From Luteolibacter flavescens (GTDB lineage: Bacteria > Verrucomicrobiota > Verrucomicrobiia > Verrucomicrobiales > Akkermansiaceae): 64,000 bases of DNA. The position numbers and the translations under genes are program-made. Positions 1 to 64,000 of this stretch are shown here, one piece after another; position 1 is the stretch's first letter, and each line of letters begins with the position of its first letter. The notes below the pieces were generated by a model. The model was not told where the DNA came from. It worked only from the letters and a program-made list of their open reading frames with translations, and did no database searches. The stretch spans positions 1-64,000 of the forward strand of contig NZ_JAPDDS010000006.1 of the NCBI RefSeq assembly GCF_025950085.1. Reading direction: 5' to 3'.

Positions 1-134
1 AGGGTTCGAGAATAGTCCAGACGCGGTTGGAAATGTCGTGACGATGAAGATCCCGGCTCACGCAAGAGCAGCTAACGCATCCTGATTGTTAATCCAACCG
101 AATCTTGCGACGACGCAGTCTAACGGGATACTGC
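1..134. other. Intergenic sequence left of the insertion sequence, no gene seen
   Basis: No convincing coding frame or repeat family is visible. It ends directly at the left inverted repeat of the IS element. It could be the edge of whatever the element landed in, but the sequence right of the element does not rebuild an obvious ORF with it. Confidence 0.4.
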
Positions 135-970
135 AAGCTATCCCAAAACCTGTTTCATCAACAGGATCGAGCATGTCAGATTGACGAATCCTTGGAACAT
201 CGCCGTCGACTTCTCCCAGCGGATGCATAGCCGCCGGTAGTTCTGGAGCCAGCCGATCGTGCGCTCCACCGTCCAGCGTCGCTTGTAGCGCCGCAGCTTG
301 CGGCCATCCTGCGTCCGGTTCCCAGGCTTCCGGTTGGAACGATGGGGGGAGATCATGTCCACACCCAGCCCGGCCAGGGTCTCATCGAGCTTGTCGGAGT
401 CGTAGGCCTTGTCTCCGACAAGGCGCTCCGGAAAGTCGACCGTGACCATGAAGTCGAAGAGTGGCTCGACCAGCTTGCTTTCATGCGGGCTCGCGCTGCC
501 GGTATTGACCGCCACCGGCAATCCCCTCGCGTCGACCATGATCATGATCTTCACGCCTTTGCCCGCCTTGGTGCCACCGATCCCGTCCCCGCCACCCTTG
601 GCCTTGGAGAAGGTGCCGTCGATGAAGCACTCGTAGAGCTTGAAGCCGCCGCGTTCCTCGACCATCGCGCCGACTTCGGCGAGCAGTTGCTCGAACGCGC
701 CGAGATTGACCCAGCGCTGGAATGCACGGTGGACCGAGCTCTTGGTGCCGAATTCCGAGGGTAGATCCTCCCACTTAGCGCCATTGTCGAGGATCCAGAA
801 GATGCCCGCGATGGCCTTGCGCTTGTCGGTGCGTGGCCTGCCGCCCTTCGGCCTGGCCGGTTCGTCGGGCAACAGGCGGCAAAGCATATCAAGCTGGTCT
901 TCGGAAAGCTCCATCATCGGACCGCATCAAGCACCATCCTTGCCAGAACCCAACGGTTTTGGGATAGCTT
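135..970 (-). mobile_element. IS5-type insertion sequence, complete
   Basis: The element is about 836 bp and is bounded by a perfect 16-bp terminal inverted repeat: AAGCTATCCCAAAACC at 135-150 and its reverse complement at 955-970. It carries one transposase gene. The transposase stop codon (138-140) lies inside the left inverted repeat, so the element is very compact. Both ends and the single ORF are intact, so it looks recently active. A target-site duplication is not obvious (left flank CTGC, right flank CTAG). Confidence 0.9.
138..917 (-). CDS. IS5 family DDE transposase
   Basis: 259-residue transposase that cuts and joins the ends of its own element. The N-terminal third (about 1-85) is the DUF4096-like helix-turn-helix region typical of single-ORF IS5 relatives, with GRPRTDKRKAIAGIFWIL followed by W-x-DLP. 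The DDE_Tnp_1 catalytic core follows. The candidate acidic residues are the Asp in FIDGTF (near 99), the Asp in GDKAYDS (near 168) and the Glu in RRWTVERTIGWL (near 219), which matches the family Y(2)R(3)E(6)R region. Length and motif order match complete copies, and no frameshift is seen. It is the only gene of the element. Confidence 0.93.
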   Translation of the reverse strand: MMELSEDQLDMLCRLLPDEPARPKGGRPRTDKRKAIAGIFWILDNGAKWEDLPSEFGTKSSVHRAFQRWVNLGAFEQLLAEVGAMVEERGGFKLYECFIDGTFSKAKGGGDGIGGTKAGKGVKIMIMVDARGLPVAVNTGSASPHESKLVEPLFDFMVTVDFPERLVGDKAYDSDKLDETLAGLGVDMISPHRSNRKPGNRTQDGRKLRRYKRRWTVERTIGWLQNYRRLCIRWEKSTAMFQGFVNLTCSILLMKQVLG

Positions 971-1456
971 CTAGTGTCTGTTGCCCCTGCCGGGGCTGGG
1001 ATGGGGTCTCAGTTGGGCGATTCGTGTTGGCGCGCGCTGGCGCTCTGGTGGTGAGGTACTGAGGGATGTCTTCCTGAGAGCGCACCGGTCAATGGACTGG
1101 CCCGAGTGGTCCTAGGCTGCGGATGTAGACCTATTAGCCCTCGGGGCGGTCGTTGTTTTTCGAGCGCGCGCGAGAGCGTCGTAGTTTGCCTCATTTTCGA
1201 TCGCCGGGCTCTGATTGTGATTTCCACCTCCTGATACCGTCCGCTTTTCTCTCGTCGGTTTCGCTAGTTTCGTTGTCGATCCAATCGCTCCTGAGGAGGC
1301 GTGGCTCTTCCCGGGGGTGCAGGGGTTTTCCATCGGCGGTGAAGGTGGCTTCGGGCCGGTCTGATGACCGGCGCTCCCAGGGGGGCTGGCGGTCTGTGGA
1401 GCTCGTGCTTCCGGAGTGACATTGTGGCGGGGACGGGGTAGAGGGGAGGGAAGATC
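971..1456. repeat. Intergenic region with two copies of repeat family B
   Basis: No gene is seen here. A well-preserved family B repeat lies at 1351-1384 (core GGCCGGTCTGATGACCGGC followed by GCTCCCAGG). A decayed inverted copy lies at 1077-1112. The stretch just before the good copy (1327-1350, ggtgaaggtggcttc) also recurs before other B copies, for example near 26420, so the repeated unit is longer than the hairpin. A good Shine-Dalgarno for the next gene sits at 1445-1450. Confidence 0.7.
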
Positions 1457-1891
1457 ATGGATGTTTCCCGCTCGCATTTCCTGAGGTCCGTCTGGCTGGG
1501 GCTGGTGGTGCCGGGGTTGCTCGCCTTCATGTGGATCGTCTCGATGGACAGCGCGAAGGGCGTGTGGCTGCGTGACGGGCCATCGTGGTGGGGAGTGATG
1601 CAGTATGAGGGTGAGGCGGGCGTCTTCTACCATGGCAATGCTGTGCCGGGGGCCGCGGGGCATGAAATGGAGATGGTGAATGTGGGCGGCGCGGGCGGCA
1701 GCCCGATGTATCGCGAGCGCTGGGAATTCATCCGGCCCCACGGAGTGGTGGTGCCGCACTGGGTGCTGCTGGCGACCTACCTGCTGCCATGGGGCGCGTG
1801 GCTGGCGTGGCGATGGCGCCGGGTGGTGCAGCGGGAGGCGGAAATGGCGCGCATGTTGCAGGATTCCGCTCTTCAATCCACCGGCCGGTGA
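1457..1891 (+). CDS. Small membrane protein with two transmembrane segments
   Basis: 144 residues of unknown function. A GGAGGG ribosome site lies 6 bp before the ATG. An N-terminal transmembrane helix (about 12-30, WLGLVVPGLLAFMWIV) is followed by a Gly-rich, probably periplasmic loop. A second helix (about 103-122) ends in PWGAWLAWRWRR, giving both ends in the cytoplasm by the positive-inside rule. It is a distant paralogue of the protein at 53509-53889, which has the same WxGV...FAW-xx-SM N-terminal helix and the same PWGAFLAWRFRR ending. I do not recognise a named family. Confidence 0.75.
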   Translation: MDVSRSHFLRSVWLGLVVPGLLAFMWIVSMDSAKGVWLRDGPSWWGVMQYEGEAGVFYHGNAVPGAAGHEMEMVNVGGAGGSPMYRERWEFIRPHGVVVPHWVLLATYLLPWGAWLAWRWRRVVQREAEMARMLQDSALQSTGR

Positions 1892-1999
1892 TGTATCAAG
1901 CGGCAGGGAATGCCATGACATGCATCGGGCCCCGGGCCGCGGCATGAAATACGATAGATCTAGTAGAAAGAGACGATGGATGCGACGAGGGGACAGGGC

Positions 2000-2482
2000 A
2001 TGATGTCGGGCAAGGGTGCAGGCTTGCGCATGATGGCCGCTGCGGCCGTGACCGCTGCGGTGCTCGTGCTTTTGCCAAGCTGCGGCTCCTGCGGAAGCGG
2101 GCGACCGCCCATGGTGGAGCGCGGCGTGAAGTACCAGCGAGTCACCATCGGTGCCTATGGCTCCGGAGATGCCATCGCGCTTTCCTCCAAGGACGCGCGG
2201 CGGCTTGTCGGCCTGCTCGGGGATTGCCGGCTGGTCGTGCCGGATGTGCCTCCGGATACGATGGTCTCGTGGTCGATGGAATACGTCGTCCACCTGCAGC
2301 CCGGCGCGCAGCCCGCAGACCAGGATCCCGGCGTGACCTTCACCGCGGACCGCGTGCTGCTCCACGCCTGCTGCATCCGCGACGGCACCCAGCGCGAGAT
2401 CCGCGAGCTGCTGGATCCCTACATGGACCGCATCGACGAGGCATCCCGGCGCGGCCGCACGCCCTACACCGTGCAGCGGTAG
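2000..2482 (+). CDS. Predicted lipoprotein
   Basis: 160 residues of unknown function. I start it at ATG 2000 because GAGGGGA (1987-1993) gives a good ribosome site at normal spacing. The earlier in-frame ATG at 1976 has none. The N-terminus is a lipoprotein signal: AAAAVTAAVLVLLPSC, with the lipobox Cys near residue 28, directly followed by a second Cys (SCGSC). The mature part is soluble, ends in helical KR-rich sequence and contains a CC pair (HACCIRD). The likely location is membrane-anchored in the periplasm. It lies 108 bp after the two-TM protein and may be cotranscribed. No domain is recognised. Confidence 0.7.
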   Translation: MMSGKGAGLRMMAAAAVTAAVLVLLPSCGSCGSGRPPMVERGVKYQRVTIGAYGSGDAIALSSKDARRLVGLLGDCRLVVPDVPPDTMVSWSMEYVVHLQPGAQPADQDPGVTFTADRVLLHACCIRDGTQREIRELLDPYMDRIDEASRRGRTPYTVQR

Positions 2483-2950
2483 CGGCCAGCTTCAGCCTGC
2501 TCTTGGATCGCCGCCGTCCTGGAGGCTTCAGACAAAGGAAGCACACCGCGAAAAACGCGAAATGGCGCGAAATCTGAAGGCATGATGAAAATCCCGAGCC
2601 AAAAATTTAGCGGGATCTCGCTTTGTTTCGTGATTCGATTTTACCTTCTCCGATGCCTGCGGGATGGCTACAGTTCCAAGTGAAATGTTCCGGACCCACA
2701 GCTTTCTTCCTGCCTTTAGATTTCGCGCCATTTCGCGTTTTTCGCGGTGAAATGAAAGCCCCGACCCTTTCGGAAAGCCGACCTCAACTATCCCGCACAA
2801 GCGCTGCTACGACCTTGCGTGACACACTCTAACAGATCTACGCATCTTCGCGCTCATCGCGGTTCGTTGAAAGCTCAAGCAGCTCGATGACGCGTGCCCC
2901 ATGCTCTCGACCGAGCGCCTGCGGACTCCCGGGAAAGATACTCTAACAGA
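2483..2950. repeat. Foldback repeat (family G) with perfect 32-bp arms at 2544-2749
   Basis: No gene is seen here. The arms at 2544-2575 and 2718-2749 are exact reverse complements over 32 bp (start of left arm caccgcgaaaaacgcgaaat), separated by 142 bp. The right arm and the sequence after it (to about 2830, ending acgaccttgcgtg) recur in diverged form at 42285-42411. A remnant of the same theme, cttcgcgctcatcgcggttcg, follows near 2846-2866. Confidence 0.75.
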
Positions 2951-3403
2951 TCAACCGCCCGCCGCGTAGCGGTCCGCCGCATCGTCGAAGCCGCCGGCTT
3001 CTTCCTCGATGTGGACTGCCATGGCATTCTCCTGCTCCAGGAGGGGGATGGCGTCGCCGCCCTGCTCTTCCAGGTAGCGCTCCAGGATCGCCTCCCGCGT
3101 CTGACGGTCCCGCGGGTAGGGATCGCCAAAGAAGGCCATCGCCTCCGCCAGCAGGTCCGCGCAATGCCGCATGCCCATCGCGCGAAAGGCCTCCACCGCC
3201 TCCGGTGCCAGCACGCCGGTGGGATTTGAGAAGAATTGCCCCAGCCCGCCATTCATGAATTCGGACTGCGCCCAGTGGGCGGCGAAAAGCAGTCGCGCCC
3301 TCTCCGGCGCTTCCGCGTATTGGCGAAGGAAGACATCGGGAGCATCGTAGATGCTGATGTCGTCCCAGAGGGGCTCCACGAGGGACCAGTAGCCGGTGCT
3401 CAT
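2951..3403 (-). CDS. DMP19 / DUF4375 family protein
   Basis: 150 residues. The core FMNGGLGQFFSNPTG (residues about 49-63) is the hallmark of the DMP19/DUF4375 family, followed by the helix EAVEAFRAMG and an acidic C-terminal half. DMP19 of Neisseria is a DNA-mimic protein that binds a repressor. Other members occur near polymorphic toxins as predicted immunity proteins. Which role applies here is unknown. The protein is strongly acidic (runs of E and D near the end), which fits either idea. The gene follows the protein at 3464-3874 by 60 bp on the same strand, so the two are probably cotranscribed. Confidence 0.8.
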   Translation of the reverse strand: MSTGYWSLVEPLWDDISIYDAPDVFLRQYAEAPERARLLFAAHWAQSEFMNGGLGQFFSNPTGVLAPEAVEAFRAMGMRHCADLLAEAMAFFGDPYPRDRQTREAILERYLEEQGGDAIPLLEQENAMAVHIEEEAGGFDDAADRYAAGG

Positions 3404-3463
3404 GATGCGGGTGATTGAGTGAAATGAGTTATTGTTAGATAACTGTAGAGTGCTCTCCCCGGA

Positions 3464-3874
3464 TCAACGGCGGTAGCTGCCGTCCGGCACGTGGGGGATG
3501 GGCTCCGGGTGGGCCATGCACCAGTCCACGGCGCGCTCGTTCACGCGGTAGTACGTGCTGCCATCGCCGCTCAGGTCCGGGGTGGCCTCGTCGCGGATGA
3601 TGGTTTCCACGAGCTCGCGGATGACCTGCTTCTCCGCCTCCGGGAAGGTATCGTCCTCGGTGATCTGCCGCGCGACGAAGCGCCACATCGTCTCGTGGTC
3701 CGCGTCCCAGTTTCCGTTGCCATTCCGGTAGGCCTGGTCCACCAGCTTCCCGCAGATGCGGATCAGCTCGCCCTGGAGGGTCTTCGCCGGGCCGCTCGGC
3801 GGCACGTGGGCATCCCACAGGCGTCCGTGCTCGTGTTTCCAATTGTAGGGAGCGGGTGCAGGGGGCGGGCTCAT
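3464..3874 (-). CDS. Conserved hypothetical protein, partner of the DMP19 gene
   Basis: 136 residues, no signal peptide or membrane segment. A Pro-rich N-terminus is followed by a helical, acidic protein with the distinctive block KLVDQAYRNGNGNWD and a C-terminal CMAHPEPIPHVPD. I do not recognise a named family. The acidic cytoplasmic character and the DMP19 neighbour suggest an immunity-type or regulatory role, which is inference only. The start codon is unusual: its ATG lies in the last, mutated unit of a 10-bp tandem repeat that forms the 5' leader (3871-3930), and no Shine-Dalgarno is seen. Confidence 0.7.
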   Translation of the reverse strand: MSPPPAPAPYNWKHEHGRLWDAHVPPSGPAKTLQGELIRICGKLVDQAYRNGNGNWDADHETMWRFVARQITEDDTFPEAEKQVIRELVETIIRDEATPDLSGDGSTYYRVNERAVDWCMAHPEPIPHVPDGSYRR

Positions 3875-3930
3875 GTGTGGGAATGTGTGGGAATGTGTGG
3901 GAATGTGTGGGAATGTGTGGGAATGTGTGG
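3871..3930. repeat. 10-bp tandem repeat, six units, abutting a start codon
   Basis: Five identical units of gaatgtgtgg (3881-3930) are preceded by tcatgtgtgg (3871-3880), which differs in two bases. On the minus strand the array reads as CCACACATTC repeats directly upstream of the gene at 3464-3874. The variant unit converts ATT to ATG and supplies that gene's start codon. Slippage would change the leader by one helical turn per unit. Confidence 0.9.
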
Positions 3931-4690
3931 CTACCCCTTAGCGCAACATCGGAGAAAGGAAAGGGACGGTTTTCGTTAGAGGGGATCGTGCCGTGTGATC
4001 GGTGCGAGGCAGATGGATCGCAGGTGTTTGATGGCGAATGATCGCCGCAAGGCGGGAGCGCTGGCTTTAGCCGGCGAGTGCTTCTTTCGTGGGAGCATTC
4101 AAACGTTAGCAGCCCCTGGGAGCGCCGGTCATCAGACCGGCCCGACGTCATCCTTGATGTCCGCATAGCCCCTACTGGGAACGCGGAATTCATTCCGCCC
4201 GGGTCACCCTGACTGCGGCCTTCATCAACCACTGATGGACACGGATAAAGAGGGGATGGGGTAGGTGGCTTTTGGGACCGGGATGGATGGGATGGATGGG
4301 CAAGTGACATTCTGCCCGAGTCTCCCGACGCCGCTCGCCATCACCCGGTGCCATCGTGGTCCGCATCGCTCCGCGTGCGGCCGAAGTCATCTGGCGGCCA
4401 GCCCCACCGGACTGATCTAACAACGACTGACCGCCTCACCCGCAATCACATTCACCCGAAAAGCAGACCGCACCCGCAGCTTCCCCACCGGCGAACCGCA
4501 CGCGGAGCGATGCGGACCGCGATTGGCTCCTGGTGATGGCGGGCTGTTAGGCTGCGCTCGGGCGGAATGAATTCCGCGTTCCCAGTGGGGGTGATGCGGG
4601 CTTTCCCGCTTCCACGCGATTGATTTCCTCCCATCTTCGAAATATCACATCTCCACCCCTCGTTTGTCTCGCGGCTTCGTCCATCCCGTC
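3931..4690. repeat. Intergenic cluster of repeat families A, B, C, D and E
   Basis: No gene is seen here. In order: family A 4051-4080; family B inverted 4112-4145; family D 4173-4207; family E inverted 4221-4250 (strand-reversed atccgtgtccatcagtggttgatg); two family C copies facing each other at 4351-4380 and 4496-4526; family D inverted 4559-4590. The block 4424-4526, read on the minus strand, recurs in direct form at about 5610-5700 on the far side of the next gene. Confidence 0.8.
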
Positions 4691-5593
4691 ATGCGCCTCT
4701 CCCGATATCTTCCGCGGCTGATTTCCCTCGTGTCACTTCCGCTTCTCTCCCTGCCGGCTCATGCGGAGCGCGAGCGATGGAAAATGATCGCCGACGATTG
4801 GCACCAGCAGTGGGAAGTCGCGGAGCGCGAATGGTCTGCCGCTCTGCGCGCGAACCAACCCGGCGAGGCCCCCGGAGATCTCGCCCTCCTCGTGGCGGCT
4901 GCCGAGAAGATCCGCCCGCTGGTGAAGATCCGCGAGGCCGAGGGCCCGCCTTGGGAAAACCAGCAGGCGAGCGATCGATACCTGCGCATGGATTGGCAAC
5001 TCGCCGTCGCCGCCACGGCAGCGGGCGATCATGCGAAGGCGCTGGAGTATCTCACGCAACAGGCGGCGACGCCGGTGTCCCTATTCGAGGGCTCCCGGAA
5101 TCCGGATAGCTTTGCCCCTGATGTCCTGGCGCTGCACGCGGAAATCATGGCGCGCACCGGCAAGGTGGCGGACATTCAGCACTCCGGGTATCAGGTCTTT
5201 GGCGTGGTGTCTCCGGGCGCACCGCCGCGGTTCGTCTTTGTCCGGGAGCCTTTCGAGAAGGAGATCTCGCAGATCACCATCGAGGGTGTGGAGGACGACG
5301 AGCAGAAGCACGAGGTGTCGCTCTATGAAGCGACGGCGGAAAGGGACGTGCGATACCTCGGCAGCTCGTTTGTCTACACTGGGCGCGGCAAGCTGACCGT
5401 GTCCGTCGCCGACCGCACCGGGCCCGTACTGACCCTGCGTGGCGTCACGAAGATCGTGGAATTCCGCGGCGAACTTCACGTGCCCCATCTTCACGTATCG
5501 CCGCGCTCGGAGATCGAGCTCCGCATGAACGGGGAAAAGATCGAGCAACCCCTCGATGCCATCCGCCGGATGGACCAGGCGGGGGAGAAGTGA
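4691..5593 (+). CDS. Secreted protein of unknown function
   Basis: 300 residues from ATG 4691. A TTG 27 bp upstream is in frame but would put nine extra residues before the signal peptide. The signal sequence MRLSRYLPRLISLVSLPLL ends at PAHAE. An alpha-helical, possibly TPR-like first half (about 30-150, with GDHAKALEYLTQQ) precedes a beta-rich second half (about 165-290), so the likely location is periplasmic or extracellular. No enzyme motif or named domain is seen. It stands alone between two inverted copies of a family C-containing repeat (4424-4526 and 5610-5700). Confidence 0.75.
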   Translation: MRLSRYLPRLISLVSLPLLSLPAHAERERWKMIADDWHQQWEVAEREWSAALRANQPGEAPGDLALLVAAAEKIRPLVKIREAEGPPWENQQASDRYLRMDWQLAVAATAAGDHAKALEYLTQQAATPVSLFEGSRNPDSFAPDVLALHAEIMARTGKVADIQHSGYQVFGVVSPGAPPRFVFVREPFEKEISQITIEGVEDDEQKHEVSLYEATAERDVRYLGSSFVYTGRGKLTVSVADRTGPVLTLRGVTKIVEFRGELHVPHLHVSPRSEIELRMNGEKIEQPLDAIRRMDQAGEK

Positions 5594-5609
5594 CGACCGC
5601 ATGGCTCCG

Positions 5610-5700
5610 GCATCGTGGTCCGCATCGCTCCGCGTGCGGTTCGCTGGTAGGGAAGCTGTGGATGCGGTCTGCTTTTCGGGTGAGCGTGATTGTGGGTGAG
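5610..5700 (+). repeat. Extended family C repeat
   Basis: The core CGTGGTCCGCATCGCTCCGC (within 5610-5640) is followed by about 60 bp (gcggtctgcttttcgggtg and onward) that match 4424-4495 read on the opposite strand. The two copies therefore bracket the gene at 4691-5593 as an inverted pair of about 90 bp. Confidence 0.75.
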
Positions 5701-5778
5701 GGTGAGGGCTGGCGAGAAGGCAGTAAGATAAAATGCCTGGCACCCGCTACGGGAGCACCCCTTCGACTCAAGATTAGA

Positions 5779-6282
5779 TTAGTCATTGCCCTCAGGCTTC
5801 GAATCCGGAGCGGGTTGAACAGCGCCGACTGGTTCCGCCGTTGCTGCTCGTGGATCCGGGGCGAGTCCACGGAGGATCTCAAGACGGTTCGGCGGAGCGT
5901 CTGGGGAGAGGAAATCGCCGATCGTATGCTCGGTTCGCCTTGGCCGACTCAGGAACTCAACCGGCCACTCTGTCCGGCGCTCCTCAGTCACAGGGACATA
6001 TTCGCCCTCTGCGGTCTCGTTGATGTGCTCTTTCTGAAGGATCAGAGCCAGTGGTTCATCAGACCCGGGATTGGCCTTTGCAAATTCAAGGGCCTCCTCG
6101 CAGGTCTCAAAAGCGTAGTAGTAATCCTCACCATCAAACTCGTCTGGTGCTCCGCGTTGAGGATGGCACCACACGCGATACTCCAGCACCTCGTCCCAAA
6201 CGTAGCCGCCGCCAGCGCCAGCGAGCGCCGGGTATTTGCTTACCATCTCAGGGGCGAGCACCGTTGGATAAGGACTCTTCAT
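5779..6282 (-). CDS. Conserved hypothetical protein (YVWDEVLEYRVWCHP family)
   Basis: 167 residues, cytoplasmic, no membrane segment. The N-terminal half is strongly patterned: SPYPTVLAPEM, then YVWDEVLEYRVWCHP, then DYYYAFETCEEAL, then PLALILQKEHI. From memory, proteins with this exact block order are widespread in proteobacteria and actinobacteria, where some carry a GNAT-acetyltransferase label. I see no acetyl-CoA loop here and would not assign that activity. The C-terminal 40 residues are low-complexity and Pro/Ala-rich. It is a lone gene with no visible operon partner. Confidence 0.75.
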   Translation of the reverse strand: MKSPYPTVLAPEMVSKYPALAGAGGGYVWDEVLEYRVWCHPQRGAPDEFDGEDYYYAFETCEEALEFAKANPGSDEPLALILQKEHINETAEGEYVPVTEERRTEWPVEFLSRPRRTEHTIGDFLSPDAPPNRLEILRGLAPDPRAATAEPVGAVQPAPDSKPEGND

Positions 6283-6802
6283 TCTTTGGCAGAACGGTTT
6301 TAATTGTTTGTCGAGAATGCGGTTCGCGAAGGCATATCCGGATCAAGTCGACTCGAACAGAAACGGGGAATCCGTAGTAGGTCAATCGGGTTCGATACTT
6401 GGAGACGCCCGAGAAATGTCCGATTTTTCTGAGCCGCGGGGAAGTTCTCTTAATGCGGTTGGTCGCTGGCTGGGTAATGGCACTTGGCGCTCACGCCAGG
6501 CGAAAGCATCGACATCCAGGATCAAGGAGATGCTCTGAATTCCGCGTTCCCTGTGAGGAGGGATGCCGGATGGCACTCGTTCATCCGGGGACTTCATTTT
6601 CCCAAAGTCTTTATCCCATCCATCCTGGTCCTGATCCCTTCAGTTCATCTGTGTCCATCCGTGTTTATCTGTGGTTGAAAAATACGAAGGCCAGGGATGG
6701 CCCGGGCGGAATGAATTCCGCGTTCCCAGGTGGCGCTCTCTGCGGAAATACTCGCCGGCTAAAGCCAGCGCTCCGCCTGCGGCAGCCATCCGGCCTCCGG
6801 CT
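6283..6802. repeat. Intergenic E-D composite repeat and family A copy
   Basis: No gene is seen here. A partial D copy is at 6536-6560. A composite runs from 6613 to 6730: catccatcctggtcctgatc, then the E motif (ttcatctgtgtccatccgtg), a variable spacer, then family D (gggcggaatgaattccgcg). Family A follows in inverted orientation at 6747-6787. The same E-spacer-D order recurs at 21487-21616, 32045-32137 and 32294-32391. Confidence 0.75.
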
Positions 6803-7852
6803 CTACGCTTCCAGCACCCGCATCTTCCCCGTCACCTCGCGCTCGTAAGCGTGGATCCTCTTTCCGTCGGGGTTGATGAATTGCACCGTCATCTTCTCCT
6901 CCGTGACGTGGATGTGATTGAAGCCGCGCGTCTGCATGCAGAAGCCGCGGCCCTTCCCCGGCACCACCTCGTAACGGCTCGCGCCGCCGCCGCCGGAGAC
7001 GACGAAGTCCGGCGAATACCCCTCCACCCGCAGATGCTGCAGATTGTGATCGTGCCCTGCCAGATAGAGGGAAACGCGGCCGTCCTTCAGGTAGGGCCCC
7101 CACTGCTCCAGCAGCTTCGACCCCGCCGCGTCGCCCCGGCTCTTCGTCTCGGAAAAGATCGGATAGTGCGAGACCATCCACAGCCACTTCGCCGCGGTGG
7201 GCTTGGCCATCTCCGCCGCCAGCCAGCGCCGCTGTGCGAGCTTCTCCTGCGGTGTCAGCGCGCCTTCGAAGTTGTTCCCGTCCAGATAGATCACCTTCAC
7301 CAGCGGCTTGCCCGTCTTCCCCGGCAGCTCGAAGGCATACCACTTCGCCGGCATCTTCCAGCGGGATCCCGGGCTCTGCCGCGTCCGCGCGAGCTGGTAG
7401 TCCGCCTTCAGCCGCCCCTGCTTCGAGTCATAGCTCGGGCCGTAGTCGTGATTCCCCAGCGTCGCGTAGAAGGGGCAGTTGAAGTCCTTCTTCGGATACA
7501 TCGCCGAGAAGCGCGCGGGGAATTCCTCCGGCATGAATTTCCCGTAGAAATTGTCCCCCAGCGCGAGTACGCACGACAGCGGCCGGCCGAGCGCCCCGGC
7601 GTAGGCCGCCATCTGGCGGGCCACCTGGCGTTGCTTGTCATTGTTCGTCCCGTAGTCGCCAACCGCCAGCAGGTCGATCCCCCCGGGCCCGAGCGCCGCT
7701 CCCTTGTCCGCGCCATCCGGAGCTGCGGCGAGCCGCCCCGCCAGCCCGCCCGTCAAGATGCCGGAGCTGAAAAGCAGCGTCGTCCTCAGCGCCTCGCGCC
7801 GGGACATCGGGTGGGGGGCTGGGTTCGAGTTTGAGGGTGAATGGCGGTTCAT
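6803..7852 (-). CDS. Tat-exported acid-phosphatase-like metallophosphoesterase
   Basis: 349 residues from ATG 7852. The frame is open far upstream, but that part is repeat-derived. A twin-arginine signal SRREALRTTLLFSSG lies near residue 16, so export folded through Tat is expected. The metallophosphoesterase motifs appear in order: GDYG (near 65), GDNFY (near 100), GNHDY (near 131), SHYPIF (near 229) and GHDHN (near 265). This set matches the tartrate-resistant/purple acid phosphatase type 5 branch, binuclear metal enzymes that hydrolyse phosphate monoesters. The likely role is periplasmic phosphate scavenging. The substrate is not determinable from sequence. Single-gene unit. Confidence 0.88.
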   Translation of the reverse strand: MNRHSPSNSNPAPHPMSRREALRTTLLFSSGILTGGLAGRLAAAPDGADKGAALGPGGIDLLAVGDYGTNNDKQRQVARQMAAYAGALGRPLSCVLALGDNFYGKFMPEEFPARFSAMYPKKDFNCPFYATLGNHDYGPSYDSKQGRLKADYQLARTRQSPGSRWKMPAKWYAFELPGKTGKPLVKVIYLDGNNFEGALTPQEKLAQRRWLAAEMAKPTAAKWLWMVSHYPIFSETKSRGDAAGSKLLEQWGPYLKDGRVSLYLAGHDHNLQHLRVEGYSPDFVVSGGGGASRYEVVPGKGRGFCMQTRGFNHIHVTEEKMTVQFINPDGKRIHAYEREVTGKMRVLEA

Positions 7853-8464
7853 GGGATCGCGATCTGTGGAGAAGGATGCAGGGGGATTCGCGGGAAAAAG
7901 GGGACAGGCAGGAGACGGTGAGGAAATGAGAAGCGAAGCGGGACGAGGTGCGGACGTCACGATACGCCTGCATGCCTGCGTTTTTATCCCCCGCATTCGC
8001 TCGGAGCAATGCTGGGGTTGGGGGCTGCTAGCTGCGTGGGAAGGTAGCTTTTCGCGGTGCGGCTTCCGCTGGGAGCGCGTGCCACCGGCTCGCTTGGACG
8101 GTCGGCGAAGTGACCGAAGAAGCTGCTGCAACCCGAGGCCATCGTGGTCCGCATCGCTCCGCGTGCGGTTCGCCGGTCCGGGGAAGGCTCCTATCAAAGC
8201 CCGCACTCCCCCACATCCTTCCAGAGCCGGAGATTGAGATCTGCCTGTAGAACTGCTTCGCCGCACGCGGAGCGATGCGGACCACGATGGCACAGGGTCT
8301 CCGCAAGCGGTGAAGGTGGCTTCGCACGGCTGTCCTGTATGTTCAGAAATGCCACCCCAAACCCCTGATCTGCTGCGGGTGGCTTCCGAGAATGGGCCGA
8401 TACAAAGCTCGTCGGAGGAAGTCACCCGCGGCGGATCGCCCGGAAGCAAACCCGTGTGCTTCCT
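7853..8464. repeat. Intergenic region with paired family C inverted repeats and family H
   Basis: No gene is seen here. Family H is at 8069-8114 (ctgggagcgcgtgccaccgg). Two family C copies face each other: 8138-8168 and 8261-8291 are perfect reverse complements over 31 bp, enclosing 92 bp. The sequence 8296-8330 resembles the lead-in of family B copies but ends in a degenerate hairpin. Long ORFs through this stretch are repeat artefacts. Confidence 0.75.
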
Positions 8465-8662
8465 TCGCCAACCGTCGAAGCGGGCCAGTCGCCGCGCGCT
8501 CCCAGGGGGATCTTCCGGAGAGAGCGGCTTTTGCCCGTGCCTCGCCAACTTTCCAAGCGGGCCAGTGGCCACGCGCTCCCAGCGGGGCATTCCGGAGAAA
8601 GCGGCCTTTGCCCGTGCTTCGCCTACCGTCCAAGCCGGCTGAAGCCAGCGCTCCCGGCTCCG
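8465..8662. repeat. 77-bp direct repeat, three copies (family H to A)
   Basis: The anchor aagcgggcc begins at 8478 and 8555, and the related aagccggct begins at 8632, giving an exact 77-bp period. Each unit holds a hairpin followed by GCGCTCCC and then a linker (ttccggagaaagcggc). The third unit carries a family A type hairpin in place of family H, so the array joins two repeat families in register. The remainder to 8817 shows no gene or repeat. Confidence 0.75.
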
Positions 8663-8817
8663 CCGATCCTGTGCCGTGGTTTGGGGAGGTCTTGTTAGGC
8701 AAGCACGATCCGGGGGCCTGTTAGATCGCCTCGCCTTTCAACCCTCAACCCTCAACTCCCCCGCACGCAGTCACCCGCTTGGCTTGCATTCCGCGGCGCA
8801 TGGGGGAGCCTCGGGGC

Positions 8818-9369
8818 ATGGCCGTGACCCAATGGATGAGCTGGGAAGGGGGCGTCGATCTCGTCGCCGTGACTTCGATGGATGTGGCGATGCCGAATGT
8901 GATCGTCCACGTGGCGCGCATGGTCCACACGCCCGTGGGCTCCGCCCCGGCGGGGATCGTCCTGTGGCAGCCGGATCCCGCCGCGCCGCCGGTCGTCTGC
9001 GGCTTCGTCAGCAGCGATCCCGCGGTGGCCGCCTACTTCGGCCCGCAGATATTCGCCGGCACGCCTTTTGAAAACGCGCCCGTGCTCGATGCGCGGATCG
9101 ATATCGCCAGCGGCCCCGTCACTTGCACCGCCCGTGTGGAAGTCGCGGGGCATGTCTTCGAGACCGAGCTGACCGGGCTGGAGCCCGCCGCGCTCATCCA
9201 GCGCGAGCCCATCGCCACCGCGCCCTTCACCCAGCAGGGCATCGAGGCCACCGCTGCCACGGCCACGCTGAAGGTGGATGGCCAGCCCGTGGACATCATC
9301 ATCCCGCCCGTGGGCATCACCGGCGGCCCCTGCGCCGTCTCCGCACCCTGCGGCATCTACGCCCGCTGA
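8818..9369 (+). CDS. Hypothetical protein
   Basis: 183 residues from ATG 8818; in-frame ATGs at 8779 and 8800 are possible. GGGGAG at 8802-8807 could serve as ribosome site for the chosen start. It begins MAVTQWMSWEGGVDLVAV and is rich in beta-prone Val/Ile/Ala stretches with no signal peptide or membrane helix. It ends GPCAVSAPCGIYAR with two cysteines. I do not recognise the family. The coding pattern and clean start and stop in a GC-rich frame support a real gene. It lies upstream of folB in the same direction with a 276-bp gap. Confidence 0.6.
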   Translation: MAVTQWMSWEGGVDLVAVTSMDVAMPNVIVHVARMVHTPVGSAPAGIVLWQPDPAAPPVVCGFVSSDPAVAAYFGPQIFAGTPFENAPVLDARIDIASGPVTCTARVEVAGHVFETELTGLEPAALIQREPIATAPFTQQGIEATAATATLKVDGQPVDIIIPPVGITGGPCAVSAPCGIYAR

Positions 9370-9645
9370 GGCTTCCTCACCGGAGCCGGGGCCGGGGGAA
9401 TGGAACTGGAACTGGACCGGGATGGATAGGATGGATGGGATTTGGAGAAAGGCGGAGAGGTGAGCGCTTCCGGCTTCCCCGAGCCTCCATCTGCCCCGGA
9501 TGCCGCTACCACTGCTTCACATCCTCTCTTTTCCCATCCCATTCATCCTACCCATCCCATCCATCCCGGCCAGAATCCCCCGGCTGCCTGACTCACCAGG
9601 GCGCACCCCGGTCCACACCGCCCCGCACCTGTCCATCCACACATC
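9370..9645. repeat. Foldback of ggatggataggatgg motifs
   Basis: The motif gggatggataggatggatg (about 9419-9442) and its approximate reverse complement (about 9531-9570) face each other. The same motif forms the outer part of the E-D composites near 4275 and 21487. No gene is seen. Confidence 0.5.
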
Positions 9646-10011
9646 ATGGGACATCTCCATCAGATAGAAATCCGCCGTCTCCGCGTCACCTGCCACATCG
9701 GCGTGCCGGATGAGGAGCGCGCGCTGCCGCAGCACCTGCTCGTCACCGTGCGGGCCACCGTTTCCGCCTCCTTTCACCAGTTGGAGGACCAGATCGGCCG
9801 CACGCTGGACTACGCCGAGCTGGCCACCTCCATCCAGGACCTCGCCTCCTGCCGCCCGCGTCATCTGGTGGAAACCCTCGCCGCGGACATCGCCGGGCTG
9901 ACCCTCTGCCACGACATCGTCACTTCCGTGGAAGTCACTGTGGAAAAGCACATTCTGCCGGATACGGAATGCGTGGCTGTGCATCTCCGCCGCGATCGCG
10001 GAATTGTCTAA
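9646..10011 (+). CDS. folB: Dihydroneopterin aldolase
   Basis: 121 residues, the usual length. FolB cleaves 7,8-dihydroneopterin to 6-hydroxymethyl-dihydropterin and glycolaldehyde in folate synthesis, in the cytoplasm. Family landmarks are present: HIGVPDEERALPQ (about 17-29, with the substrate-binding Glu), LDYAEL (the conserved Tyr, about 55) and LVETLAADIA. The VEKHILPDTECVAV region near residue 100 carries the active-site Lys. No other folate gene lies in the window. It is followed 57 bp later by the zinc-ribbon gene in the same direction, so cotranscription is possible. Confidence 0.9.
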   Translation: MGHLHQIEIRRLRVTCHIGVPDEERALPQHLLVTVRATVSASFHQLEDQIGRTLDYAELATSIQDLASCRPRHLVETLAADIAGLTLCHDIVTSVEVTVEKHILPDTECVAVHLRRDRGIV

Positions 10012-10068
10012 CTGTGTCGCGGTTCTCCCGGGTTGCATTGCCCCGCTGATCCGCCAAGCTCCCCGCAC

Positions 10069-11691
10069 ATGGATCAACCACAACCCGACGCGGAAAAGCT
10101 CGCCATCCGGTGCCCCGGATGCGCCCAGCGCTTCAAGGTGGGCCTGGAACTCCGCGACAAGATAGTGGAGTGCGGCACCTGCGAGCACCGCTTCCGCGTG
10201 AATGACGAGGTGGTGGTCCGCACAAAGAGATTCTACCCCGGGGAACGCAAGGACCAGGCGCTGGACAGCTTTTCCCGCGTGCCGAAGACCATCGCCTCGC
10301 CCACGCAGGCGACCTTCCAGCAGATGCAGTATTCGCCGGAGCCGGTCCACGCCCACCACCATCACCGCCCGCCGGCCGGGGCCACCGGCTCGCCGCTGCG
10401 GCTGCTGCTCGGCTTCGCCGCCGTCATCGTCGCGCTGGCAGTTGGCTTCATCCTCGTCTTTGGCGGAGCGCCCGGCGGCATGCTGGATGGTGCCTCGCTG
10501 TCGAAGCGCCTCATGCTGGCCGGCTTCTCCGCCGTCGTCTCCGGCGCCCTGCTCATCGCGGCAAATCCCTGGCGGCGTGGCCGTGCCATCTTCGGCGCGC
10601 TCGCCACCGCCGCCATCCTCCTCGCGCTGCCCTTCCTTTTCACCGGCGGTGAGACCACCTCCGCCACCATCGTGAGCACCGGGGACGACACCGGCACGGG
10701 TGGGGATGCCGGACAGCCGCAGCCCGGCCCCGCGGCCGAGCCGACCTCCGGAGAGCTCGCCCTGGCCGACTTCAAGAAGAAGATTGTCTACGATCCCATG
10801 GAGCGCGCGCTGGAGACGGACTCCGCCGCCATCGGCCTCTGGCTCCGCGGCTTGCGGGAATTCCACCGCCTGCAGGTGCGCGACTACATCGTGCGAAATA
10901 CCGGCGCGGACCCCAGCTCCCACATGTACCCCCGCGAGGGCGACTACCTCATGGTCGTCACCGGGACGAAGGGCGACCTCGATACCCTCGCCCGCCTGTG
11001 CGCCCGCTTTGGCGAAGTCACCCGCCCTGCCGATGCCATCCGCGTCATCGAAGTCATCGTCGACAATACCAGCTTCCAGGAAGGCCCGCTCGACAAGCTG
11101 ACCGACCCGCTGAATCCCTCCTTCTACGAGCTGAACAAGCGCGAGCTGGAAAGCATCGACCTCGATCGCGCCCGCCGCGCCGTCTCCCGCCTCGCCCCCG
11201 TCGAGCCCAAGTTCTACCGCAAGGACATCGCCCGCCGCCTCGGCGAGCTCGCGCAGGAAGGCGACGCCGCCCTGCTCACCGAGATCGGCAATGCCCTGCC
11301 CACCTGGAGCGAGCCCGGCGACGGAATGGAGAATGTCATCCGCGGAGTGGTGGAAAAGATCCCCGCCGGCAGCCCGGTGCCCGAGTCGCTGGTGAAATTC
11401 CTCGCCACCCGCCAGGATACCCAGGCCATCCCCCTCATCGACGCGCTCTGGCTGCTGGAGCCGAACAAGTGGGAAGAAAGCTACGGCAGCTTTGGCCCGC
11501 AGATCGAAGACAAGCTGCTGGACCGCCTCCCCACGACCACCGTCACCCAGCGCATGTCCGCCGTCCGCATCCTCGGCAAGGTGGGCGGCACCCGCTCCAT
11601 CCCCGTCCTCGAGGCCTCCCTCCGCGAAGCCGAGCCCGAGATGAAGCTCCTCCTCACCCGCTCGCTGGAAGCCATCCGCAGCCGCAGGTAA
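10069..11691 (+). CDS. Zinc-ribbon membrane protein with HEAT-like C-terminus
   Basis: 540 residues from ATG 10069. The N-terminal zinc ribbon has two Cys pairs, CPGC (about 16-19) and CGTC (about 36-39), in the style of the MJ0042/zinc_ribbon_5 family. A His/Pro-rich linker (HAHHHHRPP) follows, then three hydrophobic helices (about 108-215) forming a membrane domain. A low-complexity Gly/Thr/Pro linker leads to an alpha-helical C-terminal half (about 235-540) with repeated patterns, such as IPLIDALWLLEPNKW and SIPVLEASLREAEPEM, that suggest HEAT-like repeats. Function is unknown; the architecture suggests a cytoplasmic sensor or scaffold at the inner membrane. Confidence 0.75.
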   Translation: MDQPQPDAEKLAIRCPGCAQRFKVGLELRDKIVECGTCEHRFRVNDEVVVRTKRFYPGERKDQALDSFSRVPKTIASPTQATFQQMQYSPEPVHAHHHHRPPAGATGSPLRLLLGFAAVIVALAVGFILVFGGAPGGMLDGASLSKRLMLAGFSAVVSGALLIAANPWRRGRAIFGALATAAILLALPFLFTGGETTSATIVSTGDDTGTGGDAGQPQPGPAAEPTSGELALADFKKKIVYDPMERALETDSAAIGLWLRGLREFHRLQVRDYIVRNTGADPSSHMYPREGDYLMVVTGTKGDLDTLARLCARFGEVTRPADAIRVIEVIVDNTSFQEGPLDKLTDPLNPSFYELNKRELESIDLDRARRAVSRLAPVEPKFYRKDIARRLGELAQEGDAALLTEIGNALPTWSEPGDGMENVIRGVVEKIPAGSPVPESLVKFLATRQDTQAIPLIDALWLLEPNKWEESYGSFGPQIEDKLLDRLPTTTVTQRMSAVRILGKVGGTRSIPVLEASLREAEPEMKLLLTRSLEAIRSRR

Positions 11692-12185
11692 GGGCCGGAG
11701 ATCGGAAATCAGAGATCAGATGGCGGAGGTCAGAAACCAGAGCTTTGCCCGGTGAGCGGTGAAAGGCAAGTTGCCGAATGGTCATCGGCAGATGGCTGCC
11801 GGCAGGCGGAGCGCTGGCTTTAGCCGGCAAGTGTCCCTAAAGCAGACTGCTGCCATCACGGCCTCCACCCCGCGAAAGCGCCGCCGCCGCCGCCCAATGG
11901 CCCTCAGGTCACCCCGCCTCCACCGGCCACTTCGCCCGCCCATCCAAGCCGGCTGAAGCCAGCACTCCCGGCTCCGCCGATCCTTGCGTTCCCCCTGGGA
12001 GCGCGTGGCCACCGGCCCGCTTGTATAGACCGGCGAAGCAACCCCTCCCGCCCGCATCTCCCAGCCGCCGCAGGCGGAGCGCTGACTTTAGTCGGCGAGT
12101 AGCCTGTAATGGACCGTCACCCCCCCAAAAAAAAGAGAGCGTCAGTCACCGGACCAGCCCAATCCCGCCCAGCCCCATCAAACCC
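11692..12185. repeat. Intergenic cluster of family A and H repeats
   Basis: No gene is seen. Family A copies lie at 11797-11833, 11942-11985 (inverted) and 12067-12104 (with compensating changes, gctgactttagtcggc). A family H copy lies at 11991-12040. At 12119-12138 a run of C followed by eight A is present. Confidence 0.7.
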
Positions 12186-12341
12186 ATGAGCCCCGACCAC
12201 GCCTCTTCTCCATCCTCCCCGCCACCGGCCTGCGACACCTGCGGCCGCGAAGCCGTCATCGTCATCGACGCCCGCGGCTGGTGCGAATCCTGCCTCCACG
12301 CCCGCGGCTCCTGCTGCGCGGAGTCCGAGATGGAAGACTGA
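12186..12341 (+). CDS. Small cysteine-rich, zinc-finger-like protein
   Basis: 51 residues. A Ser/Pro N-terminal tail is followed by CDTCGREAVIVIDARGWCES, then CLHARGSCCAE: two CxxC pairs about 15 residues apart plus a CC pair. This is a treble-clef or zinc-ribbon arrangement. I have seen similar short proteins in related genomes, but no function is known. Length, motif and position between unrelated repeats support a real gene. No strong ribosome site is seen. Confidence 0.6.
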   Translation: MSPDHASSPSSPPPACDTCGREAVIVIDARGWCESCLHARGSCCAESEMED

Positions 12342-12469
12342 TTTTCCCGCCCAACACCGGCAACGGAAACCGCAACCGCAGCACGAAACTCATCCCACCC
12401 GGACGATTCCCCAACCGCCAAGCTCCCCGAGCCCCGGATTCGATGCCGATATCGCGACCGATATCCGCC

Positions 12470-12616
12470 TCACCTCCCCGCGCCCGGCGTCGTCGCCGCA
12501 GGCTCGTCCTTCCGCGAAAACTCGGCGGTATTGCTCAGATAGACGATCGTCGCCGCGCTGAGGATCACAGCCAGCAGGACGACCAAGGTGAGCAACATGC
12601 CGAAACAAGACTTCAT
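12470..12616 (-). CDS. 48-residue single-pass membrane protein
   Basis: Starts MKSCFGMLLTLVVLLAVIL, a hydrophobic helix (about 5-29) with a Cys near the N-terminus, and continues to YLSNTAEFSRKDE and a short Ala/Thr/Pro tail. It is short enough to be missed by usual ORF cut-offs. The SNTAEFSRK block is conserved-looking rather than random. It could be a membrane peptide or an uncleaved signal anchor. It lies 407 bp downstream of rsmB on the same strand. No function can be assigned. Confidence 0.55.
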   Translation of the reverse strand: MKSCFGMLLTLVVLLAVILSAATIVYLSNTAEFSRKDEPAATTPGAGR

Positions 12617-13023
12617 TCGCGTCCCCCGACCATGCCCACCTTTCCCGCCCCCGGCAAGGGCCGGTTTTCCGGAGATCAGAAGGCGTTCTGGCGGAGCGGA
12701 GCGCTGGCTTTAGCCGGCGAGTCATCCGCGCCCCCATGCCCTGGGCGATACGGGCCTTCGTGATGGACCCGGCAGTCAGGGACCACTCGGGCCGGTCTAT
12801 TGACCGGCGCTCCCAGGGTGGGCGCTCCGCTTTTTGAAAGCCCCAGCACTCCCTCCGTCCGCCAAAAACCTCTCCGCGCTCCTCCGCGACCTCAGCGCCT
12901 CGGCGGTAAATCCCATCAGCCTCGACTTCCCCGGCCAAGCCGCGCCAGCTCCGGCCAAACACAGCCCGGCCTCGCGCACTTGGCGTCTTGGCGGTTCCAC
13001 TTCCCCCATCCCCGGGGAAGCCG
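12617..13023. repeat. Intergenic repeats of families A, B and I
   Basis: No gene is seen. Family A is at 12689-12723 and family B at 12788-12818. Two fragments of another common theme lie at 12857-12910 (cctccgcgacctcagcgcc) and 12978-12998 (cttggcgtcttggcggttc). The latter matches the reverse of accgccaagacgccaagg near 49010. Confidence 0.65.
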
Positions 13024-14244
13024 TCACTTCACCCGCAGCAGCGCGGCGTAGGCCCCGTCCGTCCCGTCGCGTTGTGGCAGCGCCTGGTGCGAGGCTTCCA
13101 AAGTGAGCTCCGGGTGATCCGCCAGCAGGGCCTCGATCAGCCCGGCATTCTCCTCCGCCTCGATCGAGCACGTGGAATACACCAGCCGCCCGCCCGGCTT
13201 CAGGCAGGGCAGCGCGTTCTCGATGATCTGGCGCTGCAGCTTCGGCAGCTCCTTCAGGTCGATGGGACGGAGACGCCAGCGCACGTCCACGCGACGGCGG
13301 AAGACCCCCGTATTCGAGCACGGCACGTCCAGCAGGATCGCGTCAAAGGCGCCCTGCCACTTCTCCGGAGCCGGCGTGCTCCAGTCGTGGCACTCGATCT
13401 CCGTGCCCGTGATGTGCAGGCGCTCCAGATTCTCCCGCAGGCGCGGCAGGCGCTTCTCATTCGAGTCCGTGCAGACCAGATCCCGCCCGCCGCCCTGGGC
13501 CGCCGCGATGAGGAAGGCCTTCCCGCCCGGCGCCGCGCAGGCATCCAGCACACGCTCGCCCGGCTGCGGGGCCAGCAGCTCCACGCAATGCCGCGTCGCG
13601 GGGTCCTGGATGTAGATCGCGCCCTTTGCCAGCAGCTCCGTCGGCACCGGCCCCTCGATCTGGAAATACCCGTCCGGCAGGCCCTCCACCGGCGTCTGCT
13701 CCGTGCCGTCCGCCGCCACCAGCGGATTCCACCGCGCGATCGTCGGCGCGGGACAATTGTTGAAAGCCATCAGCTCCAGCGCCTCCGACTTGCCATACGC
13801 CTTTGACCAGCGCTTCAGCAGCCAGTCCGGGTGCGAATGCACCACCGCGGCCGGCAACTCGGAGACGTCCTGCAGCTTCTTCTTCGTCGCCGCCGCCCGG
13901 CGCATCACCGCATTGATCAGCCCGCGCCCCGCGCTCTTCCCCAGCTCCACGGTCTCGAAGACCGCCGCATGGTCCGGCAGCTCCAGGATCAGCAGTTGGC
14001 AAAGCCCCACGCGCAGGATGTCCCGCGTCTCATCGTCCAGCCGGCCCTTCCGCAGCTCGCCGATCCAGTGGTCCAGCAGCCGCAGGTTCCGCAATACCCC
14101 CAGCACGATCGCATTCAGCAGCGCCCGGTCCGCCGCGGACAGGTCATTCCGCGAAGCATGCCGCTCGATCAGGCTCTCGGCATACGCATGGCCCTTCGTC
14201 CAAGCCCGGAGAATGGAAACAGCAGCACGACGCGGGGATTTCAT
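13024..14244 (-). CDS. rsmB: 16S rRNA m5C967 methyltransferase
   Basis: 406 residues. RsmB transfers a methyl group from S-adenosylmethionine to C5 of cytosine 967 of 16S rRNA. The N-terminal NusB-like RNA-binding domain (about 1-130, RRAAVSILRAW...LINAVMRR) is followed by a Rossmann methyltransferase. SAM motif I is DACAAPGGK (about 232). Motif IV DVPCSNTG (about 303) carries one catalytic Cys, and motif VI VYSTCSIEAEEN (about 359) carries the other. The VFRRRVDVRWR segment between them is typical of RsmB. The C-terminus lacks nothing obvious. Single-gene unit or followed by the 48-residue protein. Confidence 0.9.
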   Translation of the reverse strand: MKSPRRAAVSILRAWTKGHAYAESLIERHASRNDLSAADRALLNAIVLGVLRNLRLLDHWIGELRKGRLDDETRDILRVGLCQLLILELPDHAAVFETVELGKSAGRGLINAVMRRAAATKKKLQDVSELPAAVVHSHPDWLLKRWSKAYGKSEALELMAFNNCPAPTIARWNPLVAADGTEQTPVEGLPDGYFQIEGPVPTELLAKGAIYIQDPATRHCVELLAPQPGERVLDACAAPGGKAFLIAAAQGGGRDLVCTDSNEKRLPRLRENLERLHITGTEIECHDWSTPAPEKWQGAFDAILLDVPCSNTGVFRRRVDVRWRLRPIDLKELPKLQRQIIENALPCLKPGGRLVYSTCSIEAEENAGLIEALLADHPELTLEASHQALPQRDGTDGAYAALLRVK

Positions 14245-14422
14245 AAGGCAGAGACGGAAGACTGGAAGACGACAGACGGAAGACTGGAAGCGCGGGGGAG
14301 GAGAGGGAAGCCGGATGACGGGCAGCTTTCAAGACTTCCCTCAGGGGAGGCGGCCACCTCACCCGCAGCAGGAGCCCGAAATTACCTTCAATTTACCCAC
14401 CGCCGGGGGGCATTGCGGCATC

Positions 14423-15172
14423 ATGGTCCCCATGCAGCGTGTTTTCCACCTCCTTCGCCTCCTGCTTCTGCCTTGGGTCGTGTCTTCTTCGCCATCGCAC
14501 GCGGAAATCGAGGTGACATTTCTCCCGGCCACGAAGCCTGAAAAGGTGATCACGCCAAAGGCCACCCCGCCAAAGGTCGCGCCGACCGAGAAGCCTGCCC
14601 CTGCGCCCAAGCCGGAAGAGATCGATGGCGTGGCGGCCTATTACTTGGGTCGCTATGGCAAACCTCTGAAATCCGGGAGCTTCGACGAGCTGAAAGAGGG
14701 CATGACGCTGAGGGAGATCGTCACCCTGTTCGGCCCCGGATCACAGGAGCCGTGGACCGGCTTGAAGCGCATCGGGTGGTGGTGCCGAAATGGCAAGGGC
14801 CTATATGTGGAGCCGCCTTTTAAATGGGACGCTAAGGCAGAATACTATGTCGTCCAGAGCGGCGTCGACCAGCGCCATGACGAAGTGGCTCTGCTCGCGA
14901 AATCCTTGATCGCGAGCATTAAGGTCACTGGATCGAAGGCGGAGATTGCCCTGACGCACGACACTTACGAGGCCAAGGCCCACGAGGTAAGAACCTACGA
15001 GGCGGGGCAGACGTTTCAGAAGACCGAGCCCCTCCCGCAACTGGATCTCCGCATCTCAAAGATCGAAGGCGACGCCGTGCATTGCCGCTACTCCTATCAG
15101 GCCGAACCGAAAGGCCTGCTCCGATACTCGGAAACCGGGACGCTGATCCTCCGTGAAGGAAAAAGTAAATAG
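14423..15172 (+). CDS. Secreted protein with BamE/SmpA-like motif
   Basis: 249 residues; ATG 14423 or 14432. The signal peptide ends near SPSHAE (about 30). A Lys/Pro linker (PKATPPKVAPTEKPAPAPKP) follows. The core GSFDELKEGMTLREIVTLFG resembles the helix that opens SmpA/OmlA (BamE-like) folds, where a small lipoprotein domain binds other envelope proteins. This is a weak resemblance and there is no lipobox. The C-terminal half is beta-rich. The likely location is periplasmic. It is convergent with the beta-propeller gene at 15196, with 23 bp between the stops. Confidence 0.7.
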   Translation: MVPMQRVFHLLRLLLLPWVVSSSPSHAEIEVTFLPATKPEKVITPKATPPKVAPTEKPAPAPKPEEIDGVAAYYLGRYGKPLKSGSFDELKEGMTLREIVTLFGPGSQEPWTGLKRIGWWCRNGKGLYVEPPFKWDAKAEYYVVQSGVDQRHDEVALLAKSLIASIKVTGSKAEIALTHDTYEAKAHEVRTYEAGQTFQKTEPLPQLDLRISKIEGDAVHCRYSYQAEPKGLLRYSETGTLILREGKSK

Positions 15173-15195
15173 GAGCTATGCCCCCCGCCGCCCGG

Positions 15196-16584
15196 TCACT
15201 TCGCCTTGATCTGGTAGAACTGCTTCGAGGTGTCCGGCTTCGGGTGGCTGAAAATCATCGGGCTGCCCAGCGGGGACATGTTGTCCAGTCCATCACCGGC
15301 GGATAGCTGCAGGCTCAGGTTCACCTGATCGTATTCCAGCCAGATGATCGGCGAGCCCAGCTCCAGTTGCGCCGGGCTGCGGCGCAGGGTCAGCAGCAGG
15401 GCCCGCATCTCCGCGGTTTGCAGATTTGCCACCAGGGGATCGAGGCCGCTCAGGTGCTCTGCGCCATCGTCCAGCCCGTCGCCATCGGTGTCCGCATCGA
15501 GAGGGTCGGTATTGAGCGCCAGCTCCTCCGCATTGGTCAGCCCGTCAGAATCCGCGTCCTCGTCCTCCGGCAGCGTCTGCGGCGGTGCCTGCTCCAGCTT
15601 CCTGATGGAGAAGCCCTGGTGCGTGAAGGCATAGACGCAGTTCTCCGCGGCATCGTAGTGCATCAGGCGGGAGTCCAGCCCGTGATTCAGCAGGGACTTC
15701 GCATTCCCCGTCGTGGCAAAGGTGGTGGTGTCCCACACCTGGCTCGAGCCAAAGGCCACGGACCCATCGGCATTGAGAGCCTGGATCTGCTCCGGGAAGA
15801 CGCCGTACTGGATCAGCAGGTTGTTGGCGTTGAAAAGGACGCTTCCATACGCCAGCCGCTTTCCGTTCGCAGAGATGGAGTAGTTGTTGTAATCCCAACC
15901 GTAGGGATAGGGACTGTAGGGGTGCCGATCCAGCTTGAACGCGACCGGCTCCTCGATGTCGAAGACGCCCATCTCTCCGAGGTTTCCATCATAGACATAC
16001 TGTCCGAAGAGCTTGGTCTTCGTGTCATTGACGACCATGCGGCTCTTGATCTGGAAATTACCGATCTTCCCCAGCTCCGTCTCGGTGGTCAGATTGACGA
16101 TCCCGGTCTGCCCCGCCACGTTGTGGATATTCCCGTTCTCCCATGCTCCGTCATTGTAGTAGAGCCGCTCCCCGGGACCGCAGACGAGATTGACGGGCTG
16201 ATACTTTGTCAGGAAATGGTGAGTCTTCGTCTGCGTGGCCAGATCGACCACCGAGATCTGGTATCCCGCGGGCGTTCCAGAGCCTATGCCCCGGTTCGCC
16301 ACATACATCTTCGTCCCCGCTGCATTGATCGCGAGCGAAGTTGGCAGCTTCCCTACATAGACCGGCTTGATGGTCTTCAATTGCAGGTCGATGAAGAGCA
16401 CCTCGCTGCCCGTCCGGTTCACCGCATAGAGGAAGGGGCGGTTCGGGTCCTTGACGAGATCGACGATCACCGCGTCCAGCGGGATCGTGTCGGTCACTTC
16501 CCAGTTGGCGCGCGCGACGCCGTGCAAGCACGCGATGGAGCCGAGCACGAGTGAAAGAGAAAGGAGGGAGGGGGAGCTTTTCAT
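15196..16584 (-). CDS. Secreted beta-propeller protein with calcium-binding TSP3 repeats
   Basis: 462 residues from ATG 16584; upstream in-frame codons give no sensible signal. The signal peptide ends about HGVARA. An N-terminal YVTN-type beta-propeller (about 28-360) has blades such as RPFLYAVNRTGSEVLFIDL and GTKMYVANRG. Two thrombospondin type 3 calcium loops follow (DADSDGLTNAEE and DADTDGDGLDDGAE, about 372-400), then a C-terminal beta module ending in KQFYQIKAK, a style common in verrucomicrobial secreted proteins. The likely role is an extracellular binding or surface protein. No catalytic motif is seen. Confidence 0.8.
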   Translation of the reverse strand: MKSSPSLLSLSLVLGSIACLHGVARANWEVTDTIPLDAVIVDLVKDPNRPFLYAVNRTGSEVLFIDLQLKTIKPVYVGKLPTSLAINAAGTKMYVANRGIGSGTPAGYQISVVDLATQTKTHHFLTKYQPVNLVCGPGERLYYNDGAWENGNIHNVAGQTGIVNLTTETELGKIGNFQIKSRMVVNDTKTKLFGQYVYDGNLGEMGVFDIEEPVAFKLDRHPYSPYPYGWDYNNYSISANGKRLAYGSVLFNANNLLIQYGVFPEQIQALNADGSVAFGSSQVWDTTTFATTGNAKSLLNHGLDSRLMHYDAAENCVYAFTHQGFSIRKLEQAPPQTLPEDEDADSDGLTNAEELALNTDPLDADTDGDGLDDGAEHLSGLDPLVANLQTAEMRALLLTLRRSPAQLELGSPIIWLEYDQVNLSLQLSAGDGLDNMSPLGSPMIFSHPKPDTSKQFYQIKAK

Positions 16585-16872
16585 GGTCACGTCAGGGCCG
16601 TTCGTCCGCACCGGAGCCCCGCACGGCGTGGGAGAGAGGTGCGCGCGCAATCTCTCCCGGCGATGATAGATCATCAAGGATATAGACATCACGGGATGAA
16701 GCATCCGGCGCATGTGGAAAGCTGTCTCCCCCTTGCCCTACTCACAGCAGTCTTCCCCGCGCGCTCTTCATCGCCCCTGCCTGCCCGCATCTCAAGGCCC
16801 GGGGTGCCTCCCACCCGGCTCCCGCCGGGTCAAGGGCCCCGCTCTGTCTGGAAAGGGGAGAGACCTTCAATA
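16585..16872. other. Intergenic region with a GC-rich stem-loop
   Basis: No gene is seen. A perfect 7-bp stem ACCCGGC/GCCGGGT with loop TCCC lies at 16813-16830, but no T run follows on either strand, so I do not call it a terminator. Confidence 0.4.
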
Positions 16873-17451
16873 TCAACCGAGCAGATCGTCCAGCGTGACT
16901 CCCTTCACCACGTGCCCCGTGGTCCGGGGCCGGAGTAGATGCCCGTATCTCGCGTGGAGCCGCGGGAACTTCGCCTTGGCATCCTCGTCGCTCAGCCGGT
17001 CATCGTGCGGTCTTGCTGGCGGTTCATCGCCGAGGACGAGATAGTGGAGGAATCCTTCGCCGTCCTGCCCGTCGAGAAGTGCCCGGTCAAAGACGTCGCA
17101 AACCCTTGTGACCAGATGGTATTCGTCGAATCCCGACGAAACCGGATCATCGGCCAGCTCATCATGATTTCCCACGATCCGCTGATACCTGTCCTCGGGC
17201 AGCAGCGTCACGCAATCGCGGAAGTCGATGAGCCCGTCATTGCCCGCCATCCCGTCCGAAGCCAGGAACGCCGCCATGGCGAATTCCGTCGTGTGAAGCG
17301 CTTCACACCGCAAGAGAAGATCCCGACCGATGACCGCAGCCTCCGCCGCTGACATCGACCGGCACTCCGCCTCCAACCGCTCCGCCACCACAGGAAACCC
17401 CGGCGCCCCGGCCCATAAGCGCGAAAGAAGCTGTTGGGTCAGTGGATTCAT
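16873..17451 (-). CDS. DUF4240 family protein
   Basis: 192 residues, cytoplasmic. The block DGLIDFRDCVTLLPEDRYQRI (20-odd residues around 92) matches the DUF4240 pattern, in which a conserved FR pair is followed by the LxxDxxxxxxxDPDxLA region. Here that region reads NHDELADDPVSSGFDEYHLV. Such proteins are seen in immunity-like or contact-dependent contexts, but their biochemistry is unknown. It lies 168 bp upstream of nothing obvious on its own strand. The next gene toward 3' is on the same strand but further away, so an operon is not clear. Confidence 0.65.
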   Translation of the reverse strand: MNPLTQQLLSRLWAGAPGFPVVAERLEAECRSMSAAEAAVIGRDLLLRCEALHTTEFAMAAFLASDGMAGNDGLIDFRDCVTLLPEDRYQRIVGNHDELADDPVSSGFDEYHLVTRVCDVFDRALLDGQDGEGFLHYLVLGDEPPARPHDDRLSDEDAKAKFPRLHARYGHLLRPRTTGHVVKGVTLDDLLG

Positions 17452-17619
17452 GCTTGGTGCAAGGTAGCTATCTTGCGCCGGGAAAGGTGCAAGGCTTCAG
17501 AGTCCGCGATAATCCTAATCAAGACTTCCGTGAAAAAGGGGCGATGGGTTGGGCTCCCCAGCTTTAAATAATGGATGCTACTTGTCGTTTGATCCTGCCC
17601 GCTGCCAAGCCTGCCCCGC

Positions 17620-18576
17620 CTAGAGCCCGCGTGGCCTCATGAAAGAAGAGTTCGTTGGAGCCGGGCCGCTTCCTTCCAGATAGGCGCGGATGGCACTGCT
17701 GGAGAAGGCATAGCCGGGTGATTTGCCGATTCCCACGCCACGATCGAGGATCGGGCGAACCTTTTCCAAGGCCGCCTTCCGGTCCTTGGAGATCGCACAG
17801 GCGGCGACCAGCGCCAGCGTGTCCATGCGGCGATCTCCCGCCGCCGCGCCTGCCAAGGCTTCCCGCTCGAAAGCCGCGTAGTCTTGCTCCACCCAATAGG
17901 CCAGCGTCCGCAGCAGCGGATGCTTGGAGCGGGTCATGGCCTTGGAGAAATCGTCTGCGACCGACGCTTTCATCTGACCCGGATCACGCCACGCGTCGTA
18001 CAGGCACCAGGATACCCCGTGGCCTAGCTGCGCCGGCAGATCCTCGGATGCCGGATAAAGATAGACGAAGATGTAGCTGGAGCCGTGGTTGCATGAATGC
18101 GTCCACGGTCCCGACTCCGCCACCCAAGCCTCGTGGATCGCCAGCACGCGTTCCATTTCCTGCACCATCTCGTCATATCGCCCCTGCTTCTTCAGGGCTT
18201 GCAGCACACCGTCGAGGGCGGCTTGTGCTTCGTTCTCGCGGCGATTCAACTCCGCCCGGCGATCAAGCTTCCACAGCAAGGTCCCGCCCCACAGGCCGAA
18301 GGCAATACATGCAAACGCCGTGATCGCGATGGCCTTGCCCGATGGACGCTTCAGCTTCCGGAAGATCATCGCCATTACGACGCAAGACAAGAAGGCTGGC
18401 ACCAGGGCCGCCGCCGCGCAGCGCCACATGAATGCCGTCAGCTCTCCTCCGCCTGCCGGGGAAGCCAAGAACCGCAGATCCGACAAGGTCACATCCCATC
18501 GCAGCCCGAGCCCCCAAGGAATCGCGATGCCAAAGACCCCGATCAAGACGATCAGCAAGCTCAACCACATTCGCAT
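17620..18576 (-). CDS. Membrane protein with C-terminal helical domain
   Basis: 318 residues, unknown family. Three predicted transmembrane helices lie in the first 115 residues (MRMWLSLLIVLIGVFGIAI, then MWRCAAAALVPAFLSCVVM, then AIAITAFACIAFGLWGGTL). The remaining 200 residues are a soluble helical domain, with a charged coiled stretch (RRENEAQAALDGVLQALKK) and an Ala-rich part resembling TPR or Sel1-like repeats. No catalytic motif is seen. By the positive-inside rule the soluble part is likely periplasmic. It stands alone, with a 505-bp repeat-containing gap upstream. Confidence 0.7.
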   Translation of the reverse strand: MRMWLSLLIVLIGVFGIAIPWGLGLRWDVTLSDLRFLASPAGGGELTAFMWRCAAAALVPAFLSCVVMAMIFRKLKRPSGKAIAITAFACIAFGLWGGTLLWKLDRRAELNRRENEAQAALDGVLQALKKQGRYDEMVQEMERVLAIHEAWVAESGPWTHSCNHGSSYIFVYLYPASEDLPAQLGHGVSWCLYDAWRDPGQMKASVADDFSKAMTRSKHPLLRTLAYWVEQDYAAFEREALAGAAAGDRRMDTLALVAACAISKDRKAALEKVRPILDRGVGIGKSPGYAFSSSAIRAYLEGSGPAPTNSSFMRPRGL

Positions 18577-18777
18577 CCCTTATCCTGCGGCCAGGCCTTC
18601 CTGCCGCCAATCCGAAACGGAAGTCACCCGGTGAGTCGGATCCTGGCGGTCCCGCGACCTTCCCTGCTTCCACGCACGGAGATGATCGTCGTATGCATCC
18701 GCTCCCGGGCGGTGGTGGTGCATGCGGGTGGTCCCAGGGTGATTGGACGCTGAAGGCCGCGAACGAGGAGGTTTTTC
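18577..18777. other. Intergenic region, no gene seen
   Basis: GC-rich sequence without a supported ORF or repeat family up to the foldback that begins at 18778. Confidence 0.4.
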
Positions 18778-18998
18778 GTCCCAACGGGACCGGAGTAATG
18801 AAGCCCGGGGTTGCGAAGCTACCCCGGGTGCACCACCGGGGATTGCCTACGCCGACGGCGTTGTGTGGAAGAGCCCGGAGTGTCCATGTGGCCGACACCT
18901 TCCACAACGCCGTTGGCGTAGGAGAGGTGTTGTGACGGTTCCCGGGGTAGCCTCCTGCGTCGGCAACCCCGGGCTTTGTTTCGCAGTCCCGTTGGGAC
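18778..18998. repeat. 221-bp nested foldback element with four pairs of arms
   Basis: Paired arms from outside in: 18778-18790 with 18986-18998 (13 bp perfect); 18801-18814 with 18963-18976 (14 bp perfect, aagcccggggttgc); 18819-18828 with 18941-18950 (10 bp perfect, ctaccccggg); 18846-18871 with about 18896-18921 (near-perfect, cctacgccgacggcgttgtg). The whole element can fold into one long interrupted hairpin. It has no coding potential of its own. Frames that cross it are artefacts. Confidence 0.85.
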
Positions 18999-19026
18999 AA
19001 AAAAGGCGCGGACCGGAGTCCGCGCC
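18999..19026 (-). terminator. Rho-independent terminator of the UDP-glucose dehydrogenase gene
   Basis: On the minus strand a 9-bp perfect stem (GGCGCGGAC/GTCCGCGCC, 19005-19026) with a 4-nt loop is followed by six T. It lies about 55 bp after the stop codon at 19082 and directly abuts the foldback element at 18778-18998. Confidence 0.85.
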
Positions 19027-19081
19027 TCGTGATTCAAGTCTTGTATCTTGCGTCTTCCAGTCTTCCGTCTGCCCGCAGGGC

Positions 19082-20389
19082 TCAGCGACCGATGGAGACG
19101 TATTCGAGGCCGGCGGCCTTGACGTCCTTGGGGTCGAGGAGGTTGCGGCCGTCGAAGACGAGCGGGGTGCGGAGGCGCTTCTTGACCTCGTTGAGATCGA
19201 CCTTCGCGAAGGCGGGCCACTCGGTGGCGATGACCAGGCAGTCGGCGCCGTCGAGGGTGTCGTAGAGGTCGGTGTGGTAGGTGATGTCGCCCTTGAGCTC
19301 GCCGAATTTCTTGGCGGTCTCGATCGCTTCCGGGTCGGTGGCGTGGAGGGAGGCACCCTCGGAGAGCATCTTCTGGGCGAGCTTGATGGCCACGGATTCG
19401 CGGACGTCGTCGGTGTTCTGCTTGAAGGCGAGGCCCCAGAGGGCGACCTTCTTCTCGCGGAAGACCCAGAGCTTCTCGCGGATCTTGCCGAGGAAGCGGT
19501 CGAGCTGGTCGAAGTTGATCTTCTCGACTTCCTTCAGCAGGCCGAAGGGCTGGCCGAGGGTCTCGGAGATGTGGATGAAGGCCTTGATGTCCTTCGGGAA
19601 GCAGGAGCCGCCGTAGCCGAGGCCGGCATTCAGGAAGGAGCGGCCGATGCGCTTGTCCATGCCGATGCCTTCGGCGACCTTTTCCACGTCGGCGCCGGAG
19701 GCCTCGCAGATGTTCGCCACGGCATTGATGTAGGAGATCTTCAGCGCGAGGAAGGAGTTCGCGGCGTGCTTGATGAGCTCGGCGGAGTTGATGTCGGTGA
19801 CGAGCACGGGGGCGACGAAGGGCTCGTAGATCTTTTGCATCAGCGCGAGCGCGCGGTCGTCATTCGACCCGATGACCACGCGGTCCGGGTGGAGCAGGTC
19901 ATCGACGGCGCAGCCTTCGCGGAGGAACTCGGGATTCGACACCACGCCGAATTCCACGCCGGCGGGGGCGTAGCGGCGGACGGTCTGCTCGACCTTGTCG
20001 CCGGTCTTCACGGGCACGGTGGACTTGTCCACGATGACGCGGTAGCCGAGCTCCGGGGTGAGGCACTGGGCGATCTCGCGGGCGACCTTTTCGATGAAGG
20101 AGAGGTCCACGGAGCCGTCCGGCTGGGGCGGGGTGGGGACGGCGATGAAGATGACGTCGCCATTCTTCACGCCTTCCTCGGTGGAGGTGGTGAATTTCAG
20201 GCGGCCGGCGGCCACGTTCTGCTTCACGAGTTCCTCGAGGCCAGGCTCATAGATCGGCACCTGGCCGGAGAGCAGGGTGGCGACTTTCTCGGGATTGTTG
20301 TCCACGCAGGTGACTTCGTGGCCGACTTCGGCGAAACAGGTGCCGGATGTAAGACCGACGTAACCGGTCCCGATGATCGTGATCTTCAT
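19082..20389 (-). CDS. ugd: UDP-glucose 6-dehydrogenase
   Basis: 435 residues. It oxidises UDP-glucose twice with NAD+ to UDP-glucuronate, a precursor for surface polysaccharides. The N-terminal NAD-binding motif is GTGYVGLTSG (residues 7-16). Then come VPTPPQPDGSVD, the STVPVKTG segment, NPEFLREG, and the catalytic Cys in GLGYGGSCFPKD (about 255-266). The C-terminal UDP-binding domain has WGLAFKQNTDDVRES. Length and motif set are those of the bacterial single-domain enzyme. It is a monocistronic unit closed by the terminator at 18999-19026. Very high confidence. Confidence 0.95.
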   Translation of the reverse strand: MKITIIGTGYVGLTSGTCFAEVGHEVTCVDNNPEKVATLLSGQVPIYEPGLEELVKQNVAAGRLKFTTSTEEGVKNGDVIFIAVPTPPQPDGSVDLSFIEKVAREIAQCLTPELGYRVIVDKSTVPVKTGDKVEQTVRRYAPAGVEFGVVSNPEFLREGCAVDDLLHPDRVVIGSNDDRALALMQKIYEPFVAPVLVTDINSAELIKHAANSFLALKISYINAVANICEASGADVEKVAEGIGMDKRIGRSFLNAGLGYGGSCFPKDIKAFIHISETLGQPFGLLKEVEKINFDQLDRFLGKIREKLWVFREKKVALWGLAFKQNTDDVRESVAIKLAQKMLSEGASLHATDPEAIETAKKFGELKGDITYHTDLYDTLDGADCLVIATEWPAFAKVDLNEVKKRLRTPLVFDGRNLLDPKDVKAAGLEYVSIGR

Positions 20390-20472
20390 GTGATAAGAGG
20401 AGGGGGGGTGGTGAAAACGCGGCGGTGTCTAGCAGCCCGGACACCCCCGTGCAAGCTCCGCGAAAGCGTTAT

Positions 20473-21249
20473 TCAGGCCACCTGCCTCCAAAAAAGCACC
20501 GCCGCGATGCCCAGTCCGATGACCGCCACGATGACCCGCACGGCCACTGCCGGGATGCGCTGGGCGAAGTGGGCACCGAAGAAATACCCGGGGATGGACC
20601 CGGCCACGAGCCACCCGGCGAGCCGCCAATCCACGCTGCCGCAGGCGATGAAATAGACGACCGAGGCGGCATTGCAGCACAGGGCGAGCACGGCCTTCAG
20701 GGCATTCATGCGGTTCAGGTCGCGCAGGCCCAGCAGGCCGAGGCCGGCCAGCATCATGATGCCGATGCCCGCGCCGAAGTAGCCGCCGTAGATGGCCACG
20801 CCGGCCTGGAAGGCCATGCCCCAGGGGCGCGGGCGGTCCGGTTCGGCATCGTGGCTTTCGCCGCGCTTTTTCTTCAGCCAGCGCTGGATCAGCGGGTTCA
20901 GGAGGAAGAGCGTGGTGGCCATCAGCAGCAGCCACGGCACCACGGCATCGAAGTAGGTGCTGGGCAGTGCCAGCAACAGCCAGCCGCCCGCGAGCCCGCC
21001 GAGCAGGCTGACGGTGCCCAGCGGGATGATCCACGCCCGCACCTCCCGCAGCCGATGGCGAAAGGCCCACACGCTGCCCGGCATGCCGAGGAAGAGCGCC
21101 ACGGTGGACGTGGTGTTTGCCAGCACCCCGGGCAGGCCCGCGGCCATCAGCGCGGGGAAGGTGAGCATGGTCCCGCCGCCCGCCACGGCATTCATCACCG
21201 CCGCGAGAAATCCCGCGGCGAGCACGATCCATTCGGCATGGTCAGGCAT
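20473..21249 (-). CDS. TauE/SafE (TSUP) family permease
   Basis: 258 residues, seven to eight transmembrane helices. The family repeats are visible: AGFLAAVMNAVAGGGTMLTF in the first half and YGGYFGAGIGIMMLAGLGLLG in the second, the two halves being related by internal duplication. TSUP proteins export or import sulfonates, sulfite or organosulfur compounds; the substrate here is unknown. It lies upstream of ugd on the same strand with 83 bp between, so cotranscription is possible. An overlapping frame at 20429-21232 is a shadow without membrane pattern. Confidence 0.88.
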   Translation of the reverse strand: MPDHAEWIVLAAGFLAAVMNAVAGGGTMLTFPALMAAGLPGVLANTTSTVALFLGMPGSVWAFRHRLREVRAWIIPLGTVSLLGGLAGGWLLLALPSTYFDAVVPWLLLMATTLFLLNPLIQRWLKKKRGESHDAEPDRPRPWGMAFQAGVAIYGGYFGAGIGIMMLAGLGLLGLRDLNRMNALKAVLALCCNAASVVYFIACGSVDWRLAGWLVAGSIPGYFFGAHFAQRIPAVAVRVIVAVIGLGIAAVLFWRQVA

Positions 21250-21638
21250 GCGGGGAAAGGAGGTGTTTTAAAGGGGGAAGGGAATGGCAAAGTGTGAGGC
21301 CGCAGCGCGCCGGGGGTGGTTTGCTGGTGGGGGGCTGCTTATTGGGTGAGTGAAGGTGAGGCGGGTGTGCGGGGTGGAGTGGTTCGGGGGCCGTGGGTAG
21401 GGTTTGCCGCCAGATGGCTCCGGCCGCACGCGGAGCGATGCGGACCACGATTGGCACAGCGTCGTAGCGGGTTCACTCAGGTTCTTCATCCCATCCATCC
21501 TATCTATCCTGGTCCTGATCCCTTCAGTTCATCTGTGTCCATCCGTGTCCATCCGTGGTTGATGGATGCAGCAGTCGGGATGACTCGGGCGGAATGAATT
21601 CCGCGTTCCCAGTGGGAAGGCGGTCGCTGGTGAAGACT
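21250..21638. repeat. Intergenic repeats: family C and an E-D composite
   Basis: No gene is seen. An inverted family C lies at 21424-21457, with its long flank (21349-21423) related to 4382-4470 on the opposite strand. An E-D composite runs 21487-21616: catccatcctatctatcctg, ttcatctgtgtccatccgtg, then gggcggaatgaattccgcg. Confidence 0.7.
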
Positions 21639-23822
21639 CTACTTTTTCCGGCTGCGTCCGCCCTTCGGGTATTTCACCGGGCGGCGCTCGGCGGTGGCGG
21701 CGGGGGTGCCGTCCTTCAGCGCCTTGATCTGGTCGCGGAGGTGCGCGGCGCGCTCGAATTCCAGCTTGGCCGATGCTTCCAGCATCTCCTTCTCCAGCTC
21801 GGCGATGACCTTCACCTTGTTGTAAACCGCCTCGTCATCGGAGACCATGGAGCGCTCCAGCTTGTCCGCGCTCTCGCGTTGGTTCGAGTAGAGCTGCAGG
21901 CTCTCCTGCACGGCGCGCTTCACGCTCTGCGGGGTGATGCCGTGCTTCTCATTGTGCTCCATCTGCCGGCTGCGGCGATACTCGGTCACGTCGATGAGCC
22001 GCTGGATGGAGTCCGTCACCTCGTCGCAGAAGAGCACGCAGTGGCCATTCAGGTGACGCGCCGCGCGGCCCGCCGTCTGGATCAGGCTCGTCTCGTTCCG
22101 CAGGAAGCCCTCCTTGTCCGCATCCAGGATGCAGACCAGCGAGACCTCCGGCAGGTCGAGTCCCTCCCGCAGCAGATTGATGCCCACGAGGATGTCGAAT
22201 GCCCCCGCGCGGAGTTGGCGGAGGATCTCCACGCGCTCCACCGTATCGATGTCCGCGTGGATGTAGCGCACCTTCAGGCCGGTGCCTTGCAGATACTCGG
22301 ATAGATCCTCCGCGGTCTTCTTTGTCAGGGTGGTGACAAGCACGCGCTGGCCCATCTCCACGCGCTGGCGGCAGAGCTCGATGGTCTCGTCGATCTGGTG
22401 CTTCAGCGGGCGCATCGATAGCGTGGGATCGAGCAGTCCGGTCGGGCGGATGATCTGCTCCACCACGAGCGGGCGGCCCGGCTTCTCCGGGTCGAAGTCG
22501 CCCACCGGCTCCGCGCCGCCGCTCGGCGTGATGCGCAGCTTCTTCAGGTCGATGTGGGTGAAGCCGCGGTCATCGCCGCGTCCCTTCACCGGGATGAAGC
22601 GGCGGTTCTCCGGTCGTGAATTCACGATCTCGAATGGCCCCGGCGTCGCGGACACATACACGCGCTGCTTCGTCATGTGCATGAATTCGTCGAAGCGCAG
22701 CGGCCTGTTGTCCATCGCGCTCGGCAGGCGGAAGCCATGGTCCACCAGCACCGTCTTCCGGCTCTTGTCGCCCTCGTACATCCCGCCCACCTGCGGGATG
22801 GTCACGTGGCTCTCGTCCATCATCAGCAGGTAGTCGTCCGGGAAGAAATCCAGCAGCGTGTGCGGCCGCGATCCCGGCGCGCGTCCCGTGAGGTGACGCG
22901 AGTAGTTCTCGATGCCCTGGCAGAAGCCCATCTCCTGCATCATCTCGATGTCGTAGTCCGTGCGCATCCGCAGGCGCTGCGCCTCGATCAGCTTGCCCTC
23001 TTGCTCGAACTCGGTGACACGCGCGTCCGCCTCCTTGCGGATCTCCACGATGGCGCGCTTCATCTTGTCCCCCGGCGTCACGAATTGCTTCGCGGGGAAG
23101 AAGGTGTGCTTGTCCACACGGTCGATCGTCTTGCCCGTGAGCGTGTCGATGGTGGTGATGCGGTCGATCTCATCGCCGAAGAATTCCACCCGCACCGCCG
23201 TCTCGTCGAGGTAGGCCGGGTGGACCTCCACCACGTCCCCGCGCACGCGGAATTTCCCGCGGCCGAAGGCGATGTCATTCCGCTCGAAGAGGATGGCCAC
23301 CAGCGCCTGCAGGAAATCATCGCGGCGGATCTGCTGGCCCACCCACACCGGCACCATCATGCCCTCGTAGTCGTCCGGCGAGCCCAGGCCGTAGATGCAG
23401 GAGACCGAGGCGATGACCACCGTATCCTCGCGGGTCAGCAGCGAGCCCATCGTCGAGAGACGCAGGCGCTCGATCTCGTCATTGATGGACGAGTCTTTCT
23501 CAATGTAGGTGTCCGTCCTCGGGATGTAGGCTTCCGGCTGGTAGTAGTCGAAGTAGCTCACGAAGTACTCCACCGCATTGTGCGGGAAGAAGTTCTTGAA
23601 TTCCGAGTAGAGCTGCGCGGCCAGCGTCTTGTTGTGGCTCATGATGAGCGTCGGCTTGCCGATTTGCTCGATCACGTTTGCCATCGAGAAGGTCTTCCCC
23701 GAGCCGGTCACGCCCAGCAGCGTCTGGTGGGTATTGCCCGCGCGGATGGACTTCACGAGCTTCGCGATCGCCTGCGCCTGGTCCCCCTGCGGGGAATACT
23801 CACTGGAAAGTTGGAACGCCAT
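21639..23822 (-). CDS. uvrB: Excinuclease ABC subunit B
   Basis: 727 residues. UvrB is the damage-verifying helicase of UvrABC nucleotide excision repair. Visible features: Walker A GVTGSGKT (about 37-44); the beta-hairpin region YFDYYQPEAYIPRTDTYIEK (about 91-110), which inserts between DNA strands; Walker B DESHVTIPQ (about 336); helicase motif VI-like QTAGRAARH (about 578). The C-terminal UVR motif EMLEASAKLEFERAAHLRDQ (about 665-685) binds UvrC. A short basic tail ends GGRSRKK. Complete and typical. Monocistronic, divergent from the gene at 23925. Confidence 0.96.
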   Translation of the reverse strand: MAFQLSSEYSPQGDQAQAIAKLVKSIRAGNTHQTLLGVTGSGKTFSMANVIEQIGKPTLIMSHNKTLAAQLYSEFKNFFPHNAVEYFVSYFDYYQPEAYIPRTDTYIEKDSSINDEIERLRLSTMGSLLTREDTVVIASVSCIYGLGSPDDYEGMMVPVWVGQQIRRDDFLQALVAILFERNDIAFGRGKFRVRGDVVEVHPAYLDETAVRVEFFGDEIDRITTIDTLTGKTIDRVDKHTFFPAKQFVTPGDKMKRAIVEIRKEADARVTEFEQEGKLIEAQRLRMRTDYDIEMMQEMGFCQGIENYSRHLTGRAPGSRPHTLLDFFPDDYLLMMDESHVTIPQVGGMYEGDKSRKTVLVDHGFRLPSAMDNRPLRFDEFMHMTKQRVYVSATPGPFEIVNSRPENRRFIPVKGRGDDRGFTHIDLKKLRITPSGGAEPVGDFDPEKPGRPLVVEQIIRPTGLLDPTLSMRPLKHQIDETIELCRQRVEMGQRVLVTTLTKKTAEDLSEYLQGTGLKVRYIHADIDTVERVEILRQLRAGAFDILVGINLLREGLDLPEVSLVCILDADKEGFLRNETSLIQTAGRAARHLNGHCVLFCDEVTDSIQRLIDVTEYRRSRQMEHNEKHGITPQSVKRAVQESLQLYSNQRESADKLERSMVSDDEAVYNKVKVIAELEKEMLEASAKLEFERAAHLRDQIKALKDGTPAATAERRPVKYPKGGRSRKK

Positions 23823-23924
23823 CCGGCCCCTCTTCTAGGCGCGGATCGCATCCCCCGCAAGAGGCGCGGCGGGGGACGGCAATTTCCCTCTCGCAAACAT
23901 GCCTCCATTTCTCATGATGCCCCG

Positions 23925-24806
23925 ATGAAGCGCCGGGGATTCCAAGCTTTCGCGGGAGCGATCTGTAGCCTGCTGCTCGGCAGCGCCGTGGTGAATGCCC
24001 ACGAGGATCCCCTTGGCGAGATTCATCCGGAGGTGTCCGAAAAGGACGGGAATTTCGCGATCAAATTCCGAGCGTCCATCCCTAATCAAACCCCGGAGGA
24101 TTGGCTGAATCCGAAATACTTCGGGATGATCTTTTCCCCCCAGGGGAAGCTGCTGGCTCCCCGGCATGCCATACCTACCTCGCCGCCGGATAAGGAGCAC
24201 TCCGATCCGGAGTCGCCATCCAAGGAAAGCCTTCGGGTGGGGGAATTGACAGGGACTTTCACCAAGGATCCATCAGGGAAGCCCGGCTACGCCATCGAGT
24301 CTCCGGACGGATCTACCCGGCGTGTGAAGCTGCTCTGGCCGGATGGCGTAAAGCTTGTTCACTTGGAAAGCTCCATCCCGACGAAGGAGGGAATCGCGGT
24401 CATCGGAAAGGAGGACCTGGAGATCCTGAAGGTCTATTGGTTCCCCCTGGAGGAAGGCGTCAAGCCGACCATCCTCACCATCGGGGTCACGGAATGCATC
24501 TATGATTTCCCCGTGGCTTCCAATCCCGTCTTCGCCGGTGGGCGGCTCTGGGTAGCCTACATGCGCCCGGAGATGGCGGGGGCGGGGGATGACAAGAAGA
24601 AGGTGACGAAGCTGCGGCTGTGGTCATGGAAACCCGGGGAAAAGGACGCCCGCGATGAGGAACTCGACTCCCCCGGGGACTGGAATACCAGCCTTTCCCT
24701 CTGCGCCATCGGTGACCGGCTTTGCCTTGCCTACCATTGCGTGAACTACTCGAAATGGAAGAGCGAGGAATCGAGGATCGTCACTGTCTTCCGTGAGGCG
24801 AAGTAA
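23925..24806 (+). CDS. Secreted protein of unknown function
   Basis: 293 residues from ATG 23925; the much longer frame upstream is antisense to uvrB. The signal peptide MKRRGFQAFAGAICSLLLG ends at VVNAHED. The mature part is beta-rich with repeated W-containing strands (LLWPDGVKLVHL, VYWFPLEEGVKPTIL, RLWVAYMRPEM, LRLWSWKPGEK), perhaps a beta-propeller or sandwich. No enzyme motif. It is divergent from uvrB with a 102-bp shared upstream region. I do not recognise a family. Confidence 0.75.
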   Translation: MKRRGFQAFAGAICSLLLGSAVVNAHEDPLGEIHPEVSEKDGNFAIKFRASIPNQTPEDWLNPKYFGMIFSPQGKLLAPRHAIPTSPPDKEHSDPESPSKESLRVGELTGTFTKDPSGKPGYAIESPDGSTRRVKLLWPDGVKLVHLESSIPTKEGIAVIGKEDLEILKVYWFPLEEGVKPTILTIGVTECIYDFPVASNPVFAGGRLWVAYMRPEMAGAGDDKKKVTKLRLWSWKPGEKDARDEELDSPGDWNTSLSLCAIGDRLCLAYHCVNYSKWKSEESRIVTVFREAK

Positions 24807-25041
24807 GAAGCTCGGCTGGGAACTATCCCGTAATCTACATCACCAGGCCGCCGCCCCGATTATTCGTAGTCGTGGTGGTGACACCACGCGAGGCCGCGGG
24901 TGAAATAGTCGGGTTTGGCGGTCCGGGTAAGGTTGGCGGTCCGCGTGAGGTCAGCATTCTGGGTGAAGTTGGCAGTCCGGGTGAGTTTGCAGCCCGGGGT
25001 GGCCTCCACCTCGATCCTCTTCGTCCCGGCAGGGACGGTGG
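24807..25041. repeat. 18-bp tandem repeat array at 24914-25003
   Basis: Five units of 18 bp (ttggcggtccgggtaagg and variants) start at 24914, 24932, 24950, 24968 and 24986. The period is a multiple of three, so frames on both strands read as six-residue repeats (for example LTRTAN on the minus strand). I see no start, signal or domain that would make this a gene. Confidence 0.75.
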
Positions 25042-25219
25042 AGATTAGCCGGTGGCGTGAGCCACCGGGATGCATCCGGCGAAAGATGGCCGCCCCGGCA
25101 GGGTCGGCGGAGGGGTGCGCGACACCTGCGATCCACCCATCATCTGCCATCTGCCGCCCCTGCCGGGGCTTGCATATTTTTCGGGCGATAAACCGGTGGC
25201 TCACGCCACCGGCTAATCT
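25042..25219. repeat. 178-bp foldback element (family F), copy 1
   Basis: Perfect 27-bp terminal inverted repeats lie at 25042-25068 and 25193-25219 (inner part TAGCCGGTGGCGTGAGCCAC). A second inner pair is near 25091-25103 (cgccccggcaggg) and 25156-25168. The second full copy is at 49135-49325. Spacer sequences differ between copies while ends and inner arms are kept. Confidence 0.85.
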
Positions 25220-25459
25220 CCGGTGCCCCTACCGGGGCAAAAGACCAAAGCCCCGGTAAGGAGCCGAGCCGCAGCAGGGACAACGCAGCAGGGGCAAAAG
25301 ACCAGAGCCCCGACAAGCAACCGAGCCGAGGTAGGGGCAAAAGACCGCGGGAGGGAGAAAAGACCGTGGCCCCGGCAAACTACCTCCTCTCCCGCCGGCT
25401 GAAGAATTCCTCCTGTGAAGGGCTTGCCCGGGCTGCCGGGATTCGCCTACCTACCGGCC
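25220..25459. repeat. Degenerate repeats of ggggcaaaagacc and gagccgagccg
   Basis: Three to four loose copies of the motif ggggcaaaagacc (near 25234, 25290, 25336) alternate with ccgagccg blocks. No gene is seen before 25460. Confidence 0.5.
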
Positions 25460-26374
25460 ATGGAAATCATTCGCGCAGGGGTTGCCGGGGCAGGATCGAT
25501 GGGGCGGAATCACGCCCGCGTTTACAGCCTCATCCCCGGCGCGAAGCTCTGCGCCATCTACGATGCGGATGCCGGGCGCGCGCAGGCCATCGCGGATGAA
25601 TTCGGCACCGTGGCCGTTTCTTCGCTGGAGGAGCTGGCCGAGCGCGCGGACGCCATCAGCGTGGCGGTCCCCACCATCGCCCACCGCGAGGTCGGCTGCC
25701 GGCTCATGGACCTGGGCGCGCACGTGCTGATGGAAAAGCCCATCGCCCCGTCCGTGGATGACGCGCAGGCGCTCGTCGAGGCGTCGAAGCGCACCGGCCG
25801 CATCCTCCAGGTCGGCCACATCGAGCGCTTCAATCCCGTGCTCCGCCAGCTCGAGCAACGCCTCACGCATCCGAAATTCATCGAGGCGCACCGCCTTTCC
25901 CCCTTCCCGAACCGCAGCATCGACATCGGCGTGGTGCTCGACCTCATGATCCACGACATCGAGGTCATCCTGCATCTTGTCCGCTCGCCCGTCGTCAGCA
26001 TCGATGCCGTGGGCGTGCCCGTCCTCATGAAGTCCGAGGACATCGCGAATGCCCGCATCCGCTTTGAAAACGGCTGCGTGGCGAACGTCACCGCCAGCCG
26101 CATCAGCCCGGAAAAGATGCGGAAGATCCGCGTCTTCCAGTCCGACTGCTACCTCTCGCTCGACTACCAGGAGCAGGCCGGCCAGATCCACTGGAAGGAA
26201 GGCATGGGCATCCAGCGCGCCGAGGTGGAAGTCGAGAAGGACGAGCCGCTGAAGCTCGAGCTCGCCGCCTTCATTGCCAGCGTCGCCACCGGCCAGGACG
26301 CCGCCGTCACCGGCCAGCAAGGCACCGCCGCGCTGGAGCTGGCGCTGGAGATCACGAGGCTGATCCACGCTTGA
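25460..26374 (+). CDS. Gfo/Idh/MocA family oxidoreductase
   Basis: 304 residues from ATG 25460. The N-terminal Rossmann motif AGVAGAGSMGRNHARVY (about 6-22) binds NAD(P). MEKPIAPS (about 96-103) contains the EKP Lys that contacts the nicotinamide, and QVGHIERFNPVL (about 123-134) follows. The catalytic His region is DLMIHDIEVILHL (about 170-182). The HIERFNP and SDIGVVLDLMIHD-type blocks resemble GnnA, the UDP-N-acetylglucosamine 3-dehydrogenase of lipid A variants, but no lpx gene or gnnB aminotransferase is adjacent. I keep the general family name. Confidence 0.85.
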   Translation: MEIIRAGVAGAGSMGRNHARVYSLIPGAKLCAIYDADAGRAQAIADEFGTVAVSSLEELAERADAISVAVPTIAHREVGCRLMDLGAHVLMEKPIAPSVDDAQALVEASKRTGRILQVGHIERFNPVLRQLEQRLTHPKFIEAHRLSPFPNRSIDIGVVLDLMIHDIEVILHLVRSPVVSIDAVGVPVLMKSEDIANARIRFENGCVANVTASRISPEKMRKIRVFQSDCYLSLDYQEQAGQIHWKEGMGIQRAEVEVEKDEPLKLELAAFIASVATGQDAAVTGQQGTAALELALEITRLIHA

Positions 26375-26929
26375 GAGGGAGGCGCACGGGACCACGATGG
26401 CACCGGGTCTCCGTCGGCTAGGAGGGTGGCTTCGGGCCGGTCTAATGACCGGCGCTCCCAGGCTGCCGCAGGCGGAGCGCTGGCTTCAGCCGGCTTGGAC
26501 AGATCGGCGAATCATGGGCAAAGCCGCTCTCCCCGCAGGCTCCCTGGGAGCGCGTGCCACCGGCTCGCTTGGAAAGACCGGCGAAGCTACCAGCAAAGCT
26601 CGCTCCACCGCCCCCCACTGGGAACGCGGAATTCATTCCGCCCGAGTCACCCCGCTGCTGCCGTATTCGTCAAACACGGACGAAGAAGGGGATGATGAAG
26701 CAACGCCCCAAGCACGGATGAAAGCTGACACACCAACGTCGGCCTTCGGGAAAGATACTCGCCGGCTAAAGCCAGCGCTCCGCCTGCGGCGCCTGGGAGG
26801 TGAGTGGTCAGGCGGACAGTAGGGATCGCTTCGCCGATCTTTCCAAGCGGGCCAGTGGCTGCGCGCTCCCAGGGCGCACAAGCAGCGGCGGAGCCGGGAG
26901 CGCTGGTTTCAGCCGGCGGGTATTCCTGA
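26375..26929. repeat. Intergenic mosaic of repeat families B, A, H, D
   Basis: No gene is seen. A remnant of C lies at 26384-26405, then B 26433-26462, A 26465-26512 (hairpin gctggcttcagccggc), H 26542-26590, D 26616-26650, A inverted 26757-26795, H 26829-26877 and A 26884-26926. It is the densest repeat mosaic in the window and yields several ORFs of 60-140 codons that are artefacts. Confidence 0.8.
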
Positions 26930-28729
26930 TCAGCGGTGCGCCAGCGGGCAGAGGCCGTAGAGCGTGGGCTGGCCGGTGAGAGCGGCGGCACAGATTGCCG
27001 CGGCTTCATTCGCCGCCTGCAGGCCGTAGGAATAGGGGCGTAGGCCATTGATGTCCGGCAGCGCGATGTCGTGGATCACGCGGTCCGCGGTGCCGGATTC
27101 ATTCACCAGGCGGTACTCACGGTCGTAGGCGAGTCCGCCCAGCTCCAGCGCGGGGCCGGAGGCGGTGTCGGTCACCTTTGCCTCGTCATCCATCTCTCCG
27201 GCGCGCCGCGGATCGCGGAAGCGCACCGTGGCCGGGGTGGCGATGCCTTCGCCGAAGATCGAGGGGAAAGGATGCTTCCCGGGCGCGGAGGGCTTCTGGC
27301 CGGAGGACTCGATGAAGATGCGGAATTCCTCCGTGCGTGTCTTCCCGTCCTCGCCATCCACCTCCACGCGCGTGCAGCCGTCGCCCGGCTCGTGATCGTG
27401 CACCTCGGCCATGCCCGCGACGACGTGGACGATGCCTGCCGCGCGCAGTGCCAGCAGCTTCCGCGCAGAGTCCGCGGGCATGGCGGCCACCACGCTCATG
27501 ACGAAGGGCAGGATGTCCGCCTTCAAACGGGCATGATCTTCCGCGGGCAGCAGCTCGGCGTGGAAATTCAGCGTGTAGAAGAGATCGTCCAGATACTCCT
27601 TCCAATGCGTCGGCGTGCCTTCGCGCGTGAGCTTCTCCGCGATGGCCAGCTCGCCCGCCATGCCCTCGAAAGGATCGTCGTAGTCATGCTCGGCGGAAAG
27701 CGTCTCCACCAGATCGGCCAGCGTGAAATCCTCGGACTCCAGCCGCGACGCGATGTCCGCGCGGCCATCCAGCGTGAAGCCCTCGATCAGCACCGGGCGG
27801 CAGACCTCGTCGAAGTAGCTCGCGAGCGAAATGAAGCCCGCGGCATCCACCAGCTCCGCCAGCCGCTCGCGCGTCGTGTGCCGGTAGATCTTCCGCATCG
27901 GCTCCGTTTGCTCGAAGAGCAGGTGAGGGAGCTGGCCATCCGCCGAGTGGAGGATGAGGCGAAAGCCCTCCGCCTCCGGGTGCAGCGTGTAGGTGAGCTT
28001 GCCATCGTCATCGTGATGGAATGCGCCGTGATGATGCGCGAGCGTCGTGACCACGTCGAAGGCACTGAGCGACGCGCCCAGCACGCCGACGTCGAAGGTG
28101 TAGTATTCGCCCTCCGCCGGCAGGATCTTCGCGATCGGCCACGGCGAGGTGAAATAGCCATCCTCCGTGCGATCGCGCGAGGGCCACTGGTGCCCCGTCG
28201 CGATGACCAGCGAGTGAAAGGAGAAGTGCTCGCCGCTTTCCAATGTCACCACGGCTACGTGGCCGCGCGGGTGGCTCTTCACGTCGGTCACGCTCGTATT
28301 CACGCGCTCCTCCACCTCCACGCCGCACTCGTGGAGACGGCGCAGGATGAGCAGATACTGGCTGCGGAAATACGCACCCAGCGCGAGCCGCGGATAGATG
28401 GCGGACTCGCTGATCTCCTCCCGCCGGATGCCCCACCACTCGAGTTGCTCGTCCTCCGCACCGCAGAGCCACGTGGCCAGCGACTCCATCAGCGGCGGGA
28501 TCTCCGCGGAGGAGATATTCGAAAGATGATGCCGGTCCGTGGTGGACTCGCTGTAGGGCATCCCCGTGCCCGCCACCGCCGACTTCTCGAAGATCGTGAT
28601 GCGCGCGGGCCGCGACGATGGCGGTGCATCGAGCAGATGACGCAGCAGGAAGATCGCCGATGGCCCGCTGCCGACGATGCCGAGCGAGCCTGACGAGGGA
28701 GACGCGTCTCCGGGAGGGTGGTGAGACAT
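26930..28729 (-). CDS. FAD/NAD(P)-binding protein (NAD_binding_9 type)
   Basis: 599 residues. The N-terminal dinucleotide motif GIVGSGPSAIFLLRHLL (about 17-33) is followed by TIFEKSAVAGTGMPYS (about 44-59) and the HHLSNISSAEIPP block, which mark the FAD-NAD(P)-binding PF13454 family. A second nucleotide motif, VGVLGASLSAFDVVTTLAHH, lies near 216-235. The late segment IFIESSGQKPS (about 485) suggests a closing FAD site. The C-terminus is PLAHR. Members are predicted cytoplasmic flavin oxidoreductases with unknown substrates. It is the first gene of a possible unit with the glycine-zipper protein upstream by 41 bp on the same strand. Confidence 0.8.
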   Translation of the reverse strand: MSHHPPGDASPSSGSLGIVGSGPSAIFLLRHLLDAPPSSRPARITIFEKSAVAGTGMPYSESTTDRHHLSNISSAEIPPLMESLATWLCGAEDEQLEWWGIRREEISESAIYPRLALGAYFRSQYLLILRRLHECGVEVEERVNTSVTDVKSHPRGHVAVVTLESGEHFSFHSLVIATGHQWPSRDRTEDGYFTSPWPIAKILPAEGEYYTFDVGVLGASLSAFDVVTTLAHHHGAFHHDDDGKLTYTLHPEAEGFRLILHSADGQLPHLLFEQTEPMRKIYRHTTRERLAELVDAAGFISLASYFDEVCRPVLIEGFTLDGRADIASRLESEDFTLADLVETLSAEHDYDDPFEGMAGELAIAEKLTREGTPTHWKEYLDDLFYTLNFHAELLPAEDHARLKADILPFVMSVVAAMPADSARKLLALRAAGIVHVVAGMAEVHDHEPGDGCTRVEVDGEDGKTRTEEFRIFIESSGQKPSAPGKHPFPSIFGEGIATPATVRFRDPRRAGEMDDEAKVTDTASGPALELGGLAYDREYRLVNESGTADRVIHDIALPDINGLRPYSYGLQAANEAAAICAAALTGQPTLYGLCPLAHR

Positions 28730-28770
28730 GGCAGGGGATGGTTCTTTTCTAACAGGATCTAACAGGTTCG

Positions 28771-29115
28771 TCAGATCTCGTTCGATCCGCCGCCGGAGCC
28801 AGCTTCTCCCTTGGGTCCTTCGGGGTCGTGCTGCTTCTCCAGTTCGGAATTCAACGGATCGCCCGCGGCCTTTCCGCCGAGCGCACCGAGGCCCGCGCCG
28901 ACCAGCGCTCCGATGGCCATGCCGCCGACTCCCGCGAAGCCTCCGGCCGCTGCGCCCACCGCCGCCCCGGCGATCCCGCCGACGGACGTGCCCACGGCAC
29001 CGCCGAGTCCCTGGCTTCTCACCACATGGCTCGTGCCGTGGTCGTTTGCCTCGGGGTGCTCGGTCGGTGTTTCGGTGGGGTCCTGGCCTTCCTGATTGTC
29101 CTGGTAGTGGATCAT
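28771..29115 (-). CDS. Glycine-zipper protein
   Basis: 114 residues from ATG 29115; ATG 29142 is an alternative, and neither has a clear ribosome site. An acidic polar N-terminus (MIHYQDNQEGQDPTETPTE) leads to a Gly/Ala-rich glycine-zipper core (about 44-90, with repeated GxxxG spacing, GGIAGAAVGAAAGGF and GALVGAGLGALGG). A charged tail follows, ending GGGSNEI. Such cores can insert into or pack against membranes. Similar proteins in proteobacteria are stress-related, with unknown function. It is followed 41 bp later by the FAD/NAD(P)-binding gene on the same strand. Confidence 0.7.
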   Translation of the reverse strand: MIHYQDNQEGQDPTETPTEHPEANDHGTSHVVRSQGLGGAVGTSVGGIAGAAVGAAAGGFAGVGGMAIGALVGAGLGALGGKAAGDPLNSELEKQHDPEGPKGEAGSGGGSNEI

Positions 29116-29276
29116 GGTGCCATCCCCATGCGCAGGACGCATGCCCGCGGTGCCAAGACGCGCTGAACCCTTGAAAACAAGCCTTTCCCCGTCATCCGCT
29201 GCCGCCTCACGATGGAAATGCGCAAGCCCCGCAGATGCGATTTGCACCGGTGCGGGGCTGCGTGATTCCGGCAAGT

Positions 29277-31067
29277 TCAGAGGCCGTCGCTGATCTTGAA
29301 GAAGCCCTTCCCGGCGGAGAGATTGGTGATCGTGAAGGTCGCCGCGGCTCCGGTGCCATTCAGCGTCTGGATCGGCTGGAAGGGCGAGACGAGATCCGGC
29401 GAATGGAGCAGCGTGTATTTCACGCCCGCCTTCCCCTGGAAGCCCAGCACCAGGTGGCCCGCCGCATTCCGCGTGGTCGTCACGCGCAGGTCCAGCGGTG
29501 CCGCGGTCGGCTGGTAGGGATCGGTCCTCAGGGCCAGCGCCCGGATGGGCAGCGTGATCGGCGTGAGCGTGGTCGTCCGCGCGCTCGCCGTGACCGTCGT
29601 GGCCTGCGGGGTGATCACCAGCGCCTGCGAGGTGAGCTCAGGCGTCTTGAAATTCACCGTCACCGCCGAGTAGTCCGGGCAAGCGGCCACCACCGACAGG
29701 TAGGTGGGATAGTAGCCGATGACACGCAGGCCATCGCCGAATTCCGAGGACAGCGTGCCCGTCGTGTCCCGCATGGAAAGCCGCGCGCCGCCGCTGAAGG
29801 TGTCGTTCCGCACGAAGGCCTGCACCGGGGATGCGCCCGCGGGCACCTTTACCACCAGCGAGCGCGTCTTCAGCGAGTCGTCATAGACATCGAAGTAGGC
29901 GGCATCCGCCTGCACCGCGATCATCGTCGCGTAGCTGCCCGCGCCCTCGTTCACCGGCGGGCGATACTCCGCGGAGACTTGCCCGGTGGCATTGCTCACC
30001 CGTGCCACCACCGGCTGGATGGACGGTGGATTCAGCCCCTCGATGTCATTGCCTGTCAGCCACACGCTGGCGGAGTCCGGCGAGTAGGCATTCACCATGA
30101 GACTCGCACCGGCGATGGTGGTGGACCACGCCTTCGTGCCGTCCGGGGCGAACTTGATCAGGTGCGTCTTTTGATCATACGCGAAGGTCTCCATGTTCAG
30201 CGCGCTCTCCACCAGCGTGAAGATGAAGGAGCCGTCCGGCGCGGGCATCATCGCCGGGCTCGCGCTGATCGTATTGAAGGGCGGGGACGATGCGGCCCAG
30301 GTGAAGGTCCGCGACCAGCTCACCGCGCCATTGGAGTCGAGCTTCACCACCAGATACGTGTGCGCGGCACCAGCCGGTGACATCTCCACCGTGAGGTAGT
30401 GGCCTGAGCCATCCTGCAGGCTGGTGAACATCGCGGTCTGCGGATCGGTCTGCCCCTCCGCCACCTGCGGCAGCAGCAGCGGGCTGGAGTAGGTCCTGCT
30501 GATCGCCAGGGTGCCCGAGGCATTGAAAGAGACGAGGCCGAGGGTCGTGCCCTGGTCCATGAGTTGCATGATCTTGTCCCCCGGGGCCAGCGTGGCGAGC
30601 ACGTCGTCGGTGTTCGCGGTGTGGCTGAATTCCACGGCGAAGTCCTTTGCGAGCGTGCTGCCATTTCCCACGCCCACGCGGGTCTTGCCGCCCGGCACAT
30701 TGTAGATGGCGAAGTATTTCGCGGGATTCGAGCGCAGCGGGCCGGCGATGGTCGGGTAGTAGCCCGCCAGCGGGCCGGTCTCCAGGTAGGCCGACCACTT
30801 GTGTGCGGCATTTTGATCATAGTAGCCGAAGCCCGTGACGGGATACGTCGCCTGGCCGTTCGGGAAATTCATCTGCGAGAAGAAGACCGCGCCCGGAAGG
30901 CCCGGGTCGGTGGACATGCTGGCATAGGTGAAGGCGGGCAACGCAGGGTCATTCTGCCGGATGACATGGCCGAAGGGCTGGATGCCATGGCTCGCGGCCG
31001 TGAGGGACATGAGCGTGGTGAAGGCGATGCGACCGAGCGGGCGGGGGCGGGAAGATGACATGGACAT
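29277..31067 (-). CDS. Large secreted beta-rich protein
   Basis: 596 residues from ATG 31067 (MSMSSSRPRPLGRIAF), which gives a sensible signal peptide ending near TAASHG. The body (about 40-480) has repeated beta strands with FAPDGTKAWSTTIAG and VVKLDSNGAVSWSRTF, suggesting a propeller of the SBBP/PQQ-like type. A C-terminal module (about 530-596), LGFQGKAGVKYTLLHSPDL and then GKGFFKISDGL, recurs in verrucomicrobial exported proteins, including the gene at 32536 in a related form. No catalytic motif. Extracellular or outer-surface location is inferred. Confidence 0.75.
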   Translation of the reverse strand: MSMSSSRPRPLGRIAFTTLMSLTAASHGIQPFGHVIRQNDPALPAFTYASMSTDPGLPGAVFFSQMNFPNGQATYPVTGFGYYDQNAAHKWSAYLETGPLAGYYPTIAGPLRSNPAKYFAIYNVPGGKTRVGVGNGSTLAKDFAVEFSHTANTDDVLATLAPGDKIMQLMDQGTTLGLVSFNASGTLAISRTYSSPLLLPQVAEGQTDPQTAMFTSLQDGSGHYLTVEMSPAGAAHTYLVVKLDSNGAVSWSRTFTWAASSPPFNTISASPAMMPAPDGSFIFTLVESALNMETFAYDQKTHLIKFAPDGTKAWSTTIAGASLMVNAYSPDSASVWLTGNDIEGLNPPSIQPVVARVSNATGQVSAEYRPPVNEGAGSYATMIAVQADAAYFDVYDDSLKTRSLVVKVPAGASPVQAFVRNDTFSGGARLSMRDTTGTLSSEFGDGLRVIGYYPTYLSVVAACPDYSAVTVNFKTPELTSQALVITPQATTVTASARTTTLTPITLPIRALALRTDPYQPTAAPLDLRVTTTRNAAGHLVLGFQGKAGVKYTLLHSPDLVSPFQPIQTLNGTGAAATFTITNLSAGKGFFKISDGL

Positions 31068-31262
31068 GACGGCCGCTGGTGTATCTCGATCCGCGGAATT
31101 TGATATGGGTCGAAAGGTGCACCCCATTCCGGTGTCATCGGATGGCAATGGCTATGCGCTCGAGGTGGCACAAGGCCTCCGTCCCTTCTCCCATCAAGGC
31201 CTACGCGATCAAGGGGGTGTCGGAAACTTGACCATCGCGGTGTGTGAACAATCCTCCGCCGC

Positions 31263-31844
31263 ATGAAGTTCATCCTTACTTTCGCGGCCATCTTCGGGCT
31301 TTGCCACGCGGCCTCCGCAGCAGTGGTCGTCACCATCGATATCTCCAGTCCCGGAGCCGTGGTAATCACCACCGTCGGCGCCGGATCTTCCTCGACGGGG
31401 GACCTCACGGTGAATTTCGCCGGCGGGATCTCGTTCCTCGGCTTCTTCACGGATAACGAACTGATCACGGCGGAAGAGCCCGCTCTCATCTCCGGGAACT
31501 GGCGGGCAAGCGGCACGAGCACCAGCTACAATGAGATGGTGACCTTCGAGTATGGCAGCCCGGATGTCGTTCCCGGTGTGGATCTCAGCATCTACAATCT
31601 CGGCGCGGTCCTCTCCGACGACCAGAATTTCGTGCTCGGGCAGCAGGCATTTTTCGGAAGCTCCGTCGTGGACTTCTCGTCCCTCACCCACCTTCCTGCC
31701 GTCGGAACCACCGGCAACGTGATGCTCGGCTACAGATCGTCCCATGGAGGCGTCATCGGCCAGTGGGAGGTGATCCCGGAGCCGACCACGGCGCTCCTGG
31801 GCCTTCTGGGCATGGGTGCCTTCGCCGCCCGCCGTCGCCGCTGA
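31263..31844 (+). CDS. PEP-CTERM surface protein
   Basis: 193 residues. The signal peptide MKFILTFAAIFGLCHAASA is followed by a low-complexity beta domain. It ends in a PEP-CTERM sorting signal: IPEPTTALLGLLGMGAFAAR plus RRR, that is PEP motif, transmembrane stretch, basic tail. Exosortase would cleave at PEP and move the protein to the cell surface or an exopolysaccharide. No exosortase lies in the window. Short, single-gene unit, divergent from the protein at 29277-31067 with 195 bp between. Confidence 0.88.
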   Translation: MKFILTFAAIFGLCHAASAAVVVTIDISSPGAVVITTVGAGSSSTGDLTVNFAGGISFLGFFTDNELITAEEPALISGNWRASGTSTSYNEMVTFEYGSPDVVPGVDLSIYNLGAVLSDDQNFVLGQQAFFGSSVVDFSSLTHLPAVGTTGNVMLGYRSSHGGVIGQWEVIPEPTTALLGLLGMGAFAARRRR

Positions 31845-31904
31845 TCACGGCCATGACCACGTCGCCTGTCTGCTAGTGTGGCAGGCGATCTCGTTCCGCA
31901 AAGG

Positions 31905-32391
31905 TTGCCGGAGGCGGAGCGCTGGCTTTAGCCGGTGAGTATCCTTCGGCAAGGCCGGCCTTCACCAAGACCGGTCTCCGCAAGTATCGACGTCAGCGCA
32001 CAGCAAACATGCGCGCGTCGGTGAATCGTCACCTCACCATCCCTTCTTCATCTGTGTCGATCCGTGTTCATCCGTGGTTGATGAAAACGGCAGTTGGAGC
32101 GACCCGGGCGGAATGAATTCCGCGTTCCCAGTGGGCGTAAAGATCGCGATTTACTCGATTTGCCGGAGGCGGAGCACTGGCTTTAGCCGGCGAGTATCCT
32201 TCGGCAAGGCTGGCCTTTACCAAGCCGGCCTCCACTACTACCGACGTTAGCGCACATCAAACATGCGCGCTTCGGTGAAGCGTCGCCTCACCATCCCTTC
32301 TTCATCTGTGTCGATCCGTGTTCATCCGTGGTTGATGAAAGCGGCAGTGAGAGCGACCCGGGCGGAATGAATTCCGCGTTCCCAGTGGGCG
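31905..32391. repeat. 255-bp tandem duplication of a composite repeat
   Basis: Two copies (31905-32137 and 32160-32391) are offset by about 255 bp. Each holds, in order, family A (gctggctttagccgg), a spacer with ccttcggcaaggc, aaacatgcgcgc, family E (ttcatctgtgtcgatccgtg) and family D (gggcggaatgaattccgcg). The copies differ at scattered positions, so the duplication is not brand new. Flanking sequence 31845-31904 and 32392-32535 has no gene; a family B copy lies at 32487-32520. Confidence 0.8.
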
Positions 32392-32486
32392 ATTCCCAGT
32401 GGGCGGTTCCCGATGGTGGGTGATGCGGGCTTCTCACGGAGACGTGTTGGAGCTTCTTCGGAGAAATGCGGAGCGCAGGGTGAGGC

Positions 32487-32520
32487 GGGCCGGTCTGATG
32501 ACCGGCGCTCCCAGGGTGGC
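32487..32520 (+). repeat. Family B repeat
   Basis: Well-preserved hairpin GGCCGGTCTGATGACCGGC followed by GCTCCCAGG, 15 bp before the stop codon of the next minus-strand gene. It could act as a 3' stem-loop for that transcript. Confidence 0.75.
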
Positions 32521-32535
32521 GTTCTCAAGCAAGCA

Positions 32536-34275
32536 TTACTCGCGGATGCGGTAGAAGTGCTTTCCGGCGGTGGCGTTCTGGTCGGTGTAGGTGGTCTCGC
32601 CGGCCATGCCTTGCACTTGCCCGAGGTCCTCCCATTCATCGAGATCTTGCGAGCGCTCCACCCGGTAGAGCTGGCCTGCCGCGGAGGCCCAGGTGAGCGT
32701 GAAGGTGGAGGCCATCGCATCGCGACTGAAGGACACGATCCGCGGTGCGGGATACTCCAGCGTGATGCCGAGCGGCGCGTGCATCTCTAGCCCGTAAACG
32801 ACGCCACCAACCGGATTGAGATCGATGCCGTTCGCGGTGAGGTCTTCCAGCGTGCCGTTGAAGTTCCAATACGCCACCAGCCCCGGCTCGTTGCCCTGCA
32901 GGCCGTTCGCCAGGCTGCCGCGGATCTCCTCCACGGTGCGCGCGGCATTCCAGATGCGGATCTCGTCGAGGTAGCCGTGGTAGTAGCCCGCGCCAAAGGC
33001 GTCGCTGAGCTTCCGCCCGATCATGTGGTTCGCATCGGTCACGCTGACAGGCGCGGCGGGTGTCGCCGTGCCGATCGCGGTGCCATTCAGATACGTCACC
33101 ACCTTCGTGCCATCGTAGGTCACGGCGAAGTGATGCCAGCCGTCGGAATTCGGCCCGCCCTCGTCGAGCGCGAAGGGCAGTCCGGTCTCGATGACGCTGT
33201 CGTCTCCCCAGAAGTAGTGCCGTACCACCGAGGACCCCGCGAGGCGGAAGCCGTTCGCCTGGCGCGTCGCCTCATTTCCCCAGAAGACGAATGTGCTGCC
33301 ACCGAGCGGCTCCGCATTGATCGTCTCCGGATTCGCCCACAGCTCCACGGTGAAGGGCTCGTTGCCCGACGGGATGACCCCGGCCGCCGGGGCGAAGGTG
33401 AGATGGCTTTTTCCATCCAGCCGGATCGAGCCATTGCCGGTGAAGTTCGGGTGGCTCGCGTCATCGAGCGGATCGGTCGAGGCCGCCACTTCGTCGCCAT
33501 CGGAGTAGAGATCGCCATCCGTGTCCACCATCAGCGGATTGGTCTGGTGGACATTCACCTCCGCGCCATCGCTGAGGCCGTCGCCGTCGGTGTCCGGATT
33601 CTGGCTGTCGGTGCCGAGCAGGCTTTCCTGTTCATCGCTGAGGCCGTCGCCATCGGAGTCGGCACCCGGTTGGAAGACGGACAGCTCGTCGAAGGGCGCG
33701 AACTGGCTGTTGGTGCCATTCCCGCCGAAACGCACCCAGATCTCCGTGCCATCCGGCAGACCTGTGAGATCCACCGTGCCGCTATGGTAGCCCACGCTGC
33801 CGATGCCCGCGGGGATGACCGAGAAGGTGCTGCCGAGCTGCACGATGCCGGGCGCCGAGCGGATGTCCACGCCATCCCCCGGGAAGAAGGTCTCGTCGGC
33901 GGTGAAGAATTCCAGGTCCGCGCCGGTCGAGGCATTCCCGTCCGTGAAGATGCCCTGATAAAAGCGGAAGCCGAGCTCCGGCGCGCGCGACGCATCGTAG
34001 GTGCCGATGGACTGGTAGATCCATCCGGTGCCGCGCAGCGCGAGATGCCGGCTCGGCGAGTAGCCGTTGCCGCTGTCCGCCTGGATCGCGTTGAAGGGAT
34101 TCACCCACTCGGTGTAGCTGGCACCGCCGGTGCTCGATTCATACCACGCCGTCACGTCCTGGTTCTGCCCGGTCTGGCCATCCTCGAAGCTCCCGCCGAT
34201 GACCTGCGGGGCGGCGAATGCGGGGAGACTTGCAGTGAGCGATATGACGAACGAGAGGACTTGGGGTTTTCTCAT
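32536..34275 (-). CDS. Secreted TSP3/LamG-domain protein
   Basis: 579 residues. The signal peptide ends ASLPAFAA. An N-terminal domain (about 23-200) is clearly homologous to the PEP-CTERM protein at 34498 (shared GxFxDGxTGQ, SRHLALRG-x-G, YQSIGTY, VYQG-like and AFAPxD blocks). Next come four thrombospondin type 3 calcium loops (DSDGDGLSDEQE, DTDGDGLSDGAE and so on, about 205-275), then a LamG/concanavalin-like carbohydrate-binding domain (about 285-500, GWHHFAVTYDGTKVVTYLNG). A beta module ending in KHFYRIRE closes the protein. No PEP-CTERM tail. Divergent from its paralogue across a 222-bp region with paired operator-like repeats. Confidence 0.85.
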   Translation of the reverse strand: MRKPQVLSFVISLTASLPAFAAPQVIGGSFEDGQTGQNQDVTAWYESSTGGASYTEWVNPFNAIQADSGNGYSPSRHLALRGTGWIYQSIGTYDASRAPELGFRFYQGIFTDGNASTGADLEFFTADETFFPGDGVDIRSAPGIVQLGSTFSVIPAGIGSVGYHSGTVDLTGLPDGTEIWVRFGGNGTNSQFAPFDELSVFQPGADSDGDGLSDEQESLLGTDSQNPDTDGDGLSDGAEVNVHQTNPLMVDTDGDLYSDGDEVAASTDPLDDASHPNFTGNGSIRLDGKSHLTFAPAAGVIPSGNEPFTVELWANPETINAEPLGGSTFVFWGNEATRQANGFRLAGSSVVRHYFWGDDSVIETGLPFALDEGGPNSDGWHHFAVTYDGTKVVTYLNGTAIGTATPAAPVSVTDANHMIGRKLSDAFGAGYYHGYLDEIRIWNAARTVEEIRGSLANGLQGNEPGLVAYWNFNGTLEDLTANGIDLNPVGGVVYGLEMHAPLGITLEYPAPRIVSFSRDAMASTFTLTWASAAGQLYRVERSQDLDEWEDLGQVQGMAGETTYTDQNATAGKHFYRIRE

Positions 34276-34326
34276 GATGGATCTGGTTTCATCATGACGA
34301 TTTCATCCGCGGCCCGCGGGCGACCA

Positions 34327-34361
34327 CCCGATTTCAGGTCGCAGAATCCCGATTTCCGATC
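34327..34361 (-). promoter_or_regulatory. Operator-like direct repeat pair, 21-bp spacing, facing the LamG gene
   Basis: CCCGATTTCAGGTC at 34327-34340 and CCCGATTTCCGATC at 34348-34361, start to start exactly 21 bp. Read on the minus strand these are GACCTGAAATCGGG and GATCGGAAATCGGG, matching the second pair's GACCGAAAAYGCCG in the leading GAYC...AAA part. The near end lies 52 bp before the start codon of the gene at 32536-34275, a position suited to activation next to a -35 region. Confidence 0.6.
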
Positions 34362-34375
34362 ACGTCCGGGAGGCT

Positions 34376-34410
34376 GACCGAAAACGCCGCCTCATCGACC
34401 GAAAATGCCG
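34376..34410 (+). promoter_or_regulatory. Operator-like direct repeat pair, 21-bp spacing, facing the PEP-CTERM gene
   Basis: GACCGAAAACGCCG at 34376-34389 and GACCGAAAATGCCG at 34397-34410: 13 of 14 bases identical, start to start exactly 21 bp, that is two helical turns. AraC-family regulators typically bind two direct half-sites on one DNA face with this spacing. The pair lies 88 bp before the start codon of the gene at 34498. Confidence 0.65.
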
Positions 34411-34497
34411 TGGCACCCCCGCGGGTGGAAGGGGCACAACCAACGGCGGACGCTGGCAAAAGCCCGGCCGCCGACAAAACCCACCACCGCCAAACCC

Positions 34498-35172
34498 ATG
34501 AAAACCTCCCTCCTTCTCATCGCTGCCGCCATGGCCTCGCTGCCCGCCGCCCGGGCCGCGCTCACCGTCACCGCGGGTGACTTCGATGACGGCCTGACCG
34601 GCCAGCAGTTGAATGTGGCCGGCTGGTTCGACAGCTCCGTCGGCGGCTTCGTCGAGTGGAACAATGCGGCGGAGTCCATCCAGAGCGATCCCGCGAATGG
34701 CTACGTACAGAGCCGCCATCTCGCGATGCGCGGCGATGGCTATGTCTATCAATCGCTCGGCACCTATCAAAGCTCCGCCGGCACCGCCGCGCAGTGGCAG
34801 GTCTATCAGGGTGTCTTCGCGGACAACAATGCCTCGGCCGGCTTCACGATTTCCTTCTACGCCGGAGCCTTCCCGGGGGCTTCCGAGGGCGTGGACATCG
34901 CCGGTGCGGGCCTCGCCATGATCGGCTCCGCATCCAGCCTGAGCCCGCTGGGAAATCCCACATCGCTCGCATCCGCGGGCTACCGCAGCGGCTCGCTGGA
35001 TCTCTCGGCGCTCGCCGAGGGCACCGAGGTCTGGGTGGCCATCCGCGGCACCGGTGGCGGTGGTGCCTTCGCGCCGCTGGACAATTTCTCGGTGACGCAG
35101 ATCCCGGAGCCATCCGTCGCATTGCTCGGGCTGTTGGGTGTGGCCGGATTGCTCGTGCGGAAGCGTCGCTGA
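34498..35172 (+). CDS. PEP-CTERM surface protein, paralogue of the divergent LamG protein
   Basis: 224 residues. The signal peptide MKTSLLLIAAAMASLPAARA is followed by a beta-rich domain (about 22-195), GDFDDGLTGQQLNVAGWFDS to RGTGGGGAFAPLDNFSV, that aligns with residues about 23-200 of the protein at 32536. The PEP-CTERM signal IPEPSVALLGLLGVAGLLVR plus KRR is at the end. The domain could bind a polysaccharide; this is inference. It starts the rightward gene set PEP-CTERM, FecR-like, AraC, GH, GH with a 102-bp gap to the next gene. Confidence 0.85.
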   Translation: MKTSLLLIAAAMASLPAARAALTVTAGDFDDGLTGQQLNVAGWFDSSVGGFVEWNNAAESIQSDPANGYVQSRHLAMRGDGYVYQSLGTYQSSAGTAAQWQVYQGVFADNNASAGFTISFYAGAFPGASEGVDIAGAGLAMIGSASSLSPLGNPTSLASAGYRSGSLDLSALAEGTEVWVAIRGTGGGGAFAPLDNFSVTQIPEPSVALLGLLGVAGLLVRKRR

Positions 35173-35274
35173 GGCGTCCGCCGCATTCCTGATGGATTGT
35201 CACGCCGCAAGCCACCTGCCACCGTCGAGGACACGGAAAACCCTCACCCTCATTTTCACCCCGACCACGAGACC

Positions 35275-36771
35275 ATGAATCTGGAAGACGCGCTGCGGAA
35301 GATCGACGAGGGCAGACTGAATGAAGAGGCCGCCTCGGGACTTCGCGACTGGGTGCTGGATGAGCCGGACGCGCTCGCCCGCCTCGCCGCCGCGCCCGCC
35401 CTGCTCACCGGTCTGCCCGCGGGGGGCTCGCCACGCGAGGCCCAGCCCCGGCCATTCCTCTCGCGGGGAAGGCTGGGTGCGCTCGGTGTGGTGCTCGTCG
35501 CGGGGCTGGGCGGTGTGCTCACCTGGCAGGCGCTGCGCCCCGGTGCGGCCGCGCCACCGGCATCCGTCGCGGCATTCGTCACGGTCTATGAATCCCGCGC
35601 CGAGGGTGGCTTCAAGGTCGGGCAAATGGTCCCGCGCGGTCGCTACGACCTGCGGCCCGAGGACGAGATCGCCATGGTTTTCAGCTCCGGTGCCCGCGTG
35701 GAAATCAAGGGCCCCGGTGCCTTCGAGATCCTCGACGAGCGGAAGATGTTCATGCACGAGGGCCTGCTGAAGGCGCGCGTCGATGGCCGCCTCGGTCCCT
35801 TCCAGGTGGAGACGCCGGAGGGCCGCGTGATCGATCTCGGCACGGAGTTCACCGTGGCCCGCCCGCGCAATGGCTCGACCGAGGTTTACGTGAACGAGGG
35901 CTCCGTGCGCGTCGAGGCAGGCGGGAAGGATCGCCTGCTTTTCGAGAATGAGGCCGCCACCGTCGCGTCCGGTGAGATGGCCGCGGAGGACTTCCTGAAG
36001 CATCGCTTCGACACGCCGCTCGACCTTCACGAGATCGCCAGTGCGAATGCCCGCGCCTCGGCGGAGCCCTCGACCGCGCCGCCATCGTGGATGGACACGT
36101 GGGATCTCGCGACGGCCAAGCCGGGCGACAGCACGCCCGCGGAGTCCGGTGCCTTCAGGCTGCGCGGCGGCATTGTCACCGATGGCCTCACCTATCAATC
36201 CGGCGGCTACACGCTGCGCACCACGCCGCACGCGATCATGACCGGATCGACGGTCGGTGACTTCGAGTGCCTCATCCAGATGCGGGACCGCCGCGACACC
36301 GGCACGGAGAGCAGCTACGTCAGCTTCCTCATGCGGCTGCCCGATCCCGACCATGGCATCGAGACCGCCTATGCCGGACTGTCGTTTCTAACAGAAAGCC
36401 GCTGGGAGCATTTCTTCGTCGGCGATGGATGGTTCAAGTCCGGGCTCTGCATCCACGAGGGGACCACCGTGCCCGGGAAGTCCCGCGAAATGGAGACGCC
36501 GCTCGGCATCCCGCTCGGAAAGGAGACGGTGCTCGTCGTCCTGCGCATCGACCGCCTGAAAAAGGTGACCGACGTCTGGATCGATCCTCCGCTCGGCCTC
36601 GCGGAACCGCCCGCGAATGCCGATGCGCGTTGGCAGGATGTGCCGAAGTTCGACCTGCTGGGACTGCGCTCCGGGCACTACGTCCATGAGGGCGGCTACG
36701 TCTGCATCTTCGATGAATTCCGCATGGGCTCGGACTGGCGCACGGTCCTGCCGCTCGAGCCCGCGAAGTGA
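35275..36771 (+). CDS. FecR-domain membrane protein with concanavalin-like C-terminus
   Basis: 498 residues from ATG 35275. A short helical cytoplasmic N-terminus (about 1-60, EDALRKIDEGRLNEEAASGL) resembles the anti-sigma end of FecR proteins. A transmembrane helix lies at about 67-87. The FecR domain (about 110-240) has RYDLRPEDEIAMVFSSGARV, FQVETPEGRVIDLGTEF and STEVYVNEGSVRVEAG. The C-terminal 220 residues form a LamG/concanavalin-like beta sandwich (GDFECLIQMRDRRDTG, ending FDEFRMGSDWR). Known FecR proteins transduce a periplasmic signal to an ECF sigma factor, but none is adjacent here. The next gene, 16 bp on, is an AraC regulator. Confidence 0.85.
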   Translation: MNLEDALRKIDEGRLNEEAASGLRDWVLDEPDALARLAAAPALLTGLPAGGSPREAQPRPFLSRGRLGALGVVLVAGLGGVLTWQALRPGAAAPPASVAAFVTVYESRAEGGFKVGQMVPRGRYDLRPEDEIAMVFSSGARVEIKGPGAFEILDERKMFMHEGLLKARVDGRLGPFQVETPEGRVIDLGTEFTVARPRNGSTEVYVNEGSVRVEAGGKDRLLFENEAATVASGEMAAEDFLKHRFDTPLDLHEIASANARASAEPSTAPPSWMDTWDLATAKPGDSTPAESGAFRLRGGIVTDGLTYQSGGYTLRTTPHAIMTGSTVGDFECLIQMRDRRDTGTESSYVSFLMRLPDPDHGIETAYAGLSFLTESRWEHFFVGDGWFKSGLCIHEGTTVPGKSREMETPLGIPLGKETVLVVLRIDRLKKVTDVWIDPPLGLAEPPANADARWQDVPKFDLLGLRSGHYVHEGGYVCIFDEFRMGSDWRTVLPLEPAK

Positions 36772-36787
36772 TGCCCGCCTTCCTTTC

Positions 36788-37870
36788 ATGAAGCGGATCA
36801 CCGTCATCCTGTCCGACGCGGACGAGCGCACCATCCTGCGGATGAAGGGCGTCGGCGACTTCTTCCTCGGGGCCGCCGGATACCAGGTGGACTATCGCAT
36901 GGCAGACAGCTCGCCCCCGCTCGCAGGCGAGACGGACGGCATGATCTTCCTCGGTCGCCCGTGTGGTGCGCCACCGCCGGGAGTCCCTGTCGTCGGCGTG
37001 GGGGAGGAATTCCACGCGCGTGAGGTGGCGGTGTGCCGTATCCGCGAGGACGCGGGCGCCGCGGGCATGGCGGCGGGTGATCTGTTGGCACGACAAGGCG
37101 TCGCCCGCGCGGTGATGATTTCCTCCGGCAGGGCAGGGGACCTCGCGATGTGGAAAAGCTTCCAACGGGCCATCGCACGATGGGACCTGCCGTGCCATCA
37201 CCATGAACTCTCCGATCCCGCGCGCGGTCTGCCCGGGCAGGTGCGGGACCTTCTCATGTCAGGCCGCTGCGGCGTGCTGCTGACCTCTCCGCTGCTCGCC
37301 CTGCCGCTGCACGAGGTGAGGCTCGCGGCGAAAGGATCGCTGTGGATGACCGGCAGCGATGCCCCGGGCATGGCCGCCGCGCTGGAGCTGACCTCCGGCA
37401 TCGAGTCCTCGCGCCGCATGGGCTGGCTGGCCGCTGCATGCCTGGTGAAGGCGATGCGGGGCGATGCCGTGCCGCCGCTGCTGGAGGTGCCGCCGCACGG
37501 CATCGCCCACCGCCGCAGCACCTATCCCTTCGCCGGGTCCGGATGCGCGGAGGTGGAGCGCGCGCTCGCCTTCATCCGGGATGCCGCGGAGCGCGACATC
37601 GGCGTGGACGACGTCGCGCGCGCGTCCGGCGTCTCGCGCTCCGTGCTCCAGCGCCGCGTGAAGGAGACGCTGCATGTCTCGGTGCTGCACCTCATCCAGT
37701 GGCACCGCATCGAGCGGGTGAAAACCTGCCTCTCCGACCGCAGCCTCGGCATGGAACAGATCTCGGAACTCACGGGCTTCTCCTCCTCCGCGCACATGAC
37801 GGAGGTCTTCAAGAAGTGGACCGGCAATACACCCACCGAATTCAGAAACCAGCTCAAGGCCCGCCCATGA
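36788..37870 (+). CDS. AraC/XylR-type transcriptional regulator
   Basis: 360 residues from ATG 36788. The N-terminal 240 residues resemble a periplasmic-binding/LacI-like sugar-sensing domain (DGMIFLGRPCGAPPPGVPVV, then SGRCGVLLTSPLLALPLHEV, WMTGSDAPG). The linker VPPHGIAHRRSTYPF is typical of the XylR branch. The AraC DNA-binding domain (about 255-355) has two helix-turn-helix units: IGVDDVARASGVSRSVLQRR and MEQISELTGFSSSAHMTEVF, ending TGNTPTEFR. It overlaps the next gene by ATGA (37867-37870), implying translational coupling. The likely target is the 21-bp-spaced direct repeats at 34327-34410. The ligand is unknown, probably a sugar. Confidence 0.88.
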   Translation: MKRITVILSDADERTILRMKGVGDFFLGAAGYQVDYRMADSSPPLAGETDGMIFLGRPCGAPPPGVPVVGVGEEFHAREVAVCRIREDAGAAGMAAGDLLARQGVARAVMISSGRAGDLAMWKSFQRAIARWDLPCHHHELSDPARGLPGQVRDLLMSGRCGVLLTSPLLALPLHEVRLAAKGSLWMTGSDAPGMAAALELTSGIESSRRMGWLAAACLVKAMRGDAVPPLLEVPPHGIAHRRSTYPFAGSGCAEVERALAFIRDAAERDIGVDDVARASGVSRSVLQRRVKETLHVSVLHLIQWHRIERVKTCLSDRSLGMEQISELTGFSSSAHMTEVFKKWTGNTPTEFRNQLKARP

Positions 37871-39465
37871 CTTTCCTCCGCGCCACCCTTCGCACCCGCT
37901 TTCTCGCCGCGGCATCGTGCCTGCTTTCCGCCGGTGCTTCCCTCACGTCTGCCGCCGGGCCGGTGCCTGCCGTCGAGCGCCTGCGACACCATGTCGAGCA
38001 GTTCAATGGGCGGGACACGGACCTCTATCCGCAGTCGATCCCGAATGCGCAGGCCTACGATTTCCTGAAGGAAAACATCCCGCTCTTCGACGCGCCGGAC
38101 GAGGACTTCGTGCGGACCTACTACTTCCGCTGGTGGGTCTATCGGAAGCACGTGAAGGCCACGCCGGAGGGGCGCGTGATCACCGAGTTCCTCCCGCCCG
38201 TGCCCTGGGCCGGGAAGCACAATACGATCTCCTGCGCGCTGGGCCACCACCTCATGGAGGGCCGCTGGCTGCGCGACCGCGGCATCATGCGCGAGAATCT
38301 GCAGTTCTGGCTCGGCAAGACGGATGGCGGGCACTTGCGGCGCTACAGCACCTGGCTCGGCACCGGGCTGTGGGAGCTGCACGAGGTGCATCCCGACGAG
38401 GCTTTCCTGAAGGACTTGCTGCCGTCGCTGGTCGCGAATTACGAGGGCTGGGAGGCGACGCATCTCTGCGCCGACGGCCTCTTCCAGCAGACTGACAATG
38501 CGGACGGCATGGAGGTGTCCATCGGCGGCTCGGGCCGACGCCCGACGATCAACAGCTACCTCTACGGGGATGCGCGCGTGATCGCGAAGATCGCACGCCT
38601 CGCGCGGAATTCCTCGCTCGCCGGGAAGTACGACCGGAAGGCAGACGACCTCCGCAAGCGCGTGCTGGCCACGATGTGGGATGACGATGCGGGCTTCTTC
38701 CGCGTGCTGCCGGGCAGCGAGGGGGAGAAGCGCGCGGACGTCTCCGAGCTGCTGGGCTACACGCCGTGGCTCACCGGGCTGGCGGATACCGGCGAGCGCC
38801 ACTCGCGCGCGTGGCGGCTGCTCACGGACTCGAAGGGCTTCCTCGCTCCCTACGGCCTCACCACCGCGGAGCAGTCGCACCCGCAGTTCGCCATCAGCGG
38901 CACCGGCCACGAGTGCCAGTGGAATGGCCCGAGCTGGCCCTACCTCACCTCCGCCACGCTGAAGTCGCTCGCCAATGTCCTCCACGCAGGCGGGAAGCAA
39001 CCGCTCACCCGCGGCGACTACTTCAAGCTGCTGGCCAACTACACCCGCTCGCAAAGGCTGACAGCGGCAGACGGCACCGTGCTTCCCTGGATCGATGAGA
39101 ACCAGGATCCGTACAGCGGCGAATGGCTCGCCCGCAAGCTGCTCATCGAGCGCCACTCGCCGATCCGCGAGCGTGGGAAGGATTACAACCACTCGTCGTA
39201 TTGCGATCTCATCCTCTCTGGCCTCGTCGGCATCCGGCCCGCCGTGGGGAACAAGCTGGAGATCGACCCGCTACTGCCGCCCGGACGCTGGCGCTACTTC
39301 AGCGTGGAGCGCGTGCGCTATCATGACCGCGAGGTGTCCGTGGTGTGGGATGAGGACGGCCTGCGCTACGGACGCGGGAAGGGCCTGCGCCTCATCGTGG
39401 ATGGCAAGGTCATCGCCTCTCGCCCCGACCTTGGAAAGCTCTCCGCCGTCCTGCCTGCCCGATGA
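37867..39465 (+). CDS. Secreted (alpha/alpha)6-barrel glycoside hydrolase
   Basis: 532 residues. Start ATG 37867 overlaps the AraC stop by four bases. The signal peptide ends near SLTSAAG. The catalytic domain resembles the MGH1-like/GH63-clan glucosidase fold: RWWVYRKHVK, VPWAGKHNTISCALGHHLMEG, MEVSIGGSGRRPTINSYLY, GYTPWLTGL, CQWNGPSWPYLTS and KDYNHSSYCDLILSGLVGI appear in order. The acidic residues in DNADGMEVSIGG and WIDENQDP are candidates for catalysis. A C-terminal beta module (about 455-532) follows. It is a paralogue of the next gene, with which it shares another ATGA overlap. Substrate unknown. Confidence 0.85.
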   Translation: MTFLRATLRTRFLAAASCLLSAGASLTSAAGPVPAVERLRHHVEQFNGRDTDLYPQSIPNAQAYDFLKENIPLFDAPDEDFVRTYYFRWWVYRKHVKATPEGRVITEFLPPVPWAGKHNTISCALGHHLMEGRWLRDRGIMRENLQFWLGKTDGGHLRRYSTWLGTGLWELHEVHPDEAFLKDLLPSLVANYEGWEATHLCADGLFQQTDNADGMEVSIGGSGRRPTINSYLYGDARVIAKIARLARNSSLAGKYDRKADDLRKRVLATMWDDDAGFFRVLPGSEGEKRADVSELLGYTPWLTGLADTGERHSRAWRLLTDSKGFLAPYGLTTAEQSHPQFAISGTGHECQWNGPSWPYLTSATLKSLANVLHAGGKQPLTRGDYFKLLANYTRSQRLTAADGTVLPWIDENQDPYSGEWLARKLLIERHSPIRERGKDYNHSSYCDLILSGLVGIRPAVGNKLEIDPLLPPGRWRYFSVERVRYHDREVSVVWDEDGLRYGRGKGLRLIVDGKVIASRPDLGKLSAVLPAR

Positions 39466-42095
39466 ATGCCTTCTCCCTCCGCGCCGTCCTGTTAGGCTCT
39501 CTTTTCGCCGCCTCCGCATCGGGCGCGCCGCTGATCCTCGATCCCGCACAGGTCGATGCCCACCTCGATGTCTTCCGCGAGGAGGACCGGTGGTATTTCA
39601 ATGTCGCGACGGACGCCGCGGTCTCGCAGGTGAACCACGGCACCTACGGCGGCCAGTGGGTGAAGAATGCCGCTGCGGCGGACTACCTGCGCACCAGGAT
39701 CCCGCTGCTGGACGTGCCCGATGCCGCGCTGGAGAAGACCTGGTACTACCGCTGGTGGGCCTTCCGGAAGCACATCAAGAACATCGGCACGCCGGTCGCT
39801 CCGGACTTCATCATCACCGAGTACATCGACCCGGTGCCATGGGCGGACTCCACGAATGCGATCGTGGCTCCGGTGGGCCACCAGCTCTACGAGGCGCGCT
39901 GGCTGGATGACCCGCAGGTCAGCCGCGACTACATCCGCTACTGGATGACCCACGCCGCGGCGAATCCCCGGCGCTACAGCGCGTGGCTGGCGGACGCCAC
40001 GCTGGCCCGCCACCTCGTCATGCCGGATGACGCGCTGGTCACCGAGATGGTCTCGTCTCCAACGAACCGCCTCACCCTTGACTCGAATTGGCAGGGCTGG
40101 GTGCTGAAGGACTCGCGGCCCGGCGGGGAGACCCAGCAGGCGAGCTACGATGCCGCCGACCGGCTCTTTTGGCAGAATGACGACCGCGACGCGATGGAGG
40201 TGAGCTATGGCGGCAGCGGCAAGCGCCCCTCGATCAACAGCTACCTCTACGGCGACGCGCGCGCCACGGCGGAGATGTATCGCATCGCCGCCCGCCATCA
40301 GCCGGCGCAGGCCGCGACGCACCTCGCCTCCGCCACCCGCTACGACGGCCTCGCCGAGGATCTCCGCGAGGCCGTGCAGACGCGGCTGTGGGATGAGAGT
40401 GACGAGTTCTTCAAGACCGGCTACGGCTCCGGCGGGAATGACGGCCCGTCCTCCTCCGCGGACTCCGGCACGCCGCGCCACACCTGGTGGGCACCGGATC
40501 ACCTCGGCACCAGCGAGTGGGTGCAGTATGACTTCGCCAGTCCCGTGACCGTGGATCGCTGCGAGGTCTATTTCTACGATGACCGGCCCCATGGCGGCAC
40601 CCGCGTGCCCGGCTCATGGGAGCTCCAGTACTGGAATGGTACGGCGTGGCAACCGTGCGTCCGCAAGCCGGGGCAGACCTATGCGGTGGAGCGCGATGTC
40701 TACAATGGCGTCGCCATCGAGCCCGTGACCACCTCGCGGCTACGGCTGGCCGCGTCGTTGCAGCCGGGCTTTTCCGCGGGCACGCTGGAGTGGCGCGTCT
40801 TCTCGACCGGCGGTGCGAATGTCTCCCTCGCCGCCACGCCGTCCGCCTCCTACACGGACATCTACGGCGGCACCGTGGCCGCGCTCAATGACGAGGGCCG
40901 CTACCCGGTGCAGGATCGCCGCGAGCAAATCGGATTCACCCCGTGGTATTTCGGCCTGCCGGAGAAGGACGCCGCCGTGGACTACGACCGTGCGTGGTCG
41001 CACCTCTGGAGATTCACCACGAGCCACGGCCTCACCAGCGGGGCCACGGATGAGGCGGGCTACCAGACCGGGCAGCTCGGAAGCTGCTGCCAGTGGAATG
41101 GCCCGGTCTGGCCCTTCGCCACCACCATCACGCTGAAGGCGATGGCGCGGCTGCTCCACGAGCACCAGCAGCCCTACGTGACGCGTGGCAATTACCTCGA
41201 TCAACTGAAGACCTACTCGGACAGCCACCGCTTCACCCTCACGCGCGGCTCTGAGACGCGCACGCTGTCTTGGATCGATGAGTCGATGACCTCCGCCGGA
41301 CCGGGTGGCGGGCTGTGGACGCACATCGGCGGCAATGGCGTGCAGCCCGGCAATGCCCCGCGCGGATTTTCCTACAATCACTCGGGCTTCGCCGACCTCG
41401 TGATCACCGGCCTCATCGGTCTGAAGCCGCGTGCCGATGACATCGTGGAAGTCGCCCCGCTGGTGCCGCTGGATGCAGGCGGCGGCTACGTGTGGGACCA
41501 CTTCTGCCTCGACCAGGTCGCCTACCGCGGCCACCAGCTCACGATCCTCTACGACAAGACCGGCCTGCACTATGGCGCGGGCCAGGGGCTCCACGTCTTC
41601 GCCGATGGCATCCGCATCGCATCGTCACCGTCCGCCGGTGCCGTGCAGGGCGTGCTGCCAGATGCCATCCAGCGATGGGCCGCGCCTTTCTTCCCCGGCC
41701 ATCCGGACCAGCAGCAACTCGCCGCGGACGCCGACCCCGATGGCGATGGCTCGGACAACCTGCTCGAGTATCTCTCCGCCACCGATCCCTCGTCGTCATC
41801 CTCCATCCCGTCCACGCGCGTGTGGATCGCCCCGGTGGACGGCCAGCCGGTTGATTCCGCGAAGCATCTCCACGTCGAAGCGATCGTCCGCGAGACGCCC
41901 CAGAACATCACCCTGCAGCCGCAGCTCTCCGCCAGCCTCGCGGATTGGGAAACCGGGAGCTTGTCCGTCGTCGAACTCCCCGCCATTCCCCGCGGCGATG
42001 GCACCGTCCTCCGCCGCTTCCGCAGCGCCGACCCCGTATCGTCCGTGGATGCCGCCTTCTTCAGATTTCGCGCCACCTTGCCTGTCGCGGAATGA
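39462..42095 (+). CDS. Secreted glycoside hydrolase with inserted F5/8 type C-like domain
   Basis: 877 residues, start ATG 39462 overlapping the previous stop. The signal peptide ends ASASGAP. The same barrel as the previous protein is split: first part about 20-325 (RWWAFRKHIKN, VPWADSTNAIVAPVGHQLYE, MEVSYGGSGKRPSINSYLY), second part about 480-740 (IGFTPWYFGL, CQWNGPVWPFATT, YNHSGFADLVITGLIG). Between them, about 328-450, lies a discoidin-like carbohydrate-binding domain (TWWAPDHLGTSEWVQYDF, DRCEVYFYDDRPHGGTRVPG, LEWRVFS). A dockerin/TSP3-like calcium loop (DADPDGDGSDNLLEYL, about 762) and a C-terminal beta module follow. It is the last gene of the operon. Confidence 0.85.
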   Translation: MNAFSLRAVLLGSLFAASASGAPLILDPAQVDAHLDVFREEDRWYFNVATDAAVSQVNHGTYGGQWVKNAAAADYLRTRIPLLDVPDAALEKTWYYRWWAFRKHIKNIGTPVAPDFIITEYIDPVPWADSTNAIVAPVGHQLYEARWLDDPQVSRDYIRYWMTHAAANPRRYSAWLADATLARHLVMPDDALVTEMVSSPTNRLTLDSNWQGWVLKDSRPGGETQQASYDAADRLFWQNDDRDAMEVSYGGSGKRPSINSYLYGDARATAEMYRIAARHQPAQAATHLASATRYDGLAEDLREAVQTRLWDESDEFFKTGYGSGGNDGPSSSADSGTPRHTWWAPDHLGTSEWVQYDFASPVTVDRCEVYFYDDRPHGGTRVPGSWELQYWNGTAWQPCVRKPGQTYAVERDVYNGVAIEPVTTSRLRLAASLQPGFSAGTLEWRVFSTGGANVSLAATPSASYTDIYGGTVAALNDEGRYPVQDRREQIGFTPWYFGLPEKDAAVDYDRAWSHLWRFTTSHGLTSGATDEAGYQTGQLGSCCQWNGPVWPFATTITLKAMARLLHEHQQPYVTRGNYLDQLKTYSDSHRFTLTRGSETRTLSWIDESMTSAGPGGGLWTHIGGNGVQPGNAPRGFSYNHSGFADLVITGLIGLKPRADDIVEVAPLVPLDAGGGYVWDHFCLDQVAYRGHQLTILYDKTGLHYGAGQGLHVFADGIRIASSPSAGAVQGVLPDAIQRWAAPFFPGHPDQQQLAADADPDGDGSDNLLEYLSATDPSSSSSIPSTRVWIAPVDGQPVDSAKHLHVEAIVRETPQNITLQPQLSASLADWETGSLSVVELPAIPRGDGTVLRRFRSADPVSSVDAAFFRFRATLPVAE

Positions 42096-42496
42096 TCGGG
42101 CGGCAAGGAATCTGCAATGTCCGGGCTTGCGATCCGCACCCTCTCGTCATCCGGTGGCCGACTCGATGCACGCTGCCGTTTTGTTAGACTATCCCGCTTC
42201 GAGCTATCGCCGCCTCACTGGATTCACCGAAGAGATCGAATCGTGAATAACGCGAAATACCGCGAAATTTTCAGATCGGATTCTCTCCCTTGCCTTTGGA
42301 TTTCGCGCATCTTCGCGTCCTTTCGCGGTGAAATAAAAGGCCCGAAACCTTCAAGCTGCCGTTACCCGCGATATCGAGTAAGCGGCCACGACCTCGCGTG
42401 AAAACGCTCCATCACCATCTGGCCTGCAACACCCGGTGATCAGCCTTCACACGATGCCCGTCCAGACGTGGCACCTGACCTGCGATAGCGGGCTGC
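42096..42496. repeat. Intergenic region with diverged family G foldback (42244-42411)
   Basis: No gene is seen. The left arm aataacgcgaaataccgcgaaat (about 42244-42266) and right arm (about 42298-42333, ttcgcgtcctttcgcggtgaa) are diverged versions of the arms at 2544-2749. The tail ending ccacgacctcgcgtg (to about 42400) matches the tail of that copy. Confidence 0.65.
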
Positions 42497-43108
42497 ATGA
42501 CCACGAAACTCCTGATCAAGTGGGCCGGCATTGCCGCAGTGATCGGTGCACTCCAAGCGCCACTCTTCGCACGCGATGACGGCAAGGTCGGCAAGATGGA
42601 GCCGGCCGACTTCAGGAAGACCACCGAGAAAGCAGGAGAGAAGATCGCAGCCCTGCTCACCGTCGACGCCCCATTGTCCGCCGTCGACCGGGCCCTGATA
42701 GGGGAGCTGGCACTTGTAGGCCTCGCCCAATTGCAAGCGAGCGAACTGGCCGCGACGAAAGCGCGGGCAACCGAGGTGAAGCTGATCGCGGAAGAGGAAG
42801 CGAAGGAGCAGAATGCCATCGCCGCCAAGCTCAAGGAAGTCGCCACCAGAAAATCCCTCACCTTGCCCACCGAACTCGACGACCAGGGAAAGGAGCTCTT
42901 GGAGAAACTGGAAGCCATCGGCGACGGCTTCGACCGGCTCTACCTGCAGGAAGTCGGAGTCCGCGGCCACGAGGAACTCAAGAAGACCATGACCAAGGTC
43001 CAGCTCCAAGCGACCGACCCCACGCTCAAATCTCTCGCCGCAATGATCCTGCCCCTCATCGAGATCCACATCACCGTGGCCCAGGATGAAATGGCGACCC
43101 TGGGATAA
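42497..43108 (+). CDS. DUF4142 family exported protein
   Basis: 203 residues. The signal peptide ends at QAPLFARDD. The mature protein is helical and matches the DUF4142 (ferritin-like four-helix) layout: ALVGLAQLQASELAATKARA-like second helix, AEEEAKEQNAIAAKLKEVA, then FDRLYLQEVGVRGHEELKK and a last helix PLIEIHITVAQDEMATL. Family members lie in the periplasm and their role is unknown. Two typical His positions (usually near DH and near the end) are reduced: one is E/Q-rich, while the HEEL and EIHI histidines remain. Single-gene unit. Confidence 0.8.
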   Translation: MTTKLLIKWAGIAAVIGALQAPLFARDDGKVGKMEPADFRKTTEKAGEKIAALLTVDAPLSAVDRALIGELALVGLAQLQASELAATKARATEVKLIAEEEAKEQNAIAAKLKEVATRKSLTLPTELDDQGKELLEKLEAIGDGFDRLYLQEVGVRGHEELKKTMTKVQLQATDPTLKSLAAMILPLIEIHITVAQDEMATLG

Positions 43109-43387
43109 GTTCACCAGAAGCCCGGCGCAGCCGGCTTGGACGGATGGCGAAGCACGTATAAAATCCGCCTTCTGCGACCGGCCTAGCTGGAAGCTCGCCG
43201 CCACTGGCCCGCTTGAAAAAAATTGTATGTTCTTTTGAGCCGCAAAAAGTTGCCTGTCTCCCTGAATCCGGGCATTGTCAGCAGATCAATCCCACGGGAT
43301 GAGTCTTAGATGAAATCGACTGTGGTGGTTTCGATTGTGTGAATTTATTGTGACGGTAGGTAGATTGATGTGGTGATTAATATAGTA
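43109..43387. repeat. Intergenic remnants of family A/H, then AT-richer leader
   Basis: Broken repeat pieces lie at 43120-43155 (gcagccggcttggacggatg) and 43188-43216 (gccactggcccgcttg). From about 43217 the sequence becomes clearly AT-richer, continuing into the next gene. No other gene is seen. Confidence 0.5.
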
Positions 43388-44296
43388 ATGAGGTTCAACT
43401 TTGCTTTCTTGTTTTTACTGTTTTCTCCCTTGGAGGCTTCAGTCAGGGATTCCGCGATTGATGAGTTGTTGCTTCCAATGGTTTTATCTTACGTGCAAGG
43501 CGGGCACAATGACAAGATAAAGTGGGATGATAATAGAAATGGTGGATATCTGCTGCGATTGGAGATGGACGTTACGGGGGATGGTAGATCGGAAGTATTT
43601 ATTGCCTCAACGCTGAATTCAAATAGATGGGGTCACTCATGGGATGTTTTTGATTTTACGGAGAATCGGATGCTTCGTCCGTATGACGAGTCAATCTCAT
43701 TTGGTATTGCGAGATCGGTTACTAAAAATGGACAGACGTCACTTGATGAATATCCTTTTGGAGACAAAGAGCGTCTTCGGGTAAGTGATGAGAAGCCCTA
43801 CGAAATCATCCAGTATTGGTTTTCTTTTCCTCGGATCACTGAGGATAAAATCTATGTGAGTGAGGAAGAGGCAATAAAAATTCGCTCAGCTAATCCCCGC
43901 GAACTTCCGAACCTGCAAGCGATCCTGCTGGCTGATTACTTGGTAGATCCAGACGCGAAATGGAAGGATGTTGTCGGCTATGGAATTGATATGAGCGATT
44001 GTTGGTATCTGGATGAAGATAAGGTAAGAGCCGAGAACAACACGGACTTCACTCCTCAAGTGGCTCTGTTACACCTCGGCCTCGCCCCAGCGACGCCCGA
44101 AAATCAAAAAAAGGTGAGCCGGCCAGAAAAAGCCGCCATCCCCTCCCGCTTCAAGGAACCGGCGGCCAGAAAGGCAAAGGAACCACCGCTGACAATAAAC
44201 GGCGAAATTCTTTCATCCAGGCGATGGCCATGGGTGGCTGTGATGGTCGGGGCTGCGCTTGGCCTCCTTTGGGTATTCCTAAGAAAATGGAGGTGA
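43388..44296 (+). CDS. AT-rich single-pass membrane protein of unknown function
   Basis: 302 residues from ATG 43388; a GTG at 43370 is in frame. The N-terminal signal MRFNFAFLFLLFSPLEAS precedes a soluble domain with an EF-hand-like loop, DVTGDGRSEVF (about 64-74). A Lys/Pro linker (about 250-275) leads to a C-terminal membrane helix (about 281-298, PWVAVMVGAALGLLWVFL) with basic tail RKWR. It is probably periplasmic, tail-anchored. The first 220 codons are far richer in A/T at third positions than neighbouring genes, while the last 80 look native. This suggests transfer or a fusion of foreign and resident sequence. No family recognised. Confidence 0.7.
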   Translation: MRFNFAFLFLLFSPLEASVRDSAIDELLLPMVLSYVQGGHNDKIKWDDNRNGGYLLRLEMDVTGDGRSEVFIASTLNSNRWGHSWDVFDFTENRMLRPYDESISFGIARSVTKNGQTSLDEYPFGDKERLRVSDEKPYEIIQYWFSFPRITEDKIYVSEEEAIKIRSANPRELPNLQAILLADYLVDPDAKWKDVVGYGIDMSDCWYLDEDKVRAENNTDFTPQVALLHLGLAPATPENQKKVSRPEKAAIPSRFKEPAARKAKEPPLTINGEILSSRRWPWVAVMVGAALGLLWVFLRKWR

Positions 44297-44619
44297 CGAG
44301 TCCCGCTTCCACGTCGTCTCTCTGAATTGCCAGTGAAAATCATGCGACCGGGCTGGAATCTGCGCGTCACTTCCTCGGCCTCCGGATCCGACGCATGCTG
44401 CTCTCCCCGCGCCGCCAACCCATCGTAAAGCACCTCACAGCCCGACGGGCTTAGGACGGAAGCACCGTCAGAACGAAGCGGCGCATCAGAATGCGATTGG
44501 GCGACCAGCGAGAGGGCTCATCCAAAATTTGCGGGGAAGCTGCCGGAAATCAAAACCGGCGGTCGGGGCGCTCGGAGAAAGCGTCTCTTTTCGTCTCCGC
44601 AGTCCTCTCAGGGAGAGGA
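44297..44619. other. Intergenic region, no gene seen
   Basis: An antisense frame at 44104-44433 is open but lacks family signature or ribosome site. I see no repeat of the dispersed families here. Confidence 0.4.
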
Positions 44620-44705
44620 TGGTGGGCAGGGCTGGATTCGAACCAGCGTAGGCGTTAGCCAGCAGATTTACAGTCTGCCCCCTTTAGCCACTCGGGCACC
44701 TACCC
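44620..44705 (-). tRNA. tRNA-Tyr (anticodon GTA)
   Basis: On the minus strand the acceptor stem GGGTAGG pairs with CCTGCCC (one G-T). The anticodon arm GCAGA-CTGTAAA-TCTGC gives anticodon GTA. A long variable arm (class II), as bacterial tRNA-Tyr requires, and the T-loop GGTTCGAATCC are present. The discriminator base is A at 44623, and CCA is genomically encoded (44622-44620). Stems close cleanly. The flanking genes on both sides are AT-richer than average. Confidence 0.93.
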
Positions 44706-45116
44706 ATTTGTATCGGCGGGGGCAAAGAGCTATGGAGGGGGGCGGGCTTTGGCAAGGGAAAACCGATCATTATTTGCGATGGGCGGGGTTTATTTTCGCG
44801 GGGAGCTGTTAGGGAGGGTGCAGGAGGGGTGAAAGCGGGGAATTCCTGGTTTTGGCTGGGGCTCGAGGGGGGGTGAGGGGAGGCTGCTGTGGCGGTGGGT
44901 GCCGGGGATGATGGGGGGAGACTTGTGGAGGCGTGGACGGGGTTGGAGACCGCGGGCGGTGGGCGTGGTCTTGTCTTGATCCGGGAGGTCGGTTGGTTGA
45001 GAAAAGGGATAGCGGTGGATTCCGTGGGAAATCATGCGGCCATGAATGAGCGATCAAAGGTGACGGCGGGAGTGGGGGAGGGTGGATGCGCGTTCGCGAG
45101 GGCGGATGGCGGGGTG
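44706..45116. other. G-rich intergenic region, no gene seen
   Basis: The plus strand is strongly G-rich (many ggggg runs near 44870-45000). No domain-bearing ORF or dispersed repeat is visible. The ORF that continues into the next gene opens at 44889, but its first part looks non-coding. Confidence 0.4.
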
Positions 45117-45440
45117 ATGGCGATGGTGCGGCAGCGGTGGTTTGGGATCGGGGTGTGTTTGCTGGCGATGGGGGTGGGGGCGCTGACGTTTTCGCTGGGA
45201 TTTCCGCAGTCGGGGCCGGGGCGGAGTGCGGAGGTGATGGGGGTGATTTTTCAGGGGCCTTTCGGCGGGCGGGGGATTTTCCCGTGGTTCGGGCCGGTAT
45301 TGTGGTCGGTCTTTCCGTGGACGGCGCTGGTGCTGCTGGTGTCCCATCCGTTGCGGCCCAGGGCGGTGACGATGGTGACGACGTGCATGGGCGGCGCGCT
45401 GTGGTGGCTGATGGGGTGGTACGGGATCGCGGTGGGGTAA
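45117..45440 (+). CDS. Small membrane protein with three transmembrane helices
   Basis: 107 residues from ATG 45117 (MAMVRQRWFG); ATG 45042 would add a 25-residue Gly/Ala leader. A GGCGGGG stretch precedes the chosen start. The helices are about 9-27 (FGIGVCLLAMGVGALTFSL), 54-76 (WFGPVLWSVFPWTALVLLV) and 85-105 (VTMVTTCMGGALWWLMGWYG). No family recognised. Function unknown. Confidence 0.6.
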   Translation: MAMVRQRWFGIGVCLLAMGVGALTFSLGFPQSGPGRSAEVMGVIFQGPFGGRGIFPWFGPVLWSVFPWTALVLLVSHPLRPRAVTMVTTCMGGALWWLMGWYGIAVG

Positions 45441-45695
45441 GGCCGGAGGGCGGCGCAGGCGGAGCGTTGGCTTTCGCTGGCCTTGGGCATGCGGGCGAGG
45501 TGGCCATTGGAAGCCGGGCTCACCGGTGGGCATCGTGGTCCGCATCGCTCCGCGTATGGTTGAGGGCGTGACGGAGGGGGCTGTCGCGGGGATACTCGCC
45601 GGCTAAAGCCAGCGCTCCGCCTGCGGCGCTCTCCGCACCCTCGGTATGTCCGCCAGTCCGGAAAGCGGGGCCTTGTATTGGAAGAAATCGGGGGT
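45441..45695. repeat. Intergenic repeats: A, C, A inverted
   Basis: A weak family A lies at 45451-45482, family C at 45530-45562 and inverted family A at 45590-45632 (ctcgccggctaaagccagcg). The A-C-A order recurs at 54816-55005. Confidence 0.7.
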
Positions 45696-46379
45696 ATGCC
45701 GGTGGGCATGTTTGCGATGCGTTCCCTGATGCCGGTTTGCGGGTCTTTTGTTGGCGCGGCCCTCGTGGTCGCGGGGGGCTTGCAGGCGCAGGAGAAGCCG
45801 GCTCCTCCCGAGGGAAATCCCGCGGCGGCCGAGTCAAAGCAGGCGCCGCAGGAGGTGCCACAAAACACGCCCGCGCCCGCTCCAGCCCCGACAGGTGCCG
45901 AGACGCCACCGGCTGCGGAGGCCAAGTCGCTGGCCCGGACGGTGAAGGTCCAGGCGGATGCGTGTTCACAGGCGTCGCTGCGAGGCGATTTCGAGGCGTC
46001 GCTGCCCTTCGTGCCCAAGAAGCTGATGGACCTGATGGGTGGCCGCGATGCGCTGAAAAAGATGATGGAGCAGGGCCAGGGCGAGTTGAAGCGCCGCGGC
46101 GTGACGATCGACTCGGCGACGACGGCGATGCCGGAGGAGCCAAAGAATCACGGCGGCCTGCTGGTGACGCTGGTGCCGACGACGACGCACCTGACGACGC
46201 CGCAGGGCAAGGTGGTGGCGACTTCCCACCTCATCGCCATCTCGGAGGACGGCGGCGAGCGCTGGGTCTTCGCGGATACGGCGACGGTGAATGAGGAAAA
46301 GCTGGCGACGCTCTACCCGGCGCTGAAGGGCAAGGTGAAGATTCCTGCGGCGACAGCGCGGATGGTGGGGGAGAAGTGA
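45696..46379 (+). CDS. Exported protein with Pro/Ala-rich linker
   Basis: 227 residues from ATG 45696; ATGs at 45678, 45708 and 45717 are alternatives. The signal peptide ends GGLQAQEK. A long low-complexity Pro/Ala/Gln linker (about 30-75) precedes a compact domain (about 76-227), which contains QASLRGDFEASLPFVPKKL and then DGGERWVFADTATVNEEKL. This resembles DUF4878/NTF2-like or SnoaL-type folds that accept damaged or small ligands, but I cannot confirm it. The likely location is periplasmic. No operon partner. Confidence 0.7.
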   Translation: MPVGMFAMRSLMPVCGSFVGAALVVAGGLQAQEKPAPPEGNPAAAESKQAPQEVPQNTPAPAPAPTGAETPPAAEAKSLARTVKVQADACSQASLRGDFEASLPFVPKKLMDLMGGRDALKKMMEQGQGELKRRGVTIDSATTAMPEEPKNHGGLLVTLVPTTTHLTTPQGKVVATSHLIAISEDGGERWVFADTATVNEEKLATLYPALKGKVKIPAATARMVGEK

Positions 46380-46435
46380 GGGGGCTAGAATGAGGTGTAC
46401 CCCACGGGGCTCGACGGCCTTAGGCGATTGAAGAC

Positions 46436-47317
46436 ATGAACATCCAATATAGGGTCATAAAGAAATTCGCTTTTTTGATATGTACGATTATCGGTATCGT
46501 CTTCATGTTTGCATGGTTCAGTGGGAGCGAGGTTCGGGCATTTGTGAGGATGCAGAATGTCCCCATCGAGTTTCACGGTAAGGTTGTTGACGAGAATGGT
46601 GCTCCATTGGGGGATGTTGATGTGAAATATAAGGTCCTTTCGGGATCGTACATCTTCAGTGGACCGAAGCAGGTTTCCTTCAATTCATCGGTCGTCACAA
46701 AGAGTGACGGGTCTTTCTCAATTGGCCGCCGGGCTGGCATGATTTTGATAGTGGGGCCCCTGGGGAAAGGAGGCTATCGCGATGTCCTGAGCGATGGTCG
46801 TAGTTTTGGTTATGGTGGGGTTCCTCAGCCTCACCTTCCGGACGTGGCAAATCCCGTGGTTTTTCTCATGGTGCCGGAAGGAGCTGCCCGTCTTGAGAAG
46901 ATAGATTCGCCACGCCTTTCATTTGCCTGGAATGAGGGATCAATCAGGGTCCCGGTGGCAGGTCTGGGAACTTTGGTTTTGGATCCGGTGCGGGCTGTGG
47001 AAGTGCCTGTCCTAGGTGAGAAATTCGATTGGAAGATTGGATTGAGCGTCGAGGGTGCGCAGATCGTGGACTGTGGCATCGAGTTTCCGGTCATTGCTCC
47101 GGATTCCGGCTATGTCGGGAATCTCAAATATGAAGCATCCAAGGATGATGAGGAGTGGCCTTCCATGCTGAGACGATACATTGCCTTTAAAAGTGATACT
47201 GGAGAATATGGATTGATTGAGTTGGGGATCTACGTCGATCGACGGAATCATCGAGTCAACGGGACGCTGAATATTATCAAGAATGCTTCCGGTGCGCGGA
47301 ATTTGGATGAACCTTAG
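46436..47317 (+). CDS. AT-rich membrane-anchored protein with carboxypeptidase-regulatory-like domain
   Basis: 293 residues. The N-terminal membrane anchor (about 10-30, KFAFLICTIIGIVFMFAWF) is followed by a beta-sandwich of the carboxypeptidase regulatory/CNA-B type (about 43-100, FHGKVVDENGAPLGDVDV and SDGSFSIGRRAG). A second beta-rich region to the C-terminus has no named domain. The likely location is periplasmic, facing out from the inner membrane. Base composition is clearly lower in GC than the surrounding genes, like the gene at 43388, so both may be acquired. Convergent with the gene at 47478. Confidence 0.75.
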   Translation: MNIQYRVIKKFAFLICTIIGIVFMFAWFSGSEVRAFVRMQNVPIEFHGKVVDENGAPLGDVDVKYKVLSGSYIFSGPKQVSFNSSVVTKSDGSFSIGRRAGMILIVGPLGKGGYRDVLSDGRSFGYGGVPQPHLPDVANPVVFLMVPEGAARLEKIDSPRLSFAWNEGSIRVPVAGLGTLVLDPVRAVEVPVLGEKFDWKIGLSVEGAQIVDCGIEFPVIAPDSGYVGNLKYEASKDDEEWPSMLRRYIAFKSDTGEYGLIELGIYVDRRNHRVNGTLNIIKNASGARNLDEP

Positions 47318-47369
47318 ACAACATCATCTGATTGGAAAAGATCGCAGGGTGTAGTGATCCGATCTTGTT

Positions 47370-47406
47370 GCTCGCTGGCTGAAGCCAGCGCTCCGCCTGC
47401 GGCGCG
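47370..47406 (-). repeat. Family A repeat
   Basis: Inverted copy with hairpin gctggctgaagccagc and tail gctccgcctgcggc, just before the terminator at 47415. Confidence 0.8.
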
Positions 47407-47414
47407 GGAAAAGA

Positions 47415-47442
47415 AAAGCGGCGACATTGCTGTCGCCGCTTT
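47415..47442. terminator. Stem-loop terminator between convergent genes
   Basis: A perfect 12-bp stem AAAGCGGCGACA/TGTCGCCGCTTT has a TTGC loop. On the minus strand it is followed by T-rich sequence (ttcttttc), so it ends the transcript of the gene at 47478-48725. On the plus strand the T run is short, so its role for the gene at 46436 is less sure. Confidence 0.8.
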
Positions 47443-47477
47443 GGTGAGCCTGGTGCTTTTGCTTTCCCGGTCCGGTA

Positions 47478-48725
47478 TCAGCGGAAGGGATCGGCGAGCG
47501 GGTCGGGGCCGCTGCGGTTGGTGAAGACGGGGACATTGTCCCACTCGAATTCCCAATCGGGGAAGCCCTTGGTGATGCGCTCGCGGATGGGATCGACGAT
47601 GGCCTCGGTGGTGAAGATGGGGAGAATGGGGCGGCCATTCCCGGCGGTGCGGTATTCCTTGTCCTTTTCCTCGACGAGGAGGAGGAAGCCGACGACGCCG
47701 CCGGGGCGCTCGCCGATGGCGAGGTCCATCTCGAGCTCTTCACCGGCGCGGACCTGGATCCAGTCGCCAAAGACGAGCGTGCCCATCGGGCCGGGGTAGG
47801 CGTCGCTGCCTGCGGCGGGCTCCCACTTGTCCTGCACGGGGGCCTGGAGCTCCGGGCGGGCGGCCACGAGGCGGAGGCGGCCCTTTGCCTGCACGGCGAT
47901 GTAGTCGTCCGCGGAGCCGACGAAGCGGAAGCTCATGGTGCGGGGCGCCTTGATCTTGCCGCGGTAGTGGGCGAGCCAGCCGGAGGGCTTCATCTTGTCG
48001 CCGGCGCCGAAGAGGGCCGGGCCCTCGTCCGCGGGGCGGAGGGGGATGGCGAGCTGGGTGAGGTAGAGGGTGTCGGGCGCCTTGAAGAATTTCCGGAAGG
48101 CGGAGTCGCGGAAGCGGCGGTTCTGCAGGTCGTGGGCGCGGGTGATGAAGTGCTGGGCATTGCCGATATCGTATTCAACGGCCTTGCCCTTCTCGTCCTG
48201 CTTGAAGTCGTAGAGGTGTCCGGCGAGGGCGTCGGAGCGGTCCTGCTTGCCGCCGAAGACGGAGGTGGAGACAAAGCCCTGGCCGACGCCGGGGCCGCTG
48301 CCCATGCCGCTGCCGGAGCCAAAGCCCTTGCCAATGCCGGTGCCGCGGCCGCCGCCGGCACCACCGCCGGAGCCGGAGCTGGCGTCGGACATGGCCATGG
48401 GCATCGAGGCACTCGCGAAGTCAGGGGAAGCGTCCGGCAGGGAGAAGGAGGCGGGTCCAGCGACCGCGATGCGCTTCGAGAGGGCGGGCGAGGTCATCAT
48501 GCGCTGCTGCGCCTTGATCTTGCTGACCGTCTGGCCCTCGTTGCCGCCACCACCGCCGCCGCCGGGGAGGAAGTCGATTTTTTCCTCGGGGGGCTCGACC
48601 CACTTCACGAAGTAGAAGACCGCCAGCATGAGGAAGACGAGGTGGATGATGACGGAAATGGAGAAGGCTCCGGCTCCGAATCGGCGGGGGCGGCTGGGGG
48701 TGACGTAGTCGGATTCTTCAGTCAT
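47478..48725 (-). CDS. Glycine-rich TonB-like membrane protein
   Basis: 415 residues. A cytoplasmic start (to about 20) is followed by one transmembrane helix (about 22-42, FSISVIIHLVFLMLAVFYFV) and the short motif WVEPPEEKIDFLPGGGG. This is the layout of TonB/energy-transducer N-termini. A Gly/Ser-rich flexible stretch (about 50-155) spans the periplasm. The C-terminal 250 residues (GHLYDFKQDEKGKAVEYDI through DPLADPFR) contain a PA14-like beta block (GWLAHYRGKIKAPRTMSFRF, GSADDYIAVQAKGR), not a TonB C-terminal domain. It may be a surface or envelope-spanning adhesin-like part. No ExbB/ExbD adjacent. Confidence 0.75.
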   Translation of the reverse strand: MTEESDYVTPSRPRRFGAGAFSISVIIHLVFLMLAVFYFVKWVEPPEEKIDFLPGGGGGGGNEGQTVSKIKAQQRMMTSPALSKRIAVAGPASFSLPDASPDFASASMPMAMSDASSGSGGGAGGGRGTGIGKGFGSGSGMGSGPGVGQGFVSTSVFGGKQDRSDALAGHLYDFKQDEKGKAVEYDIGNAQHFITRAHDLQNRRFRDSAFRKFFKAPDTLYLTQLAIPLRPADEGPALFGAGDKMKPSGWLAHYRGKIKAPRTMSFRFVGSADDYIAVQAKGRLRLVAARPELQAPVQDKWEPAAGSDAYPGPMGTLVFGDWIQVRAGEELEMDLAIGERPGGVVGFLLLVEEKDKEYRTAGNGRPILPIFTTEAIVDPIRERITKGFPDWEFEWDNVPVFTNRSGPDPLADPFR

Positions 48726-49037
48726 GAGGTCACAGGTCTGAACGCAGGAGAAGGTAGGCTTCTTGGATGGATTTGCGCGCGAAATTCAAGGGTGCCAAGG
48801 CAAAGATTGGGAAATCAGGGGTTTGTGGCGTGATTTACTATGGAAAGTGGTAGGGGGAACGGTGGGAAATTGTGCGCGGTGATCGGTGAAGGACATGAGA
48901 GCGGCCCGTGGGCATCTCCGGGGGCGTGCAGCTTGCTGCGGAGGGATATGGCGACAACGAAACGGGCGAAATTGACGAAAGGAAGAAGTCGGGACGGGGG
49001 GATGATGAACCGCCAAGACGCCAAGGTCGCGAAGGAA
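48726..49037. other. Intergenic region, fragment of family I
   Basis: No gene is seen. At 49008-49030 accgccaagacgccaagg matches in reverse the fragment at 12978-12998. An ORF at 48840-49142 is produced by this and the 9-bp array. Confidence 0.45.
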
Positions 49038-49109
49038 GGTGATTGGGGTGATTGGGGTGATTGGGGTGATTGGGGTGATTGGAGTGATTGGAGTGATTGG
49101 AGTGAGGGG
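49038..49109. repeat. 9-bp tandem repeat, seven to eight units
   Basis: Five units of ggtgattgg (from 49038), two of agtgattgg and a degenerate agtgagggg. The period of nine keeps all frames open, which explains the repeated GDW peptides in a spurious ORF. Confidence 0.85.
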
Positions 49110-49134
49110 ATTTTTGTCCCGGTGGGGACCTCAG

Positions 49135-49325
49135 GATATTAGCCGGTGGCGTGAGCCACCGGGTATCTGGGCAATGATGTATGCCGCCCCGGCAGGGTCG
49201 GCGGATGCGGCCGGTAGGGTGTTCCTAGTGGGGGCGATCGGGGATGGGGGCTTCTGTCGCCCCTGCCGGGGCTTGTGTTTTCGTTGGCGACGCGGATCCG
49301 GTGGCTCACGCCACCGGCTAATATC
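49135..49325. repeat. 191-bp foldback element (family F), copy 2
   Basis: Perfect 28-bp terminal inverted repeats lie at 49135-49162 and 49298-49325. Inner arms cgccccggcagggtc and cccctgccggggc are as in the copy at 25042-25219. The outermost bases differ from copy 1, but each copy stays self-complementary. Confidence 0.85.
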
Positions 49326-49818
49326 CGATGCCCCTGCCGGGGCTGTGAGCCGATGCTCCTGCCGGAGAAAAGCTGCTGCCTCTGCCTGGGCCGAGAGCTG
49401 GTGGGAGGCTGGAGGTCAGTGAAGGAGACAGGGGAGAAATGGTGAGAGCCTAGGTATTTTTGTAGGTCTAATAAGTTTGCCAAGGAATACATGGTTTGTT
49501 TGATGGCTAGCCATGGGATGGCGTCTCTTGGAAAAGAGAAAGGCGTCTTTTCATCGAAAAAACATGCGTATTCAAGATCCCGGATGACCGGGGGACGCGG
49601 AGGTAAACTAAGATCCATTTCGCCAGAATATACATGCCAAATTCCAAGTTTTCCATTCCGCGCGACGTGTCGGAGTGATAGGAGGATGAATAGGCGAAAT
49701 CCCTGAAAACCTGTGGGATCAAGGGGTCGCATCCGCACCCGCAAGGACAGGGCCGGTCTCTTGCCGCCCGCTCCCGCTGCATCCTTTCCTCGCTTTCTGA
49801 ACCCATCCCCCGTCCGCC
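49326..49818. promoter_or_regulatory. Upstream region of the rhamnosidase gene, with a 12-bp palindrome
   Basis: AT-richer leader without a gene. ATGGCTAGCCAT at 49503-49514 is a perfect palindrome about 305 bp before the start codon and could be an operator. No other copy was noticed near the carbohydrate genes, so this is weak. Confidence 0.3.
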
Positions 49819-52800
49819 ATGCCACGATACCTCGTCTCCTTCCTCGCCACGACGCTCGCCGGATCGGCGGTCGTGGATGCGGCACCCTCGGTCACGAAGC
49901 TGAGGTGCGAGGACTTGGCAAATCCGACGGGCGTGGAGGTGGCGCAGCCGCGGCTGAGCTGGTGGATGACGTCGGACGTCCGCGGCGACACGCAGTCGGC
50001 GTATCAGGTGGTGGTGGATGGCGTGTGGGACTCGGGGAAGGTGATGTCCTCGCAATCGATCCACATCCCGTACGCGGGGCCGGCGCTGGAGCCGGGTCGG
50101 CGCTACGAATGGCGCACGCGGATCTGGGATGCGGAGGGCGCGGCCTCGGCGTGGAGCGAGACGGCCACCTTTGCCACCGGCATCCCGTCGTGGTCCGGGG
50201 AGTGGATCGGGCAGGAGAGCGCTGCGTGGCATGCGGGGATCGCAAGGGCTCAGTGGATCTGGTTCCCCGAGGGCAGCCCGGCGAGCAGCGCGCCGGTGGG
50301 CACGCGGCACTTCCGCCGCAGCTTCACGCTGGTGGAGGCCCCTACCCGGGCGAGCTTCACGGTCGCTGCGGACAATGGCTTCGAGGTATCCGTGAACGGG
50401 ACGAAGGCGGGCGAGGGCAGCGATCTCACTCACCCGGGCCGCTTCGACATCGCGCCGCTGCTGCGGGCGGGCGAGAATGTGATCACCATCACCGCGTCGA
50501 ATATCGGCACCGGTGCGAATCCCGCGGGCCTCATCGCGGGCTTGAAGATGGACTTCGCGAATGCGGCACCGATGGAGATCCACACGGACGCGCGGTGGCA
50601 GGCGAGCACGGACGGCAAGACGTGGAGCGCGGCGATGCCGCTGGGCGGCTTTGGCATGGCGCCGTGGGGCACGCTCCACGGGCGGAATCCCGCGCGCTAC
50701 CTGCGGAAGGATTTCACCAGCGATTCTAACAAGGAAATCGCGCGTGCCACGGCGTATGTGTGCGGGCTCGGTTTCTTCGATCTCTTCCTCAATGGCGAGG
50801 AGGTGTCCGACCATGTGATGGACCCGGCGCTGTCCGACTACTCGAAGACGGCTTACTACGTCACCTTTGACGTGACGGACCGCATCCGGCCGGATGCGAA
50901 TGCGGTGGGCGTGGTGCTGGGGAACGGGCGCTTCCACGCGCCGCGGCTGAGCGAGCCGGCACCCACGCAGCACTTCGGCTTCCCGAAGCTGCTGCTGCAG
51001 ATCGACATCGAATACACCGATGGCACGAGGGCGACGGTGGTGAAGAGCGACCCGACGTGGAAGATGACCGACGACGGCCCCATCACCGCGAACAACGAGT
51101 ACGACGGCGAGGAATACGACGCGCGGAAGGAGATGCCGGGCTGGGCGGCGGCGGGCTACGATGACTCGGCGTGGGCGGCGGCCACCGCCGTGACGGCACC
51201 GGGCCCGCAGGTCGCGCCGCAGATGATCGAGCCGATGCGCGTGGTCCGCGTGATCGAGCCGGTGGCGATTACGAATCCCACGGAGGGGAAGTACATCGTG
51301 GACATGGGCGAGAATTTCTACGGGACCATCCGCCTGAAGGCGAGCGCGCCGGTGGGCACCACGGTGAGCATGACCAGCTCGTATAGCCTGAATGCGGATG
51401 GCACGCTGAAGATCGCGGACAACCGCAGCGCGCTGTGCACGGACCGCTACACCTTCAAGGGCGAGGGCGTGGAGGTGTGGACGCCGCGCTTCAAGGGGCA
51501 GGGCTTCCGGCGCTTCGAGGTGAGCGGCCTGCCGGAGGCACCCGTGCTCGCGAATTTCGAGGGGCTGGTGATCAGCACGGATGTGGAGGACGCCGGGGCA
51601 TTCGAGTGCTCGGACGAGCTGCTGAATGACATCCACCGGTCGGTGAAGCGCGGCCTGCGGATGTTCCTGCGGAGCGCGCCGATGGACCCGGACCGCGATG
51701 AACGGCAGTCGTGGATGGGCGATCCGGCGAAGGACGCGGAGAGCGGTGCCTACAATTTCAACGTGGCGGCCTTTTACTCGAAGTGGATGGACGACGTGGC
51801 GCGCTCGCAGCGCGGGGACGGCTCCATTCCCGACGTCTCGATGTATTGGAACTGGGGCGATGGTGTGGAGTGGGCGAGCGTCTTCACCATCCTGCCGGAG
51901 TGGATCGGGGACTTCTACGGGAACCCTCGTATTTCAGCGAAGCACTACCAGGCGATGCGGAAGTGGGTGCTGGCGATGCGCCGCCACGAGGAGAAGGACG
52001 GCACGCTGCGCGGCGCGAGCTACGGCGACTGGTGCGACGTCTCCACGATCACCTCGGGCATCAACAACGGCAATACTTCCTCCGCGCTGATCTCGTCCGC
52101 CTACCAGTATCACAACTACCGCATCATGCAGCGGCTGGCGACGACGCTGGGCCGCACGGCGGATGCCGCGACCTTCTTCGAGCTGGCGAACAACCTGAAG
52201 GTGGCCTTCAACGCGCGCTTCTACGATGAGACGACGCATGTCTATGAGTCGGACACGCAGTGCGCCTACGTGCTGGCGCTGAAATTCGGCCTGGTGCCGG
52301 ACGGGGACAGGCCCGCGGTGCTGGCGCGGCTGGTGGATGACATCATGGTGAAGCACCACGGGCATCTCACCGTGGGCCTCATCGGCATGCAGTGGCTGAT
52401 GCAGGTGCTGGGCGAGGAGGGCCGCTCGGATGTGGCGTGGACCATCGCGACGCGCACCGCGCGGCCGAGCTGGGGCTACATGCTTTCCAAGGGAGCGACG
52501 ACGATCTGGGAACGCTGGGACGGCGACACGCGTGATGCCTCGATGAACAGCGAGGCGCTGCTCATCCTCGCGGGGAACCTCGACGCGTGGTTCTACCAGT
52601 ATGTGGCCGGGATTCGCCCGGGCTCCACGGCATTCAAGCGCATCGTGATCCAGCCGGAGATCGTGGGCGATCTCACCTCGGCGAAGGCACACTTCGACTC
52701 TCCCTATGGCCGCATCGCGAGCGAGTGGCAGGTGGTCTCGCCGACGGAGGTGACCTTCACGTGCACGGTCCCTGCGAATGCGAGCGCGGTGATCCACGTG

Positions 52801-53457
52801 CCGGTGTCGAGGGTGGGGAATGCCACGATCACCGAGGGCGGCGTGCCGGTGTGGAGCGGCGGGGCCTACCGTCCGGGCGTGAAGGGCCTGGGCTACGAGG
52901 GGGCGGATGAGAAGGCGGTGCACCTGACTGCGGGCGCGGGCACGTATGAATTCCGCATCACGGGCACCTCGCTGGTGAAGCCAGGTACGATCATTCTAGT
53001 AGATAATGACAGCCCGGGTGCCCGCCTGCGTGGGAGCTGGACGCGTGGCACGAGCACGGAGGTGGACCAGCGCCACGGGGCGAGCTTCTCCTTCGCGGTG
53101 GCGGGCACGGGTGACTCGACGGCGGAATTCCGCCCCTACATCCCGGCGGCGGGCAACTACAAGGTGCAGGCGCGCTGGACCTCGCACTGGAACCGCGCGA
53201 CGGATGCACCCTTCACCATCCGTCACGCGGGCGGGGAGACGACCGTGAGGCGGAACCAGGAGGAGAACGGCGGGAAGTGGGTGGACCTGGGCACCTTCGC
53301 ATTCGACTTCGGCGCGGAGGGCAGGGTGACGCTGACGAACGATGCGGACGAGCACGTGATCGCGGATGCGGTGCGCTTCGTCCCCGTGGATCCCGCGGAT
53401 ACCTCGCTGATCTCCGGCGATGGCTTTGACGGGAAGGACGTCCTTCCCGACGCCTGA
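49819..53457 (+). CDS. GH78 alpha-L-rhamnosidase, multidomain, exported
   Basis: 1212 residues, larger than the usual 900-1000. It releases terminal alpha-L-rhamnose from polysaccharides or glycosides. The signal peptide ends AVVDA. Then come an N-terminal fibronectin-like domain (PRLSWWMTSDVRG), concanavalin-like carbohydrate domains (about 120-330 and 330-560), and the (alpha/alpha)6 barrel (about 590-930). The catalytic signature APMDPDRDERQSWMGD (about 617-632) has Asp/Glu candidates for the general acid, and TTIWERWDGD (about 896) gives the second acid. A beta-sandwich follows. An extra C-terminal golvesin/Xly-like binding domain (about 1055-1200, GSWTRGTSTEVDQRHGASF) explains the length. 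Confidence 0.93.
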   Translation: MPRYLVSFLATTLAGSAVVDAAPSVTKLRCEDLANPTGVEVAQPRLSWWMTSDVRGDTQSAYQVVVDGVWDSGKVMSSQSIHIPYAGPALEPGRRYEWRTRIWDAEGAASAWSETATFATGIPSWSGEWIGQESAAWHAGIARAQWIWFPEGSPASSAPVGTRHFRRSFTLVEAPTRASFTVAADNGFEVSVNGTKAGEGSDLTHPGRFDIAPLLRAGENVITITASNIGTGANPAGLIAGLKMDFANAAPMEIHTDARWQASTDGKTWSAAMPLGGFGMAPWGTLHGRNPARYLRKDFTSDSNKEIARATAYVCGLGFFDLFLNGEEVSDHVMDPALSDYSKTAYYVTFDVTDRIRPDANAVGVVLGNGRFHAPRLSEPAPTQHFGFPKLLLQIDIEYTDGTRATVVKSDPTWKMTDDGPITANNEYDGEEYDARKEMPGWAAAGYDDSAWAAATAVTAPGPQVAPQMIEPMRVVRVIEPVAITNPTEGKYIVDMGENFYGTIRLKASAPVGTTVSMTSSYSLNADGTLKIADNRSALCTDRYTFKGEGVEVWTPRFKGQGFRRFEVSGLPEAPVLANFEGLVISTDVEDAGAFECSDELLNDIHRSVKRGLRMFLRSAPMDPDRDERQSWMGDPAKDAESGAYNFNVAAFYSKWMDDVARSQRGDGSIPDVSMYWNWGDGVEWASVFTILPEWIGDFYGNPRISAKHYQAMRKWVLAMRRHEEKDGTLRGASYGDWCDVSTITSGINNGNTSSALISSAYQYHNYRIMQRLATTLGRTADAATFFELANNLKVAFNARFYDETTHVYESDTQCAYVLALKFGLVPDGDRPAVLARLVDDIMVKHHGHLTVGLIGMQWLMQVLGEEGRSDVAWTIATRTARPSWGYMLSKGATTIWERWDGDTRDASMNSEALLILAGNLDAWFYQYVAGIRPGSTAFKRIVIQPEIVGDLTSAKAHFDSPYGRIASEWQVVSPTEVTFTCTVPANASAVIHVPVSRVGNATITEGGVPVWSGGAYRPGVKGLGYEGADEKAVHLTAGAGTYEFRITGTSLVKPGTIILVDNDSPGARLRGSWTRGTSTEVDQRHGASFSFAVAGTGDSTAEFRPYIPAAGNYKVQARWTSHWNRATDAPFTIRHAGGETTVRRNQEENGGKWVDLGTFAFDFGAEGRVTLTNDADEHVIADAVRFVPVDPADTSLISGDGFDGKDVLPDA

Positions 53458-53508
53458 ATCATCCCGGCTCGTCAAATGCCGCGCGGCCGGTACCGTGCTT
53501 GAGTGGCC

Positions 53509-53889
53509 ATGCGTCCGGTTTGCCGATGGAAGTCCTTCTGGTTCGGCGTGCTGATCCTGGCATTCCTTGCATTCGCATGGTGCCGTTCGATGAATCATCG
53601 GGACACCTTGGTCGGCCACTATGGCCCGTGGGAGGGAGGCATCCTCAGCGGGAGCGGTGCGCTGAAGTATGTCGGGGAGTTCGACCGGGAGAATGAGCGG
53701 GACCTCTACTTCTTCACGATCACCGCCCGCCTGCCATCGGAGGACGGGCAGGTCTTCGCGAAGGCGTGGTCGCTGGAGGAGTTCGGGCCATCCATCGGCT
53801 ACTGGTTCCTCATGCTGCTCTTCGCGATTCCGTGGGGCGCTTTTCTCGCGTGGCGCTTTCGCCGGCAACGCGCTCTGGGGAACTCATGA
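53509..53889 (+). CDS. Small two-transmembrane protein, paralogue of 1457-1891
   Basis: 126 residues from ATG 53509; a GTG at 53503 is in frame. An N-terminal helix (about 10-28, FWFGVLILAFLAFAWC) is followed by a polar loop with RSMNHRDTLVGHYG and a C-terminal helix (about 94-113, WFLMLLFAIPWGAFLAWRF) with basic tail RRQRALGNS. It shares the helix patterns and PWGAxLAWRxRR ending with the protein at 1457-1891. It lies 51 bp after the rhamnosidase in the same direction, so it may be cotranscribed. Function unknown. Confidence 0.7.
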   Translation: MRPVCRWKSFWFGVLILAFLAFAWCRSMNHRDTLVGHYGPWEGGILSGSGALKYVGEFDRENERDLYFFTITARLPSEDGQVFAKAWSLEEFGPSIGYWFLMLLFAIPWGAFLAWRFRRQRALGNS

Positions 53890-53922
53890 TCACAGGGGCG
53901 AGGGAATCTCTGATTCCTCAGT

Positions 53923-53994
53923 TTCATCAGTGGTTGATGAAAACAGCATTCGAGTATGACTCGGGCCGGTCTAATGACCGGCGCTCCCAGGGGA
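53923..53994. repeat. Degenerate family E and a family B copy
   Basis: tttcatcagtggttgatgaaa (about 53922-53942) is an E remnant; family B follows at 53962-53994 with a near-perfect hairpin. It ends just before the stop codon of the next minus-strand gene. Confidence 0.7.
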
Positions 53995-54004
53995 GGTGAC
54001 CGGA

Positions 54005-54622
54005 TCAGTCGATGGTGAAATCGACTTCCGTCTTTTGTCCTTCGAAGCGGGTGAAAGTGCCGATGCCGAATGCCTTGATCTCGCTTTCGGGTGCGGTGAG
54101 CGACCACTTCTTCTCCCCGCCTTGGAAGACACTGTAGGTGATCTGGCTGCCGTCACCGGAGATGCTCCAGTTGTAATCCATCTTCTCCTTCAGATCGATG
54201 AACTCGGTCTTGAGCTTCTCCTCGCCCACTTCCATGACGATGAGGTAGCGCGCATTGTCCTCGGCGGAGGAAACGCCGACCTTGATGGTGCCGGAGCGCG
54301 GCGAATAGGGGACCATGGCGATCTTGCCGAGGTGCAGCACCGGGGATCCATCGACGTTGCCGCCGGCATTCTTCATCTCACCCTTGATGCGGATGCGTGT
54401 CTGTTGCTTGCCTGCGGTGACGGTCACGCGATGTTCGTCGAAGATGCCCTTCATCTTCGGATCGATCTTCATCTCGCGCCGGTTTGCGGTCCACGGATGG
54501 ATGGCCACTTCCTTTGCGGTGATCGGTGCAGGCTTGCCCTTGGCGCCTTGGGCCGAGGCGATGTCGGCGGTGATGAAGAGGGCGAGGACGGGCAAGAGCC
54601 GACAGAGGAAACGGAGATTCAT
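54005..54622 (-). CDS. Exported protein of unknown function
   Basis: 205 residues from ATG 54622 (MNLRFLCRLLP); ATG 54634 is four codons upstream. The signal peptide ends ADIASAQG. The mature part is beta-rich with regular strands (HRVTVTAGKQQTRIRIKGEM, PVLHLGKIAMVPYSPRSG, KTEFIDLKEKMDYNWSISG), probably a single beta-sandwich, and ends with KTEVDFTID. No catalytic motif or lipobox. Unknown family. Single-gene unit. Confidence 0.7.
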   Translation of the reverse strand: MNLRFLCRLLPVLALFITADIASAQGAKGKPAPITAKEVAIHPWTANRREMKIDPKMKGIFDEHRVTVTAGKQQTRIRIKGEMKNAGGNVDGSPVLHLGKIAMVPYSPRSGTIKVGVSSAEDNARYLIVMEVGEEKLKTEFIDLKEKMDYNWSISGDGSQITYSVFQGGEKKWSLTAPESEIKAFGIGTFTRFEGQKTEVDFTID

Positions 54623-55076
54623 GGCGAGGGACATGACATCTTTCCAGACATGCAAAAAGGACAATATTGGAGATGGGAGGTGACGATTCTTGAGTTGTTC
54701 CGCCGGGTGGGCGAGTGTGTCTTTTTCGGTGTGTTTTCCCGCCTTTGGGTGACGGATGGTGATGTGCTGTCGATTTGTCGAAACGGGCCGTTGGCCGCGT
54801 GCTCCTAGGGCAGCACAAGGATCGGCGGAGCCGGGAGCGCTGGCTTTAGCCGGCTTGGACGGGCGGGCGAAGTGACCATAGGAGCTGGGCTTCACCTGCG
54901 GCCATCGTGGTCCGCATCGCTCCGCGTGCGGCGAAGCCATATCGCGGCGGTCTGCTGCCAAGACACTCGCCGACTAAAGTCAGCGCTCCGCCTGCGGCGG
55001 CTGGGAGTGGGTCGATGCGCGCAGTCAGGGATTGTCCGGGCCGGTCTGATGGCCAACGCTCCCATGGGCGCTGCAC
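54623..55076. repeat. Intergenic repeats H, A, C, A inverted, B
   Basis: No gene is seen. A merged H/A unit lies at 54785-54877, C at 54901-54938, inverted A at 54960-55005 (hairpin with compensating changes, ccgactaaagtcagcg) and a degenerate B at 55036-55068. Confidence 0.75.
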
Positions 55077-55340
55077 TTACTCGTCGGAGATGACGACCTT
55101 GCGCTCCCTCTCGGGGGCTGAGGGTGGTTTCTCAGGCAGGGGGCCGGCAGCTTTCCGCTTCTTCTTCTTCTTCTCGTGGTAAAACCACACGAGTTGCAGT
55201 GCGGAGACGATGATGACGTAAAGATAGAGGATGCGGTTTCGAAAGTTGGTGTCCTCGATCTGCGTGTAGAGAATTCCCCACACGGAGCCGACGACCACCG
55301 CGAGAGTGATCCGGATGATGATTTCTTTCCGATTCCGCAT
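55077..55340 (-). CDS. Small two-transmembrane protein with basic tail
   Basis: 87 residues from ATG 55340 (MRNRKEIIIR), chosen because AGGAAGG lies just upstream; ATG 55367 is a longer alternative. Helices lie at about 9-25 (IIRITLAVVVGSVWGIL) and 38-55 (ILYLYVIIVSALQLVWF). A Lys-rich cytoplasmic tail, YHEKKKKKRKAAGPLPEKP, follows. No named family. The Lys run could bind nucleic acid or phospholipid, but that is a guess. Confidence 0.6.
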   Translation of the reverse strand: MRNRKEIIIRITLAVVVGSVWGILYTQIEDTNFRNRILYLYVIIVSALQLVWFYHEKKKKKRKAAGPLPEKPPSAPERERKVVISDE

Positions 55341-55459
55341 TTGCCTTCCTAATCCTCTGCTTCCCATCACGGATGATATCTCCCGGCCGGGTTTGCAAGG
55401 ATGGATGAAGCCGCCGCATCCTCCGGTTGTGCGGACGCGGGGATGGTGGAGGGTAGGGG

Positions 55460-56845
55460 ATGGCGGGTGAGCGGCATTTCGACTTCGTGGTGATCGGTGG
55501 TGGCAGCGCGGGCTATGCGGCGGCGCGTGTGGCACGGGAGGCTCGCGACAATGTGGCGATCATCGATGGCGCAGAGCACCTGGGCGGCCTCTGCATCCTG
55601 CGCGGCTGCATGCCATCGAAGACGCTGATCTATTCCGCCGAGGTGCTGCACCTGGCGCAGCGCGGGCGCGAATTCGGACTGGTGATCCCGGAGGCGCGCG
55701 CGGACATGGCCGCGATGCAGCGGCGAAAGCGCGAGGTGATCGAGGACTTCGGCTCCTATCGCCGCGGCCAGCTCGAGGCGGACCACTTCACGCTGATCCG
55801 CGAGCGCGCGAGATTCGTGGATGAAAGGACCGTGGTGCTGGAGCCTTCCGGCGACCGCATCACGGCGGACCACTTCATGATCTCCACGGGCTCGGTGGTG
55901 AATGTGCCGGACGTTCCGGGGCTGGCAGAGACGCCGCACTGGACGAGCGACGATGTGCTGGATCTCGATTTCCTGCCGGAGTCCGTCATCGTGCTCGGCG
56001 GCGGCATCGTGGCCTGCGAGTTGGCGCAGTTTCTCCGTCGTGCGGGATCGCGCGTCATCCAGATCCAGCGCAGCGGGCGCATCCTGCGGAATGCCTCGGA
56101 GGATGCCGCCGCTGTGGTCACGCAGGCCTTCCGCGACGAGGGCATCGAGCTGCACACCGGCACCGCCATCCGCGGGATCCGTCGGGAGGGCGATCAGGTC
56201 GTGGTCACCTACGACTGCGACGGGAAAGCCTGCGAAGCCCGCGCCACGCACCTGCTGAATGCCCTCGGACGACGGCCCGCGCTCGACGGCCTCGGCCTGG
56301 AAGCCGCAGGCGTGAAGACCGGCGAGTCCGGCATGATCACCGTGAATGAACACCAGCGGACGAGCAATCCCGCCGTCTATGCCGGCGGCGATGTCACGGG
56401 CCCGCACGAGATCGTCCATCTCGCGGTGATGCAGGGCGAGCTCGCGGCACGGCACGCGACGGGCAGGCCCGCCGAGCCGATCGACTACGACCACCTCACA
56501 GGCGTCACCTTCACCGACCCTCAGGTCGCCTCCGCAGGCATCACGCCCGCGGACGCGGAGAAGCGCGGCATCCGCATCAAGTCGGCGACGTATCCCTTCG
56601 ACGACCATGGCCGCTCGATCCTGATGGGTGCGACCTATGGCTACGTGAAAGCCTGGGCCGACGTCTCCACCGGCAAGCTGCTCGGTGCCGAGTGCGTGGG
56701 GAAGGACGCGGGCGAACTCATCCACGGCATGGCCATCGCCATCACACTCGGTGCCACCGCTCGCGACCTGCTCCGCGTGCAGTGGTATCACCCCACCCTC
56801 AGCGAGATCTGGAGCTATCCGCTCGAAGACCTCGCCGGGGAGTGA
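55460..56845 (+). CDS. Class I pyridine nucleotide-disulfide oxidoreductase
   Basis: 461 residues. The FAD motif VIGGGSAGYAAARVA (about 8-22) is followed by the redox-active pair in GGLCILRGCMPSKTL (Cys at about 45 and 50, C-x4-C). The NAD motif is IVLGGGIVACELAQFLRR. FAD closure AVYAGGDVTGPHEIVHLAVM (about 309-328) and the C-terminal dimer-interface VQWYHPTLSEIW (His/Glu acid-base pair) complete the family. This is the dihydrolipoamide dehydrogenase/mercuric reductase group. No 2-oxo acid dehydrogenase genes or merP-like domain are nearby, so the electron acceptor is unknown. A GGAGGGTAGGGG stretch precedes the ATG. Confidence 0.85.
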   Translation: MAGERHFDFVVIGGGSAGYAAARVAREARDNVAIIDGAEHLGGLCILRGCMPSKTLIYSAEVLHLAQRGREFGLVIPEARADMAAMQRRKREVIEDFGSYRRGQLEADHFTLIRERARFVDERTVVLEPSGDRITADHFMISTGSVVNVPDVPGLAETPHWTSDDVLDLDFLPESVIVLGGGIVACELAQFLRRAGSRVIQIQRSGRILRNASEDAAAVVTQAFRDEGIELHTGTAIRGIRREGDQVVVTYDCDGKACEARATHLLNALGRRPALDGLGLEAAGVKTGESGMITVNEHQRTSNPAVYAGGDVTGPHEIVHLAVMQGELAARHATGRPAEPIDYDHLTGVTFTDPQVASAGITPADAEKRGIRIKSATYPFDDHGRSILMGATYGYVKAWADVSTGKLLGAECVGKDAGELIHGMAIAITLGATARDLLRVQWYHPTLSEIWSYPLEDLAGE

Positions 56846-56860
56846 TGCCTACAGCGTTTT

Positions 56861-59800
56861 TCAGAACGTGGTGACGCGCACGCGGCCGAAGCGCTTCGGC
56901 CCGGTCGCGGGGTCGATGAAGGTCACGCGTTCCCAAGTTCCATCGATGGAGACGGTGGCGACGGGTGCGATCTCCAGCGCATGCAGCGCGTCGAGCGACG
57001 AACCTGTCTCCACGGTGTAGGTGATGACGGGCGAGCTGGCGGCCTTGCGGCGGACGAATTCGATCACGAGCCTGCCTTGCGCATCCGGGTAGATGCGTGG
57101 CAGTCCGGCGCTGCCGCCTTCGGGCATCACGCTCAGGTTCGCGCTGTCCAGATCACCGGCATCCGGAGCCATGTTGAAGGCGTACTTCAGCAGGTTCTCC
57201 ACGCCATCGGCGGAGGGGCTGCCGTTGTCCTGCGAACCATTTGCCGCCAGTCCGTGCAGGAAGCGCCAGTCATCGAGGGGAGTAGCCGGTGCATTGGATC
57301 CGCTTTCAAATGCGCCGATGTCCGGCGCGTCTCCCCACGAGAGCGCCTGTGGCGGAATGATCTGCCGTGCGAAGGGCGCGGTGCCGTCTATCTGCTCCCA
57401 GCTTACCTGCATGGCGGCTCCGACCGCGGCCTCGTAGTAGCCGATCCACAGCGCATGGCGGCCTGCGGTGAGCTGCACGGTGCCGCTCACATTCCGCACC
57501 GAGTGGGCTCCATTGTTGTCCACCACCACATTGCCATCGATGGCGAGCACGGAGCCGTCGTCGCTCCGCGTGGTGAAGCGGTAGGTGGCCGTCTCCGGCA
57601 CGGTGATGAAGCCGGTCCACAGCGCGGCGACATTGTCCACGGCGAGCGGGATGCCGAGTCCGCCGAAGATATTCCCGCCCGACTCGCCGCGATCCAGCAC
57701 GCTGCCATCGCCCGCCGTGGTCTCCGTGCCCGCGCCGAAGTCGATGCGCGGAGTGGAGAGGGTGGCCACCGGAGTCAGTGCCTCCAGCGCGCCGGGCGCG
57801 GTGAGCAGGGTGGTGGTCGGCGTCGTTGCCAGCGCGTAATAGTGCCCCAGCAGGCCGGTGTTTCCGGCACGTGCCACGCCGCGCTGGTCGATGCGCGTCC
57901 CGGGGATGGAGATTCCTCCATTGTTCGCGATGCTGCCGGGCCGCAGCGCCATGGTTGGCGTTGGGCCACCATTGTCGGACAGGATGTCCAGGCGGAGCTG
58001 GGATGCGGTCACGCCGGTCAGGTTTCCCTTCACGCCATTGACCAGCCCGCCGCTGCCGCCCGCACCTACTAGATTGTTCGTAGATTGCGCGGAGAAGGTC
58101 CCGCTGCCATTGCCGCCGGATGTCACCACACCGTCGGTGCTGTTCCCGGCGAGGATGGAGTTCACCATCGTCACGGCCGTCTGGTAGATCCAAAGCGGGC
58201 CGTTCGGGCCGGTATTCCCGCTGATGGTCACGTGGCGCAGCGTTGCTTGAGTGGCTCCGATGCCGAGGGCGCTCGCATGATTGGCGGAAGTGTTCCCGGT
58301 GAAGGTCGAGTTTTCCGCGAGGAAGAGCGGCGATTCTCCCCAGCTCTGGATCGCGCCGCCCTCGGTGCCGGCATGGTTTCCCGTGAAGGTGCAGCCGCGC
58401 ACGGTCAGCGCGCCGTGGCTCCAGATACTACCCCCATGGTCGATGGTCCGGCCGCCGGTCAGCGTGAGATTCTCCAGCCGCAGCGAGCTGCCTGAGGAGA
58501 CATGGAAATGCCGGAGCTGGACCCCCGGAGCGATCGCCAGCGTGATGCGCGATCCGGAAGTGGGGCCCACGATGGCAACGTCATGATTGTAAACTTCCAT
58601 CGCGCTCGCCGTGCCCGCGTTGTTCCACTGCGTGGACATCGTGATGGTGCCGCTCAGCTCCGGCGCGAAGGTGATGACGTCCGTGCCCGCGCGTTTCTCG
58701 GCGTGGTAGAGCGCCTCGCGCAGGCTGGTGCCGGTGCCCAGCTCCGGGACGCTCGCGCCATCGTCCTCATCGACCAGCGTCGTGACGACCAGCGAAGGCG
58801 CGAGCACCTGCCAGACACTGCCGATCCCGTCCGCAGATCCGATCCGCTCGTAGCAATTCCCGGCGGCGTTTCTCAGCAGCACCTCGCCATTCGCACGGGG
58901 ATAAAGCTGCACGCCGGAGGCATCCGCGAAAACGGGTCCGTCACCCTCTGCCCAGCGATACACCGCGTGATCGGCTGTGCCGCCTTCATTGAGGAGGAAC
59001 CACGTCGCTCCATCCCCGGCAATGACATGCGCCATGACCTGCCAGGCGCTGCCTGCTCCCGTCGCTGATCCCGCCCGGGCTTCCACGCTTCCATCCGCGC
59101 GGCGCACCAGCACCGTGCCCGTGGCAGCCTTGCCGATTTCCTCGCCCAAGCCCCCGCCGATCCAGACGGCGGGCTGGCCCGGCTCCTGACGGTAAACGCG
59201 CAGCTCGCTGCCGATCGCCACCGGTCCCAGATACCACTCGGCATTGCCCGCGGTGAGGATGGTCCCGTAGCTCTCCAGCCCGCGCTCATACGCGCCGATG
59301 TCCACGCCGGTGAAGCGCACCCTCGGCCTGCCTCGCTGGTCGGTCGCGGCAGCCCCGGTCACGGTGCCCGCGTCTGCCGCCGGGCTGCCCTCCAGCAACG
59401 CGAAGGTGAGGGTCGGGCCGCCATTGTCGGCCAGCTCTCCCAGACCGGGCTCGGTCACGCCGACGATGTTTCCATTCACACCGTCAGTCAGGTTTGACGA
59501 GCCGCCGGTGCCGATGAGGTTGTGCGAGCTGGCGGCGGTCAGCGCATGTCCGCTCAGGTCCGAGGCGTTGCCGTTGTAGGCGTTCGTGTTGTTGACCACG
59601 ATCGAGTTCGTGAGCGTGACCCAGTTGGCCGAGCCGGAGCTGGACAATCCTGCCGCGTGGATCGCGATGCGGTCGGCGGTGTTGCCGCAGATGGTCGTAT
59701 TCACGATCTCCGCGCGTCCCTGGCTGTCGATGGCGCCGCTGAGGAGGGTGTGGTTGTTCGTGATCGTGCAGTTGACGATGCGTGCGTTCTTTTCCCAGGA

Positions 59801-62002
59801 GTTGAAGATCGCACCTCCCGATCTCGCGGAGCGATTGTTCCGGAGGGTGCAGCGCTCGATCAGGAGCGTGCCGGAGTTGAAGACGGCGGAACCGGAGTCC
59901 CCATGGCATCCGGAGATCGTCAGGTCCGAGATGGCCAGGTTGCCATTGACCATGAACATGCGGAATGATCCGCCGTTGCCGTCCAGGGTGATGCCTTCGT
60001 CACCGGGCAAGCCGCGGATCGTCAGGTTTTTGGTTACGGTGAATGCCGTGCCATTGGTCGACTGGGTCACCTGCAGGGTCTGCCCTGCCAGCGCGGGGGA
60101 GAAGGTGATCGTCTGCGGGCCGGTGAAGCTGTTCGCGCGATTGATCGCTTCCCGCAGGCTGCGGCCCGTCCCCAGCGTGGGATCCGGGCTGCCATCGTCC
60201 TCATCCACGGCGGTGGTGACCGTCAGATCCTCCTGCACCACGTAGAGGGTGAATGCTTGCGTGACTGTCTCGCCGAAGTCGTTCCGTGCGGTGATGGTGA
60301 GCGGGTAGGTGCCTTCCGAGCCCAGCGCCGCGGTCCCGTGGAGGTCGCTGTAGCCGGCGGTGATCCCCGTCGGCAAGGTGCCGCTCACCTGGACCACCGG
60401 CGCTGGATCCCCGGTCGTCGTGATGTTGAACTGCGAGTTCATCCCCACCTGGAATGTGGCCGCATTCGTGCTGGTGATGGCAGGCGGGACGGCCCCGGCG
60501 GTCACGACCAGCTCGAAGGACTGCGTCGCCGTTTGGCCGAATTCATTCCGCGCGGTGAAGGTGAGCGGATAAGTCCCCGCGGTGCCCGAGGCGGGATTCC
60601 CGATGAGGGCTCCCTGGGGATTGAAGTTCACCCCCTGTGGCAGGTTTCCCGTCATGGTGATGACGGGAGCCGGGGTCCCGCTGGCCGTGATGCTGTGGGT
60701 GAGGGGCGAATGAACCCTGAGGGACACCGATGGCGCGCTGGTGAACTGCGGCGGGACCACATGCGTCAGCAGCATCTCCGTGATGCTATTGCCCAGCGAG
60801 GACACGATGTCCTGCGCACCATCCCCGTCCAGGTCTCCCGTGTTCAGTTGGAAGCCGCCCCTGTTCAGGGGCTTGCGGGTGCCAAAGGTGAAGCTTCCAT
60901 CCGCCTGTCCGCGCAGGATGACGGCGTAGCTCTCCAGGACCACGGAGGAGTCTGCCCAGAAGACGAGATCCGCTCTCCCGTCGCCGTCCATGTTTGTGGC
61001 GAGCAGGCTGGCATGTGCCGGCACGAAGGTGTCATTCGCAGGCCCCGCCCCGTAGATGGCCACCCCGTTTACGCCATAAACGGTCCCATTGTTGAAGATG
61101 GAGCCGAAGGTGCCGTCGCCATTTCCCATGACCACGCCGACATTCTGGCCGGCAGGGAGATTGCCGCTCTCGTCGGCCACCAGCAGGACGGCGAGGTCGG
61201 TCTTGCCGTCGCCATTGAAGTCCCCGAGCGCGGTGCGTCCGGTCGGTCCCGGCATCTGCATTTCCCGGTGGCGGGCGAAGGTGCCGTTCCCCTGGTTGAG
61301 GAAGCTGATCACGGTTCTGCCCCCGTTCGGCGCGCTGACCACGAAGTCCGGCCGGCTGTCGCCATTCAGGTCGGCGACGCTCAGCGACCGGGTCATGGTG
61401 TAGCGCGTCCGGGCGGAGGCATCGAAGGTATTCCTCTGGGTGAAGGTGCCATCGCCATTGCCGGTCAGCGTGGTGACCAGTCCCTCCATGGCGTGATTCA
61501 GGTAGCCGGTGGCGATGATGTCGGCCTTTCCGTCCTGATTGAAATCGACGATCTCCATCGAGACGGCACGCAATCCCAGATCGGTCACCTGCTGCGGCAG
61601 GAAGCCGCCATTGCCGTCCCCGAGCAGCACGCTGATCGTGGCGTCCCCCAGGTTTCCCACGATGATGTCGGGATGCGCGTCGCCATTGACCCGCGCGACC
61701 TTCACCTGGGTGGGTGAGTCCCCGGTGTTGAAGAAGGTGGCGGTGCCAAAGGTGCCGGTACCAGTTCCAAGCGCGACCGCCACCTGGGAGCTGTGGATGG
61801 TGCGCACCATGTCCAGCTTCCCGTCGTGGTTCACATCGGCGAGTGCCGTCGCGTAGTTGGAGTTCGGGGGAAAGGTGACTTCATTCGACCTGAGGTGGTA
61901 TCTCAGGTCGGGATTGGCGGCATGCAGGCCCGCCGTCATGGCGAGGGCCGACAGCCAGCCGGGCAGGAATCGTGATGCGGGGAACCGGGGGAAAGCAGTC
62001 AT
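56861..62002 (-). CDS. Very large secreted protein: FG-GAP, CSLREP, beta-helix, PA14
   Basis: 1713 residues. The signal peptide ends TAGLHAANP. Order of domains: FG-GAP/VCBS integrin-like repeats (about 33-420, with DVNHDGKLDMV, DFNQDGKADIIATG, DLNGDSRPDFVV, DLDGDGAQDIV); two putative Ig domains (about 425-590, YPLTFTARNEFGQTATQSFEL-like); a CSLREP motif (about 600-630, GTGRSLREAINRA) with a right-handed beta-helix; a second CSLREP (about 1075-1105, GTGTSLREALYHA) with another beta-helix; a PA14 carbohydrate-binding domain (about 1434-1541, LWTGFITVPETATYRFTTRS); and a C-terminal module (about 1600-1713). Probably an adhesin or surface-binding protein. Confidence 0.85.
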   Translation of the reverse strand: MTAFPRFPASRFLPGWLSALAMTAGLHAANPDLRYHLRSNEVTFPPNSNYATALADVNHDGKLDMVRTIHSSQVAVALGTGTGTFGTATFFNTGDSPTQVKVARVNGDAHPDIIVGNLGDATISVLLGDGNGGFLPQQVTDLGLRAVSMEIVDFNQDGKADIIATGYLNHAMEGLVTTLTGNGDGTFTQRNTFDASARTRYTMTRSLSVADLNGDSRPDFVVSAPNGGRTVISFLNQGNGTFARHREMQMPGPTGRTALGDFNGDGKTDLAVLLVADESGNLPAGQNVGVVMGNGDGTFGSIFNNGTVYGVNGVAIYGAGPANDTFVPAHASLLATNMDGDGRADLVFWADSSVVLESYAVILRGQADGSFTFGTRKPLNRGGFQLNTGDLDGDGAQDIVSSLGNSITEMLLTHVVPPQFTSAPSVSLRVHSPLTHSITASGTPAPVITMTGNLPQGVNFNPQGALIGNPASGTAGTYPLTFTARNEFGQTATQSFELVVTAGAVPPAITSTNAATFQVGMNSQFNITTTGDPAPVVQVSGTLPTGITAGYSDLHGTAALGSEGTYPLTITARNDFGETVTQAFTLYVVQEDLTVTTAVDEDDGSPDPTLGTGRSLREAINRANSFTGPQTITFSPALAGQTLQVTQSTNGTAFTVTKNLTIRGLPGDEGITLDGNGGSFRMFMVNGNLAISDLTISGCHGDSGSAVFNSGTLLIERCTLRNNRSARSGGAIFNSWEKNARIVNCTITNNHTLLSGAIDSQGRAEIVNTTICGNTADRIAIHAAGLSSSGSANWVTLTNSIVVNNTNAYNGNASDLSGHALTAASSHNLIGTGGSSNLTDGVNGNIVGVTEPGLGELADNGGPTLTFALLEGSPAADAGTVTGAAATDQRGRPRVRFTGVDIGAYERGLESYGTILTAGNAEWYLGPVAIGSELRVYRQEPGQPAVWIGGGLGEEIGKAATGTVLVRRADGSVEARAGSATGAGSAWQVMAHVIAGDGATWFLLNEGGTADHAVYRWAEGDGPVFADASGVQLYPRANGEVLLRNAAGNCYERIGSADGIGSVWQVLAPSLVVTTLVDEDDGASVPELGTGTSLREALYHAEKRAGTDVITFAPELSGTITMSTQWNNAGTASAMEVYNHDVAIVGPTSGSRITLAIAPGVQLRHFHVSSGSSLRLENLTLTGGRTIDHGGSIWSHGALTVRGCTFTGNHAGTEGGAIQSWGESPLFLAENSTFTGNTSANHASALGIGATQATLRHVTISGNTGPNGPLWIYQTAVTMVNSILAGNSTDGVVTSGGNGSGTFSAQSTNNLVGAGGSGGLVNGVKGNLTGVTASQLRLDILSDNGGPTPTMALRPGSIANNGGISIPGTRIDQRGVARAGNTGLLGHYYALATTPTTTLLTAPGALEALTPVATLSTPRIDFGAGTETTAGDGSVLDRGESGGNIFGGLGIPLAVDNVAALWTGFITVPETATYRFTTRSDDGSVLAIDGNVVVDNNGAHSVRNVSGTVQLTAGRHALWIGYYEAAVGAAMQVSWEQIDGTAPFARQIIPPQALSWGDAPDIGAFESGSNAPATPLDDWRFLHGLAANGSQDNGSPSADGVENLLKYAFNMAPDAGDLDSANLSVMPEGGSAGLPRIYPDAQGRLVIEFVRRKAASSPVITYTVETGSSLDALHALEIAPVATVSIDGTWERVTFIDPATGPKRFGRVRVTTF

Positions 62003-62115
62003 GTGCTGGAGAGATGAGGCGATTTGATTTGCTCAAGTCCTCAGCGGTCCAGCGCATAACCTTACCGGAAACGCGGGATTTTATTCCGGAAAGTTCTCCC
62101 CCTCGCGAGGGCGGC

Positions 62116-64000
62116 TCATTGCCCGGGCTCGGCTGTGATCGCCGGCAGCGCGAGCACCCTGCGGGCCCAGATGGAATACTCGTCCGTGGCGGCGGAGGCG
62201 GCGAGGCGCTGCCTCAGCAGAAGGATGCGGCCGATGTCGCTGACTCTCATGGCATTGCCCTGTTCGTGGAGAAGCGCGAGGCCTTCTAACAGATCCGGGA
62301 ACCACGGCGGGACCGCACCGCGTGGCTGGGGCACAGCCCAGAGCTGGCCCTCCCGCATCCACGCGCCGAGGTGCACTTGGCGGCCGTCCGGCGACATGAT
62401 GGCGCGCACGCCCTCGGCATCGAAGCCCATGCCGCTGAAGTTCCCCGGGTGGTGGACGCTCACGCGCTCGCCCCGGGCGGTGTCCCAAAAGCTGAAGCCC
62501 GTGTGATCGAGCACCATCAGGCACTTCCCGTCCGCGGTGAAGCGCACGGTGGCGGCGGAGCTGGGCTGGTGCATCGGGCGCGAGGCGGGCGTGCCGGTGA
62601 GCGGGTCCCACAGGCGCGCGGTGCCATCGCGGCACGAGGTGGCCAGCAGCCTGCCATCCGGGCTGTATTCCAGATGGGCCAGCCACGTCGCGTGCAGCAT
62701 CGGCTGACCGATGGGGCGGCCCGTGGCGGCATCCCAGACGCGGGCCGTGCCATCGTAGGAGGCGGTGGCGACATGCCTGCCATCCGGGCTCCAGCTTCCG
62801 GCGATGATCGCGTCGGTGTGGCGGGTGAAAGACGCGAGCTTCTTCCCCCCGTGGAGATTCCACACGTGTGCGACGCCGTCCGTGGACCCGGAGAGGAAGC
62901 GGTCGCTGCCATCCGGGGCGAAGCGCAGCACCTTCACCTCGCCCGGGTGAGCCAGTGTCTGCACCAGCTTGCCCGTGGCGGTGTCGGAGATGCGGATGTG
63001 GCCGTCATTGTGACCGGCGATGATGCGCGTGCCATCGCGCGAGATCGCCGACGGGCGGATCGCTCCGGGATGGTGGACCGGCGGCCACAGCGGCTGCCGC
63101 GTCGCCAGCGTCCACCCGTGCAGCCAGCCATTTTCGGTGAGCGCATACAGGCGCGCTCCATCCGGTGAAAAGTGGAAGCCATACACGTCGCCCTTCGTCG
63201 GCTCGTCCAGCACCACGCGACCGGTGGCGAGTTCGTAAACGTAGGCGCGGAAATCCGGCGAGATGCTGAGGCAGGCGAGCTTGCCATCCGGGCTCAGGCG
63301 ATTGATCGCGATCTCATTGACCTTCCCCGGCACCTGTCGCTGCGGCGGGCGCGTCACGGACGAGCGCCACACCGTCATCACCGTTGGCGATCCCGCACGC
63401 GCGCGCTGCGTGGTGAGCACCGTCTTGCCATCATGCGAGACGTCCACGTCCGCGGCCCTGTCCACCATGTCGAAGCGGATGGGATGGCACAGCGCCTCGC
63501 CCGTCCCGGCATCCCACGCGATGACCTGGCCATCCCGCCCCGAGCTGACCATGCGGCTGCCATCGGGCGAGGAAACGAGCACGGTGGGATTGTAGAGGTG
63601 CTTCATCGTCGGCGAGGTCTTCACGCCGGAATTCGTCTCGTACATCGCGAGCTCGTTCCCGCCCACGGTGAGGGTCACGCGCGAGCCCGCGGCATCCAGC
63701 GTCACCAGATCCACGGGTGAAGGCGAGCTGTCGATCTCGCATCGCGCCTCGTTCGTGGCGGCATCCCACACGCGTACGGTGAAGCGACCGTCTGCCAGGG
63801 CAAAGCGTTGCCCGCCCGCCGCCAACGCCCCGTTTCCGAACTCCTCCTTGGCATGCACCTCGACCAAGCGCCTGCCTGATGCGACCTCGATGAGCGAGGC
63901 GTGCCTGGCATTCCACACCAGCGCGCGAGATCCATCCGCGGAGATCGCCGCCCTGCGCACGCCGCCTTCGACGGTGAGCACCTTAGGCATCACATGCGGC
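62116..64000 (-). CDS. WD40 repeat protein, N-terminus cut by window end
   Basis: At least 628 residues. The frame stays open past the window edge, and the GTG/ATG near 63990 follows coding-like sequence, so the true start lies outside. About ten or more WD40 blades are seen, with GSTDGVAHVWNLHGGKKLAS, ATASYDGTARVWDAATGRPI and TSCRDGTARLWDPLTGTPAS as clear examples, forming one or two propellers. The C-terminal helical tail ends RVLALPAITAEPGQ. In this phylum such propellers often sit behind a Ser/Thr kinase domain and span the membrane; whether a kinase precedes this one cannot be seen. A family of repeat-containing signal proteins is the best guess. Confidence 0.8.
   Translation of the reverse strand, partial: PHVMPKVLTVEGGVRRAAISADGSRALVWNARHASLIEVASGRRLVEVHAKEEFGNGALAAGGQRFALADGRFTVRVWDAATNEARCEIDSSPSPVDLVTLDAAGSRVTLTVGGNELAMYETNSGVKTSPTMKHLYNPTVLVSSPDGSRMVSSGRDGQVIAWDAGTGEALCHPIRFDMVDRAADVDVSHDGKTVLTTQRARAGSPTVMTVWRSSVTRPPQRQVPGKVNEIAINRLSPDGKLACLSISPDFRAYVYELATGRVVLDEPTKGDVYGFHFSPDGARLYALTENGWLHGWTLATRQPLWPPVHHPGAIRPSAISRDGTRIIAGHNDGHIRISDTATGKLVQTLAHPGEVKVLRFAPDGSDRFLSGSTDGVAHVWNLHGGKKLASFTRHTDAIIAGSWSPDGRHVATASYDGTARVWDAATGRPIGQPMLHATWLAHLEYSPDGRLLATSCRDGTARLWDPLTGTPASRPMHQPSSAATVRFTADGKCLMVLDHTGFSFWDTARGERVSVHHPGNFSGMGFDAEGVRAIMSPDGRQVHLGAWMREGQLWAVPQPRGAVPPWFPDLLEGLALLHEQGNAMRVSDIGRILLLRQRLAASAATDEYSIWARRVLALPAITAEPGQ

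Follow-up and report, generated by a model that had tools for sequence, protein, structure and literature searches.

FecR-like proteins are common in the family to which Luteolibacter flavescens belongs and, in the loci read here, are nearly always paired with an ECF sigma factor. The window analysed, a stretch of 64,000 nucleotides of the L. flavescens genome, encodes a FecR-like protein directly followed by an AraC-type regulator and two glycoside hydrolase-like proteins, and raises the question of which partner this FecR protein serves. The initial annotation had proposed that the AraC protein is used instead of an ECF sigma factor. The absence of the ECF gene, the folds and the relation of the regulator to XylR have been upheld, and the cluster is conserved in a second species; a replacement of the ECF factor by AraC is not supported. 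We give a probability of roughly one half to an AraC-controlled glycan-response operon carrying an orphan FecR-lectin protein that was kept after the loss of its linked ECF gene. The gene order, its conservation, the absence of a linked ECF gene, the sequence and fold similarities and the retained anti-sigma-like motif are observations; co-transcription, operator, inducer, substrate and sigma partner are inferred.

An orphan FecR-type sensor in an AraC sugar-degradation cluster is a real but modest variation. Being under selection beside an AraC regulator and sugar enzymes, it offers a small, testable case for a sigma factor acting in trans or for another partner; if the FecR segment has another partner, it would link two classes of regulators that are normally separate.

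Organisation and conservation of the gene cluster

Table 1. Features of the cluster and its flank (positions in the window)
Feature	Coordinates	Strand	Basis
Divergent LamG/TSP3 protein, N-terminal paralogue of P0005	32536..34275	-	LamG 75 bits; similarity to P0005
Divergent intergenic region between LamG/TSP3 gene and cluster; presumed promoter region	34276..34497		blocks conserved in L068
13-bp direct repeat in two copies with a 21-bp period; candidate operator for AraC	34376..34409	+	conserved in L068
PEP-CTERM-like secreted protein P0005 (225 aa)	34498..35172	+	PEP-CTERM 18.9 bits (cut-off 20.7); L068 orthologue 75% identical
FecR-lectin membrane protein P0001 (498 aa)	35275..36771	+	FecR Pfam 26.5 bits (cut-off 24); model
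Predicted cytosolic N-terminal anti-sigma-like three-helix segment of P0001 (residues 1-43)	35275..35403	+	motif tests; model helices; conservation against L068
XylR/AraC-type regulator P0002 (360 aa)	36788..37870	+	HTH_18 67.8 bits (cut-off 33.6); match to E. coli XylR 4fe4
GH142-like hydrolase P0003 (532 aa)	37867..39465	+	similarity to 5mqr (BT_1020); signal-peptide-like N terminus judged by eye
Second GH142-like hydrolase P0004 (877 aa) with inserted F5/8-type domain	39462..42095	+	similarity to 5mqr; signal-peptide-like N terminus judged by eye

The five genes have been confirmed in the order and single direction described earlier (forward strand, 34498-42095), together with the 16-bp gap between the FecR and AraC genes (36772-36787) and the ATGA overlaps among the last three genes, of 4 bp each at the AraC/P0003 and P0003/P0004 junctions. 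A locus of Luteolibacter marinus (L068) has its genes in the identical order and reproduces the 16-bp gap and the two overlaps, its proteins being 75-82% identical at a divergence of about one synonymous change per site; the conserved order and junctions therefore indicate that the cluster is more than a chance assembly. Orthologous loci number only two among 195 genomes, so that the footprint depends on a single comparison.

The C-terminal end of P0005 (IPEPSVALLGLLGVAGLLVRKRR), where a PEP-CTERM protein has its PEP motif, hydrophobic stretch and basic tail, scores under the cut-off with both the Pfam PEP-CTERM family (Table 1) and TIGR02595 (13.5 bits). P0005 shares 45% identity across 203 residues (E-value 2e-49) with the LamG/TSP3 protein encoded divergently, whose gene may share its promoter region with the cluster. 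No RNA structure is indicated between the PEP-CTERM-like and FecR genes (z -0.09). Linkage to PEP-CTERM genes as a general feature of FecR genes is weak, being seen within 200 bp in 6 of the 82 FecR genes of the family survey.

Hydrolases and their potential substrate

Residues 39-518 of P0003 match residues 626-1094 of BT_1020 (PDB 5mqr) with an E-value of 2e-111, and P0004 matches the same structure in two stretches (E-value 5.5e-70). The Pfam MGH1-like GH family has been assigned to the two hydrolases with 242 and 114 bits, and F5_F8_type_C_2 scores 27.3 bits in P0004, just below the cut-off of 27.8. The C-terminal domain of BT_1020 is what we take to be GH142. P0003 and P0004 are homologous to this domain but are separate, smaller predicted enzymes that do not have the N-terminal part of BT_1020. 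Both are probably exported, and by similarity to BT_1020 a beta-L-arabinofuranoside-type glycan is the predicted substrate. GH142 beta-L-arabinofuranosidases are described as serving the degradation of RG-II in B. thetaiotaomicron (PMC10850190). The names given to 5mqr in the PDB disagree, one being beta-L-arabinobiosidase and the other sialidase.

The FecR-lectin protein

The initial annotation of P0001 as a periplasmic FecR/concanavalin protein agrees with its structural model (mean pLDDT 67), in which residues 119-260 match PupR (6ovk_R; Z 16.0 over 136 residues, rmsd 2.7) and residues 269-497 match L-type lectins and GH131 (Z 12-14.6). The list of lectin folds returned by Foldseek, including some toxin binding domains, points to a common fold only. 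The hydropathy peak (1.82) lies at about residues 69-87, where the model is of low confidence, and helices are modelled at residues 3-11, 17-29 and 33-44. Like the sigma regulators FecR, PupR and FpvR, P0001 has a short, predicted cytosolic helical segment, one predicted membrane segment and a FecR domain of the PupR fold. It differs from them in the L-type-lectin-like domain that follows the FecR domain and in the lack of a linked ECF gene; a TonB-receptor gene is likewise absent from the five-gene cluster.

Absence of the linked ECF gene

The pairing of FecR proteins with a neighbouring ECF sigma factor, taken as the norm in the earlier reading, is seen in 78 of the 82 comparable genes, with the ECF gene directly upstream. 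The exceptions are the FecR gene of the window, its L068 orthologue, one gene cut by a contig end and one other orphan. As had been noted, no ECF gene lies beside the FecR gene of the window: none is detected by profile in the region 25001-46000, and it is absent in L068 too. No ECF remnant is found in six frames of the cluster gaps (all scores below 0 bits), and the sole sigma region-2 match on the contig (C6:134764) is about 98 kb off.

P0001 is matched in 99 of the 195 genomes. In the FecR tree, which leaves out four of the 82 proteins (L079, L197, L198 and L200), the proteins of the window and L068 are sister to nine ECF-linked proteins with a support of 94/90, just below the star threshold and on long branches. 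These nine (L069-L077, among them L074 from the same genome as the window, C1:658796) share the FecR and C-terminal domains with P0001 at 25-29% identity over the alignment. All nine have an ECF gene 15-67 bp upstream or overlapping, whereas the FecR gene of the window has the PEP-CTERM-like gene upstream and the AraC gene downstream. Given that an ECF gene lies upstream of 78 of the 82 FecR genes, descent from an ECF-FecR pair followed by loss of the linked ECF gene is the simplest history.

Anti-sigma-like motif and potential partners in trans

The N-terminal anti-sigma-like motif was trained on 75 proteins, leaving out L079, L197, L198, L200, L191, L068 and the window. A score as high as that of the orphan proteins is reached by only 3 and 0 of 5000 shuffles in the two species; the scores of these proteins fall within the spread of the ECF-linked proteins, at its low end (6 and 16 of the 75 being as low or lower). 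ECF genes of the same group that have no FecR neighbour are present in both genomes with an orphan FecR protein. Because the motif is retained and such ECF genes occur in both genomes, the proposal of AraC instead of an ECF factor is not borne out; the retained and selected motif speaks against AraC having simply taken the place of the sigma factor.

The FecR-less ECF genes of both genomes, located at C4:315897 and C9:151478 in L. flavescens and at C355:189742 in L. marinus, could encode partners of the orphan FecR protein. Two reports describe, respectively, the inhibition of two sigma factors, FpvI and PvdS, by FpvR (PMC4256889) and possible control by orphan anti-sigma factors of ECFs that have no neighbouring anti-sigma (PMC7406223). 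A single clade unites six FecR-less ECF genes, and at one of these six loci (L242, genome G019) a neighbouring frame has a weak FecR-profile match of 36.7 bits. Matching of the trees gave no supported placement of this clade beside the ECFs of the sister clade. No specific partner emerges from this, since FecR-less ECFs occur also in G039, G064 and G019, outside the genomes that have the orphan FecR gene, and the placement of the clade is without firm support.

The AraC regulator and a candidate operator

Residues 197-354 of P0002 match E. coli XylR (E-value 3e-17), and its HTH region, the best conserved part of the protein, is 93% identical to that of L068 (dN/dS 0.07). The earlier description of a cytosolic, sugar-sensing XylR-type regulator holds as regards the relation to XylR; the sensor domain is seen only weakly in P0002 itself (Peripla_BP_3 13 bits, cut-off 26.5), with its region mostly at pLDDT below 50 in a model that is confident in the DNA-binding part only. 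Compared with E. coli XylR, in which a LacI-type sensor is fused to an AraC HTH, the sensor region is shorter and weakly recognised. Peripla_BP_3 is above the cut-off in the relatives L091, L104 and L148, and BLAST aligns P0002 with L091 (65-357) and L104 (60-355).

The copies of the repeat in the divergent intergenic region are identical at 12 of 13 positions in the window and at 11 of 13 at the aligned place in L068. For this pattern, which was picked after inspection of the sequence, 2 and 7 of 2000 random sequences match at the same spacing and 51 of 2000 at any spacing of 14-59. With as many as 3 mismatches allowed, the pattern occurs nowhere else in the 5.9-Mb genome, and the backward control gives 0 matches. 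No sigma-70-type consensus site is found in 34200-42600.

FecR-AraC adjacency in other loci

A search for XylR-type AraC genes directly after FecR genes had been proposed as a check. Among the 82 FecR genes the arrangement does occur, but only in the orthologous pair of the window and L068. In L078 and in L148 an AraC gene lies 1.6 kb downstream, and that of L148, the one tested, is of XylR type. Immediate FecR-AraC junctions are found in other lineages in L146 (ECF, FecR and an HTH-only AraC) and L186 (ECF, FecR and a PAS/AraC protein), where AraC is not replacing the ECF factor because the latter is still present. The three cases compare with 0.17-0.33 expected (P 0.0007-0.005, assuming one gene per kb); excluding the window, whose choice was based on this very feature, two remain (P 0.013-0.045). 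Overall, 11 AraC frames lie near FecR genes where 3.8 would be expected (P 0.002), and collapsing orthologous pairs leaves 7 (P 0.09).

Literature searches combining FecR with AraC and polysaccharide utilization, with Verrucomicrobia and ECF, or with concanavalin and sigma factor retrieved nothing from sources in which subscription journals are thinly covered. A match for FecR and Luteolibacter concerned chromium mats, and those for FecR, Verrucomicrobi and sigma were off topic by title.

Proposed mechanism and alternative explanations

In the reading that we favour, the five genes would form one glycan-response operon. The XylR-type regulator, sensing a small cytosolic sugar, would switch the operon through the 21-bp-period repeat, perhaps together with the divergent LamG gene, and the GH142-like enzymes, probably exported, would cut the glycan. 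The FecR protein, retained in the operon from a former ECF-FecR pair, would be a membrane sensor with its lectin-fold domain outside and its anti-sigma-like segment inside. Should it still be signalling, an ECF factor encoded elsewhere would be its likeliest partner, and control by AraC and signalling by FecR would in that case form two layers around the same glycan.

The conservation of P0001 between the window and L068 bears on a different and rather doubtful explanation, that the protein no longer signals and is a membrane-anchored lectin that keeps glycan close to the enzymes and has a vestigial N terminus. The linker (residues 44-63) and the membrane segment are only 25% and 52% identical and the C-terminal domain 80%, which together with the absent ECF gene and the low motif score would suit such a role. 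Against it, residues 1-43 are 77% identical with a dN/dS of 0.19, indicating purifying selection, and the FecR domain, needless for a pure lectin, is the most conserved part (86%, dN/dS 0.10). It is unlikely that the FecR N terminus instead contacts AraC and relays a periplasmic glycan signal to it in place of an ECF partner. The immediate junction, exactly conserved in L068, and the further junctions described above speak for such contact; the ECF genes kept in L146 and L186, their AraC proteins devoid of a XylR-type sensor, the weakening of the enrichment on either correction, the XylR-like sensor region of P0002 itself and the preserved motif speak against it. Retargeting of the anti-sigma segment, away from a sigma factor and onto the AraC protein encoded 16 bp downstream, is likewise improbable; if true, it would make a transmembrane glycan receptor the direct controller of a one-component regulator. 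There is also a small chance that a GH142-AraC catabolic set has simply come to adjoin a FecR gene with which it shares no function. XylR-type AraC genes adjoin distantly related GH genes without a FecR match in L104, L106 and L108, and none of the 13 close relatives of P0003 that were read has an AraC, FecR or ECF profile match in its flanking sequence, which spanned at most 1.5 kb and was in some cases truncated by the end of a contig. Such an origin is at odds with the 16-bp gap and the two overlaps, which are preserved exactly at the divergence of the two Luteolibacter loci.

Organisation and conservation of the gene cluster

The five-gene cluster described in the initial annotation is sound. 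The order of the genes encoding a PEP-CTERM-like protein (P0005), a FecR-lectin protein (P0001), an XylR/AraC-type regulator (P0002) and two GH142-like hydrolases (P0003, P0004), the 16 bp spacing between FecR and AraC and the ATGA overlaps at the AraC/P0003 and P0003/P0004 junctions recur unchanged in the orthologous cluster (L068) of Luteolibacter marinus NBU1238, a second species of the same genus. The five products of L068 share a sequence identity of 75–82% with those of the window, and the synonymous divergence of fecR is about 1. Searches with P0001 in 195 genomes of the family have identified a close copy in just two, those of the window and L. marinus, the next best match by E-value having an identity of 29%. 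At the genus level a close copy has again been found in 2 of 18 genomes, and a scan of genome contigs returned one locus, that of L. marinus. A short repeated unit seen in translation upstream of the orthologous cluster is possibly a CRISPR array.

Coordinates of the cluster and of related features (window positions unless a locus is named)
Feature	Position	Remark
PEP-CTERM-like gene	34498-35172	co-directional with the other four
FecR gene	35275-36771	co-directional with the other four
AraC gene	36788-37870	co-directional with the other four
Hydrolase P0003	37867-39465	co-directional with the other four
Hydrolase P0004	39462-42095	co-directional with the other four
Direct repeat	34376-34409	candidate operator
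Alpha-L-rhamnosidase gene	49819-53457 (+)	about 7.7 kb downstream of cluster
Repeated unit	L068:873-1499	possible CRISPR array
DNA-binding-domain-only AraC	L146:8250-8630 (+)	G024
PAS-AraC	L186:1006-1815 (-)	G049
Orphan FecR-like gene	L191:6010-7575 (-)	G131
FecR-less ECF clade	L222:5484-6434
FecR-less ECF clade	L221:5410-6021
FecR-less ECF clade	L239:3135-3779
FecR-less ECF clade	L240:3124-3702
FecR-less ECF clade	L241:3448-4041
FecR-less ECF clade	L242:3836-4504	doubtful

Domain architecture of the FecR protein

In the model of P0001 (mean pLDDT 67) residues 3-44 form three short helices. The region around the membrane segment is modelled with low confidence and is followed by a beta domain and then by a beta sandwich. 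Structure comparisons pair the beta domain with the signalling domain of PupR (Z 16.0) and with a Parabacteroides anti-sigma protein represented by two entries (Z 15.5 and 15.4); for residues 269-497 they give L-type lectins, GH131 and calreticulin (Z 12-14.6). The PupR and L-type lectin matches bear out the earlier label "FecR/concanavalin"; the C-terminal region is predicted to have a lectin-type fold, a common fold that is no proof of sugar binding. The identity with the L068 protein is 77% over residues 1-43 (dN/dS 0.19), 25% in the linker (44-63), 52% in the membrane segment, 86% in the FecR domain (dN/dS 0.10) and 80% in the C-terminal domain (dN/dS 0.13).

Absence of an adjoining ECF sigma factor gene

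The lack of an ECF sigma factor gene beside FecR, also pointed out in the initial annotation, is a real exception. Pfam FecR and P0001 searches combined reveal nine FecR places in the window genome, eight of which, all except the window's, adjoin an ECF gene. We surveyed 82 FecR frames, the window's and those of 81 loci that are not random since they were mostly picked from the best P0001 matches; 78 have a same-strand upstream ECF profile match, and in all of these the FecR frame starts at most 43 bp from the ECF frame or overlaps it. The four ECF-less frames are those of the window, L068, L191 and L079, the last at a distance of 91 bases from the end of its contig. This agrees with a preceding pass over 55 loci, some of them shared with the present survey, in which ECF was found in 51 and the exceptions were the window, L068 and two loci located at the end of a contig. 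The gaps of the window cluster showed no remnant of a sigma gene. In a phylogeny of 78 FecR sequences the proteins of the window and L068 (the window pair) are sister to nine ECF-linked proteins (support 94/90, just under the support threshold), so that loss of the ECF gene is the simplest history.

The second orphan FecR-like gene, at L191, is ECF-less over the 2.3 kb read upstream and adjoins a divergent large frame that is glycosidase-like by eye; Pfam found no family in the FecR-like frame.

A retained anti-sigma-like segment and its possible partners

A gapless anti-sigma motif, trained on 75 ECF-linked proteins with the window pair excluded, scores 10.2 in the window protein and 16.3 in L068, values reached by 3 and 0 of 5000 shuffles respectively; with relatives left out, 6/75 and 16/75 ECF-linked proteins score equal or lower. 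Judged by these scores against the shuffles and the ECF-linked range, the putative anti-sigma segment of P0001 is retained, though weak. Near its end both proteins of the window pair have Leu at a position that is Tyr or Phe in 49 and Leu in 12 of the 75 ECF-linked proteins.

Retention of this segment argues against the sigma partner having been cleanly replaced, and would be compatible with a partner in trans. Among good scorers against the profile of FecR-linked ECF, the window genome has two FecR-less ECF genes (C4:315897 and C9:151478), L. marinus has one, and three other species have one each, one of these three doubtful. As species without an orphan FecR have such genes too, they are candidate partners only. 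A single FecR-type protein can serve more than one sigma factor, as is seen in FpvR, which inhibits two (PMC4256889). Six loci with ECF genes that belong to the FecR-linked group but have no evident FecR neighbour form a genus-level clade.

The sensing module that had been proposed, with FecR and AraC as its two components, is no more than a possible reading, and the retained segment points the other way. FecR directly upstream of AraC has been identified at two of the surveyed loci besides the window pair, and both keep their ECF gene. At L146 the same-strand AraC directly after FecR is a 126-aa HTH-only protein; it overlaps the ECF-FecR pair and is followed by a PEP-CTERM gene. At L186 a same-strand PAS-AraC overlaps the end of ECF-FecR, with a similar PAS-like frame divergently upstream of ECF. 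AraC lies ahead of ECF at L204 and L205, and 1.6 kb downstream of FecR at L078 and L148. Three FecR-to-AraC junctions are observed against 0.17-0.33 expected from an assumed gene density and the AraC density of four genomes (P 0.0007-0.005; 0.013-0.045 with the window omitted). AraC frames near FecR number 11 against 3.8 expected (P 0.002), or 7 when orthologous pairs are collapsed (P 0.09). These counts amount to no more than a hint of a FecR-AraC association across loci.

The AraC regulator and a candidate operator

The DNA-binding part of P0002 is 93% identical to that of L068 (dN/dS 0.07) and the sensor part 68% (dN/dS 0.22). The match of E. coli XylR spans residues 197-354. The sensor domain is weak in Pfam (13 bits) and is clear in relatives whose BLAST alignments cover most of P0002; the sensor region of P0002 is seemingly shorter and more degenerate (360 aa, against 386-437 aa for the frames of relatives).

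The divergent gap between the LamG/TSP3 gene and the cluster contains a 13-bp direct repeat of 21-bp period, which we infer to be a candidate AraC operator. Its copies agree at 12/13 positions in the window and at 11/13 where L068 aligns with it. The pattern was picked after inspection of the sequence; 2/2000 and 7/2000 random sequences respectively match as well at 21-bp spacing, and 51/2000 if spacings of 14-59 are allowed. One position is G in both window copies and C in both L068 copies. With up to 3 mismatches the repeat occurs once in the window genome. MtlR, also of the AraC type, uses a pair of 15-bp blocks that resemble each other, from -72 to -58 and from -50 to -36, a 22-bp period (PMC4514859).

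The hydrolases

P0003 matches residues 626-1094 of BT_1020 (structure 5mqr) with an E-value of 2e-111, and P0004 matches BT_1020 in two stretches (5.5e-70). In P0004 two parts matching P0003 relatives in BLAST flank an F5/8-type domain. The C-terminal part of BT_1020 we take to be GH142. The GH142 family is described as one of beta-L-arabinofuranosidases used on RG-II (PMC10850190).

Relatives of P0003 at an E-value of 1e-20 or better are encoded in 51 of the 195 family genomes. AraC, FecR or ECF matches are absent in flanks of up to 1.5 kb in 13/13 of the closest relatives examined, and the gene combination therefore looks particular to the window and L068. XylR-type AraC adjoins a more distant GH at L104, L106 and L108. 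Downstream of the cluster the window also encodes an alpha-L-rhamnosidase with Rha78A-type domains and a Golvesin C-terminal domain; its company with GH142-like enzymes hints at a pectin/RG-II theme.
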